Origin: Cliona cf. orientalis
Lineage: Eukaryota; Porifera; Demospongiae; Clionaida; Clionaidae
Assembly: GCA_963930775.1 (NCBI GenBank)
Contig: OZ005698.1
Span: 7,198,501-7,262,500 of the forward strand
Reading direction: 5' to 3'
DNA length: 64,000 bases
In this document: positions 1 to 64,000 of the stretch, piece after piece
Layout: every line of letters starts with the position of its first letter
Numbering within the stretch: position 1 is the stretch's first letter
Notes under the pieces: model-generated
The model's database searches: none
What the model was told of the DNA's origin: nothing
Seen by the model: only the letters and a program-made list of their open reading frames with translations
Program-made: the position numbers and the translations under genes

Positions 1-349
1 ATTTAAAAGGGTTCAGTTGAAACCCCCTTATAAGTTAGTGCCTTGTTAGATCTATAATTTCCCTAGGTCTCAGCCTGGATCAGGAGAGGCTAGTTATATA
101 CTAAGAGACTTGCTACTCCTTAATAACTGAAATCTGGTTGATAGACCTTCAGATTCACCACTCTTTGGAGATCGTCTGGGATGGGCGACAGCTAGGCTAC
201 CACCACTATCGATATCCATGCTTTGCCAAGATATCCAGTAGAAAGAGCTGACAAAATAATAAAGAAGACATACCGTTCACTAGTCTGATTCAGACTATGA
301 ATAATAATGCTCTTAGCTTATTGATCTCCAGGCGTTAATATTTTTACTG
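1..349. other. Upstream flank of the ZU5-Death pseudogene
   Basis: No coding exon, RNA gene or repeat could be supported here. The stretch is AT-rich and leads into the first ATG of the upstream ZU5-Death copy. A true 5' exon of that copy could lie here or beyond the window edge, because the family often has more N-terminal sequence than is visible. Confidence 0.4.
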
Positions 350-2429
350 ATGGTGCAATTTTTACATGATATGTATGGGCAGGGGCTTATGAACGAGGTA
401 GTAAGCATTGGTGCACTGGATACGTTGCACCCGCATAAAATATCTGAGTGGGGTACACGTATACTACCTCAAGCATCTCTTTCTAAGGGTAAACATGTTA
501 GGTACATGTATATAGGCACCAGAGTAACACCTGTTTACCAAACTAATCATCTTGCTACACACTACACCTTTATTATTACAGATATTGCTGAGAATTTGAA
601 GATATACTACACTTTTAAACTGCCCCCATCTGTTTCGACGTACTATCAATGTTCACAAAATATCGCTTCAGTTCCATTCCTCTCTCAAGTTGAAGTATTG
701 ACCTGTGATTCGTCTGGCTGTGAATATTATAACTACAATCACGGTATCATGCTAAGAATCCCAGATGATGCTATTCCACCTGGTATGGTTATTCACTTGG
801 AAGTAGCTGTTGCACTGTATGGCCCATTTCAGTTTCCTGATGGATCATGTCCTATTTCATCCATCCTCTGGCTGTGTTTTCAAGAAAATGTCGAACTCAG
901 GAAACCCATTGATATAATACTTCCTCATTAATCTAACGGATGCTAAAAATGTCGGAATTTGTTTTGCTAAAGCTGATCATAAGTGGTATGCTACAGATGA
1001 ATCTGGGCAAAATTATTACGTCTTTTTAGAGACGGCCTTTATTGCCTACAAAGAAAGAAATCAGAACTATGGAATTTTGTCCACTCAGCATTGTTGCTAT
1101 TTGTGTATAATCTCCAATGATCCTCAGATCAGCCCCAATTTTGCTCTAAAGGCTGGATACTATCTCTGGTATATTGAGAAACCATCCTCACATTCTTTGA
1201 CATCAAAAGCTCGTGATACACTTCATTTGTGTGCTACATTTTGCCTTCCCACATGTAGAGAGGTTAGCCTACAATGGCACTTAGGACAAACCAATTCATA
1301 GTTTATCGTCATAAATTTTTCATTTTGTATTATGGGCAGGTGGCCATGGTCATTACTAAACTAGTAGAGTATTATAGAAGCGCTATGTTTGAATTATGAT
1401 CACTGAGGTTCTGCCCTCCAATTGCAGCACTCGAGGGGATACTGAAGTCACGATACACAGAGAAGGAAGGATACTATATTAGGAGACCGCCCAAGATGTT
1501 TACATTTAAAGATTTAGGAGACACCTCGGAGTCTTGTCTGTCTATCGAAGTTAAATATGAAGGGTGTGTGATGGCAGCTGATCCAGAAAATAAGCTGGTT
1601 AGAGAGTTGATAGTGTAATGCTAAATGCGGCAGCCAGTATATATAGGCCCAGCTTTTAAGTTTAGTAAGCAAGACACGAGCGTAATACAAATGCTATGTA
1701 TAGCTACTCATGCATGATACTGCATGAAGGGGTAATAAAATTTCACACCATTGCTAATATAATTTTCTTATCGTATGTGTAGATCAAAGCATCACAGGTT
1801 TACTTCTGGGATAAATGTGACAAGCTAGAGCTGCTTCAGGCTGATAAAGTATACCCCCCTAGTGTGACGTTAACACTAGTAGTGTTGGAAAACTTTCCAG
1901 TCAATCTCTTGATCAAATTCAATGGATCTACAGCAGACGATGACATGGGGATGGAAATTATGCTTCCATTAGGTTTGTAGACATGAATCACTTGCAGTAC
2001 CATAATACTTATTATTTTATACAGCTTCTGTGGCAAGTCAAGCTCATGTAGGTCCTACTTCCTCAGCCATAATTGATCGTGAGAGTCAGTGGATCACAAT
2101 AGCAGATTTGAATGTCTATTAAGTATGGATTTTTTTATAATATTAAATGTACTTTAGACAAGCCTGAGTTGCGTACTGTCCTGAGAGAGCTAATCAAGAT
2201 TGATTCCAAATGGCAAAATATTGGAATATTCCTAGAAGTAGATCCACACAGATTAGAATCAATCAAGACAGCAGAACATCACGACACGCAAAACTGTTTG
2301 CGAGAAATGTTGCAAATTTGGCTGAAAAAGATCAACCCTTCACCATCTTGGTCAGCGATTATCGATGCTTTAGAGTGTCTAGGAGAAGAACAACTAGCTC
2401 ATGATTTAAGGTCTAAATATCTCCACTAA
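350..2429 (+). pseudogene. ZU5-Death domain adaptor, upstream tandem copy, decayed
   Basis: Tandem paralogue of the intact gene at 3776-5929. Exon equivalents are about 350-1262 (unknown N-terminus, then ZU5 and the following conserved region), 1439-1597, 1783-1972, 2025-2105 and 2158-2429 (death domain ending at TAA 2427-2429). Lesions relative to the intact copy: one extra base near 928-933 changes the frame and makes a TAA at 929-931; six bases are missing near 1026-1031 (in frame); a deletion just before 1439 removes the exon 2 acceptor; the donor of the last intron reads AG-AT instead of AG-GT at 2105-2106; and the exon 4 acceptor is mutated (a neighbouring AG at 2023-2024 could substitute in frame). 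The first about 100 codons (350-650) have no counterpart in the other copy and were not recognised. The death domain (key residues: W in helix 2, LEVDPHRLESIK, WLKK, then LAHDLRS at the end) is still open but differs strongly from that of the sister gene. Alternative: two or more shorter transcripts still using the open exons. Confidence 0.75.
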
Positions 2430-3775
2430 TTATTACCTAGTATTTAGGAGTGTGGTCTATCTACATTACAAATCCATCAGCATTGTTATTTGATATTATC
2501 TCACCATGCACTATAGTCTTGTGAACCAACTACCCAGCACTGCAGAAGTAGGAGGGTGTGGTTCATGAGAATAATCATGCACATGGATATGTGGTACTAT
2601 GCTGATATTAACATTGACAATGATTGCAATAAGTTTAACGACCATTACCGATTAAGCTCAATATAGGTAAAGGTCGTCGAATCATTGAGCCACATTGTAC
2701 GTTCAGTTTACACCTTTCTATGCAAATATGTATAAAGCTGAACTGATAACCATCTATTAAAGTAAATACTCTTACACTATTTCTAGTAGGCATGGGGGTA
2801 TCACTGAGCTCGAGACTAAACCATAGGACCTGGACCTAGCTATAGCCACAGGAACCATGCCATGGAGAACCCCCTTTCATATGGTCATTGAGAATTGAGG
2901 GAAAAATCTCTCCCTCTTCTTATCGTTGTCTCCATCAACTGTAGGAGTTATCCAGACTCTTTTAGGTGCCACACCCTTGGTGCAAGGCCTACAACTTAAT
3001 GTGGTATTATGCATGCATTGAATGTAAATAAAGCACGAGTGGCAAGAATCACCTGGTTCAAGGTTTATCATGGTATGCATGTGCCCATCGGTAAGTATGT
3101 TTTTGAGTTAGCCTTACACTTAATATAGCAAAGTTCTGTGTGCTAGCTGCACAATTATTATGCTGGTATATAAACAATATTAATTGAAATCACTGGTTAT
3201 TAATTTTGCCAGTATATTATAGTCAGCTAGCAAGCAGAATAATATTATTACTCTTGGCTTCCATACTATCAGTGACACACTTAATATCTATAGAGTGTGT
3301 ATGTGACCCAATTGGTTCTGTATGCCATTAAAATTTCTTCCAGGAACTGTTACAGTAGCTTCTGTACTGCATTCATTAGGAACTTCTCTGTAGTACAATA
3401 GTACCGGTATGTGTTGATCTTTGTGTTTAGTAGCTATACCCTGTTAATGTGCTGTTGCTAGGTTGTGCTTTCACTTGTGTGTGCTAATGTGCCAACTATA
3501 TATCTGTATGGATGTGCCGTTGCTATGTTTGCTGTGTTAACGTGTTACTATGTGCTTGGTTTGTATAATATAAGACGAGCAAATATTGTGTATTAGAATC
3601 ATCATATAGTATCGTGCTATCATTCTATTATTCTATCATAAGTTACCATTGCCGCTATTATTCAGTGTACAGTTTGGTAAAAGCCCAGCAACTAATATCG
3701 TTACACCAAGTTCCTTGAGACGTATTTTTTGGAGAATTTCTTTAATTGCTAATTCACTTCATCACCTCACTAATT
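2430..3775. other. Spacer between the tandem ZU5-Death copies
   Basis: No exon found. Contains the flank repeat at 2871-3060, which is shared with the region after the second gene and shows that the duplicated block includes downstream DNA. The rest is AT-rich with T-rich stretches and a small internal near-repeat around 3450-3540 (GTTGCTAGGTTG-like and GTTGCTATGTTT-like). It probably carries the promoter of the downstream copy, but no TATA or initiator could be assigned. Confidence 0.4.
2871..3060. repeat. Flank repeat, copy 1 of the ZU5-Death duplication
   Basis: Similar to 6259-6640. Shared landmarks in the same order are CCTTTC.TATGGTCATTGA, GAATTGAGGGAAAA, TCTCCCTCTTCTTA, TGTCTCCATC, GACTGTAG-like, and GCCTACAACTTA. 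In the second copy an extra segment splits the block. This is direct sequence evidence that duplication covered gene plus 3' flank. Confidence 0.7.
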
Positions 3776-5929
3776 ATGGCATTGTGTCCCACAAATATCA
3801 CTTCAGTTCCATTCCTCACTAAAGTCGAAGTATTGACCTGTGACTCGTCCGGCTGTGAATATTACAACTACGACCATGATATCACACTGAGAATCCCAGG
3901 TGATGCTATTCCACCTGGTATGGTTATTCACTTGGAGGTAGCTGTTGCACTGTATGGCCCATTTCAGTTTCCTGATGGATCGTGTCCTATTTCACCCATC
4001 CTCTGGTTATGTATTCAAGAAAATGTCGATCTCAGAAAACCGATTGATATAATACTCCCTCATTTTCTAACGGATGCTAAGAACATTGGAATTCGTTTTG
4101 CTAAAGCTGATCATAAGCAGTATGCTACAGATGAATTTGGACGAAATCAGTACATCTTCGAGCCACTCGAGACAGCATTTAATACCTACAAAGAAAGAAA
4201 TCAAAACTATGGAATTCTGTCTACTCAGCATTGCTGCCTTTTATGTATAACATCCAATGATCCTCAGATCAGCCCTGATTTTGCACTAAAGGCTGGATAC
4301 TATCTCTGGTGTATTGAGAAACCATCCTCACATTCTTTGACATCAAGAGCTCGTGATACACTTCATTTTTGTGCTACATTTTGCCTTCCCACATGTAGAG
4401 AGGTCAGTATACAGTATGCAATGGTAATTAAGACAAACCAATTCGGTTTATCGTCATAAAATTTTCACAAGCTGTAGCACTTGTATACACTACAAGCCCT
4501 AAGATCTTTTCATAGAAAAAATCTCAGGACTTGAGTGGGGATCGAACCCTCACACTCACATCTCACAAAATTTTCAATTTGTATGCATATGGGCAGGTGG
4601 TCATTATTCAGATTTTAAACTAGTAGAGTGTTAGAAGTGCTACGTTCAAATTATGATAACCGAGGCTCTGCCTTAAATTCTAATTGCAGCACTCGAGGGG
4701 GGACCAAATATTCTAACATCTGATGTAGCTAGGTGGAAACGACAAACTACAGATTCAGTTTGCTGCTCACCATAATATTATTGTGGACTGTTATTTCACA
4801 CACGCACGCAGATAGTGAAGTCACAATACACAGAGAAGGAAGGATACTATATTAGAAGACCGCCTAAGATGTTTACGTTTAAAGATTCAGGAGATGCCTC
4901 GGAGTCTTGTCTGTCTATCGAAGTTAAACATGAGGGTTGTGTGATGGCAGCTGATCCAGAAAATAAGCAGGTTAGAGAGTAGATAGTATAATGTTAAACG
5001 TGGCAGCCAGTAGGCCCAGCTTTTAAGTTTAGTAACGTTAATGTATATAGGAGGAAGACACGAACATATGTAATACAAATGCTATGCATAGTGGTATATA
5101 ATAGTTAGCCTCGCTAGATATTGTAAGGAAGGGTAATTAAAATGTTAATTTCTCACTATTGCTAATGTCTTATGTGTAGATCAAAGCATCACAGATATAC
5201 TTCTGGGATAAGCGTGACAAGCTAGAGCTGCTTCAAGCTGATAAAGTGTATCCCCCTAGTGTGACGTTAACACTAGAAGTGTTGGAAAACCATCCAGTCA
5301 ATCTCTTGATCAAATTCAATGGATCTACAGCAGACAATGACATGGGCATGGAAATTATGCTTCCATTAGGTTTGTAGACATGAGTCACTTACAGTACCAT
5401 AACTATAATTATTACTATAATTATTTGCAACTTCTGTAGCAAGAAATTCTCACGTAGGGCCTAGTTCCTCGACCACTATTGACCATGAAAGTCATTCCAT
5501 GGAACCTCGTTCTTCCACTCAAGTGCAAACAGCAGTTACTCCTCCCGCTGGTCAGAGTGAGCCACAGCCAACTGCAACAGGTGTATAGCTCAAGCGCTTT
5601 GTACCTTTTTATTATTATCTATTATTAATTGCTGTGCTCTTTTTTCAGGCCAACTACTAGGCATTGATGACCTAGATGCTGTCATACAGACCATCTGGGA
5701 TGCCAAGGAGAAGTGGTTCTTCATCGGTCTCAAGCTGGGCATTAAGAAAGACAAGCTGGAGGATATTAAACGAGAACACAGTAACGTTGATGACCGCTTC
5801 ACAGAGATGCTCATGAATTGGCTAAGTAACGATGAGGCAACATACACTTGCACATGGGAAGCCATGGCCGTAGCACTGAAGTCACCTTCAGTGAGGCTTG
5901 GACATTTAGCAGATAAGCTACCAAAGTGA
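3776..5929 (+). CDS. ZU5-Death domain adaptor protein, intact copy
   Basis: Exons 3776-4402, 4812-4970, 5180-5369, 5440-5580 and 5649-5929 join in frame (phases 0, 0, 1, 1) into 466 codons including TGA, giving 465 residues. All introns are GT-AG, 68 to 409 bases. Residues about 28-100 are a ZU5 domain (LRIPGDAIPPGMVIHLEVAV, SPILWLC, then KPIDIILPH, the typical end). Residues about 100-325 resemble the UPA-type region that follows ZU5 in UNC5, PIDD and ankyrin, here with a cysteine-rich stretch (QHCCLLC, FCATFCLPTC). A Ser/Thr/Pro/Gln linker encoded by exon 4 leads to a C-terminal death domain, residues about 373-465 (W-FFIGLKLGIKK, LEDIKREH, MLMNWL, WEAMAVAL). No signal peptide or membrane span is seen, so it is probably cytosolic. 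By family, it likely docks death-fold partners in apoptosis or innate signalling. The start is the first in-frame ATG; an upstream exon joined at the CAG just before 3794 is an alternative. Confidence 0.85.
4468..4566 (-). mobile_element. tRNA-derived SINE fragment in intron 1 of the ZU5-Death gene
   Basis: Minus strand holds a pol III B box (GGTTCGATCCCC, plus-strand 4537-4548) followed by CACTCAAGTCCTGAGA and a tail with CTTGTAG..GTATACAAGTGC. The same 3' module occurs at 55889-56009, where an A box is also present. The insertion is flanked by direct repeats AAAATTTTCA at 4458-4467 and 4567-4576. The paralogous intron after 1262 lacks the insert and reads straight through ATAAATTTTTCATTTTG. 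It therefore inserted after the gene duplication, or was lost from copy 1. It is 5'-truncated, with no A box seen. Confidence 0.7.
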
Positions 5930-6070
5930 TTTTTAGTATACAAAGTTATTGTTCAAGATTATACTTGAGGTGGATTGCCATGAGAGTTCTCCATGGAACT
6001 TTAGCCAATGCTTTGTGTCTTCTCTCAGCTAGAGCAAGCTCTAACTCTTCAGCTTCTAGTACAAATTCCC

Positions 6071-6259
6071 AAAAGAGAAAGGGAGGGGGACCAAGGAGAG
6101 GGAGGGACGGTAGAGGGTGAGAGAGAGGAGGAAAGGAGAGGGGTGGTGGAGAGAAATAGAGAGCAGAATAGAGGGTGAGAGTGAAAAAGAAAGAGAGGGG
6201 AGGAAAGGAGAGGGGAGAGAGAGAGAAAGAGAGGGGGGAGGGAGGGATGGAGGGGGGAA
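6071..6259. repeat. Purine-rich GA/GGA tract
   Basis: About 190 bases of nearly pure purine on the plus strand, made of GAGAGG, GGAGGG and GAAAGAG units with few interruptions. It begins about 140 bases after the stop codon of the intact ZU5-Death gene. Such tracts can form triplex or G-quadruplex structures; open frames across it are low-complexity artefacts. Confidence 0.8.
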
Positions 6260-6640
6260 TCCCCTTTCCTATGGTCATTGATTACGCTTAATTAGACAAG
6301 TTAAGCATTACATATCACCGCAGAATTCTGGAACTATAGTAATTATTATTACCTCTTGGCACAGACAGACAACCAGGCTACCTCCCATAACCTCCCATGC
6401 ATCAATTTATTAATTTCATACATCACTCTAGTACAAACCTCCGTGGCTATATTTGGAGGGCTGGTGGAATCATGGATTGTCTTAATTAAAAAACTGTGTG
6501 GGAGAGAGAATTGAGGGAAAACTATCTCCCTCTTCTTACTTGCCTCTTTGTCTCCATCCATTGACTGTAGATAGCCATCTAGGCTCCTTTAGATGCCAAG
6601 CCTACAACTAACTGTGGCACCATACATGACTATGATTATA
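6259..6640. repeat. Flank repeat, copy 2 of the ZU5-Death duplication
   Basis: Partner of 2871-3060. It starts with CCTTTCCTATGGTCATTGAT and resumes at about 6502 with GAATTGAGGGAAAACTATCT and the CTCCCTCTTCTTA and CCATCCATTGACTGTAG landmarks, ending near GCCTACAACTAACTGTGGCA. About 220 bases between these parts are absent from copy 1 (insertion here or deletion there). Confidence 0.7.
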
Positions 6641-8413
6641 TTTAAAAGTGTGCATGAGAGAATGATGTCATGTCTAGACAATCTAATAATATTATATTCA
6701 GGGAGGGTGAGTGACAGCAAGGCCATGCAATAATCTGACTCAAGTATTCTTTCGCACGGCCCATATAGCTACATATAACAATACTATAAGGTTTAGCACG
6801 CACTTACAACCATGTACACCACATGTATCCTATGTATCTAGATCATACTATGCATTCCAGAGGACATTATTATGTAAACACCCTTTTACATACAGGATCT
6901 TTTCCACCCACATTTTTCCAATAATTATGTGCACTGATTTATACTTGGCCGCTAGCTACGTACTTCTTGACACCTGAAATGAGTGGGTGTATGGCATTGT
7001 CAGGTTGGGTGGGTGTTGATCATTCTTCAAATACTCCAGCTTTTTGCTTTGTAACTGATCCCGGCCGGCCCCTAGCTATATATAGCTTGCTAGCAGCTGG
7101 ACCATGCCGTGATAAGATTCTTAAGAACAGTTAATGATCACTAAGGAGCTGAGGGTGAGCATACCTAAGGCATGTCGGCCCAACAAACCTTCAGTACAGA
7201 ATTCCCTTTGATGTGGGGAATGGGGACAATCCAAAAGCTTTGATGTGACTACAGGCTCCACCCATACCATGCCCTCCTATCATGCCTTGAATTTTACTCG
7301 GGGAAAACACTGGAGTGTGTTGTAGCTAGGACAACTGCTGCACACACATACACTAGTTGATGCTCCCATCACAGCAGTGTTCAGTTCTTTCATGATGAAT
7401 ATAAAAGAACTGAATGCATACAGGCGGAGTGGTCTGGTATTAATTGAGACTACTCACACACTAGATAGTAATTCTATCAGTCAGCAGGCTTGATCAGCAG
7501 TTAAATTGGTATCCCATTCTATTTCATTGAGTGGGGGATTTGGCAATTGCACTAAACTTAGTAAAGTGCGGGATGTCCGCACACCATAATATTATTATCC
7601 ATAGACGGATAAATTTGGCATAATAATAACCAATTATGCAATACGTCCTGTGGCACAGATCATGAGTGGCCAGGCATTTTCTGAATAACCTTGACTCGCC
7701 CACACATAATAATAATAATACTCACTGCTGACTATAATAATTATATCACCCTGTACTATACCTTGGAATTATTTATCTATAGCCTTAGTTAGAGCCTTAT
7801 TTAGTGAATGCACAGTCATGCTCCACAAATGGGGTACGCCCACGAAACTCAGTCCCTATGCAAGTGAATGGGGGTGAATGCATAGCATGCCCAAAGTGCA
7901 ATTAGTTTGGTATATCCCCGGCCTGCCTATGGACCATATTAGGACAGAAAATTAAGCATTCAATGACAAGATCAAAGAGACAATATCTTTGAGCAGGTTA
8001 AGATATCATCGTAATCAGAGAGGATGTCCATTGGGTGGGCAATGACCACATGCATGCAGCTCCCACCCATTCAGCTTCAGTTCAGCAGACATGATTGTAT
8101 TGGCTTCAGTTTGACGTAATATTGTCACACACTGTCAGGAGGGGGAGGGGGGGGGAACTGGAATTAATGCTTCCTTGGGCAAGGACCATAGTTTGTGTGT
8201 ACACACCCAACTCCCACACAATTTGATATATAGCTACGTAGGTCAGAAAGAGTGGGCAGAGTAACTTGAATTTTTGCAGCAGTGATGCAATAGCTGCAAT
8301 ATGACTTGGATGATGACAGTGTACATGTATACCTTGATACTGCAGCTTATGAAAAATTATAAGCAGTTATGAGGAGGGATAGGAGCCTGAAAGTGATACT
8401 TTCTTTGTTGCAG
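6641..8413. other. Non-coding stretch, no gene recognised
   Basis: AT-rich sequence with scattered short open frames that show no family resemblance. A segment at about 7150-7250 (CTAAGGCATGTCGGCCC followed by CCCTTTGATGTGGGGAATGG) resembles the block at 38665-38730 and 39900-39960 and is probably a dispersed repeat. A G-rich run sits near 8140-8155. Confidence 0.4.
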
Positions 8414-8486
8414 GTTGTAGCTTCAAAATATGTGAACGATGAAGGAGAAATGGAAGCACTAACAAACAGTGACTGGGCCAAGCGAG
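8414..8486 (+). CDS. Orphan exon resembling the end of a PB1 domain
   Basis: Bounded by a good acceptor (TTTCTTTGTTGCAG) and donor (CGAG followed by GTAAAG). The 73-base exon reads in one frame V-V-A-S-KYVNDEGEMEALTNSDW-A-K-R. The pattern Y-x-x-D-E-G-E-x-x-x-L-x-x-S-D-W matches the acidic OPCA motif of PB1 domains, which bind a basic cluster on a partner PB1. No convincing start of a PB1 domain was found upstream and no stop downstream, so the parent gene is not resolved. It may be a real exon of a gene with long introns, or a relic. Two downstream pieces (open from about 8552 to 8684, and 9009-9096) could belong to it, but phases do not join directly. Confidence 0.35.
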
Positions 8487-9008
8487 GTAAAGAGGATTTC
8501 CCTGTACTTTCTAAATAATAATTTCATAATAATATTATCCTCCTCCTAAGACGATAGGTCAAGGCAGTCTTGAGTTAGCCCTGGTAATGAAAAGAAAGAG
8601 AAAGATTGACAAATGGCCATTTTTTGAACATCTGGTTCTGGCATGTACAATTGCTTTGATGAATGATCTTGGTCTCAATAGATAGATAATTTGCTGGAAA
8701 TTCTGATTTTGACACTTAGAAAGTTCACAAAGTTACCTATTTTGAGATATTTGAGTGTTTACAATGTATTACGTATATGGGAGTGTCCGTGCCATCCCTA
8801 CTTATAGAGTCTACCGACTCTATATATATGATATCACATGTATTAATTTTTGATCTACGGGCCGGGTCAATTGCTGTCAATGAGCTATCAAATCCCTATT
8901 CTTGTTGAAGGTCATCTAAATCTAACTTAACCTTGCACCCTATGCAAACACCAGGTTGGCGCTGTATAATTATTATAGTGTACTTTAGCGGGTAGTTTAT
9001 ATGTGCAG

Positions 9009-9096
9009 ACCTCGAGTCTCACCACCGAAACACAAGGTCACACTGAGAGCCAGTGGGGGAACTTTATCATACCAATCCCAACCAAAGAGAGATTAA
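9009..9096 (+). CDS. Candidate exon, unknown protein
   Basis: After a TGTGCAG acceptor the frame reads P-R-V-S-PPKHKVTLRASGGTLSY-Q-S-Q-P-K-R-D and ends at TAA 9094-9096. The composition (K, R, S, T, no hydrophobic runs) looks protein-like rather than random AT-rich DNA. No family recognised. It could be a terminal exon of the gene that owns the PB1-like exon upstream, but an intervening exon would be needed to correct the phase. Confidence 0.22.
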
Positions 9097-9197
9097 ACTA
9101 CACATACTGGGTCAGTCTACTAGTCTCAGCTAATAAGATTAGCTCGGTCGCCGTAGGTCACTGGAGTATGTGAGTGCCGATAAAGTACCTCAATCCT

Positions 9198-9225
9198 GGG
9201 GGGGGGGGGGGGGGGGGGGGGGGGG
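9198..9225. repeat. Poly-G run of 28
   Basis: Uninterrupted G homopolymer on the plus strand. Its true length is uncertain because such runs are error-prone in sequencing. Confidence 0.95.
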
Positions 9226-11100
9226 TCAAGCACACATTCTGACGCCTGCATGGCTAGTATTACTAATTATAATATTGCACACAAATTAGACTTGGTGGGA
9301 ATTGGTTTGCCTGAGCATACGTACATATAAACAGAATGGCCTGAGCAGGTAATGGCCAGGGATGAATATGGTTACTGTTAGGTTTAAGATTGGTAGTAAA
9401 AGATGAATTATTGTGGCATGAGAACAACCAGAAGGACTTCCATACATGGGATAGCTTACAATTCCATATAGCTAGCTCAGTTAATTAAATTTTCGTCTGT
9501 GGCGATCACCCCATAGCCAAGTGTGCATAAGCCATGCAGTGACGTGAATTACGCATGTCATTGAGAGTTTTGGTAATCTATAAGCTGATAATTCACAAAC
9601 AAATAGTATCGATTATAGTCGACCTTCCTACCAAGGGAGTGCAGTGGGGGGATCCCCTTAACGAATAACCAACTGTGTACGTGACATAAATCATGTGAAG
9701 CAGTATACCCACAGAATTAATTAAATTATACTCTGACCTTGTTACATAATGTTTTGAACAGACTCATGAGCATGGATGCAGGGAGCTGAGAAACAGATTC
9801 TAAAATGGGAACCTAACTTGATCAATACAATACGACAATCAAAACCTGATGGCTCAAGTTTCTTAGGAGCAGCTTTCAATGTTCCTCAAATACACTATGC
9901 GAAATTCAATCTTTGCAATAATAGACTAAGTCAGGAATTCACTCCATTCAGTGGTTGGCATGAGGATCAGACATCTACTTGAGTTGCACTTTCATGAGTG
10001 CAAGTGTAGTAGCTATCGGTGATGTCACCGGTTAATTTATAGCTAATTATCTTCAATATGGAATATTAATGCTTCAAATTCCCAGTTTAGAGCCATGCTC
10101 CATCGAAGTTATCACATTCGGCTGCGATATAATTAAGTAACTGCTGCTTGCTTATGAATACGGCTAACATTTGATTTCTGTAGACTATGTATAGGTACGT
10201 ATAGCTGGACTGAAGTTTTGTACTTCCAAACATATTACAGCTATATATTATATGCTTATGATTCTGTATAGCGACCTATAATATTGCAATTAAAGTACCA
10301 AAAACAATATAATATTATTGCTTTAAAGTAGAAACTATGAATAGTGAATAATAAACAGTTGTCATTATTACCGGATGCGTGCATGTGATCTCGAGGCTAG
10401 GGGGGAATACCCAGGGGATTTCCCAGACCACTTCCTTGCCAACAACCAAGTATAGGCAGCCGGCCATATATGTGACATTTCCTTTAATGCAGCTATGGAA
10501 CAATGTACAACCCACAACACTATATTCACAGATTGTCCAGTCATAATATTATTGCCAAAAGTATTTGATGCATATAATAATATGATTCATACAAGTATCC
10601 TGATAGATTCAAGATTATTATCTAGTAGGGAAGTATTGCTTTATCAAAACATAGCACAAATTCTGTATCCATCGATGGGATAGGTCCACAAAAATTGTAT
10701 ATCTTATCCTGTACTTTTTATGCCACAGATAGATATCATTACCAATTAGCAATTACAACTGAGAGTAGTGGTATTGATGAGGGACCATTTTTGGGGGAGG
10801 GAGGGGGAGGGGGAGGAGAAAGCCATTCACCTCATTAACTATAAGCACTTGGTAATGCATAATTGATGAGGCACAGTATAAATTAATACACAATTATACA
10901 TGATAACTGTGCACGTGAAAGAAATGGATCGTGTCCAATGATGATAATGTACGTATAATAATATATTCAATTTGGAGAGTGTTTATATCCTGTCTTTGTG
11001 CATAGATGGTGCTATAAAATAAACTATAACTTCCTGCAGGTAACGTTACTCAACGTAAATGGTGTCTATAGCAACCCATGGAGGTGCAATTTGCATAATA
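9226..11100. other. Non-coding stretch with one unexplained open frame
   Basis: No confident gene. An open frame at 9776-9982 (plus) begins ATG and reads 68 codons with normal-looking amino acids (for example KWEPNLINTIRQSKPDGSSF), but has no recognised domain or splice context. A G-rich patch with GGGGGA units lies at 10790-10818. The rest is AT-rich. Confidence 0.35.
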
Positions 11101-11404
11101 CATTCGACTATACTGTAATTGTAATAGTGATCCAGGAGCTTGAGGCTGGTCACTAATGGTCTGAAAAGCACACAGTGGCTGCACTAGAGATTGAGACAGC
11201 TAAAGCTAGGTTTGGCCACTTGGAGGTTAACTGGACTAAGTGGCAGCTGTATAAACATTTGACTATACTGTAACTTTTACAGTGGTCCATGCAGGAGCTA
11301 GCTCCAGGCTGGTTACCAATAGTCTAAAAATCACACAGTGGCTGCACTAGAGATTGAGGCAGCTAAAGAGGTGTGATGTTTGGCCACTTGGAGGTTAACT
11401 GGCT
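11101..11404 (+). repeat. Imperfect tandem duplication, two units of about 140 bases
   Basis: Unit 1 is about 11101-11234 and unit 2 about 11257-11404. Shared blocks in order: GACTATACTGTAA, AGGAGCT, AGGCTGGT, CACACAGTGGCTGCACTAGA, GATTGAG.CAGCTAAAG, and TTTGGCCACTTGGAGGTTAA. Differences are small indels and substitutions. No coding frame is conserved between units, so it is a non-coding duplication. Confidence 0.85.
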
Positions 11405-13277
11405 GTGATAAGGCAGTGGGCACCTATTAATTATCACACATGGCAGTGACCACTAATTGCATAAGCTGAGGTCATAGTATGCACGTACGTACGTGGTATG
11501 TAAACATAGTAAATGTTACTATATGGGTAGATTGCCTGGAGGACTGTATGTACTTCTTTTATGCATAGTATTATAGACATCACATAATAATATGGCATCA
11601 TACGTATCTACGATGGCACCCACAAGTTGAAACATGAACCAAATCCTGTGCAGACACTTCCTTCAGCCAGTGGGAGGATTAGGAAATTGTTGTTCCATTT
11701 AGTGCTTAATTGGCCCCCTATGTCTCCACCTCCTACGATAAAACCAGCTACAGGATACAGACTGGAAGGCTTCAATGTATGATATTGATTCACTAATATA
11801 GCGCAAATATTGTCCAACAGAGAGCAGGGAGGATATCATGCTCATGTCGTTTGATGCAATATTTTCACCTTGCAGGATCACGTACATACTCGGCTATATA
11901 ATAGTATTATGTACACAATGTCATATGATCATGATATGGAACCCCTCTATTAACTTAAAGGCTGTCAGAGGTAGATATCCCAATAGTAAGAGGGGGGGAT
12001 TCAGTGTAAGTATTGTAGCAAGCTATGCTGCTCTTTTTGTATCCGGACATTTCATCAGGACATTAATAAGCCTTCAAGGAAATTGGACCTCTCCTTTAGT
12101 AGCTAGGGCAACTGAAGCTGTACTAATTAAGGGTGTCCACGCATGGTCATGCAGTTCTTTCTTTGAATCTACTGTAACAATTACCTTCGTTGTTCCAAGC
12201 TGGCAGGCAGGAAGCTAGCTTGCATAGAAAAGGGAGGCTATATGCCATGGCCACTTTTAAGGTGTGTATGTAACAGAAGACATGTATCTACAGGATTTCC
12301 TGTTTTGTACCAGGCTGAGTGAGGCAGCTCTAGCTTTCATGAGCTCTTTTTTTTGGTTTTACTTTTGATTGATGTGTGTGTGCATGTGGATGTGTGTGTG
12401 AGTGTATGTAAACATCACAATTTAATCACGAAATTTCACAGAGCAACTAGGCCATAAGAAAGCTAAAATTTAATAATTAAGTAGTTTCATTGGTCATGGC
12501 AAGAATAGCAATTTAACGTCCGATTCATCGTTACACATGATGCAATCTCTGGGTATTAAGACACATGCAGCTATATTCTGTGCTAAAAACCACCACCCAC
12601 CCACCTTAGTCTCCACTTCAGAATTCCTTACGTCGTGTTTACCAAAACATGAGGTTTCTTACACATGTTTGTCAGAGGATAGTGCAGAATTTTGGAAAAT
12701 AATAAAAATTTTGCCCTGTCCTACACGTTTCCTACATGCATGAAATCCACATTTTTGTCTAGTGCTCGTCCCCAGGCTCCTTGATCTTTTTCAACGCACG
12801 TGAGAAGAAAGTGCATTAAAAATGATCGTGGGGAGTCTGGAGACGATCGAGGCTACGTACACGAGTCATGCACCAACCGGTAATTAATGTGCCTAATTAA
12901 TCTTTCTGACCAAAAGAGTCTACATTCTTGAAATTGTATTCCTTATCAAGTGCGGCACAAGCATAATTAATACTTAGCTACTGTAACAAAATACCCCTTG
13001 GCGATCAATAAATGTAGTAGGTATGATATGCACTGTTGACATATTATATGTACACTTGAGAACACAATGTCACCAAAATTAAATGTGTTATAATTATAAA
13101 ATATGTGCTATGTCATGCTCATAGGTTTGCTATATTATAGCTAGATATTATTATCAATTGACTTACTATTAGGTAAATGCAATCCATTTATCCACCCTCA
13201 CAAGGTAAATAAGCTAAGATACATATAATATACTCCATTTTTTCACTAAATGAACCCTTGACCATCTCCCCAGTAGC
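11405..13277. other. Non-coding stretch, no gene recognised
   Basis: Open frames up to 126 codons (11838-12218, plus) were examined. They lack recognisable domains, splice-site context or a protein-like composition, and I do not call them genes. The sequence shows AT-rich spacer and a short TG-rich patch near 12374-12410. Confidence 0.35.
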
Positions 13278-14230
13278 TGCATAGTGTAATGGTGCATGTG
13301 GTAAAAGGTCGTCAATCGAATGCGTACACATCGATCGATGCTCGCCCCAGAAATCATGGAGATGGCGTCTAAGATCGACTCTCAGCCTTGACAGGGACAA
13401 GTTTCGATGCTTCAATCGCAGAGACGAACTCGACAGTACAGTATTCCTTCCGAACTTCAGGTTGGTCACGCTGCTGCAGTCGCGCGCGGGACAGCCCCTT
13501 GTGACAATGCGTGCTATATATAGCGCAAGGCTAGCTTTATTTATCCACGGCATTACGTAAGCCAAGAAAACACGTGAAGTTCAACCAACAGTACTTCTCA
13601 GAGAAAGTAGCGTTCAGCTTGTAATGTATTCGCTGGATATACGCGTAAGATACTCTACATATTTACTGATTTTCAAGTCCCAGAAAGGCTCCAGCGAGGC
13701 CCTGAATTTTCTCATAATTACCTCATAGATTACCTAAGAGATTACACCATAGGTTTCATCATAATTACACCATAATTACCTCATAACCACAGAAAAGTAA
13801 ATTGCTACTGGGGAGATAATGAACAACTTGGAGACTACGTCCAGAGTCCCTCATGAATACGCCGCCATAAATTCGAACTAGGACACATCGACAAACTGCG
13901 CATGCTCCGTACACGCGTATATTGGGGCGCGCGGCTTGAGCCGGTTGACCCGGACGTGACCTCCACTGCCATGTGCTAGACTGAACAGGGAAATCCCCCC
14001 GAGTGCGAGCTCGCCAAAGAGAGCGAACTGAGAAAATCGCCATATCTCATCGATAGTCCACGATCTCTTCTACGCTAGGTTCGAATTCTGGGTCTCAACA
14101 CCCTGTCATGCGAGCTAAACATTTTGAAGCAGTTTTCACCCTAATTTCATCATAATTTCATCATAGGTTTCGTCATAATTACCTCATCGCGAGGCCGAAT
14201 TCTTCTTTGCGAATTGGGACTCTGGACGTA
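13278..14230. promoter_or_regulatory. CpG-richer island, possible promoter of an unresolved gene
   Basis: Markedly richer in CpG than the surrounding DNA: GTCGCGCGCGGGAC near 13475, GGGGCGCGCGGC near 13922, and an NRF1-like TGCGCATGC near 13898. Both strands carry long open frames over 13188-13565 and 13765-14043, but neither shows a known domain. The same kind of composition marks the intergenic promoter of the DED pair at 17.0-17.5 kb. It also holds a 15-base perfect inverted repeat (13836-13850 with 14216-14230). Interpretation as a promoter or 5' exon is inference. Confidence 0.35.
13711..14190 (+). repeat. Degenerate CATAATTACCT repeats in two clusters
   Basis: Cluster one at about 13711-13797 and cluster two at about 14139-14190 consist of 10 to 13 base units related to TCATAATTACC and TCATAGGTTTCATC. 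Each cluster adjoins a GCGAGGCC..GAATT motif (13697 and 14189). The spacing near 10 to 13 bases is regular enough to be noticed by eye. Confidence 0.6.
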
Positions 14231-15006
14231 ATAATCATTTGTAGCCGCAAAATACATCAATTTTAATGAGTGAACATCTGCCAAAAGGTATTCATAACAT
14301 TATAATTATTCATGCCGAGGATCCGAGAGTCATTATTGCAATGGGAACTGACCCTTGACTATAGACACCATGGTGACCGTGATCTCATTGCTTCATTATG
14401 AGATCTCCGTCAAATAAGGAAATGCACTCGCATGCATGCATGCATACAATAGGCTAGCTGTGTCTGACTTACGTACATAGCTCTTAAGTACCACTGCACA
14501 AAGAGTATAATAATCTCGGTACCACAGTAGGCATAATGACGACATAAACTGAAGCTGGCCACGAGCCTGATTTGTCAATGGCCGGCAAATCAGGCGGCTA
14601 CCTTAATAGTACATGTGTACGTGTAAAGGTGCCAAATAGCCTATTCAATGCAAGATTACTTAAACCCCACTCAATTATGGTCATAGAAATTGATATAACT
14701 ATAGGTTACAGTATGTATACACATAAGTTGCCAGCCGGCAGGTGAAAAATAGGTTATAGGCTAGAATCACATACAATAATGGAGGATACAGAAGGTTATT
14801 ATGGCACAAGAACAAACACAAACACATACATGTACAATGTCACGAGTATATTGTCAGTATTGCAATGAATAAATTCACAAAAAACATCCTAAATTATAAT
14901 CATCAGGTCATGGTCTAAAATGTGCGTAAACAATAATTTTAAACATCATTTCCGTTGCTGTATTTATGATGAATATTCACTGTGAACATGTACAGTAACT
15001 TGTTGA
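14231..15006. other. Spacer downstream of the minus-strand DED gene
   Basis: No exon recognised. AT-rich with a CATGCATGCATGCAT run near 14431-14446. It should contain the 3' UTR of the DED gene; a canonical AATAAA on the minus strand was not found close to the stop. Confidence 0.4.
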
Positions 15007-16998
15007 TCACCTGGTCTGCTGTTCATCTTTCAAACTTAGAAAATCTGTGAAAAGCAAATCAATACTCATCACAATGTATGTTGTGTATTATAATATGGGG
15101 TACAGCTGGTGTTGATGACTGATCACACTGCCAACTCAACAGCTTTTAGTTTATGCAAACTATACCTATAAAATGCATCGCTATGACTCCCAATCAGCTT
15201 GAGGGTCTCCACCACAACTATGACACGCTAGACTAAGTGTGGGCCGTACAAACAGCTGTATAAACCTCAAACCTCAAATTGTCCCCGCCACCATGGGGGG
15301 GGGGGGGGGGGGGTGGAAGAGAGTGTGTGTGAGAGAGAGAGAGAGGGTGGGGGCAGAGAGAGCATGTTGGAGTAGAGCACTAACCAGTGGTTTGGAATTA
15401 TTTAGTCAGGCACTAAAAATTTTTTTGCTTAAAACTCACCGTCCAGACTTCTTGCCCTGAGGAGTTGAGTGTAGCCATCTGAACATATTTCTTCCTTTGT
15501 TTTCAGCTTCATGTAGCGGGACCGTTTGCCAGTGCTGCTACTCTCCTCCTTATGGTGATCTTGCCTTGATTGCTGGCGCCGCACTGGGTCGATCTCTGCA
15601 TAAGTTAACAATAATCATGACAATAGTGTGCTAAAAGGAATGCACTGCAATAGCTATGTGCCATTTAGGCTATTTGCGATGCTATAAACGATTGGCCAAA
15701 CCAAACTCTCAATTTAAACAAGGCTTAATGCATACATGTATGTCCATTCTCGTACAATCGGACTTCATCTTTAGACAGCTGTGTATGCTGCAAACTTACG
15801 GTCGAGTGCCTCCTGAGAGGGAGTGTACTTGTGCCTTATATCTCCCACTCCGCTATCACCTGTGCCTCCAGAATAGTCGCCCGAATATTCGGCGCTTGCA
15901 GTCAGGCACGACGTAGATGCGCTCTGGGGGATGTGGAGTGCTGCAGTAAGTGATGAAGGTCCATGTGTCTCCTGTTGACAGAAAATGAACTGATGGGGAG
16001 TAGATGGTGTATACGTAGCACTGCTGAGGGAAGAGCAAGGGGATGAAACTTGGGTGGGGACTCGCTTCTTTCTCGGTAGTGGGGTCGGTTTCCTGGGTTG
16101 TGTAGGGCTGGGAGATGACTCTGGCGTCAGAGAGTGATGGTGGGGATTCAGAGACTCCACTCGGGCAGGTGGCGGAGGAGAGAAGGAGGCTTCGAGTTTC
16201 TTTGGATCTTCATCGGTTGGAGAGTTATCTGTATTAATTTTAATTATTATGAGATGGTTATCTAGGAACTTCACATGCAGCTTGAGTCAAAATTGTGTCG
16301 CATGGCAAGTGCTACTAACAGGTGGCACATAAATGCTATAATATCATACCTTGGCTGTCGTTGCCACTGCTTTCTTCATCGCCATACTTGAGGAGTACAC
16401 CAGCCTCCTCTAGATTTTTGCGCAGTGTCCTGGCTATTGCATCACCATCAGCCGCAACCAACAAAAATGTTTGCTCTATCTGAGCCTGATCTTCACTTTC
16501 CAGTGCATTTCTCATTAAAAGGGCAACCTGGGAGAACTGTGTTAGTAGGGTGGCATAGCTCTCTTGCAACTTGCGAATCCTCTCTGTTGAATTTTTCACC
16601 ATCTGTGCAGGTGAACGGTCTGTTGTTGGTGCTTGCTGCTTACCACTTCTCTTTCCCGGTTTTTTCTTGTCTAGTCTTTTCATAGCCTCCTTGTATAAGG
16701 AGTTCTTCTTGTAGCTTTGAACAATGTCCAGTAAATTCTTCTTTCCAATGGTGTCCAATAATAGCTCTAAGAAATCGAGCTTTAGCGGACTGATATGCCC
16801 CAGCGATTCTAGCGTACTCATGAGGTGAAGTCGGACAGTTGGCTTTCCTGGTTCTGGATGGCAGGTTGGTGACGGTAACCTGGCGGCAAATGCGATCTGC
16901 TGGCAATCATCGAGACTCAATTCGTTGGCTACCTTGAGCAGCATGATGCGATAGCTCGTCTCCAGTTCAACGTTCACCGAACCCACTATTCCAGCCAT
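15007..16998 (-). CDS. Death-effector-domain adaptor with disordered tyrosine-motif tail (minus copy)
   Basis: Exons on the minus strand are 16998-16350, 16228-15800, 15595-15440 and 15044-15007, joined in phase 1 throughout by GT-AG introns. They predict 423 residues and a TGA at 15009-15007. Start is the ATG in GAGATGGC at 16998; an in-frame ATG-less extension upstream is taken as 5' UTR. Residues about 14-98 form a death effector domain (LLKVANELSLDDCQQIAF, then GHISPLKLDFLELLLDTIGK and NLLDIV, the DED helix 5-6 pattern). Residues about 130-200 are helical (RIRKLQESYATLLTQFSQVA..). The rest is disordered: Pro/Ser-rich, basic PLPRKKR, then SAEYSGDYSGGTGDSGVGD, RYMKLK and GYTQLL. No enzyme domain follows, so it is an adaptor-like protein, not a caspase. 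Probably a paralogue of the divergent gene at 17484. Intron 3 carries a G19 run. Confidence 0.82.
15295..15313. repeat. Poly-G run of 19 followed by GAGA tract, in a DED-gene intron
   Basis: Uninterrupted plus-strand Gs, followed by GTGTGTGAGAGAGAGAGAGA. It lies inside intron 3 (15045-15439) of the minus-strand DED gene, so the transcript carries a poly-C run. Confidence 0.95.
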
Positions 16999-17483
16999 CT
17001 CTCCTCCTTCAGCAATACTGTTTGCAGACGATAAAAAGGAATGCTTTATAGCACTGAAGTTTCCGCTCCCATCCCTGAGCCTTTTTTGGGGCGATGCGCG
17101 TGTACGATCTCGCCCCATTAATTTTAGGGGTGGAGTCTGGGACCGGGGATCGATCAATGTCACGATCACATGCGTACGTACAGCCACGTACCAGGCCCTG
17201 AGGAGGTAATGCTAGTGCGCGCACGCGCATATGGGATAATATGGATTCCTCAAGCTTGGCAATTGGGTGGGACGAGACTAATGGCCGGCTGGCCGGCCAT
17301 AGGCGCATGGCAGCGCGGATGTATGTATTATTATGTACATGTACTATATACGTGTCATCTGTACTACGTAATTAGGTAAATCCCCGGCGCTAGGGCTGGC
17401 CGGCCCGATTTGATAAAAGCAGCTGGAGCAATTCAAGCTAACAACGAAAAAAGCTCGGACAAAAGTGTAGCTAAATCCAAGCC
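16999..17483. promoter_or_regulatory. Shared bidirectional promoter region of the two DED genes
   Basis: The two start codons are 485 bases apart and point away from each other. The interval is CpG- and GC-rich relative to the window (GCGATGCGCG, GTGCGCGCACGCGC, two GGCCGGCC-type palindromes at about 17283-17300 and near 17398). For the plus gene, TTGATAAAAGC at about 17409 could serve as a weak TATA-like element. The head-to-head layout makes co-expression likely; that is inference. Confidence 0.6.
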
Positions 17484-19216
17484 ATGTCTGATTCTCAAGC
17501 GTATGAGTATCGAGCGTTCTTGCTACAAATAGCAGAAAAACTCTCCCAAGAGGATAGCAAGAAAATCGCTTACCTTGAGGACTTGCCATCGGATATGGAA
17601 AGCAAGCCACCCCTGACGTTGCTTATGCAGCTGGAAATGCGCGGCAGAGTGTCCGCCTCAAAGCCAGACGATCTGGCAAAAATACTGAAGATGATCGGTC
17701 GGCACGATTTAGCGAAGAAAGTCAAGGACTTTGCGAAGCAGCAGAAAAAGGGAAGACCAACAGCGCAAAGCGAGCTCCAAAGACTCGATCATGCCACCAT
17801 GAGACTAAACGCGAGCCTCCAGGTTACGCTGCTGCAGTGTGAAATTCTGATGCAACAGGTGGTAAATCTGAGAGAAGAGGCTGAAAGGTCGGAGGGTTAC
17901 AAGCGAGTGGAAGAAGTGGTTGGTGAGGCTCACGCTATAGCCGAACATTTTTATCGAAAGCTCCAGTACGCGTCGAAGTTCGTGCTCAGGGAGCAAAATA
18001 GTGACAGCAACCCTTGCTCGCCCGATTCGCAGCTCTCGAGCCTTGATTTCGAAGCAGAGTCTCAGGCTTCGGTTCTGACGTCCGCGCCAGCGACATCATC
18101 ACTTCTAAATCAGTCACCAGCTGGATGTAGTCGCCTGACACACGCAGTCAACTCCAGCGAGCTCAGAGCAGCTGTGGACAATCTCAAATCACAGTCTGCA
18201 TCGCTGCCTAGACCTTTCCGAGGTACCACCCAAGCACAGCTCACAGCCGCCTCCGCTAGTGGCAGTGGCACTACTACTAAACAACCTCTCCTGCCACCCG
18301 CAAACCAAAGACACCCCCACCTTCCTCAGGTGGACAACACACCAGCTCCAGCTCCAGCTCCAGCTTTAGCTAGACATGGCTGCAGCCTTCCTAGATCTCA
18401 AGGTGGTTCTCCTGGTCCTTTGCTACTGCCCAGCAGTGCAGTGACAGCTACAGCAGGAGATCATACAGGCAGGCACCTGGTGCAAGGGTGGGAGGAGCAG
18501 CCTCGCTCAGGAATCACCGTACAACAGCTGGTCACGGGAAGGCTAAAACCAACCCCTCCTCCGAAGCCGAAAATCAAAGGCGACCAGAAAGTCAAGCAGA
18601 CTGATAAAGACAAGGATAAGACTGATTCACCGGTACCCAATAATGGACTCCACGCAACACAGAAGGTGGACGCGCAGAATACTAAACCCAAGGATGCGGA
18701 TCCGGACTACGACTATGTGCAATCATCTTCCTACACTGGGACAGGTGACAGTGGATTCGGGGATTGTAGGGAGTTTCTGCGAGTTTCCGTGTCTGATGAA
18801 TACCAGCTCCCCAGTCAATTGCAAGGAGCACAACATCCACCACGTGCAGCACACATACATGCCGCAGGACAAAAACAGCAGCAGCAGCAGCGACTGCAGG
18901 GGGGAAGCCTGGATGCTTCCTACTCAGGAGTGAATAGATCAGCTGAGCCTCGCTACTACAAATCACTCCAGAGGGATGCCATACAAGGTAAACTGTCGTT
19001 AAAAGTCATCAATACCTAATATGCATATATGGTATGCTAAATTACAGGGAGTAGCTTGTATATACCTGAGCATTCATGAATTTTCACAAGTCTTACATCA
19101 TCATTAATAATATTTTTATCTACACACATTAATTTTATCCCTCTACAGAAATACATTACAGTCCACCAGTGGCAACAACTCAGGTGCAGTACATGAACTT
19201 TCCACACAAGAAATGA
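17484..19216 (+). CDS. Death-effector-domain adaptor with disordered tyrosine-motif tail (plus copy)
   Basis: Exon 17484-18987 plus micro-exon 19149-19216 (GT-AG, phase 1) predict 523 residues ending at TGA 19214-19216. Residues about 6-86 are a death effector domain: YRAFLLQIAEKLSQED, LMQLEMRGRVS, then DDLAKILKMIGRHDLAKKV, whose IGRHDL ending is typical of FADD and caspase-8 DEDs. Residues about 90-170 are helical or coiled coil. The tail (170-523) is disordered, rich in Ser, Pro, Gln and Ala, with an APAPAPA run, a PxxP stretch (PTPPPKPKIK), a poly-Q run and tyrosine motifs: DPDYDYVQ, SYTGTGDSGFGD, DEYQLP, RYYKSLQ and, from the micro-exon, QYMNF near the end. Reading through the intron would end at 19019 with KLSLKVINT, a possible alternative C-terminus. 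No catalytic domain, so likely an adaptor in death-receptor or innate-type signalling. Shares its promoter region with the gene at 16998. Confidence 0.85.
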
Positions 19217-21576
19217 ACAATGTCATAGTAATGTCACCATTTTTGTGTTCATGTCTGTTTTCTATTCTTCTCATCTGATTTATCCTAAAAACAATTATTT
19301 AATGTTTTTGTGTGTGTGTGTGTCTCATATATCAGACAAAATTGAGCACTTCATTAACGTATTCTATATGCACGATTTTAAATCTGTTTCCGTATGAGTG
19401 TATGTTGTTTTTTTATACATACAGCGTAATGTTATAATATTGTACATGTCATGTACAGAGTGTGCTTTTTCCATTGTTCTCTTCTCAATGAATTTTAAAT
19501 TATCGTGTTTGTGGCAGACGTATATTACTTGTGTCCCACATTGGAAGCTTTCAATCAAAAATTCAAGTTAAAGTCAGTGACTACTAGCATATGTATAGGA
19601 GCTAGGCACAAGCAGCATAATTATACTCCTATATTATTATTATAATAATATAGCATAATGTTAAGGATTGTGCATGGTCCAGGTGATCCAGTAACGTGAT
19701 GTGATACAGTAGCTAGGTAACCTGATCTTAGCTACAGTAACTACATACATGTACAAAATGTGCATATTCATAGGATGGAGTCCTAATAAGGAAGTAGTGG
19801 CTGTGATGGATGTGGTCACTGATCTAACCTCGGCCACTTAATTTGAACAGCCGTTGAGTAGCTATGAATAGACCACAGCCACGTTTTGCTAACCACAGAT
19901 CCAGAACTAGCACAGCACAGAGGGGAAAACATTGGGTAGCAAACCACTTAGTTATCCAAAACAAGCCCATTTATAGCCATATTATGTCCCTGCATATTCA
20001 TGCGGGCACAAGTACCTCTACTGCAAAAATACATTGTTATAAAAGCTAGATCAAAGTCACTTAGTATGAGAGCTATATAGTCAACAATAATTATTATACC
20101 CGAGTACAGGGAGTGCTGTCCTCAATTACTATTAATTTTAACTTAATTGACTTAAATTTCATACGCGTGTGGCCAAGAATGCTGTGACAATTTGTACCAT
20201 AGAGCCACCCCAAATTTAATTATCTTAAGCATATCAATTGCCTCATCCGGATCCCAGATGGCAGCTTTTCACTTGTGCAATCTTTTTTCAGCATGAAATT
20301 ATATTGAAAAGCTGGCATGCACAGCACACATACGTATGTATGTACGAACATATACATAGCACATAACATATAACACATATACGTAACATTTTTGCCCTGA
20401 GGATGACTAGTCGAAACGTCAGCAAATTTTACCGAACAGTTAATAAGTTGTCTGCGGAGAATCTCTGTTTATTTCAAATACTATAATACTAGCAATACAC
20501 ATGACACCCAGAGTGTAGCTAGCTGTATTGTGAAATAACGGATGAGTGACATACATACATAAACAATAACAGCTGATTGTGGTGTATATATTATGTTTAT
20601 GGCTTCTGATGTGATACACGCACTGAGCACCCCCTGGGACTTCCTCTCTCCGTCTCTCTCTCCCTGAGACTCTCTCTCCTACTGAGAGGGGCTAGTAGCT
20701 ACACGTACATACGTAGGTGTAGCTTACACAGGGTATTATAATATTATGTATGCATGTACTGTAGACATGATAACCATGTCAATTGGTACACAAACTATCG
20801 CTCCCAACACTTTAAATTTTGTTTGGGATTATGAAGATCTAATAATTGCTACTCCTATCGATCATTTTAGACTGTTTACTTATATGTATCATGAAAACAA
20901 GCATGCACACTTGTCATGCTGTAATAATAACAACCCTTAATTATAAGCACTTTCATATCAAATAAATAATAATTATTTTATGGTTAAACTCAATTAATCA
21001 CAACCCACAGAGCAAATTTGTTTAAACATGCATGCATGCAATTACAAAATTGAGTCACTGGCAATTATTAGCTCACTTAACGATTAATTATGTGCTCGCT
21101 CCAACATCCTGGTTTGGTGGTGTGATCACATACCTGTTGCAATAACAGTTGCTATAGCAGCCTCCTTATTGGTGGCAAGAGAGGCTAGCACGCCCACTGT
21201 CTAGTGCCGTGCGAGGAATTATGGGATGCAGTAAGACAATACACATGCTCATGATGTCAACCTATTGTGAGATACGTACATACGTACCTTCAGCAATTAA
21301 GAGTATCTGCCTTCAGGGAATATAGTCTTAGATCACTCGATATTAATGTATGCATGCATGTATTTACGTAAAGTAGCTTTTCCAGGTACGTACATGCATG
21401 GTCATAAGCGCTTAAGCACCAGTGATGTACATGTGCATGCGTACAAGCATAATTATGTATCACATACATGTACCATGTAAATTTGAATAACAAAATTACA
21501 AGTACAAGCTCCTCAGACATGATGGATTACAAACATACAAAGGTGAATCAACAGTCAGGGACAAGTCCACAACTTG
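19217..21576. other. Non-coding stretch, no gene recognised
   Basis: AT-rich. Contains a GT run at 19309-19322 and CT-rich sequence at 20650-20690. At 20396-20460, GAGGATGACTAGTCGAAACG followed by TCAGC is a phrase often found at the ends of dispersed animal retroelements, here without any coding part. The first few hundred bases should be the 3' UTR of the DED gene. Confidence 0.4.
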
Positions 21577-21860
21577 CACCAACCCCAGTTTCATAGCCAG
21601 AAAAAATGTACAGGCAACACAACAGGAAGTGGACCTTCATGATCGTAATAATGATTCTCTATTCATAGCCAGATGGTATGTACATACACATTAGGCAAAC
21701 CCACAACATTGGAAACTGTGGTATTGCGGCTGGTATTCATATCCTAGCTAGCTCAGTTGTTAATAAACAACATAATACTATCACACCAGCACCAACCCCA
21801 GCTTTCATAGCTTAGTATTATAGACAAACTGTACAGGTAACAGGAAGTGGACCTTCACTT
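21577..21860 (+). repeat. Local direct duplication flanking a later transposon insertion
   Basis: Copy 1 (about 21577-21700) and copy 2 (about 21790-21871, continuing after the element at 22454-22505) share ACCAACCCCAG.TTTCATAGC, TGTACAGG.AAC, CAGGAAGTGGACCTTCA, then AATAATGATTCTCTATTCAT and AGCCAGATGGTATGTACATAC. Copy 1 is uninterrupted; copy 2 is split by the 579-base element. Confidence 0.85.
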
Positions 21861-21874
21861 CCCCATGATTATAA

Positions 21875-22453
21875 GGCCAAGCAAAGTTAATTAATAGTTT
21901 CTCAGGCCCGCCCGCATCAAATTTTGAGAAAGCGAGACTTTTTTATTTATTTTTCACGTGAGCAGTCACGTGCTAATTAATTTAATTAACAGACAAAAAT
22001 TGGAATATACAGTAAAGAGTTCATGAAACCAGCTGTTTTCTGGCATCTTGAGACAGTTTGGTTGACATCTCACAACTGAAGTCTCCGTGAAAGTGGTATT
22101 TAGCTAGCAGCTAGCTAGCTATTTTCTTCAAAGATGATGACGTCATCTGATGCAGGCTAAATCTTGTCATCTTGTACAAGGTTAGTACGACTGACAAAAC
22201 TTTTCTCTACTAAATAGAAAGCTATTAAAACTTGATTGTTAGGCTATATATTCTCTCTGGTTGGACTTCAATACTTGTATTTCAGCACTAGCTTGTGTAT
22301 CAACCACATGCAACCACGTGCAGCACTAGCGAAAATGGGCGTGGTCATTATCGCCACGCCCGTTTTTCATTAAAAAATAAAATAAAAAGCCGCCTCCCGC
22401 ATGGGTTTTGAAATTTGAAAGCCTGAGAAACTAATAATTAAGTTTGTTTGGCC
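21875..22453. mobile_element. Non-autonomous PIF/Harbinger-like DNA element, 579 bases
   Basis: Ends are inverted repeats of about 33 bases: GGCCAAGCAAAGTTAATTAA at the left and, read on the minus strand, GGCCAAACAAACTTAATTAT at the right, both running on to TAGTTTCTCAGGC. It is flanked by TAA on both sides (21872-21874 and 22454-22456). The paralogous empty site at about 21643-21660 reads TAATAATG once, so the target duplication is 3 bases, TAA. A TWA target site and GG-starting termini fit the PIF/Harbinger group. No transposase frame inside. Confidence 0.75.
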
Positions 22454-22454
22454 T

Positions 22455-22523
22455 AATAATGATTCTCTATTCATAGCCAGATGGTATGTACATACGTATT
22501 AGGCTATGAATAGAGAATTATTA
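22455..22523. repeat. Hairpin of about 69 bases
   Basis: AATAATGATTCTCTATTCAT..AGCC on the left pairs with GGCTATGAATAGAGAATTAT on the right, with about 21 bases between. It directly follows the Harbinger-like element. Its left arm also occurs at 21649-21675 in the paralogous copy, but the right arm does not. Confidence 0.8.
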
Positions 22524-23096
22524 TTAGTAAATTGCCATTAATAAGTGTACATTTCTTATGATTTTGGTAATGGATTACTTGGTGGTTGGCACACAGACTA
22601 TACTATAATATAATATAATATATGAATTCGAGACGGATCTCTATCACAGGAAATTAACCCACTCACATCCACCAATTAATTCAGCTGGGTCGACGTACAA
22701 ATTATGACAAAAATTACTGTAGGATGTTGTAGCTACAAATTCGGCAGGACAACCGCCGGCCTTCAATATTATATTATTGGCAATTTCTTAGTAATTGAAC
22801 CAACTGGATTGGCCGTACAAAATGGTTAGAATATAGACTATATATTATGTTGCATAATTAGTACACTTCCAGAAGTAGTATTAACATTTTTTTGAAAGTA
22901 AGTTTAGGTAATCAAACGAAGCGCATGTATGTACTAAAACTGCTTTTGCATGTTGGCAAACTTAACTGTTACATCATGCCAGTATGTAGCTACATTTAGA
23001 ATCACTTGAACAGCTAGCTAGGGTATCAACTTACAAAGCTGGACAATGATCAAACCATGTGGGAAGTGGTATACTGATTGATCTGCAAATTAACAG
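22524..23096. other. Non-coding spacer
   Basis: AT-rich, no exon, repeat array or RNA gene that I can support. Short TATAATATAATATA run at about 22605. Confidence 0.4.
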
Positions 23097-23354
23097 GAAG
23101 GCAAAGCTTTGATTGAGGAACTTCAATTAGAACTACATGACATTGTACAATATAGTTGGACCATCCTTCTTAGTTTCAGTAATTACCTAATTAACCACAT
23201 GCATGTGCAGACCGTGCACGCATTGCAAGTATACCCTAAGGAACAGGAAACCAACTCAGCAGCCATGGCAGGCCTGTCAACAAAGAAGGGTGCACCAAGG
23301 AAGGCAGCACCACATATACTACTGTTGCTAGGGAGACTGACTGGTATCGAATAG
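23097..23354 (+). CDS. Candidate exon, unknown protein
   Basis: After an AAATTAACAG acceptor the frame is open for 85 codons to TAG 23352-23354. It begins EGKALIEELQLELHDIVQ, passes through a less protein-like middle, and ends with a basic stretch (TKKGAPRKAAPH) and a leucine run. The middle contains HMHVQ next to a possible second acceptor (GTGCAG before 23211), so this could be two exons with a short intron. No family recognised and no start codon of its own. Confidence 0.22.
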   Translation, partial: EGKALIEELQLELHDIVQYSWTILLSFSNYLINHMHVQTVHALQVYPKEQETNSAAMAGLSTKKGAPRKAAPHILLLLGRLTGIE

Positions 23355-24282
23355 CACAGCAATTAAGATCATATTGATTCACAGGATGAACGATCAATAT
23401 CTATGCCTATGTATATAATTATGTAACTACATGCATAAATTTTACATGGTAGTCAATGCAACTGAAGTTTCCAAGTATTATACATGTTGATATGTAGCTA
23501 TCATACAGTTCTTTGTTCCACAACAAAAAGACGCAGTAATGTGCATGCCAAGCATCACGGTGACAATAGACTAGACATTCAGGCACCAAAAAAATGATCA
23601 ACTTCACCTTATTAGTGGCTAAGGTATAGGGGGAAAAAAAGCATATACAAGTCATCCCCCGTATGCAGAAGCTCCTAACTATAGCTATAGGCAATCTTGG
23701 TTTAGATGACAATATCATCCAGCTCAGAGAGTAAAAGTGATTATTAACCTTATTATATAATATTATAGTGGTCACAAAATAGCTAGAAACTAGATCTTTG
23801 TTTGGATAATGTGTACGTGAAAGGTACACAATTATATTACACGTATGTAGATGTAACAAGATCCCCCAGCAGGCCACCTTCTCGTTTGTTGGTTTCAAAC
23901 AATAAGGCATTCAGCGTGTGTGTGCGCACTGGGTAAGTGGGCAAGCGGCGAGGCTTAAGCTTCACCAAATGTGGTTCGAATGGCCAGCTTAATTAATGTA
24001 GGTCAACCACACACCAATCCCCCAGTAGACCACATTGTGCAGACCGGTATAGTAAACAAAATTGTTGCCAACGGAAGCATACACATGCTGCATTGCAATC
24101 TATAAATTAATAGTTCCCCAGTAGGTTCTCTTGGGGACGAGGCTAGTTCATAAGGTGTTACAATAACATACTAGATTCATATATGCAGGGCCTGGCCCAT
24201 TCTTAGCTTATTTAATGTTGCACACTAGCCGGGAAAGGGTCTGGGGACAGAGCTGACATGCAATTTTGTACTAGTTAGGTAC
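23355..24282. other. Non-coding spacer
   Basis: Open frames on the minus strand (23419-23910) reach 163 codons but look like AT-rich shadow sequence with no domain or splice context. A B-box-like GGTTCGAATGG sits at about 23972, without a tRNA fold around it. Nothing else supported. Confidence 0.35.
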
Positions 24283-24474
24283 TAACCGTATAGCGGGTAA
24301 CTTCGGCAAACATTAAATTTGGCAAAATGGCTCTCCATTGGTATTGACGAAGTTCAAATTTGGTGATCTGAAGCCTTACTGCCGTAGGCACGTATGCATC
24401 AAGTTCAGTTGGTGAGTCTTTAATTATTTGCCAAATTAAACACCTCGTCAAAGTTTCCCGCCATTATACTGTAT
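24283..24474. mobile_element. Degenerate MITE of the CCGTATAGCGGG family
   Basis: Left end ACCGTATAGCGGGTAACTTC with ATTAAATTTGGCAAA; right end, read on the minus strand, ACAGTATAATGGCGGGAAAC followed by TTTGACGAGG and a TTTAATTTGGCAAA block. The same layout (CCGTA terminus, TTGGCGG or TTTGGC blocks inside) is seen at 24852-25033 and, better preserved, at 47019-47239. Confidence 0.55.
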
Positions 24475-24576
24475 GCATGCTCATACGATATCCGTTAAAT
24501 AAATGCAAATAAAGAAAAGAGGAGAAGTTGACTCTATTAGGTTGCATCGACCACACAATCTGACTCTTTCCCCCAG

Positions 24577-24638
24577 CCCTTCCTGATAGTGCTAAATTTA
24601 GTGAGTACCAGCTGGACAGTACACAGGAAATACACAAT
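24577..24638 (+). CDS. Orphan exon candidate, unknown protein
   Basis: Bounded by CTTTCCCCCAG and AAT followed by GTAAGT, both strong splice signals. The only protein-like frame (two leading bases, then 20 codons) reads LPDSAKFSEYQLDSTQEIHN. Composition is clearly protein-like, but 20 residues are too few to assign a family. It lies between two related MITEs, and I found no neighbouring exon with matching phase. Confidence 0.35.
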
Positions 24639-24851
24639 GTAAGTTGGAACTATCAATATCCTTCGATGGCTTGTAGAGTCCATATCTAGCCTGAGGGGGT
24701 GTATGGTGGTAATTAATTAAGGCACCACACACGAGAAAGGATGGAATAATTAACATATATACTACCACTGTTGCTTAAAGCATATCGGGTACACACCACC
24801 AGCTGGTTAAGAGAAAAGGTTATGAAATGTTACAAGCTATTATACATATTG

Positions 24852-25033
24852 TACGGCGGGGTAACTTTGGCGAGCACTAAATTTGGTGAAATGGCTCTCG
24901 ATTGGCAAAATCTGAATCCTTACCGTCATAGGCGTGCATGTATAATTATGTTCAATTGGTGGGCTTTCAATTTTACCGAATTTGCCAAATCGCTGAATTA
25001 AAAACTCACCAAACTTCCTGCTATATAATACGG
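24852..25033. mobile_element. Degenerate MITE of the CCGTATAGCGGG family, second copy
   Basis: Left part TACGGCGGGGTAACTTTGGC then ACTAAATTTGGTGAAATGGC; right part TTTGCCAAATCGCTGAATTA, CTCACCAAACTTCCTGC and ATAATACGG. It shares AAATTTGG.(A/G)AAATGGCTCTC with the copy at 24283. Confidence 0.55.
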
Positions 25034-30030
<4,997 letters not shown>

Positions 30031-30170
30031 TAGTTAGACACTGTTTAGGAGGTTTCTACGTGATTTAGAAGACCGAAGGGCTCTGTGTAGAATCCCGAGC
30101 GAAGCGAGGGTTCTACTGAGCCCTGAGGTCTTCTAAATCACGTAGAAACCGACTAAACAGTGTCTAACTA
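30031..30170. mobile_element. 140-base near-perfect fold-back element
   Basis: The two halves are reverse complements over almost the whole length: TAGTTAGACACTGTTTAG and GGTTTCTACGTGATTTAGAA at the left, TTCTAAATCACGTAGAAACC and CTAAACAGTGTCTAACTA at the right, with a loop around GAGCGAAGCGAG. It starts and ends at TA, so a TA target site is possible. No coding capacity. It is likely a fold-back MITE; a structured RNA is an alternative. Confidence 0.85.
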
Positions 30171-30171
30171 C

Positions 30172-30372
30172 TTTAGATCCTAGCAACAATTCCCAAAAGC
30201 TTTGTATACTAACAATTGCCTAGCAACAACTTAGCCATAGGCTAACAAAATTTACCAGGTTTTTTATGGAGCTTACAAGGTTTTTTATGGGGCTTACAAG
30301 GTATTTTATGAAGGATAGATATTACAGTTTAACCAATCAGATCACTGTATTTGTTACAAGTAGGATCTAAAT
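30172..30372. mobile_element. MITE-like segment with 12-base inverted ends
   Basis: TTTAGATCCTAGC at the left is matched by TAGGATCTAAA at the right. Inside are two CTAGCAACAA blocks and three tandem units related to ACAAGGTTTTTTATGGGGCT (about 30257-30320). It abuts the 140-base fold-back, so the two may be parts of one composite element. Confidence 0.55.
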
Positions 30373-32895
30373 ATATGCATACCATGATCTTACAACAGTA
30401 TAATAATTATAATAATTATTATGCAACTATCACATCATCATCATTATTACGTACAGTTATGTGATTAGAGGTCAGAATTAACTCAGCAGTTGACTCAGGA
30501 AGGAAACTATATAGTATATTTAAGAGATTTGACCTTAAAATGATCCACGTACGTGAGAGACCTTTGGTATAAAAACAATGTAGGTATATCCATGGACTAT
30601 GTTACAGTAGCTATCTCTCGTACATTTAGGCATGTAATTTATAAACGGCTGTGCCAAACATTATGTGTAGAGACAATGACCATGCATAATCTAATTACAG
30701 TTAATCACATGCAGGCACGTAATTATAACATTATTATTATACACAAAAATTAATTAGCAAATCATAATCAGACATTGGTACAAAATCGTTAATTTAAAAA
30801 TAGGTGTTACTAAAACTACAACGTACCTCAATCATGTATCCTGTGGATGTTGATGAATCATCATATTCTATAATCGCAAACTGACTCCATAATAGTGGAT
30901 ATCAACGTCACTATAATAACAATAATAGTAATGTTATTACGAGACTATAGTATATAGTGTGAGTATAATAGTATCAGTTAGAGAATCAGTTGACTCATGG
31001 CTGGTCTATTTACGTATTAATTAATATTATTAAGCAGTTAGGGATGGCCCGGAACGTGCCCATGTTTAGATTTCAGAGTTCAGGGACTATTGAAACCATT
31101 TTTAAATTAGAACTGTCGCATATTGTGTACCTACAGTCAGTATAGCTACAATTAATGATAATATTATCATTACGATAATTGTGTGGTTGCATAGATTTAC
31201 GAAACACACAAAAAAAATAAATTTTAGAAGTGGAGCTAGTGTAGTTCCTGCCTTTGACAGGATATCCAGGATATCCTCACCGTGTGCTTGTTAGTGAAAA
31301 CTAGCTTCTCTGTTATTTTTCAACATTGGTCTAAGTCTAAGGGTACACGTACACTGATCGCAAAGCCATCACAGAGGTTAGGGTTGGTTCTCATGCATGC
31401 ACGTATTCAAATGTACATTCTCTTGCATAATTTATGCAATATTAAAAAAGGTGGTAATTATTAAAAATTAACCTACAGATGCCAGGATCATCACCATAGA
31501 TGGATAATTTGAGCTTACATCCTCCAGTTTATTAATTTGCCACGTAATTATATCAACCGATACTGTAGCAGCTTGGGACTAGTCTAAGAACTATCATGGA
31601 GTAGGACTGAAAACAAACATGATATTGTATAATAATTATGATACAAAATGCATCAATCATGACAGGCACTTAGCAATAGCTATAACGTTGCTCATACATA
31701 GACTGCAATAATTATAACATTCCCAAAATTTTGTAGAGCCATGCAGGGTCGATGTAGGTCGATGATAAATAAACCCTGTTTACATTATAATTCATTTTAG
31801 TAGCTATAGAGTACGGATTTCACAAGCTAGGGGACTACCTGGCTGTGTCTGATTTCACCCACAGATTCTGAAGGGATAGTACAAAGTAAAACACGTGGTC
31901 TGCAGATCTAGACTCATCTTTGCATTAATACTATAGTCGTTTAATTTATACAGCAAGTTAAGTTGTAACGGGAGAGGCCCCATGCATGGCCACTTGCTAG
32001 GCAAAGCCTGTTCTAGAAGTTATTATAATAGTGTATATGCATGGGGCTCTAGCTAATATTATTCGGATCTGCCGATCCAAACTATCTCTTCCTCCACCAT
32101 GTGACACATCATGCACAGCTGCTGTATGTTGCAACACTACATGTATAACCTATTGTGCAATAATGTGAACTTAAGCTATGCATGACCATAACTATACACA
32201 TTGTCAATTATTGTGGTGATATTATACACTATGCATGCAAAAGGTCAGGGATTAGCCTTGGCTAACACTCATGATCAGGTCACATTTAGAAAGAACATCA
32301 TGTTACTTGGGATGGCGGAGTAGAATAGGCTAAAAAGGTATTATCTTTGCATCACATGGTAGTCGCATGGAGTACTTTAAGCTTGTGACAATACCAACAG
32401 CATGTGATGAGTGGGCTGGCTATTATATATAGTTAGTGTGTCGAAACAATTAATTCACCGAATTAGTGGTCTGGTGGTTATGTATAGTAATAATACATTA
32501 CTACTGAGACTACTGAAATTACTACACAGAAGTCTTAGATTGAATACGTGAGCAGGGGAGAGAGGGAAGGGGAGGCCTAGGGTAATGAGTAGTGTGTACA
32601 CATAAGCGCCTAGCTGTTATATTGTACACGCGTATGCATGTACGTATAGCTACTAATAGCACTGCTACAGTATAGCCAGCCAGCATTAGCTTGCATATCC
32701 CAATGCGCATCCACTCTATCACCCACTAATTTAAAACAAAAGTGCTGGGTTTTTTTTTTAAAGTGCAAAAAATTATGTATGCATATACGTATGCTTGATA
32801 ACTCGATCATCACACTTATATATTTACAACTTTAACATACATGTAATATAGTTTCTGCTCTCTCTCTCCCTCTCAATCTTCACAACCTATTTCAG
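30373..32895. other. Non-coding stretch
   Basis: AT-rich with many short ATAATTATT runs. Open frames of 60 to 67 codons lack domains or splice context. Nothing else supported. Confidence 0.4.
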
Positions 32896-32966
32896 CTGAA
32901 GACTCAATTCCTACAAAGCTGATAGAGCTCATTGGCTTCTCTCTGGCTGGCCACATAGCAGCTAAA
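32896..32966 (+). CDS. Orphan exon candidate, unknown protein
   Basis: A long polypyrimidine tract (CTCTCTCTCCCTCTC) and TTTCAG precede it and GTGAGTGT follows AAA. With two leading bases the 23 codons read E-D-S-IPTKLIELIGFSLAGHIAAK. The alternating hydrophobic pattern suggests an amphipathic helix. No neighbouring exon could be joined in phase within the window; the family is unknown. Confidence 0.35.
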
Positions 32967-33017
32967 GTGAGTGTAGTAGCTGATTTATTGTAACTGTCGG
33001 GTCTACATACTGGGCTG

Positions 33018-33157
33018 TAATTCGCAAAAGCTTTGCTGAAGTGACGAAAATCTTTTATGTGAATTAAAACAGTTTACCTGTACTAACTTATACAGCAAAT
33101 ATATGGCACGCGCTTGAAATTGAAGTTACAAGAATATTTCTTTTGCGAACTAAATTA
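33018..33157. mobile_element. Possible short MITE
   Basis: TAATTCGCAAAAG at the left is matched on the minus strand by TAATTTAGTTCGCAAAAG at the right, about 140 bases apart. The ends differ by a 5-base indel. No target duplication could be fixed. Confidence 0.4.
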
Positions 33158-35599
33158 TGGTTTACATGTACATGCCTTAATGAGAGTGGGTGGAATCACA
33201 CAACGTACATGATAGTATAGCACAGTATGCAAACTCTCTCATACAAATGTGTCGAAAATTTTTTCAGTGTATGTACTACTCAGCAGTCACCTGCTCAATA
33301 CAAATGGGGAAAAGAATTTCATTTACATTGAGATTTTGTAAAAATGCTCTGCAAAGCTTTGTCAACAGCTTTGGTTTGACAAATTAAAGCAACAGCGCTT
33401 AGCCCACTATACACTTTCAGCATGCCATACTATAGCCATCTATTGTAAACACATGTTTGTTAAGAATGTGCAATGGTGTGACATTTATGAGTAATAGAGT
33501 CAAAACATTTGCAAACAGTAAGTTTTCAGTATAATAATTATTGTGTATACACAACAAATGATTGAGCGAATATTAACCAAATCATTATCCATGCACTTTT
33601 AAATTATGCTTAGACTTACCGTTAGTACCATCAAGTACCATGCATACAGATAGGCAGGCAGGTAGCAGCACCTGTGATCTTGTTTGTTAGCATTTCTTGT
33701 TTTTCCCAACTTTCAAGGTTGTAACAAGAAATGTTAATTAACCAGACCACATGTATATACATATGTATGTACCTATAATTAGCACTAATAAACAATAGCT
33801 AGACCAATTAAATTGAATACACTTAGCAGCTGCTGTGTATCTGTAAACATCAATAATTTGAAAGTAAATTGGACATACAATAATTTAATAATATGCTCAA
33901 AGAAACTTTGAAATGACTAATATAATTAGCCTACAAATTTAAACACTAATTATACTGTACCCTAACAATGATCAAAGCTTTGAGACGTTTCAGAATAAAT
34001 TTCCAAATGGGTGTGCACGTGACCAACACTGGGAAAGGAATGACAGATAAGTGCTGTTTTTAAGCATTTTAAAGGTACCTACGTTTGAGAAAGAATAACT
34101 GAGGAGAATACAATAAAGCAACTATGCCTTTGTTGCCAGAGAGCTTATTAAACCAAGTCAGGATCAGAAGGAAATAAATATGCATGTTGTCTGTGTGCAC
34201 TATTACCATAAAATTAATATATTGTTATAATAGAACTATACATAGCAATAATATGCAGTGATCACTACCTACGTATACTATTATAATAGTACCAAAATTA
34301 ATTTTAATAATGGCCATGGTTGTCAAATACGTAATTATTATACTTTGGAGCCAACACCACATGGTTGTCATTAGCTGGTCAGTAAGATTATCATTTAATC
34401 ATAGATTATATAGTTACTGCATGTAGTCCATACTACATCATCTATGATGTAATTAACTTAAGGCTGGATCGAGACACTAATAACATTATACTATAATATA
34501 CCTATGTAGGTACAAAATTCAGTGGCTTACAGCTGTCATCTATGGTTTCACAGAAAGCATGCATGGTTAGCTTAAATGGACATGCAGCCAACAGAGACTT
34601 AATAATTACTGCCTGCTGGTCAGATAAGATTAAACTTTGATGACAACATTGGCTAGCACTGTTTACTATAGTTGGAATCAATCACCACAATATGAGATAC
34701 TTAATTCCTTTGTGGGTTGCAGAAGATGTAACTACAAAGGCATGGTGGCACACAAATGCAGGATTAGCCACCCTAAAATGGTACCACCTGCTGCTGAATG
34801 GGTGACTGAGGTGGCTCCCAGGGAGTTAAGGAAGACCATGTGTCTATACTACAGAAGCTGACGCTTAATTAAACCTTCAAATTAGTGATTTTATCTTGCA
34901 GCTATAGAGGCTGCAACAGTTAAAGGTGGTGGATAGAGATGCTGTTAGGTACAATTAGTGTCCATGCATGGATGGATGCTGACAAGCAATTTGCATAGAG
35001 AAATCAACTTACCAAAGTCAGATTGATTAGGCCCTTTAGTCCACTCATCAGCTCATGCACCCTTGCAAGTTTTCTATGGTACATTAAATTAAATTTTTAC
35101 ACCTGTGTCTTAAATTAGACTAACACAAATACTGTGGTCTGCAGCTCAGAAAGCCACAATCCCCTGCATCTGTCAATTAATCTATCTGGATCTTTTAATT
35201 GGTCTGAGATCCTCACAGAGGACCTAGACTCCTCCCTTGTTGAGACTGCACACCCACAGGACATCCCTAAGAGGTCAATTGGGGTTGCAATGTCCCCAAT
35301 CTCAAGGAAAGGAAGGAAAGGAAAGGAAAGCTCCAGGTGCTGGGAGAGCTGTCTCAGATAAAATCTGGTGGGAAGGAGCAGGGAGGTGATGAGTGAGCCA
35401 GCTATGTAGGTACATGTATCACTAGTTACTACGATAATATACTATTAACCAAGAAGGATATCCTTCTGTAACCTACCACATGCACCCAATTTAAATGGAG
35501 TATGTAAATTGCTCAGACACTATAATATAGGTAGTCACCTACATATCTGTGTAGATTGAACCACATCAAAGTTATATTATTATACTTTTAAGCATGATC
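33158..35599. other. Non-coding stretch with two unexplained open frames
   Basis: Open frames at 34637-34861 (CRRCNYKG and HKCRISHP, zinc-ribbon-like cysteine and histidine spacing) and 35134-35361 (polar, with RKGRKGKES) are unusually protein-like for this AT-rich region. They could be parts of a decayed transposon or host gene. No start, domain match or splice chain could be established, so they are not called as genes. Confidence 0.3.
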
Positions 35600-36460
35600 A
35601 TAAGATCATTTATTCTGAAGCAGAAGATTTTTTCATTGAGTACCTCTATCCATACATGTATAGAGCTAGTCCAGTTATGCCTTCCTAGAATTTGACTAAC
35701 ATCCTTTCAAGGTAGGAATTCAGGTGTTTCCTACACACTAGCCAAATTAGCCATTTGCTACTGTATCCTTCACTTCGGCTACTAGTTCCTGGACTGAGAA
35801 GCCAATTATTTTTGCCATACTTTCTTATACAATCTGCTTTCAAGGTCACCATTATAATATAGTGGGAAATGGCTACAAGATTTTGTAAGCTTTGGGAACC
35901 CCTGGGAATTAAGATCCACCCTTAAGCTTCCTACCTATACACTCCATAATTATCATAGTCTATTAATTATCCTGTTTACATACAAGCAGAATTAACTTTA
36001 AGGTGTTTTAGCAAGTGCCTGCATATATAGAGCTGTGCTGTGCAGTGCCTTCCTGGAATTTGACTACTTCAAGGAAGAGATTCTGAACCCTTCCTCTGGT
36101 CTATCATGGTCAAATACCATAATTATATATTTTCAGCAAGGCCTGCCTGGGTAGAGCCAGTCCAGTCCAGCTGTGCTATGTTGTGTGCTAGCTTCTTTCC
36201 TAGAATTTGACAAGCTATCCATTCTAAAGAAGAGAAGAGTTCTCATCCTTCATCTAATCTACCGTGGTCTATAATCATGCTTATCATAAAAGAATCTTTT
36301 TAGCAAGATCTACGTACGTCCTGGATAGAGCTACCTACGTAGTCCAGCTGTGCTGTATTGTGTACTAGCTGCTTTCCTAGAATTTGACTAGCTATCCAAA
36401 TAATGAAGGGACAAGAAAGAGTTCTCACCCTTCCTCTAGTCTATCGTGGTCTGTGGGAGG
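35600..36460 (+). repeat. Tandem repeat, about four diverged units of 150 to 200 bases
   Basis: Recurring in each unit: TTTTT(A/C)..GCAAG, TAGAGC.AGTCCAG, TGTGCT.T.TTGTG, CCT(A/G)GAATTTGACTA, and TTCTCACCCTTCCTCTAGTC with TATCGTGGTC. Clear units begin near 36005, 36130 and 36295, with an older one near 35630. No frame is conserved; it looks like a small satellite. Confidence 0.75.
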
Positions 36461-37299
36461 GGGAATCCCCCACCCACCTGACTCTGATCATATTGGGCCT
36501 CATGCGCATGACAGACAGTGCACATCAGTGACATCACCTACAACAACTGAGGTAATCTGGTTCCTCTTATTTGGTCAGCTTAAAAAGCTAACCACTTCAA
36601 TCCCTTATACTGGCACAATGACATAATATGCAGTTACTCATGATGGTGGGAGTTTAGTATAATATGTATGCTATGGAAATTATTAAATGTCATCAGTATT
36701 CTGACCAGGATAATTTCTTAAAGAAGGCCAGTATAACATTAAAACTTCGGTGAGGTATCGCCCTTTAATATTAACTCAATCGTACTTACGTACCTTGGAG
36801 TTATTTACGTATACCTCGATTGCCTATTTTTAGGGCTGGGGAAGACAGAGGTTAGATCACCAACGCTATAAGGTACGTTATGCTGTGCATGTATATTTTG
36901 CATTCCATGCATGATCACAGATAATTATTAAAATTCATCACATGCTTACATGTACATGTATGTACATGTCCATGGGAACGTGTATGACGTATGCTATCAT
37001 GTATGCACATGCATGTACATGTTACACGCATGTACATATGCACACTAGTTCCAATGGTCAAAGAATATAATTATACGGTAATAAACTTAGGGTACTTTAA
37101 TTCATTGCAAACTGATTAACACACAGGACACATGAGCTGAGAATGCAGTGAGGAAACAAGAAATTTCATCCGTATTAGGGATGTATAATTATATGTAACA
37201 ATGATAATCAAAATTAAATCACAAACAGTAACTGTGGTAAATCCCAAGAAAATAAGATTGATACAATATTATGGCACAATAATTAACTCCAGTAATAAT
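36461..37299. other. Non-coding stretch with palindromic ACATGTACATGT DNA
   Basis: No gene. 36945-37035 is dense in TACATGTACATGTATGTACA and CATGCATG self-complementary words. Confidence 0.4.
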
Positions 37300-39362
37300 A
37301 TAACCTCCCACTATCAATAGCCACAAATAAATTAAATAGGAGAGGGGAAATGGTGTCTATATAGCTGGCCAGACTATAGCCTAACAACCGTAAGGTGCTC
37401 CACCAATAGAATTCAGTAAAATACCGATGTACTAAAATTTAATTGTTTCACTCTGATTATCTTCTCCCACTGTATGCATGTACGTAAGTTATTAGCAATA
37501 ATATTGTAACTTACAACTAGTACTATAAATAGTAGCGGGACTAGCTACTATAGGTGCCTGCCAGGTGAAATCATAATATGCCACTTTCAAAGGATGCCTC
37601 TCATTTGTGGATAGTGGCCAGAAATTCGACTCACGACCATGCACCATGGGGCCAGGTATTTCCCCCAGAGCCATTGGCTATCATGTGTCTATAGCCCACC
37701 CATCAGACTAACAATTAGACCCCACAACCCTGCCTGCAGGTAAATATAATAATATTATTATAATAATATTATGTAGTAAACACAGTGCTTCCCCCAGCGT
37801 ACCTGAATTAGGCCAGGGTGGGCCATCCGGTTTAACCTTGGGGGCTAATTGTATAAACATCAAAGAAATAGGTGCATGGAGCCACAACTTAATATCATTA
37901 AGCACCCAGACTGGCTTCTGTTCTGGGGGAATCTCTATATTTTAATAGGCAGATGGGATGGATACATGAATCAGATGATTACATGAATCAGATGATTGCC
38001 TATAGCTACGTACATGTAGCTGCTGTGGTCGATCACCGCATCAAACAGACAGTCTGAGACTGACTAGCTAGCCTTATCATCGGCCTGCCCACTATGCATG
38101 GTCCCTATTTCCAGCTTTTCAATGTATAATTATACTGCCATTATAAATATCCTAGGAATCAATGAGATAGCTATTTATAGATACTTAATAATAATCATGA
38201 TAGGGCAGTATGATGTACCTTAAGTTAAGAGCACTTAAATTTAGCGATTTTGAAAAGAGAGCATTAAATTTAGCTACAACTTAATTTAGCGATTTTGATT
38301 TCAAGCTATAATATAATTTATATACACAACAAAGTTTTGATGTCTCAGTAGTAGATCATTCCAGATGCTCAGTGAGGTAATTATTACCATCTGATTACGA
38401 ACTGGACTACAGCTCGAATGCGCGTTACTTGCATTTTTCAATTTTTTTAGTTAACCTTGTTTCTAATTAAAGAAATTATGTCATCACATTTAGCCTCATG
38501 TTAATTTAGCGAATTTGCTTCCAGTCGCTAAATTTGCTAAATTAAGATGCAGTTAACTTTAGCGACACTAAGGTAGTAGGCAGGATAATTAATACTGTCA
38601 GTAATGGCTGCTAGTTGGAAATACGTAATATCAATGTTGTGTATATAATATTGCCCCCAGCTAGCATGCATACTTAAGGCATGTCAGCCCTGAGATCTTT
38701 CTTTGATGTGGGAAGGGAAAAGAGCCAAGCCAAGTCTCGTTTGAGATATTATTGGGAAGAAGCAGCTGACATCCACATAGTTACATAAATTACATGTAAT
38801 GATCTGGAAGGGTATAACCACGCATTTCCCATTCTCTATATACCGGTATTAACTTAAGGGCCAGCTTTCATATCGTGCATCTACATAATTACGTATCAAT
38901 GATCTGGAACTGAGAATAAAGACTTCTGAATCATTGTCTATTAACTTAAGAGCTAGCTTTCATATCAGGTATACATAGTTGGCATCTACATAATGATCTG
39001 GAACCAAGAACAAAGACTACAGTGACCCATCTTGCATTTGATGTCGTCTTAGTTTTCCATTAATATAATATACATCAGTAGGTGAACTGTGTTAGAGAAA
39101 TTAAAGATTGCTTTGAACCACCTACCTAGTAGTATCCACCCGCTGAGTCATCAATACTGAAAGACCATGCAAGATATTAGAGTGAAACATCAAAGATAAG
39201 CTTAATATGAAGCATATAATCACAAGTTTACCTTAAAAGACATTAATTAATATATTAATTCTGTGTGACATTGACTACTTTTAGCATGCAATAATTAAAA
39301 AGTAGTAGTTGTTTTAAATTTATAGAGGCTATATTGAGTTAACAAAAATAGTAAGTAATAAA
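37300..39362 (+). repeat. Segmental duplication, copy A
   Basis: Collinear with copy B at 39363-40620. Shared landmarks: AACCTCCCACTATCAATAGC (37301 and 39365), GGTGCTCCACC, CTATGCATGGTCCCTATT, GGCAGTATGATGTA, GCATGCATACTTAAGG, CCGGTATTAACTTAAGGGCC, and AGTAGGTGAACTGTG. Copy A has an extra stretch at about 37550-38010 and the inserted MITE at 38218-38573. Inside each copy, a unit of about 100 bases (AACTTAAGRGCTAGC, CATCTACATAA, TGATCTGGAACT) is itself repeated two to three times. No conserved coding frame. Confidence 0.85.
38218..38573. mobile_element. 356-base MITE with TA target duplication and paralogous empty site
   Basis: Starts CCTTAAGTTAAGAGCACTTA and ends ACTTTAGCGACACTAAGG, imperfect inverted ends sharing CTTA(A)G and AATTTAGCGA blocks, with TAGCGA words throughout. 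Flanks are GATG-TA and TA-GTAGG. Copy B of the segmental duplication at 39815-39826 reads GATGTAGTAGG with no insert, so the insertion site and the 2-base TA duplication are read directly. This fits Tc1/mariner-type MITEs. Confidence 0.75.
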
Positions 39363-40620
39363 TTAACCTCCCACTATCAATAGCCACAATACTAGCATAA
39401 TAAATTAAATAGGAGAGGGGGATCGGAACGGTGTCTAGCTGGCCAGACTATAGCCTAACATTATCAAGCATAAGGTGCTCCACCGATAGAATACCAATGT
39501 ACTAAACTTTAATTGTTTCACTATTATCTTCTCCCACTGTATGACATTGTACGTAAGTTATTAGCAATTGTAATTATATTTTATTAATCAACTAGTACTA
39601 ATAATACTGCTCTGTGGCTATGTGACTTTGTCCGAGGAGTGGATTAGCAGAAATCGTTCAGTGCCATCCACATTATGACAGACAGTCTGAGACTAACTAG
39701 CTAGTAGCCCTTGTCATCAGCCTGCAGCTGCCCACTATGCATGGTCCCTATTCCCAGCTAATAATATTATGCTATGAATCAATGAGGTTTATAAATACTC
39801 ATGATAAGGCAGTATGATGTAGTAGGAGGACAATACTGTAACATTGATATTATTTCCAACTAGCAGCCATCACGTACAGTGTTGTCCCCAGCTAGCATGC
39901 ATACTTAAGGTATGTCAGCCCTGAGATCTTTCTTTAATGTGCACATGGGAAGGGAAAAGAGCCAAGCCAAGTCTCTTTTGAGATACGTATCACTGGGGAG
40001 AAAGCAGCTGACATCCACATAGTTACATAAATCACATGTAATGATCTGGAAGGGTATAACCATGCATTTCCCATTCTCTATATACCGGTATTAACTTAAG
40101 GGCCAGCTTTCATATCGTGTAACATAGCTTGCATCTACATAACTATTAATGATCTGGAACTGAGAATAAAGACTTCTGAATCATTTTCTGATTACCTTAA
40201 GAGCTAGCATTCATATCACTATACATAGCTGGCATCTACATAATGATCTGCAACTAAGAACAAAGACTACAGTGACCCACCTTGCCTTTCAACTTGTCTT
40301 AGTTTTCCATTAATATAATAATACATCAGTAGGTGAACTGTGTTAGAGAAATTAAAGATTGCTTTGAACCACCTACCTAGTAGTATCCACCCGCTGAGTC
40401 ATCAATACTGAAAGACCATGCAAGACATCAAAGTGAAACATCAAAGATATTAAGCTTAGGAAGCATAATCACACACTCATCAAGTTAACCTTACAAAAAT
40501 ATTTTGGACATTAATATAATTCTGTGTGACGTTGACTACTTTTAGCATGCAATAATTAAAAAGTAGTAATTGTTTTATAGAGGCTATATTATTGAGTTAA
40601 CAAAAATAATGGTTGATTTA
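39363..40620 (+). repeat. Segmental duplication, copy B
   Basis: Second copy of the block at 37300-39362, more compact. It lacks the MITE and the 37.55-38.01 kb stretch. Next to the empty insertion site, a 27-base segment (39842-39868) is inverted relative to copy A (38606-38636). Confidence 0.85.
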
Positions 40621-40659
40621 CACCCACATGACATGACATTGTGTGTGTGTTTATTAATT

Positions 40660-41370
40660 GTGAGCATGCACTAGTTATAGACTCGTGGGAATATTCAAAT
40701 GTTACATCAGCTGGCCTGTGGTTTAGGAGCAAATATCCCAATTCTCAAGCTACGTATGCGTCGGCTTGTTGACCGTGAATTTTTGCGTGAAGCATTTTCC
40801 CATGACATTGAGTGCATAACTATGTACAGTGAAATCAATTTCCAAGAACAATTGACTTATTTTCCCACCCAAGTGTAGGGACAGGGCCGGGTACGTAATA
40901 ACAGTAGCTAGAATTTGATTCCATGTAAGGTAATGGTTATAGTGGTATATAATGAGCTAAGAGGCCATTAGCATAATAGCTAGCCACTTAAATAACATCA
41001 GTAGGTGAACCGTGTTAGAGAAATTAAAGATTGTTTTGAACCACCTACCTAATAGTATCCAACCGCTGAGTCATCAATACTGAAAGAGCATGCAAGACAT
41101 CAAAGTGAAACATGTATATCACAAGTTCAAATATTACATCAGCTGGCCTGTGGTTTAGGAGCAAATATCCCAATCCTCAAGCTATGTGTCGGGTTGTTAA
41201 CCGTGAATTTTTGTGTGAAGCATTTTCCCATGAGTATACTGTAATCAACTTCCGAGAACAATTAACTTATTCATCCACCCAAGTGTAGGAACAGGGCCGG
41301 GTAATAACAGTAGCTAGAATTTGACTCCATGTAAGGTAATGGTTATAGTAGTATATTATAATGAGGTAAG
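40660..41370 (+). repeat. Partial third copy and second local duplication
   Basis: The AGTAGGTGAACCGTG..CCGCTGAGTCATCAATAC segment reappears at 40997-41113. The stretch 40697-40960 (ACATCAGCTGGCCTGTGG, GGAGCAAATATCCCAAT, GAAGCATTTTCCCATGA, ACAGGGCCGGGTA) is repeated at 41129-41370. The order shows nested duplication events rather than one. Confidence 0.8.
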
Positions 41371-42085
41371 AGGCCATATCTACTTAACGTTGTGGTAAAT
41401 TGCATATAAACATTCTTGGAATGCACAGTGGCTAAAACAATCAGATAAAGATCTTGCGCTGGAGGTTAGGTAAGTGGGTGGGTGGGGAATCTTAGAAGGA
41501 ACTATCGCATGGGAACACACTCTAGGAATGCAACCCACAAAATTGTAGCCTATAGCTAGCTAGCTAGCTTGGTTCCAATAAGCCAATCACATATACGTAA
41601 TTACGCACCTAATATGGGAGACCATGCGTACGTATTCACACATATAATTATATATACATGCACATTGCATTAATGTTCGGAATTTGCAAAGGGTAAGTTT
41701 TTAAGCTAGGTCATCTCAAACATTCTTGTCAACATACGTAGTTCATTCTTCTGCTAGTAATGATTCCCCCAATAATTAAGCTACATAGCTCTGAATCATA
41801 ATACCATTCCAGGGATATTTATTTTTATAGACCGACAAGGAAATCCCGATAGGGTGCTTAAGTTAATGATATAATCGTTTATTCATTAACTATTGCATCA
41901 AGCTCCACCCCTTTCTTTGATATTTACTCCAAAGTTGAACAGAGTGGCCAACTCTGTTGTACTAAACACTTCCAATTCAACTCCAACAACGACACATTTT
42001 ATTATTGCTACATTTTCATTAATTCATCTGCACTGGTTTTTAATTGACATTCATGAATAAAAAATTATATATAATATTATATAAT
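41371..42085. other. Non-coding spacer
   Basis: AT-rich, no gene seen. Short AGCTAGCTAGCTAGCTTGG run at 41554-41571. Confidence 0.4.
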
Positions 42086-42233
42086 TTTGCTTTGAAGTGG
42101 CTCGTTATATTGTATCAGCTGCCACACACGATAACTTGAAAGTGGTGTATCAGTTGCCAGCGTTGCAGCATGTGCATGATGACTGCAGGGCAGCTGCATG
42201 GTATAATATAACAGTGAGCCACTTCAAAGCAAA
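42086..42233. mobile_element. 148-base MITE
   Basis: Perfect inverted ends TTTGCTTTGAAGTGGCTC (42086-42103) and GAGCCACTTCAAAGCAAA (42216-42233), with further imperfect pairing inside (TATATTGTA with TATAATATA). Isolated half-ends with the same core (TGCTTTGAAGTGGTC) occur at 55333 and, inverted, at 56984. Confidence 0.8.
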
Positions 42234-43239
42234 TTTGACAACAGCTAGCAAAGCACAATCAATGGGCCATGCCCATCCAGAAGTATCCTTGCTAGTATCC
42301 TGTTATCTCAAAGCATAGCTCAAAGTATCTATACTTGTGTAGGTCAAACCACATTATCACATTAATTGAAGGAGACTTCCCCATGCAGCCCTATATGTAC
42401 AGGTACATGTACGTGAGTAGTTCCTAAGAAATAAAGTACCATTACCCAGAATTGCAAGTGATGCAGGCCATGGTTATGAATGCATGCAGGCAGGCAGGCA
42501 GGCACACAACTTTCAGCAGATGGCCAAGGTCATGCATGGTGGGACCATCGAAGGCAAAAATACTAAATCCTGGAACACGGATTGCATGAGCATGAGCAGA
42601 CACATGCAGCTGTTCAGCAAAGTACATACTAGCCGAATAATTCCCAGAAAAATAATTATTCCCTTGTCCAACTAAAAGTGCTGAAGCAACAGACTCGAGT
42701 GTCATTTCAGCTGCTGCAAAAGCAACACTTTTATAACAATAATTGTATGCACACTTGACTGTGATGACATAGGCAGAAAAAGGTGCATGTTAGTTTTTCA
42801 CTTTTAAAAGTACACAATAATAAGTGGGAATATATACTCGTACATTGAGACTTAGTTGACCTATTATTGTACACACATACTTAATTTGCAATTGCAGCAT
42901 ACAATTATACTGAACTATTATACCAGGTAGTATTGACTCAGTAATTTGGTGGAGTGAGGGAGAGATTGTTTTCTATGAACTGTAGTCCCCCCATACAGAT
43001 CAAGAGCAGCTGCGCCAACAACCACTGTAGACTTTCACGGTTAAATTTGGCTTGAACGCACCTGTTGCTGTACATCATGTGGGTAAATGATCATGCATAA
43101 TTATAGTACATTTGACTGTACTAGCTAGCTTCAAATTTAGTACTGCATGGGCGCATTTACTATAGTCAAAAGATGCGTACACACTCAGTATGCATACCGA
43201 ATGTGTATTAATGACATCAACAATGAATGTTACCATTAA
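42234..43239. other. Non-coding stretch
   Basis: Open frames on both strands over 42442-42705 have no domain. GGCAGGCAGGCAGGCA lies at 42487-42502. Nothing else supported. Confidence 0.35.
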
Positions 43240-46060
43240 TGCCACCCACACGACCAAATACGCATGAAAAGAAGGATGCAACTGTTTATAATTATTAATA
43301 GGAAATATTACGTGTGTGAAATGCAAGCTCAACACATACACGACTTGATGTGAAGGCTCCACTATTATATTAGCCTGAACTACCATGCAAAGAGCACCTA
43401 CGTACGTACGTACATGCATGTACATGGATAATATTAATTATTATGCATACAAATATGTATAATTATATAGAGCTAGGGACTAGAGTTAGAGTTGATAAGT
43501 AAACAATATGCACAGTTATAATTGACTACGTAATTGAATTTTTAGATTGTATATATGTGAATATTATGTACATAGTACCAAGAGTATGGTGCTATGGCCA
43601 ATCATGTTTATTATAGTATACAAATTTCCCAGTTATTGTTCCAATTTATCCGACATTATCTTCATTAATTATCATACTTTCTGTGGTACAGTTACAGTTA
43701 CAGTAGTGGCTATAACTATTATCACTGCACATACGTAATGTACAAACACAGTTGCATTGTGTTGTTCACAGCTAACTAATAAGCTCCAAGCTAGGCTTTG
43801 TCAGTCATGACCACAAAACTATTAATGAACATGCAATTACCACCACCCACACAACCAGACAAAGAGTGGCAGCTAGGGCTGCATACCATCGATCAATCAT
43901 TCCCATGAGAAAAGGATGCAGCATGTCGTGCCACGTACACACAATGTCATGTATAGCCTAAGGCACATGTTGGAATTCAGACATGACTTGAGGTCATCGA
44001 GTGTCACGATCGATATGCATGCATGGACAAGCAGTACTGTGTATAAATTGCTACTACTCGTAAACAGCCACGTAGCAGATTATTGGTTTCTGTGGGCTGG
44101 CCATCATCTGTTGTCCACCCACATAAATTTAAGGTAAAACCCCCACGGTAAACAATAATAGTATGACCCGGAGCTACAGTGCATGCAGTTACATTACATA
44201 ACTCAACTGAAGACAAACAAAATGCAAATACGACAACAATGAGGAAGTGGGGTATCAATGATCAGTATAGTGCATGCATTTAATATGGAGCAGCTGTAGC
44301 TACACGCTGATATAGCAAGGGATTAGAGACTCTTATAAGCCCTTGCTATAGTAGCTATAAGTACGTAAGTGGGCACTGCATGGCTATATTATTTGCCAAC
44401 TTCAAATTCCTAATCTGTTATGTCTTCATATTATTTATTAATTGTGGGTGCATGGGGTACATGCAAAAGTAGAAAGGAAGTGCATATGTGCTATGATCAC
44501 GAGGTGGGCATGCATACAGCTTAATAATTGCTAAGAGATTGGCACTTATTATTCTTATAAACTACAGTTAGTACACCTAGATGGTATCACTAATTTAATG
44601 AGAGTGGGTGGCACACATAATAGTAGATATAGGTAGGTAGTATTTCAGCTGGCTGAGCGGGCAGGCCAGCTAGAGTGTTCCCTCGATCTCTACTGCCCAC
44701 ACAGCCTAGTCCTAGTCCAAGGCAAAAGTATCCAGGATACAAGTGCATGCACATCATGCATAATTATATAATAACAGGAAAATCATCAACGGAAAAATTG
44801 TAACTACGTACTTCCCACACAGATAAAATATTAATTAGTCAGTGCAAGTAGAATTAATTACAGCTTCATTTATTTATTATGCAGCCAGAAATGTGTGCAT
44901 GCATGTATACGTAGGAGGAGGCTAGGAGGTTCGATTCCCAGCAGCTACCCTGCATGGGTTTTTTTTTCTTCCGGCTAGCTTACTAATGTACGTAGACGAC
45001 TCAGAGATGAAGGGTCTGTGGTGCTCTAGCTATAGTACAATTTGGCTGCTATCAGTTAACACACACACATAGGAACTGTGGTACTCTAGTACGTAGTTTG
45101 GCTGCTATAGTAGAAATAGATACAATTTAATTCATATACCACATACATATAATGTACATGCAATGTGAAACTGAGTTATTCCTAGTGCATGGAAATCTGT
45201 CATAGTCTAACACATTAAATATTATTGAGCATGCACTTATTATATTGTGCACTATACATATAGTATCTCTTTAGCTTTATACTAGCACCCACGTACTACG
45301 ATCCACCCACATAGAATGTGTGAACAGCACAACTCCAACTGTCACAGTTGACAGGACACAAACAAGTAACGTACCTGCATACACAGCATACGAGCAACCA
45401 ACCATACACAGGAAATCAGCTTCACCCACACAGGGAAGCTAGCTCACTCAAACAAGGAAAATTAAACAATTTGCAATATGATGACTCTACGTTAGCTAGT
45501 ACCAGCATGATTTCTTTGTCCACCTAGCTATGACCCCCTTTCATCATCAGGCTACCCTATGATCATCTCTACATCCAGTCACGTAGCTGATAATTTGCCT
45601 ATAAATAATAACTTTGATTAAAGCAAATTTAGGCACTGGCTGTTGCAACAAATAGCCAGACTATATACATATACGCACCTCAAAAATCATCCTTGTGCTA
45701 CTGTACATGTATAAGTCGTTCCTGTATATATATATATGCCTTATTAAGTTAAACTCCAGCTACCCACGCAGTGATTAAGCTTCTTCCACCCACACAGTTG
45801 ATTCAAACAAGTTATCAACAACTACATGTAGTTCAACACTGAATAATAGTAAATCTGTTTCACCTGATCCGCCCACACAGTAATTAAGCCTCTTCCACCC
45901 ACACAGTTGATTCAAACAAGTCAACAGCTAGTGCAACACTAGTTACAGTTATTGTAGTATCAAAACCTCGTGCACATGTTACATTGTTTTTGCCAAGACT
46001 AATTTGGAAAAAACAGGAAGGACAGCTACTATTGATACAACCACCCACCCACGTAATCAT
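43240..46060. repeat. Region of recurring CCACCCACACAG motifs, possibly decayed exons
   Basis: The motif or a close variant occurs about ten times (near 43249, 43848, 44114, 44694, 44815, 45306, 45423, 45786, 45868, 45893). A 36-base direct repeat containing it (TCTTCCACCCACACAGTTGA then TTCAAACAAGT) occurs at about 45782 and 45889. On the plus strand it looks like a splice acceptor. On the minus strand, several copies read as xVWVxx next to hydrophobic residues (for example LHPSFHAYLVVWVALMVTF near 43260 and a similar one near 43860). The longest frame is 45884-46285 on the minus strand (133 codons, unknown). Strand and coding status are unresolved. Confidence 0.4.
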
Positions 46061-46312
46061 GTGCAAATCAGCCAGCTCAGCAGCGCGTGTAGCTGGACAG
46101 CCCATCAATCGATCGATTTGGACACAAACTTGGCCAACTGACAAAATGCAAATTGAAAACTTGACACTTTCCTCCCACACATGTTGATCATGCGGTGTCA
46201 CTAGAAAGGCAACAACATGCACCCAGTCAGTGCAGTTGGGGATTTCACCACTTAGTCTAGTGCTAGTGCTAGTAAACCTGAACAATTAATATGTGTGCAT
46301 ACATGCATGTGC

Positions 46313-46476
46313 ATACCGTGTTTATGCTAATAGAACGCATGATCTAATTAGCACAAGAAAATTCGCGTTCTAGGATTTTCATAGTGTATCTTAATGGAGC
46401 ACGTGACGACCTTTACCAGAAAATCGCACAAAATTTTATTTTTTTAGCTTGCGTTCTATTAGCATAAACACGGTAT
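46313..46476. mobile_element. 164-base MITE with 27-base perfect inverted ends
   Basis: ATACCGTGTTTATGCTAATA then GAACGCA (46313-46339) is exactly mirrored at 46450-46476. If the target duplication is TA, the element proper begins CCGTG and ends CACGG. The interior is AT-rich and non-coding. Confidence 0.88.
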
Positions 46477-47018
46477 GTAACGTATGTACGTACATCATGT
46501 AGCTCGATCCTCATGATACAATATATTTGTTGTCGTGGACTTTTGGAAACTGAAGCATTGAAAGGATGTGCAGTACAGTATGCAGGTAGACAACGTAAAC
46601 ACATGGAAGCTAGAGAGCCACCAACAGAGGATGGACTAGCAAATGGGGCTATCAAATCATCCACATTACTGGATCTAACATATTATTGTTGCTACATAAT
46701 ATACTGGGTGCATGTAATTTTATGAACCAGGAAGAGGTTGTAAATATTTGGAAGTGAAGAACCATCACTAACAGAACAGGGGATGGACAAGTAGATCACT
46801 CCAGTTTCATTTACAATAATATGAACTGGCTGAAATTCATTATAATTTTTTCCCATATGCATTGCCTGGGTTACAGTTTATGTTACTGTAACTATACACG
46901 TAAAGTCTATAGGAAGCCATACACGAACACACACATGGGACATTACATTTGTATGCATTCAAGTCAAGTGATGTACAAGTACGTATCTCCAAGGTACGCA
47001 ATAGCGGCCGTGGGAACA
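46477..47018. other. Non-coding spacer
   Basis: Short open frames on both strands at 46413-46725 have no domain. Nothing else supported. Confidence 0.35.
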
Positions 47019-47239
47019 TACCGTATAGCCGGAAATATTGGCGGGCATTAAATTTGGCGGTTGAGCCCCAAATCGCTATTAGAAGAATATTGGCGGATTT
47101 AAATTTGGCGGTTCGGTACGGGATCGCCATACGTATATATGCGAGTAGGAAATTTTGGCGGATTTTAATTTGGCGGTTGTAATATAGACCGCCAAACCGC
47201 CAAATTTAATTCCCCGCCAAATTTTCCGGCTATACGGTA
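47019..47239. mobile_element. 221-base MITE, CCGTATAGCCGG family
   Basis: Inverted ends of about 45 bases: TACCGTATAGCCGGAAATAT, GGCGGG and ATTAAATTTGGCGG at the left; mirrored at the right by CCGCCAAATTTAATTCCCC and TTTTCCGGCTATACGGTA. The TTGGCGG block is repeated several times inside. TA flanks fit a Tc1/mariner-type target site. Best-preserved relative of the elements at 24283 and 24852. Confidence 0.85.
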
Positions 47240-48565
47240 GATTGATGGCTTGTCAACAAAAGCTGGAAACTATAATTCCCTAGCGGTGCATGCAGCCAAT
47301 GAAGTACTAGATAGACCATAAGAAAGGTACTTGCCTCAAACATGATCTATTGATCGTGGTACAATATAATTATGGGTACACACACACTGAATGAGTGCTA
47401 AGCTGTGGCTTGGAAGAGTAGACTGACTACCTGGTACTACTTCTCCCAGCTAACTTGACCTGTGCTCTGATAGCAGAACTGCATGGTGGTCTAGATCTGT
47501 GACCTATTTATGCAAGGCTGCCCACAAATGGTTTGATATCCTAACCTCCAACAGTGGCTGGGACTAAACAAAGTGTTACAGTAAAAATAATAATATTATT
47601 ATAGAACTCTGATAACTTCAACTTGCAATGTTATACCAGAATTCCTCTAAGTTCACCTAGCTAGCTAGCTAGTTAGGAGCCTTTTATCGACATGACATTG
47701 TGGTTTGGTTGATCAATAGACAAAGTGGAGGGGCTGGGCCGGGCCGGGCATGGGAGGGGGGGAGGGGGGGGGGCAGATCCATTATACGAGTTGCATAGAC
47801 ACCTCTAGCAGGCTACAAATGCACTGAGATGTGGTCGCATGAAAATTATACAACATGTAGTAATGCCCACCACAACAAGACAGTTTTCACTGGGAAACTT
47901 GTGGTGTTTGGTACGTATGTGGAACTCGATTGTTACAAATACCGGTAATTGTTTTTTTATTACTTCCTGAACTTGAGGCTAAGCTATCAATAATTAATGG
48001 TCATATATATACGTAGTTTCTCACAGAGGTAAAACACCAGCCAGCTGCATGCAGCAGTAGATCCAAAGCCAAAGCCAATAATTCCAGAACTCCTTCCTTT
48101 TACTCCCCCGATCGGTGCAACACCCAGGCTATATTAATAATATATTTAATACACCTTCCTATAATAATTTCAAACATAGAGTGGAATGAGAAATGGGAAT
48201 GGGCTTGGGGATGACGCTAATATTGCATTAATTTGAGAAGTAGGCGTACGCATACATGTAATTTAGTTTCTCACAGAGATAAGCCACCAATGTACATGTC
48301 ATGTAGTGTCATGCATACATAACCAATAATATCAGAACTCCCTCAACTTCACCACTACAATGACCATGATGTGGTTATAATTTATAAGATCATGCTAACA
48401 TTTTGTAGTAACTGTTACAGTATTATATGTAATTTCCAACCAGGGATACCTCAAACACTGCAAATGACTTCAAAAGCCAAGCACTGAGGGGGAACCTAGT
48501 CAATCTCTGTGTATGACTGCTTACAAACAGCTGGGGCTGTGTGCAAACAGTAGCTACGTATAGCA
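47240..48565. other. Non-coding stretch
   Basis: G-rich run GGGAGGGGGGGAGGGGGGGG at about 47750-47772. CTAGCTAGCTAGCTAG-type run at 47658-47672. GTTTCTCACAGAG.TAA(A/G) phrases at 48015 and 48268 form a small repeat. No exon recognised. Confidence 0.4.
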
Positions 48566-48682
48566 ATGTCAGCCACCACAATGTAAGTGATCTAATTGTT
48601 TAATATTCAGTTAATGGCTTCTAACCATATCAATAGTGTAACGTATATCTAGCTACAAAGCCAAGCAGAGCAGTGGTTGGGA

Positions 48683-48697
48683 GGGGGGGGGGGGGGG
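48683..48697. repeat. Poly-G run of 15
   Basis: Homopolymer on the plus strand, followed by TCTGAGACTAGAG. If the small gene at 49158 has its first exon near 48566, this run is in its first intron. Confidence 0.95.
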
Positions 48698-49157
48698 TCT
48701 GAGACTAGAGAAAGGAAAGAAGTGAGCAAAGAGGAAGAGAGAATAAACGGTATATACGTACATGTAGGTAAAGCTCCTATACTCCAGCTACTACAAACTT
48801 CACAAGATATACATACATGTACATGTATGTATGTACGCACGTATTATGCATGTCGAGGTATAGAAAGTTACCAATCTATTTTTAGCAATATATGTACGTA
48901 CGTATTAGCTGCATGCACCTTATGTTGTGTCTTACTTGAATTTATTGCTACTATATTTAGTTTTAGGCTTATTCCCTGCAAGCTTGCAGGATCCAAATGC
49001 ATACCCATCTCTCTTTAAGCATCTATAAGCTCCTGATATGATATAATAACTGTTTAGCTTAACTTGAATTAATAACTTCAATTATAATGTTACTGCAACA
49101 ATAGCTTTGGTAACGAGAGGTTGCCATAGTAACCATTCATTTCTATTTTGGAAACAG

Positions 49158-49553
49158 GCACATGAATTTGTCATTTTATCGAGAGGGAAAGAAGAGGCTG
49201 CATGGCCTGATTTGGCAAAACTGCTACCCATAAGGAGGAGAGCTGACAATGCAGTACATAATAATTATAAGATAAGTGTTAGTTTTAATAATGTGGCATG
49301 GTTATGAGTTATTTTATCATTCTACATATCCACACTTTAAGTATTTGCTTATGTACGTACGTATAGCACGCGCAGTACATGTAGGTTAAACACATTTGAT
49401 TGCATGAAAGCAGAACATGTGATCATTAATTTTAATGTGTTGAGTCTATGTCTGTGTAAACATTGAAGACGTCGCCATGGAGACGGATCTTGTTTAGATA
49501 ATAAACCTATAGCTACGTAGCTTTGCGATTGTTATGTCTTTCACACACACACT

Positions 49554-49586
<33 letters not shown>

Positions 49587-50608
49587 TCAGATGCACACAC
49601 ATATGTATACATTGATCTTAATTACCTAAAGGAACTTGCAATTGCATGTATGATAATTCATCGTTAGTATTTATGGCTAACAGTGAAAATTATTTAAAGC
49701 CTCCAATCAGTAAATTTCCTTTTGTGTGCTTTTTCTTGAATAGAATTACCAAGTAGACAGAGAACTCTGTAGCTGTGAGGTTATGTAATACCGTAGATCT
49801 GGAAATTTTCGTGTAAAGAAACTTTCGTATCATAAATTTTCGTGTAAAAATATTTTCGTAGGAATGACCCCTTACCGTATTAGCGTTAATAATGCATGCT
49901 AATTTTCGTAAGATTAATTTTCGTAGCTGCCATCGACACGAAAATATTTTTACAACGAAAATTTCCAGATTTACGGTACCCTTTTTTATTCAGCTGCTTC
50001 AAGGAAAACAACATACTCTAGTGGTATATATATTTTTTAGCTTATAGATCAGCCAGTAGTACCACACACATGCATAAACTTTACGATAAAATTTCCCTCA
50101 CATTCTGAATATCACCTTTATTCACATATTGTTCATAGTGACTGTTTTGCTTAAGAGTTAAAGCATTTCCTTCACATCATAATTACGTATGTGCAGTGGA
50201 CCACACAGACCTCAGTCACATACATACTTTAATACTGTTTTGTCACATTTTTAGCTATTTTTTAATACAGTACACAGATCTAGATCTCCAAACGATAAAC
50301 ATTAGGATTATCAAACTTTTGACAAGCTCATTGACCTTCCTCATAGTTTTAAGCAAGGTCAGTCACATAAAGTTCCCCCAGCTGCTAAATGCATAAATAA
50401 TCTGATACAATCTTCCAATAATAGACATATTATTACATGTATACAGCTTTTATCTGATGTAACATGTATAGTGTATAATATTTATCTGAGAGTATTAACA
50501 GAGTTATGTAAGCAGGAAACAACAGAGACGGACATTCCAGAGTTAATCAATTTGATGAGGTACATTCCAGCTGACAAAGAGCTAGAACACACATTGTCAA
50601 GCCTCTGA
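49158..50608 (+). CDS. Probable multi-exon gene, unknown protein
   Basis: Three exons, all with phase 0 borders, join in frame: 49158-49277 (GAAACAG acceptor, AGT followed by GTTAGT), 50271-50357 (TTTTAATACAG acceptor, AAG followed by GTCAGT) and 50516-50608 (GTAAGCAG acceptor, stop TGA 50606-50608). The visible part is 99 residues. It contains ILSRGKEEAAWPDLAKLLP and RRRADNAVHNNYKIS, then DLQTINIRIIKLLTSSLTFL, and finally ETDIPELINLMRYIPADKEL. The pattern is helical, and no family is recognised. The start is not fixed; ATG at 48566 followed by AT/GTAAGT could be a tiny first exon but needs another exon to correct phase. A MITE (49789-49978) lies in its first visible intron. The last two exons are repeated twice more downstream in decayed form. 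It could be the 3' end of a longer gene. Confidence 0.42.
49541..49603 (+). repeat. (CA)n microsatellite, interrupted
   Basis: CACACA runs broken by CT and CG steps. Confidence 0.9.
49789..49978. mobile_element. 190-base MITE with TTTTCGT internal repeats
   Basis: Ends TACCGTAGATCTGGAAATTT and, mirrored, AAATTTCCAGATTTACGGTA. TTTTCGTGTAAA and TTTTCGTA blocks recur inside in both orientations. TA flanks and a CCGTA terminus as in the 47019 family, but internal sequence differs, so it is a separate family. An element at 51823-52026 shares the GAAA(A)CTTTC style interior. Confidence 0.82.
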
Positions 50609-50639
50609 ATCAGTTGTTATTAATTTTAATTGTCACCTA

Positions 50640-51190
50640 TATAGCTGTTCTATTTCTCCAAACAATAAACGTTAGGGTCATCAGACTTTTGACAAGCCCA
50701 TTGACCTTAGCATACATAGATCAGTATAATTATATATAGAATTTCCCTGCATAACCTGATGCTCTCCCTACAGTAGCTACATGTATGTTACATGATATAC
50801 TTTGAGAGTATAAACAGTTACGTAATCATGAAATAACAGAGACAGACATTCCAGAGTTAATTTGATGACCGAGCTACATTCCTGAAGAAGGGAACACACA
50901 AGCCTCAGTTGTCATTTGTCACCTTTTTAGCTGTTCTATTTCTCCAAACAATAAACATTAGGGTCGTCAAACTTTTGACAAGCCCATTGACCTCCCTCAT
51001 AGAGGTCACTATGTAAGACTTCCCCTATAGCTACACATACATTTTAGTGATTAATCTGTTACATTTGCTCGATGCTGCATAAACTGCCCGGTATTTATTG
51101 TTATTGCTGTGTTAAGCATGAAACAACAGAGACAGACATTCCAGAGATAATAAGATCGCAGAGCTACATTCCTCCTAATGAGAACACCCA
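50640..51190 (+). repeat. Two decayed copies of the terminal exon pair of the upstream gene
   Basis: Copies of exon A at about 50651-50712 and 50937-51005 (CTCCAAACAATAAACRTTAG, CTTTTGACAAGCCCATTGAC) and of exon B at about 50826-50900 and 51119-51180 (ACAGAGACAGACATTCCAGA). In copy 2, exon B has a stop after ETDIPELI. In copy 3, both exons are still open, but B runs into the CA microsatellite. Period is about 290 to 330 bases. Confidence 0.8.
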
Positions 51191-51196
51191 CAAGCA

Positions 51197-51298
51197 CACC
51201 ACACACACACACACACACACAGACACAGATACACAGACTCAGACACAGATACACACACACACACTCACTTACACACACACACACACACACACACACAC
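51197..51298 (+). repeat. (CA)n microsatellite with CAGA and CT variants
   Basis: Composite CACACA, GACACAGATACACAGACT and ACTCACTTACACAC runs. It interrupts the third copy of exon B. Confidence 0.93.
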
Positions 51299-51822
51299 GT
51301 ACATGTACACATTACAACTGCAGGCTAGGGGCAAACTTAGGGAGTTACCGTACATATAATTCCTAAAAGTGCATAATTTCTAGCACTACTACTTGCATTC
51401 TAAAAGTTTGCATGTTTACAATAATAATTAATACACCTACATGTACGTATGTTTGCAATGTACTTAGTACATGTAAGTTAAACAATTCCAAAAAGAATAA
51501 GATTTCAGAGAATATTATGATTGTTACCTATCAGACAGACTTACTACGTACATTACGCACATCAGATAATAATTAAGTACACGTACAAAACTAGCAGATA
51601 CGTCTCAATATATATATGTGTCAAGCAATTACAAAAAGAATAATATTCACAGAAAATGAGTATTACCATCAGAAAAAATCAGATAGCTATAGACTTACTA
51701 CACATATAATCAGATAAGTGCATGTATGAAACCAGCAGATATGTCACGTTATGTGTGTGTGTGTGTACAATGATACAGTGTATGCGTGCAGGTCTTAAGT
51801 GCATGTACGTGCTAGCGTACAG

Positions 51823-52026
51823 CAGGAAACTTTTGAGGGAGAAAACTTTCACGAATCTGGGGGCCACCCGCGAAAGTTTTCTTCACGAAATTTTAGGCAT
51901 ATGTCGCACTTTCCTATAGACTAAGTATACAATCAATTTAGAATCCTGCATTAAGTTTACTCTGGGAAATGCATGCTCACTTTTAATTTATCAATCTGCA
52001 AAAGTTTCTCCCTCGAAGGTTTCCTG
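51823..52026. mobile_element. About 204-base MITE-like element
   Basis: CAGGAAACTTTTGAGGGAGA then AAACTTTC at the left is mirrored by GAAAGTTT-like and TCTCCCTCGAAGGTTTCCTG at the right. A second internal inverted pair is AAACTTTCACGAATCT with CGCGAAAGTTTTCTTC. Non-coding. Confidence 0.7.
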
Positions 52027-55000
52027 GAATACAGTAATAATATGTCAGACTGAAACTGCCCTACCAGCCAGCTGGGCCGGCTAGACCGCAGATCGGTGTT
52101 ATTAGTACAATGTTTGCAGACAGTACCAACCCCAAGCCCCCACCCATACTATCATAGAGAAACTAATTATAACTCTCTCTCTCTCTCTCTGATCTCTCTT
52201 TCCCAAAGTTCAAAGTGTTTCAATATGCAAGCTTAGCTTTTGGCTGCATCGCTGGCTAGGCGAAATAATCCCCCCACCCCCACCCCCACCCACTCCCCAA
52301 TACCTCATGCACCAGACATAGTGAATGTAAACAAGCATTGCAGTATGAACATGTTGTTACAATTTTTTATACGTATGCAGTGGACTAAACTGGTTTAAAC
52401 TGGTCACACAGGATTGCCATGGCATATGTCAATATAAATGTACGTATTGCATAGCCTGCATGCACACACACTCTTTCATTGTTATCAACAGTACATGAAC
52501 GTGGCATGTGTATATGAAACATAAATGTGCGATATTATTATAATTATAACTGTGCATTTTTCGTCTCGACAACATTCATATTTTGGTGATCTCTTTAAAA
52601 GTACACTAATACGTGTGCACGCAACTAAAAACGTACTAGCTTATAGTGACAAACTACATAATAATTATAATTAGTACGTATTAATCATATGCTCACACGT
52701 ATGTAAATAGAGTGAATGGGGACAGAAAGTATGTACGCTGTACGTAGGACTCCCCCAGGGAAATCCATTGACCAGTACGCGTACAGGAACTATATCATCA
52801 TTAATACGTATATACATTGTACATGTACTTACATACGTATACCAACTCCAGCAGGCTAGCGATATACAATAATTGCTATTATTGAGCCCATTCAAATTGA
52901 TAAACAATCATTACTTTTGTATTTCCCACATTGACACATTGCATACTCCTGAATAACCATATAATACATGTACATACTGCAAACTCCAATTCCATATATT
53001 ATCATCTGTATATGCATGCACAGTATATACTCAGCAACTTGCTCTACAGGTGGTATCGACAGGTGGTATCGATTATCAAGCCCATAAAAGTTAGACAGAA
53101 AAGCCCCTACAAATATTAAAGCCTAGGTACATTGATGTCTGAATAACCTCAATACATACCGCTAACTCCCATGAGGCCAATTCCACATCAGCTGCGTCAG
53201 TGATCCATGAGTTACTTCCAGAGATAGGCGTGCATGGCATTGCATGCAGCTCGATCATTCTGCAAGGAAGAGCATAAAACTACAATGGCATATAATATTA
53301 CGAAATTCATGTGCACATGTTACTGCACATGCAAGGTCCATGGTCGTCACACTGAGTATTATAATACCAAGAGGGTTTTTAACTTAATGCAGCAAGCAAT
53401 TGGAACTTAATTGCACGTGGTCTGATTGATAATCCTACACGTGTTATAGCTCACATTGTAGTGGGGGATTAATACTGCCTGCATAAGCATCAGTTGACGA
53501 ATGCAATTATAACTCTATAAGGTGCAATTTAAATTCCTACATGTATACGTAAGCAAGGTGACGTGGTGAGTATTGTCAAGAGGCTAGGGCTATTATACGT
53601 ACAATCCACTGATCTCATACGGCATTGTCAAAACTTTGTCTGTTTACTAACAACCACATTATTTACTACACAATGAGCTCGGTCAGTATAATTGTGGTCG
53701 GGTACACTGCTACTGTACGTGTAAGTAGGGAGGGGGCATTTATTTTTATTGCATTGTTCTGAGCTACGTGAGCTAGCTATAGCTAGCATAAGAAACGTTA
53801 GTGGTGGGCATCACAATGCTATAGAGGGTTGAGAAGGGGTCAACTCTACTGGGATTAACTGCTGGACAATTATATACAGTAATTTAAGATGTACAATTAA
53901 TTGTATTAAAGCAAGGGGAGCTAGCTAGAGGGAGAGTTAAAAATGCGGCCAATGTTCAGTTGACATCCATGTATGGTCCAGAAATATTTAATTTAATGAT
54001 ACTTAAAGGGAGTACAATTACATGTACGTCACAAAAAATGTTATTTGGTATGCATTCACGTAACTCCTCCATACAACTCTCTCTCTCTCCTTTCTCTTTC
54101 CCTCCTGTACTATGCCCTACCCTAGCTGCCCTCTTGATCTGCACCACAACATTAATTGACCTTTTCCCACCCTCCACAGCCCAGTGGGGATTGATACAGC
54201 ACACAACAGTTGCTCCATGTCACAAAATTAGTTCTTAAACAGCTGCCAGTGTCTTAATTTTTACATCACACAGTTGAAGCTGTTTCAGTAGTGGTACACT
54301 CCTCATCTGACCTTTTAATTCGAGTCAGCCAACAAATTTCAATAATGCACAACTGAAATATAATTATGATTGTACATGCATGCATATAATATACAAGTCA
54401 TGCATGTGTGTACATGTACGTATGTCACTGGAGAATATTTTCAATGATTATTAATAAGCACAGGAGGAAAATAATGTTACAATGTTTACGTGGGTGTATC
54501 CTTGCTATCCGAGGGAGGATCGCATGATCAGCTATAGCCGAGAAAAAAATTACAATTTTAAGAGTTGCATGTTACAATGTGCATATAGCCATACACGTGG
54601 TATGCATACATGTGCCTTTGAAACAATGATCGATGAATGTTGCTCTATCCGGCCCTCGATTAAAAATCAACAGTAATATTTCACAAAGACCAACTGTTAC
54701 AGCTGATTCACAGTTAATAATGGCTCACTCAGATAACATTATTGTAACACAGTCTGGTGGATAAGATATTCCATGTATAATATGAGATGAAAGCATTCAC
54801 TCTTGCTTTTGTGATCAATTAAAAAAGAAAGAAAGTTTAAAGGTACACATGCATTCAGTGCATTAATGTACATCTCTTCCCGTCCCTCCCTCGAGTCCCT
54901 CCCTCTCTCCCTTTCCCACTATACACAATGTATATATGTACACTGTCTCTCTCTCTCTCTAGTCACGTAACTCTAAAATTGCCTGAAGCTAGGACTAGAA

Positions 55001-55473
55001 CAACTAAAGGCTGGGAGACTAGATGTCCGTCTGTGAGCACAGTCAACATCTACTAGCTAGGAAATACATATTATATTTCTGAGAAAAGAAATTAGAGTAT
55101 GTATATATAGTATTGTAATAATACTTATTGTGCTCAGCTATAGTCTGTCATTGTTATTGAATTTAATAACCCTACAGGACACTTGCACGGTTCAAACAAA
55201 ATGCATTATGCATCTTGTGTTGTCTGTGAGAGTCTTAATGTACCACTTACTTACAACAGGACTAAGCATTTTGGCTCGGGCATATGTACTACTACATGAT
55301 TGAAGTTGGTCGGTATTAATACAGTATGTATGCTTTGAAGTGGTCCCCAGTACATTAAGGACCATGTGAGGTTACAAGCACCGCCAATAGCCATCAATTA
55401 AGAGTACAGTACGCTACGCTTTGGGTCAGTAAATCTACGCTCACGATCAGTGAAGCATTCGACTTTTATCACG
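52027..55473. other. Non-coding stretch
   Basis: Contains CT-rich runs (52171-52190, 54897-54960), a C-rich run CCCCCACCCCCACCC at about 52270, and a short direct repeat CAGGTGGTATCGA at 53048 and 53061. A minus-strand frame at 53956-54204 (82 codons, ending ISGPYMDVN) looks somewhat protein-like, but has no recognised domain. Confidence 0.35.
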
Positions 55474-55515
55474 TACTGTACTGTACTGTACTGTACTGTA
55501 CCGTACTGTACTGTA
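55474..55515. repeat. Pentanucleotide (TACTG)n microsatellite
   Basis: About eight TACTG units with one C variant. The unit is part of a self-complementary GTACTGTAC context. Confidence 0.93.
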
Positions 55516-55777
55516 CGTAAGGCATATGTCACTAATCGTTACTAATTCGACCGCAGACTAAACTGTTGCATAAGCATACATGCTCGATGACATAAAATTC
55601 TGTAACCAGGCCACTTTAGCCAAGCACGCACACGTGCGTGCGGTCAACTGTCACAGTTGGTAGTGCGGTAGCAAATGGACCATGATCCATGATCACGATA
55701 GCTAGCATGGCACTGTGTTAAAAATACGTTATTCATAGACATCAATTTATGAATAATATAGTTTCACATTAATTTAG

Positions 55778-56265
55778 TAGAAAGTAACTTTCTCTTGTGG
55801 AGTGCCCCTGACAGATGCTGTCACTGTGGCTCTCGGCTAGATACACTAGCCATCAGGCCTATAACTCATCAATAATTCATTCCCATAGCACTTGTATACA
55901 AGTCCCAAGATTTTCTTTCCTGGAAAAGAAAATTTTTCTCAGTATTTGAGTGGGGATCAAAGCACATCTCTGGTGTGCATGATGCTCTACCAATTGAGCT
56001 ACCAAGCCCTTGGGAGCAAGCTACTGGGAAGGAAGGGGGTAAACAAGTGCTGGTTCTTGGTGCCCATAAATGTACATCAGAAAGTAACTTTCTCTTGTGG
56101 AGTGCCCCTGACAGATGCTGTCACTGTGGCTCTCAGCTAGATACACTAGCCATCAGACCTAACTCATCAATAATCCATTCCCATAATATAGAACTTAATT
56201 ATATGCAAGTCCCAAGATTTTCTTTCCTGGAAAAGAAAATTTCAAATTTCAGGACTTGAGTGCAT
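55778..56265. repeat. Tandem duplication of about 300 bases containing a SINE
   Basis: Unit 1 from 55778 and unit 2 from 56079 both start AGAAAGTAACTTTCTCTTGT and continue through GTGCCCCTGACAGATGCTGT, GATACACTAGCCATCAG and AATCCATTCCCATA-like sequence into the tail of the SINE. In unit 2 the SINE lacks its tRNA-like head. Confidence 0.85.
55889..56009 (-). mobile_element. tRNA-derived SINE, near complete
   Basis: On the minus strand: GGGCTTGGTAGCTCAATTGG then TAGAGC (pol III A box, plus 55984-56009), a B-box-like TTTGATCCCC about 35 bases on, then CACTCAAATACTGAG, a hairpin ATTTTCTTTTCCAGGAAAGA and the tail CTTGTATACAAGTGC. The B box has lost the GGTTCGA consensus, so it is probably inactive. 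A better B box is found in the 4468 copy. Anticodon-stem pairing is poor, so it is not a functional tRNA. Confidence 0.75.
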
Positions 56266-56269
56266 GGGG

Positions 56270-59200
56270 ATATATATAATATACAAATAGTAATTGTATA
56301 CCATGCTATAATTAGCTGTTGATTACGTTCTACCAGCTATCCAGTCGTCAGTTTTGGACTATCGATTTTCAGCGATTCTGTATACATACATGTAATATAT
56401 ATACATGTATGTTTATGTTGTCTACGGAAATGCACGTCCAAACACACACAAACACAGTATATTATTATACATTGATCATCCTGGATACAAGGCTTAATTT
56501 ATCAATTAGCTTTCAGTAAACTACAGCTAGCCTTAATTTAGCTTCATATGCAGTATGTTATAATATGTAGTGTACGTACCAATACATAATTATATGAATA
56601 TCTTCCAAGTCTTGTTTTCAATATTACTACACATGCATGTGCAATTCCCCAAGGAAAAACACTCTGAAATCGACCCCCTCGGCTGGGCTAGCGCTACTGT
56701 AATACTATCAATTGTGAACAGTAAACCTCATTATTAGTAGTGATCGATCCATCATTACTCTAGGCTATTGCTATTTTTAGCATACATTTTAAAGCTTATT
56801 ATATCGATCTGCAAATGCATGAGTCACACACAGAGAGAGATCGATAATGCATGTACAGTAACTTTAAAGTGTATGCTAAATTAGCAACAGCTTAGGGCCA
56901 CGATTGAACAGAATATGCCTATATATGGGCATAAATTATATCGACTGCTGTGGCTGCTGTGGTGAAACTGCACTCACTCAGATCAGACCACTTCAAAGCA
57001 GAGCCATCCGTGCATGTGATATAGTTAGTAACAATAAGCTGCCTACGTAGTGGTACGTATGTGCAACTTAATTAAGCTTTAGATAGTTGTCCCAACACTA
57101 ATAATTATTAGAAGCAGTCAAAGTGTTCACTGCATGTGGCTGTCATGCTATCTATAGACCTGTATGCACATACGTACGTACCAGCTAGTCTAGTGATTCT
57201 ACGTGACATTATGTGATTATGCATTCCTCTTATGCATGCATGCACATGCCAATTAACTGCACCAGTAGTTACTATACGTCATGACCGTCACGACTCCCAT
57301 AAAAGTTCCTAAACCTGCCAAGTGAACTAAGGCTAATTGATTTTGTTCTTAGCTAATGGACTCCTGCTAAGAGTGGAGGTGGCACCTACGTATCTATAGG
57401 GCTAAATTTAGAAATGTCAACTATGATGCAGTTAGGCTAAAAAAAGTTGGTAGCAATAATTTTATTATATTATTATAGGCTAGGGTTCCCCGTGACATCA
57501 TTCATACATGTAGATTCAACACTTACATTAACAAAGGTGACAGCTAGATAATTTTACAACATACCAGCCAAGTTACAAGCTTAATGTCTAGTTAAGGTCA
57601 ATTGAACCTCACAGCTTAATTGAATTGGTACTAGAGCTCCCATCATGTATACAAATTTACATACCAGATGTCATATAAACAAAGTCTGTCACAGTGACGA
57701 TGCGGTACATGTACATACCCAAGGTGATAGCTAGCTAGCTACGTAGCTGGCAAGCAGGCCTTGAACCACTCTCCTTTTCACTTCCCTCATAAACACATAA
57801 AGACTATGGTTTGTGCATAGGAAAGCTTAAGAGACACTTTACTTGGCATAGCCGACTACAACAGTGTATACTAAGCTAGGTGACATGATCCAGACATGCG
57901 GCAATTGACCTCACTCTATATGCATTGTAATTAGCTAGATGTATTCATAGCTGATTCAGAAATTCAAGTCAGGTAACAGGGCTGTCCCTTGTGCAGCTAT
58001 ACAGGTATTCATAGACCGTGGCCAGTCACCACATCCTATAGTGAGCCTGTCATATGCCCTGTGATGCAAAGTGATATCACAATGTTTGTCCTGGGCCATT
58101 GTTTGGTCACCTATACAACAGCTTAGCACGCTTAAACCAATGTACATGTATATATAAGGAATCAAGGGATACATTTTAGGCAGTGAATATGTATACATGT
58201 ACGTATATGGTCAGTGTCTGTAAGGAAAGTACAAGAGTAATGTATGTACACAAATATACATACCTAGACATACATACTGTACACACATCCATGCATTGGC
58301 CGAAATCATATCCTATGAAGCAAAATGGCTATAATAATAAGAGCTAGACTACTGTCTACACTCATATATAGGCACAACCTACATAGCACCTGACTTGAGA
58401 TGGTGGGCCAGGGCCAGGCCCTTCATTTCCCATCAGCCAATAGCCATTAGTAGAGCCACTTACAAACTGAAAGCATGTTCTGGACAAAATTATTATTAAT
58501 GAATTACCAGGAAAAGCCACAGACTTCCCTTTGGGACTAAGGGACAAGACTTAGTGTCTGTAGCAGGATAAGTGTCTGTAGTATAATATTATAATACTCC
58601 ATTCATGTACATGTATGTACACATGCAATGAATTCTCATGAAGTATGAGAGTGATGCTAAATATGGTCTTGAAGCGAGCCAGGCCAGGTGGTGATGTAAA
58701 ATGATTCAGCATTTTTTCCTTGCAAATTACATGCATACATGCACATACAAAAGTGTATTGTACCTCCCTTGAATAGCATGCAACTGTACAAATCAAGCTC
58801 CTGAATAACAATGTATCCATGCATGCACAACATGTATATAATACGTACATGGTGTTCTAGCTATAATAATTGATATATTATGGTATTGATTTATACACAC
58901 GGAGTGTTCAACTTAACTTGTGCATGTGTATTAATTAGCTATACATGTACATGTACAGTTTCACCACAAGTCTAATTATGTATACTATTGTTACAGTATG
59001 CCAGCAGTTTATAATTAGTCCAAACAAGCTATTTATAGTATCATGATGGTACAGTGGCTATAGGAGATGTATATAATCTACGTACATGACATTGTATAAT
59101 ACATGCATGTAGGTTTAAATGAAGCCAAGCGTGCTGCTTGCATGTCTACTATAGCTAATTAATGTAGTCTATTTCACACAACACACGTGCACACATACAC

Positions 59201-59510
59201 ACACACGTGTACATACACATACATATGCACTATATTTCGCAACGACTTTGAAATCTAAACCTTACAAGATAAGCCTAAACACACACTCACCAGCATATGT
59301 CCGAGTACATATCATGAAGGGCATAATTATATACAATTAATGTACATGTACATGTACATACCACAACTGTGTACACGTAGGTATGTTTAGGCTGGGAGTT
59401 GGTAAGCATGCAGGTATGCAAGCATGGTCAAAACAAGTTTCAATACATACATAAATCACTTCATGCAATTAGCTAGCTAGCTAGCTATAGGAGATGATAA
59501 CAGCACACAT
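56270..59510. other. Non-coding stretch
   Basis: AT-rich with many TACGTA, CATGCATG and ACATGTACATGT words (for example 57172-57182, 57235-57247, 58604-58622, 58945-58960). An inverted half-end of the 42086-type MITE lies at 56984-56998. No gene supported. Confidence 0.4.
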
Positions 59511-60460
59511 AATTGCGTGAATGTTTTGGCTGGTAGTGCATTAATGCTAGAAGCAAAAACATGATTTGTGAGTGTAATTATCAGGAAATTTTCAATATGA
59601 GTGCATGCTACACGCACAGCAAAATTGTATGTAGTGACTGCTCATCCATCACTTCATAGCACATGCCCCACATTGCATGCATACCACAGCTGTAAAGGAC
59701 ACCAGAGCTACGTATGTGTGGGAATGGGGGGAAATGTAAGCTACGTATGCAGTTGCTATCATCAAAGTGAATTAACTTTATAAGGATATATTAATTTTAG
59801 TGTTTATTTACCAGAGAGCACCATACGTGCAGAGCTTTGACTGGAGGACACGAGGTACGCATGCACTTAGCAATACGTGGGCAGCATGTGCTACGTACAT
59901 TGTACATGTATAGACGACAACATGTATACACATTAAGTGTGCATATACAATATCATGCATATTCTGAGGTGAGTATTTAGACATCACACAATATCATCAT
60001 AATGTAAACTTTTGCTTCAGGGACTATAAGTGTGTGAATGTTTTGACTGGCCTGCTACAGGTACTAACAAACTCTACATGCATGTGTGTGTGTGTGTGTG
60101 TGTGTGTACTATAAACTTTATGTGTATACCACAAACACGATTGTCCACAAACACGATTGTTGAGGTACAAAGCTTCCAGGGCGCCTTAAGTGAGCAAATG
60201 TTTTGACTAGGTTTGAAGCAAGCAAGTGCATCTTCAGGTATATAGCATGACAAACATGTGTTGTACAAAGTTTTAACCATAACAATGTTCATTTTGCAAT
60301 TTCAAGATCCTATCGCTATAGCGACATTACTCAATCATCAGTGCAATTGACCATACATTAGCTAATTATGTTACACACGTAGTAGGAATTTAATTTATTG
60401 ACAAGCATCGCTAAGGATACCATAATTGTGTGAATGTTGTGGCTGGGGGGTGAAAGGGTA
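59511..60460 (+). repeat. Dispersed short repeat TGTGAATGTTTTGGCTGG, four copies
   Basis: Variants at about 59515 (GCGTGAATGTTTTGGCTGG), 60033 (TGTGAATGTTTTGACTGG), 60193 (GAGCAAATGTTTTGACTAG) and 60428 (TGTGAATGTTGTGGCTGG), spaced 160 to 520 bases. The spacing is irregular. A (GT)n run at 60083-60108 lies among them. Confidence 0.55.
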
Positions 60461-61349
60461 CTAGTAAACAGAACAACTTAAAAAGTGTGTACTACATTGC
60501 AGGCAGTTACTGTAACAGATGTAGTTACCTAATACCTCTTCCCTCACAGGTCCACAAGTGCTTAGCATAATAATATGGCCTCAAACATCAATCACATGAC
60601 CAAACAAGCTTCGTGACCATGCACTTTCAGAGTGTGTACTGAACATGGAGATGAAATTACCACATCATGAGGGTCGAAATGTACACATGCATGGCCTCAA
60701 ACATCAATCATGTGACCAAAATAACTACATAGCAGCTCTAGATGGTAACTCACTCACTCATAACAAGTGCTAGCTTTTACTGGTGGCTAGCTGTTACAGT
60801 AGAATTAATTCTACATGTATGAATAATTATGCCTCACACAAAATTACATACAACCACTACAAGAAATCCTACGATCTACCTACATGTACATGTATGTATG
60901 TCTCATCTTCATACATGCACAGTCTTAATCTGGCACTGCCTACACACCGAGTAGGACTACATTTCACCACGTTTGGCAATAGATTTTGATAAGGACAGGA
61001 AATTGAAGGACAAATTCAAGCCACAATAGTGCCACTGTTTTGTTTCACCAGTCAATCACCATGCAGCCACTACAAGATCGAATGTACATATCCGTACAAT
61101 ATAAATCAGGGGGGGGTGAACTTAAATTCAATAAAAAAAACTAATTAATAATACCACCATGCACGCATGCATACACACTACCTGTGCTTCAAATACGTAC
61201 TACGCGACAGACAGACAGATTTTATCTTTCTCAGTCACAACACCAGTACCGACCTACACGCTGTGTACCAATACACTGCATGATCACAGGTACGTGTACC
61301 ATGTGCGTACGTACATGTAGCTGCTTTTGGAAAATTGACAAGACTATAT
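60461..61349. other. Non-coding stretch with a small duplication
   Basis: TGGCCTCAAACATCAATCA followed by TGTGACC or CATGACC occurs at 60577 and 60691. Otherwise nothing supported. Confidence 0.45.
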
Positions 61350-61550
61350 GGAAATTTAAGAGCCCTGAAAAACTATACTGATCGATGCAGCATATTAAGG
61401 TACTGTGCATATCAAGCTAGCCTAAATAGACAATATTATATAGCTGCAAGAGGAAGGAGGATGTCTATACATTAAAGAGCCCTGAAAATTATTATACTGA
61501 TGCATGCATAGTCCATACTGGTTCATATACTAAGCCTAAATAGACAACAG
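61350..61550 (+). repeat. Tandem duplication, units of about 110 bases
   Basis: AAGAGCCCTGAAAA..TATACTGAT and AGCCTAAATAGACAA occur in both units (about 61358-61432 and 61473-61548). Confidence 0.75.
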
Positions 61551-61552
61551 AT

Positions 61553-61970
61553 GGAGGGGGAGGGGGAGGGAAGGGGGGAGGGGGAGGGGAGGGGGAGGGG
61601 GAGGGGAGGGGGAGGGAAGGGGGGAGGTGGTCATATGATATCATGGAGTGTTAAAAATCAATAAATTTTTATGGCAAACAGTTGAGCAACAGCTTGAGGG
61701 GGGGGGGGGGGAAGGAGGGGAAGATCGAAGAAAGAGCTTGGTCATTGAGTGTCACAATAAACAAAGGAGTGACAGCTTGAGAGGGGGAGGGAGGGAGGGA
61801 GGGAGGGAGGGAAGGTGGGGTGGGGGGGGGAGAAAGCTATGTATGTAGGTCATAGAGTGTCGCGATAAACAAAGGAGCGGAGGGAGGGAGGAAGGGAAGG
61901 AGGGTGGGGGGGGGGGGGGAGTAGGTCATAGAGTGTCACAGTAAACAAAGGAGCGACAGCTTGAGTGAGA
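61553..61970 (+). repeat. G-rich minisatellite cluster
   Basis: 61553-61627 is built of GGGGGA and GGGGAG units. Then three units of 75 to 110 bases (starting about 61739, 61848, 61922) each contain GGTCAT.GAGTGTC, ATAAACAAAGGAG and, in two of them, CGACAGCTTGAG-like sequence, followed by a variable G-rich tail. Strong G-quadruplex potential on the plus strand. Confidence 0.9.
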
Positions 61971-62249
61971 CAATAGGTAATTACACAGCAGCTGTCAAGA
62001 TTTTGAGGTATGTAGTATTAATAGTTCAATTTCTAGTCATAACAGGCCCAGGTCCCACGCACACAGTGGTGGTACATTACTTCCTATGGAGGGAAGCTAC
62101 ACGTATGTAGAGAACAAGGAAACTTAACCCCAGCCCCAGGGAATTATAACCACACAATTATAATAAAATTAATAACAAAACAAAACTAAAATGGATGATT
62201 GAACCCCGAAATCGTCAAACTCACCTTCACTGCTGCAGCTCATAATACA

Positions 62250-62403
<154 letters not shown>

Positions 62404-62668
62404 CTAGCTTGCATGATCAGATAAAGATTGAATATGCATAATGTGGAATACACTGAAAATGCATGCACGACTGTCGCACTACTGTTACAGTATTTCCTCT
62501 AGGACTGAATTCAAACAGGGTGGTTGAGTGTAAACATTACTATCATTGAATAATAATTTATGGGATATTATATTGGCCATGAAGAGGGAATGATTTACTT
62601 TACAGGCTTACTTACATGTATGCAATGTGCACTTGGATAGTCACTGTGTATGCACAATCTACCACTAG

Positions 62669-62887
62669 AAGTGTGTCTCTGAGCTGATTGTGGGAAGCCA
62701 AAGATACCCACAACACTTGGGAGCTACTGCTGTACTGCAAACCACTGTTGCAGCTGCAAATCAGCCACTCATGGATCACAAACAGGGTGGGGTGCCCCTT
62801 TTCAAGTATAGTAGCGGAAACACTGTGAGTTACAGTAGCCTTGTTAATTTTACTACAACATCAATCTCAAAGGATACTACAAATTAA
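62669..62887 (+). CDS. Candidate exon, unknown protein
   Basis: Open for 73 codons from after a TAG (62666-62668) to TAA 62885-62887, with protein-like composition: SQRYPQHLGATAVLQTTVAA, then GGVPLFKYSSGN and TTTSISKDTTN at the end. No ATG of its own near the start, no recognised domain, and no certain splice acceptor. It could be a terminal exon or a decayed transposon piece. Confidence 0.25.
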   Translation, partial: KCVSELIVGSQRYPQHLGATAVLQTTVAAANQPLMDHKQGGVPLFKYSSGNTVSYSSLVNFTTTSISKDTTN

Positions 62888-64000
62888 CCTCTATCCCCGC
62901 TGCCCTTTCTACGCCCACTTCAAATGCATGTTTTGCACAGTATGCAAACCTCAGACAATTATAATTGCATCAAGAATTTTTGTGCTTACATGTGGTTCAC
63001 TGACTATAGCTGCAAGCTATTGTGCCCATAATATTATGATAGGTCAGCATAAATCTGTAAATGAAAGCATGCACGTACATCTTTGTAATTTGTTAGTGTT
63101 CTCCCCAAACCAAATTCAAGGTACAATAGGAGGCCATGGCACATCAAAGCTTTTGTGCTACTCCCACTCGATCTCCGCATCAAAGGGAATTCTGTACTGA
63201 AGACTTGTTGGGCTGACGTACGTACATGCCTTATTAGGGAGAATGCTGATACACTATATACGTACATGTACATGTACAGTGTAGCTATTACAACAGTATG
63301 GTACACATGCATAATAAATTGTTAGTACTACTTGTACAACGCATGCATTTATTTAACAATTACGATCATGTATATATTATGTGCATTGTCATGATATTCA
63401 CATGCTCGGCACATGAGGGGGAAGGGGCGATGGAGGTGAATGCATGACCAGTTACTGTCAGTACCGTAACAGTGTTACAGCTAGTAGCAACTTATAACTA
63501 CACCTATAGCCAATGGTGATCAGAAGAGCATGGTCATTCTGCTGCTGGTTATTAATTCCCTAATGTCATGCTATTGATACAGTCTAATCATATTCGATCG
63601 TGAATAATAAATACTGGTTAAGTACCTCTGCGATAATGAATCTGGTTATTATTACATTATATGTATGTACTTGGAATTTAAAACTGAGATACAATGTTGC
63701 AGTATTAGGTGTTTCATACACATGCGATCTACATGTATAACACACGGAAATAATATGAAACATGCATACATACAAGTTGCTTCCAGCCAGCTAGGAAGGA
63801 AGCTAGCTTATATGTAAATCACTTGGAGTGAAAAAATTAAGGAAACACTTAATATGTGTCCATGGTAACAGGAATCAATATTTGCACACTTCTTGGCAAT
63901 GTACGCGTGTACCTATATTTATTGGCCATCAATCGCCTAGCAACTAAAGTTTTTATAGGCAATTTCCCGGCTATGGGAAGGGGGTGGGTATCATAAAGTA
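62888..64000. other. Non-coding end of window
   Basis: AT-rich, with ACGTACATGTACATGTACAG-type palindromic sequence at about 63260-63278. No exon, RNA gene or element recognised; short open frames on both strands are not supported. Confidence 0.4.

Follow-up and report, generated by a model that had tools for sequence, protein, structure and literature searches.

Two divergent genes, PLUS on the forward strand and MINUS on the reverse strand, lie head to head in the window, the 64,000-nucleotide stretch of Cliona cf. orientalis contig OZ005698.1 that was analysed. As the preliminary description had proposed, each encodes a Pfam-recognised death effector domain (DED), a helical segment and a tail (Table 1). 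The PLUS model specifies 523 amino acids from two exons, and the four-exon MINUS model 423 amino acids from the start at 16998 (463 from 17118). The 16998 start is preferred because MINUS relatives on C10 (beginning MAGIVGS) and C5 (beginning MSAVIGS) align from this methionine, and with it the spacing of 485 bases originally given between the gene starts is correct.

All four introns of the two genes are in phase 1 and have GT/AG ends. It had been claimed that both genes finish with a tiny last exon joined in phase 1; a phase-1 donor was indeed found at the matching place in relatives of PLUS and of MINUS (positions in the PLUS-like genes were read by eye off the printed sequence). However, homologues of the tiny acceptor exons of PLUS and MINUS were sought and not found, and so the 38-base last exon of MINUS remains a prediction. 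The tails, expected at 200 to 350 residues, contain Pro, Ser and Tyr over about 340 residues in PLUS and 205 in MINUS, and their composition suggests that they are disordered.

Table 1. Features of the PLUS and MINUS genes and the gap between them (positions in the window).
Feature	Position	Strand	Evidence or remark
MINUS last exon, predicted only; 12 codons including a split one, then stop	15007..15044	-	splice signals; donor conserved
MINUS exon 3, Tyr exon	15440..15595	-	
MINUS tandem YMKL-x10-YTQL, ITAM-like	15462..15515	-	such a pair in 0.8% of shuffles
MINUS exon 2, Pro/Ser-rich tail	15800..16228	-	
MINUS DSG motif YSGGTGDSGVGD	15840..15875	-	motif scan
MINUS RKPTPLPRKK, presumed SH3-ligand-like	16065..16094	-	sequence; MINUS-B carries related RKRPVPVPRKK
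MINUS exon 1, DED and helical hairpin	16350..16998	-	alternative in-frame ATG upstream at 17118
MINUS two-helix hairpin	16378..16611	-	AF2 helices 130-168 and 171-207; block pLDDT 61-80, residues 131-200
MINUS DED, KKNL replacing RxDL	16705..16953	-	
Shared divergent gap, 485 bases	16999..17483	.	GC 0.505, CpG o/e 1.01
PLUS exon 1	17484..18987	+	carries DED, hairpin and most of tail
PLUS DED, RHDL retained	17508..17741	+	
PLUS two-helix hairpin, residues 100-172	17781..17999	+	AF2; block pLDDT 58-74 over residues 101-170
PLUS RLKPTPPPKPKIK, presumed SH3-ligand-like	18540..18578	+	sequence
PLUS DSG motif YTGTGDSGFGD	18732..18764	+	motif scan
PLUS relaxed tandem Tyr motif YSGV-x8-YKSL	18921..18968	+	three PLUS-like genes meet strict form, PLUS does not
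PLUS last exon EIHYSPPVATTQVQYMNFPHKK	19149..19216	+	donor position conserved in relatives

Death effector domains of PLUS and MINUS

The Pfam DED profile PF01335 scored 42.8 bits against full-length PLUS and 38.1 bits against full-length MINUS, both above the Pfam cut-off of 35.9. No second Pfam domain was found in PLUS at E ≤ 1 or in full-length MINUS at E ≤ 0.1; the MINUS exon-1 ORF gave one extra match, to YlmH_1st (E 0.18), far under the cut-off. The presence of one DED and no other Pfam domain supports the proposal that the layout is unlike that of FADD, caspase-8 or FLIP. The AlphaFold2 (AF2) model of PLUS, made from an input alignment of two sequences only, contains all six DED helices followed by a two-helix hairpin, and that of MINUS contains five, the short helix 3 being modelled as a loop, again followed by a hairpin. 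The anticipated six-helix death fold was predicted for PLUS, and a death fold showing five helices for MINUS. Between the hairpins of different subfamilies there was no detectable homology.

The closest DEDs by sequence were of the cFLIP/vFLIP/caspase-8 type (E 2.3e-5 for PLUS and 0.0095 for MINUS), and the best structural matches of both domains were the DEDs of vFLIP, caspase-8/cFLIP and PEA-15. DEDs made up 25 of the 26 best matches in the structure search with PLUS, the other being a pyrin domain; plain Foldseek with the PLUS model gave no match at E ≤ 0.001. At the site of RxDL, a DED surface motif, MINUS-B has KQNL and the relatives on C4 and C5 have RNDL and RRDL, respectively. Because RxDL is lost in MINUS, its DED may assemble differently.

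These properties raise the possibility, which we consider somewhat doubtful, that the two proteins are decoy inhibitors, in which a lone DED caps caspase-8-like DED chains as FLIP and PEA-15 do, the tail setting only the level and place of the inhibitor. The resemblance to cFLIP, vFLIP and PEA-15 DEDs, the absence of an effector domain from both proteins in the Pfam search and the altered RxDL site of MINUS speak for this reading, and PEA-15, as described in PMC4588177, itself combines a DED with a phosphorylated tail and binds FADD. However, PLUS retains RHDL, and the tails are 5 to 9 times as long as the 40 residues of PEA-15 and, apart from the DSG motif described below, contain several motifs that resemble docking sites.

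Gene cluster, selection and divergent gap

The pair is real but not isolated, and the preliminary description had missed that it belongs to a multi-gene cluster: 10 DED ORFs lie within 127 kb, including near-identical copies (89-95% identity) and broken copies, and C4 carries a second cluster. We propose that PLUS and MINUS arose by duplication inside the local cluster. The same two subfamilies also form a second divergent pair, with 320 bases between its members; its forward-strand partner has a frame break. Selection is purifying, with dN/dS ranging from 0.10 to 0.62 over the 12 unsaturated pairs. Between the PLUS DED and its nearest copy the value was 0.10, and three PLUS-like genes gave 0.27-0.31 among themselves. 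In three PLUS-like genes, the DSG exon is under looser constraint (0.48-0.51) than exon 1.

The GC and CpG o/e values of the 485-base gap were both reached by only 0.5% of 485-base segments of the 127 kb, and the gap of the second divergent pair is likewise unusually rich in CpG and GC. It is probable that PLUS and MINUS share a CpG-rich divergent promoter, from which they may be co-expressed. Although a second pair with a CpG-rich gap favours the earlier suggestion of co-expression, the two gaps have no sequence in common, the frame break affects one partner of the second pair, and no neighbouring DED lies in the roughly 3 kb upstream of the MINUS relatives on C4 and C5.

It is unlikely, in our estimate, that the locus is simply an ordinary birth-and-death immune gene family in which the head-to-head order is accidental and the likeness of the tails reflects common ancestry rather than function. 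Near-identical and broken copies, the second cluster on C4 and divergent gaps without common sequence are consistent with such a history. Against it, there are two divergent pairs, both CpG-rich, and D-S-G was invariant in 10 of 10 aligned tail segments (chosen by eye), despite 32-49% identity over the DED and helical segment and saturated synonymous sites between the lineages compared.

Motifs of the tails

The recurring tyrosine and proline motifs noted in the preliminary description were found, but the most conserved tail element, a DSG serine motif, had been missed. The pattern [YF][ST]G..DSG[hydrophobic], which was written after the tails were seen and applied to stretches picked around DED genes, gave 9 matches in 380,230 six-frame residues, compared to 0.15 expected from shuffles and 0 for the reversed pattern. 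Each of the nine lies 1.0-4.9 kb downstream of a cluster DED ORF on the same strand, and 9 of the 10 ORFs are served in this way. In the whole genome, the codon pattern of YTGDSGF had 6 matches, 4 in cluster tails and 2 in open frames unlike DED tails, and its backwards control had 1; the window tails, which read YTGTGDSGF (PLUS) and YSGGTGDSGV (MINUS), fall outside this pattern.

The position of the motif bears on whether the genes are expressed as modelled. In an alternative reading, the products of the DED exons would be short and DED-only, and the tail ORFs would belong elsewhere; in its favour, the PLUS copies at 7043610 and 7063493 lack the tail motif in the 6 kb downstream, and the last exon of MINUS is predicted only. 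We judge this very improbable, given the constant strand of the motif and its distance of 1.0-4.9 kb, the conserved donors and a single open PLUS exon of 501 codons that runs from the DED through the hairpin into about 320 residues of tail.

The beta-TrCP degron DSGXXS is present in IkB, beta-catenin and Mdm2, as reported in the relevant part of PMC6027159. The motif of PLUS (DSGFGD) and that of MINUS (DSGVGD) have D in place of the second S, and MINUS-B, with DSGYGS, has both serines.

Strict tandem YxxL/I occurs in five of seven tail pieces (MINUS and four relatives), at a frequency of 0.3-2.6% in shuffles of those five; PLUS and MINUS-B lack it, and PLUS has only the relaxed form YxxV..YxxL. 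The ITAM consensus is YxxL/I-x6-12-YxxL/I with an upstream acidic residue. MINUS fits the tyrosine part and lacks the acidic residue, whereas PLUS fails at YSGV. The Pro-rich stretch of each tail we take to be SH3-ligand-like. The link to tyrosine-kinase and SH2/SH3 signalling suggested at the outset stays conjectural: the strict tandem motif is present in MINUS, and PLUS shows only the relaxed form.

Proposed function and comparison with known systems

Our favoured reading, to which we give an even chance, is that PLUS and MINUS are cytosolic DED-only scaffolding adaptors with putative phospho-switches on their tails. The DED would join or seed assemblies with DED proteins of the same genome, possibly including DED-caspases, and the hairpin would probably be a dimeriser or spacer. 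The DSG-hydrophobic motif is probably a switch like those of IkB and beta-catenin, through which phosphorylation by a presumptive kinase would control stability by way of a presumptive E3 ligase. The C-terminal tyrosine motifs may be read by SH2 proteins once assembly clusters many tails, and the Pro-rich stretch by candidate SH3 readers. The 216.8 Mb host genome, whose DED, SH2 and caspase genes imply an animal, contains as possible readers 103 SH2 matches, 47 caspase matches (none inside the window) and, by profile search, one match to the beta-TrCP D-domain; at two places on C9, DEDs lie 1.1-1.4 kb upstream of caspase matches. The IKK scaffold domain was not found in the genome by a search that a split gene could escape. 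In favour of the adaptor reading stand the profile matches and predicted folds of the DEDs, the dN/dS values and conserved donors as signs of real genes, the cluster and the recurrence of the tail motifs. Against it count the D that ends both window DSG motifs, the lack of strict tandem YxxL in PLUS and MINUS-B, the after-the-fact pattern and choice of scanned stretches, the looser constraint on the DSG exon, the altered RxDL site and missing helix 3 of MINUS, the negative IKK search and the hairpins without detectable homology between subfamilies.

Death-fold assemblies are mostly described as acting via folded effector domains. A DED family in which a long motif-bearing tail replaces the effector would show a second wiring route for them, and the animal genome in which this candidate family is found also has DED-caspases, SH2 proteins and a beta-TrCP match. 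The recurrence of the same short tail motif from copy to copy suggests an unusual wiring of a cell-death complex to a phosphorylation signal. Because the tail motifs are short and defined, the idea is testable by peptides and point mutants.

The layout was compared with those of familiar DED proteins. FADD was rejected, as neither full-length protein has a Death domain match following the DED. Caspase-8/10 and cFLIP were rejected since each protein has one DED match and no protease domain; cFLIP, vFLIP and caspase-8 have tandem DEDs, the cellular members also carrying a caspase or caspase-like domain, whereas PLUS and MINUS have a single DED, although their closest DEDs by sequence, and some of the closest by structure, are of this group. 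TRADD-N, as in the DEDD/DEDD2 or Death plus TRADD-N layouts, had no match by Pfam profile, and the post-DED segment is predicted to be helical. PEA-15 was also rejected, because its tail, given in PMC4588177 as residues 91-130 with Ser104 and Ser116, is about 40 residues long; the present proteins also have a helical hairpin and carry tyrosine motifs as well as DSG, and there are several gene copies.

Similar in design is BCL10, a CARD protein of the CBM signalosome with a Ser/Thr-rich tail, described in PMC8403095 as a death-fold filament former whose tail recruits the next player; it has a CARD instead of a DED and a different tail, and we claim no homology. Amphimedon death-fold proteins carry SH3, SH2 and kinase domains, and Death-like plus TRADD-N expansions in Amphimedon and other marine animals have folded C-terminal ankyrin, SH3-LRR, SH2, kinase or caspase domains (PMC8195603, in the portion on these families). 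The present family is similarly a lineage-specific death-fold expansion, but with a helical hairpin and motif-bearing tail instead. Its tandem YxxL spacing of 9-10 resembles that of ITAMs, which are on receptors, and its DSG-hydrophobic core that of the IkB/beta-catenin phosphodegrons, which are on inhibitor-type proteins; here, both motifs are on a death-fold protein.

A bolder and rather unlikely version of the adaptor reading is that this animal-lineage family displays ITAM-like tandem tyrosines and an IkB-type DSG switch outside DED filaments. By forming, the filament would itself provide the clustered "receptor" on which tandem-SH2 kinases act, and its activity would be terminated by beta-TrCP. 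Such a family would be the natural equivalent of artificial DED-SH2/PTB chimeras, which, as reported in PMC2575513, turn tyrosine kinase signals toward apoptosis. Those chimeras fuse the reader to the DED, whereas PLUS and MINUS would fuse the tail to it.

PLUS and MINUS gene models and their neighbours

Both death effector domain (DED) open reading frames (ORFs) that the preliminary description named were found in the window, which spans C10:7198501-7262500, and the observation of the head-to-head genes PLUS and MINUS was confirmed. The 485-base gap between their starts fits the inner MINUS start (16998), which is common to relatives on contigs C10 and C5. All introns of both genes have GT/AG ends and are in phase 1, with phase-1 donors at matching positions in relatives of PLUS and of MINUS; no homologue of either tiny last exon was identified. 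A poly-G run followed by GA-rich repeats in the last MINUS intron (15294-15360) could hamper transcript or assembly checks on the last MINUS exon.

Features of the window and DSG elements of the tails
Feature	Position in window	Strand	Length, source or sequence
PLUS exons	17484-18987, 19149-19216	+	523 aa
MINUS exons	16998 (or 17118)-16350, 16228-15800, 15595-15440, 15044-15007	-	423 or 463 aa
ZU5 / Death matches, alternating order	317-928, 2112-2426, 3746-4456, 5561-5926	+	Pfam
DSG element, PLUS			SYTGTGDSGFGD
DSG element, three PLUS-like genes			SYTGDSGFSDSRAF
DSG element, after 7151898 gene			YTGDSGFED
DSG element, after two MCTT genes			DFTGSVDSGIDV[KR]EF
DSG element, MINUS			YSGGTGDSGVGD
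DSG element, MINUS-B			YSGSANDSGYGSGS
DSG element, C4 and C5 relatives			TSDSGVGD and GDDSGYGCSGD

Two ZU5 matches, scoring 20.6 and 22.3 bits against a cut-off of 21, and two Death matches, scoring 28 and 20.9 bits against one of 22.6, lie to the left of the pair and probably represent two tandem ZU5...Death genes. By eye, a further ORF of this sequence type follows a second divergent pair, pair B (C10:7179567-7180052), and therefore death-fold genes of two kinds seem to be interleaved.

DED genes of the genome and the second divergent pair

A Pfam DED search of the whole genome (216,785,154 bases in 149 contigs) gave 65 matches, both window ORFs among them, with one group on C10 (7.04-7.22 Mb) and another on C4 (11.16-11.24 Mb); C9 has DEDs upstream of caspase matches in two locations. 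With a profile made from this genome's own DEDs, 10 DED ORFs were found in a contiguous 127 kb of C10 (7135500-7262500).

Pair B has the strand and subfamily arrangement of PLUS and MINUS, with MINUS-B starting at 7176058 and a PLUS-like gene at 7176379, the frame of the latter's DED being broken by four extra bases relative to two relatives. In the DED tree, of which 8 of the 13 inner branches were drawn open, MINUS and MINUS-B group together (97/95) inside a MINUS clade (98/98). The two divergent gaps showed no similarity to each other by blastn. Both are CpG- and GC-rich: within the 127 kb, 0.5% of 485-base windows equal the first gap in GC and CpG together, and 1.2% of 320-base windows equal the second; among the 400 bases upstream of six other cluster DED genes, GC was comparable in none and the CpG ratio exceeded 0.9 in two. 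No DED neighbour was found in the approximately 3 kb examined upstream of the C4 and C5 MINUS relatives.

Synonymous change exceeded amino-acid change in the DED-gene comparisons, with dN/dS values of 0.10 when the PLUS DED is compared to the copy closest to it, 0.38 and 0.62 in the two pairs that include the copy at 7063493, and 0.20-0.33 within the MCTT subfamily. In three PLUS-like genes, dN/dS was 0.27-0.31 for exon 1 and 0.48-0.51 for the DSG exon. Synonymous sites were saturated between PLUS and the PLUS-like genes and among MINUS relatives (pS 0.77-0.88, pN 0.32-0.41).

Several other loci were noted. Three near-identical DED genes (L011, L013 and L014, at C10:7148392, 7183629 and 7196212) share 89-95% of amino acids (dN/dS 0.20-0.33), and L014, unlike the other two, lacks the long DSG motif. 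PLUS DED copies at C10:7043610 (L009) and 7063493 (L010), 82% and 64% identical, have no recognisable tail motif, and L009 has a stop and frame change directly after the DED. The second cluster (C4:11157619-11241741, L015-L019) includes several members with N-terminal extensions preceding the DED, and one DSGVGS string between two DED ORFs on the same strand (L018 position 4771). A decayed MINUS-like copy with 7 stops lies at C4:6225289-6225795 (+), and C1 and C12 (L002-L004, L007, L008) carry a group of long DED proteins, each encoded in a single frame of about 600 codons; several of these match the DED twice.

Conserved elements of the tails

Reading the downstream ORFs of relatives revealed a shared tail element in which, across 10 segments picked by eye and aligned, D-S-G is invariant and the next D nearly so. 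The pattern [YF][ST]G.{0,5}DSG[FVYILM] was run on all six-frame ORFs with a minimum length of 20 aa from 19 stretches around DED genes (289,015 bases, 9,560 ORFs), and it was found that there were 9 matches in 380,230 residues, compared to 0.15 predicted from shuffled ORFs and 0 for the reversed motif. Each of the nine follows a cluster DED ORF on the same strand at a distance of 1.0-4.9 kb downstream, and they serve 9 of the 10 DED ORFs of the 127 kb, where stretches within 5 kb downstream of DED ORFs make up 19% of stranded positions; because the pattern and 5-kb limit were fixed after the tails were seen, these numbers indicate how specific the motif is and do not amount to a blind test. 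Relatives on C4 and C5 did not match the long form. A YTGDSGF codon pattern matched six times genome-wide (backwards control, one); four matches are cluster tails, neither of the window's own two among them, and two lie in open frames that, on visual inspection, are not DED tails.

Of 7 tail pieces tested, 5 have a strict tandem YxxL/I motif with 6-12 residues in between: those of three PLUS-like genes, that of the C5 relative and that of MINUS (YMKL-x10-YTQL). The PLUS tail has YSGV-x8-YKSL instead of a strict tandem, and MINUS-B keeps YMKL alone. Shuffles of the five positive pieces gave a tandem in 0.3-2.6% of cases, and 117 tandems of this kind occurred in the six-frame background (380,230 residues). 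Proline-rich, SH3-ligand-like stretches occur in the tails of PLUS and MINUS, in MINUS-B and in a C6 relative.

Interpretation and comparison with known systems

The preliminary interpretation of an adaptor linking DED assembly to tyrosine-kinase or SH2/SH3 signalling is supported in part, and is extended here. The best-supported reading is that PLUS and MINUS are DED scaffolding adaptors in which the tail serves as a docking strip that can be switched. Sponges could plausibly have readers for such a strip, since PMC8195603 describes death-fold proteins of Amphimedon that end in SH3, SH2 or kinase domains. The strongest competing explanation is that of a decoy DED, as in FLIP or PEA-15, and the absence of RxDL from MINUS would be in keeping with it.

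As scaffolding adaptors, the two genes would represent a variant of the DED adaptor, whose interest, moderate at present, would be high were the proposed wiring of the tail demonstrated. Published work reports many DED proteins in two haplosclerid sponges (PMC4704026), 7 in Dysidea avara (PMC12909245), and assays of Amphimedon FADD and CASP8 in which the adaptor was supersaturable (PMC13012725). In the literature searched, which included few subscription papers, DED adaptors whose tails carry conserved DSG or tandem YxxL motifs were not found described.

One match to the beta-TrCP D-domain is present in the genome, and a search for the IKK scaffold domain found none. The DSG-hydrophobic core resembles DSGXXS, described in PMC6027159 as the degron of IkB and beta-catenin; in both window copies D replaces the last S, whereas MINUS-B has the strict DSGXXS form.
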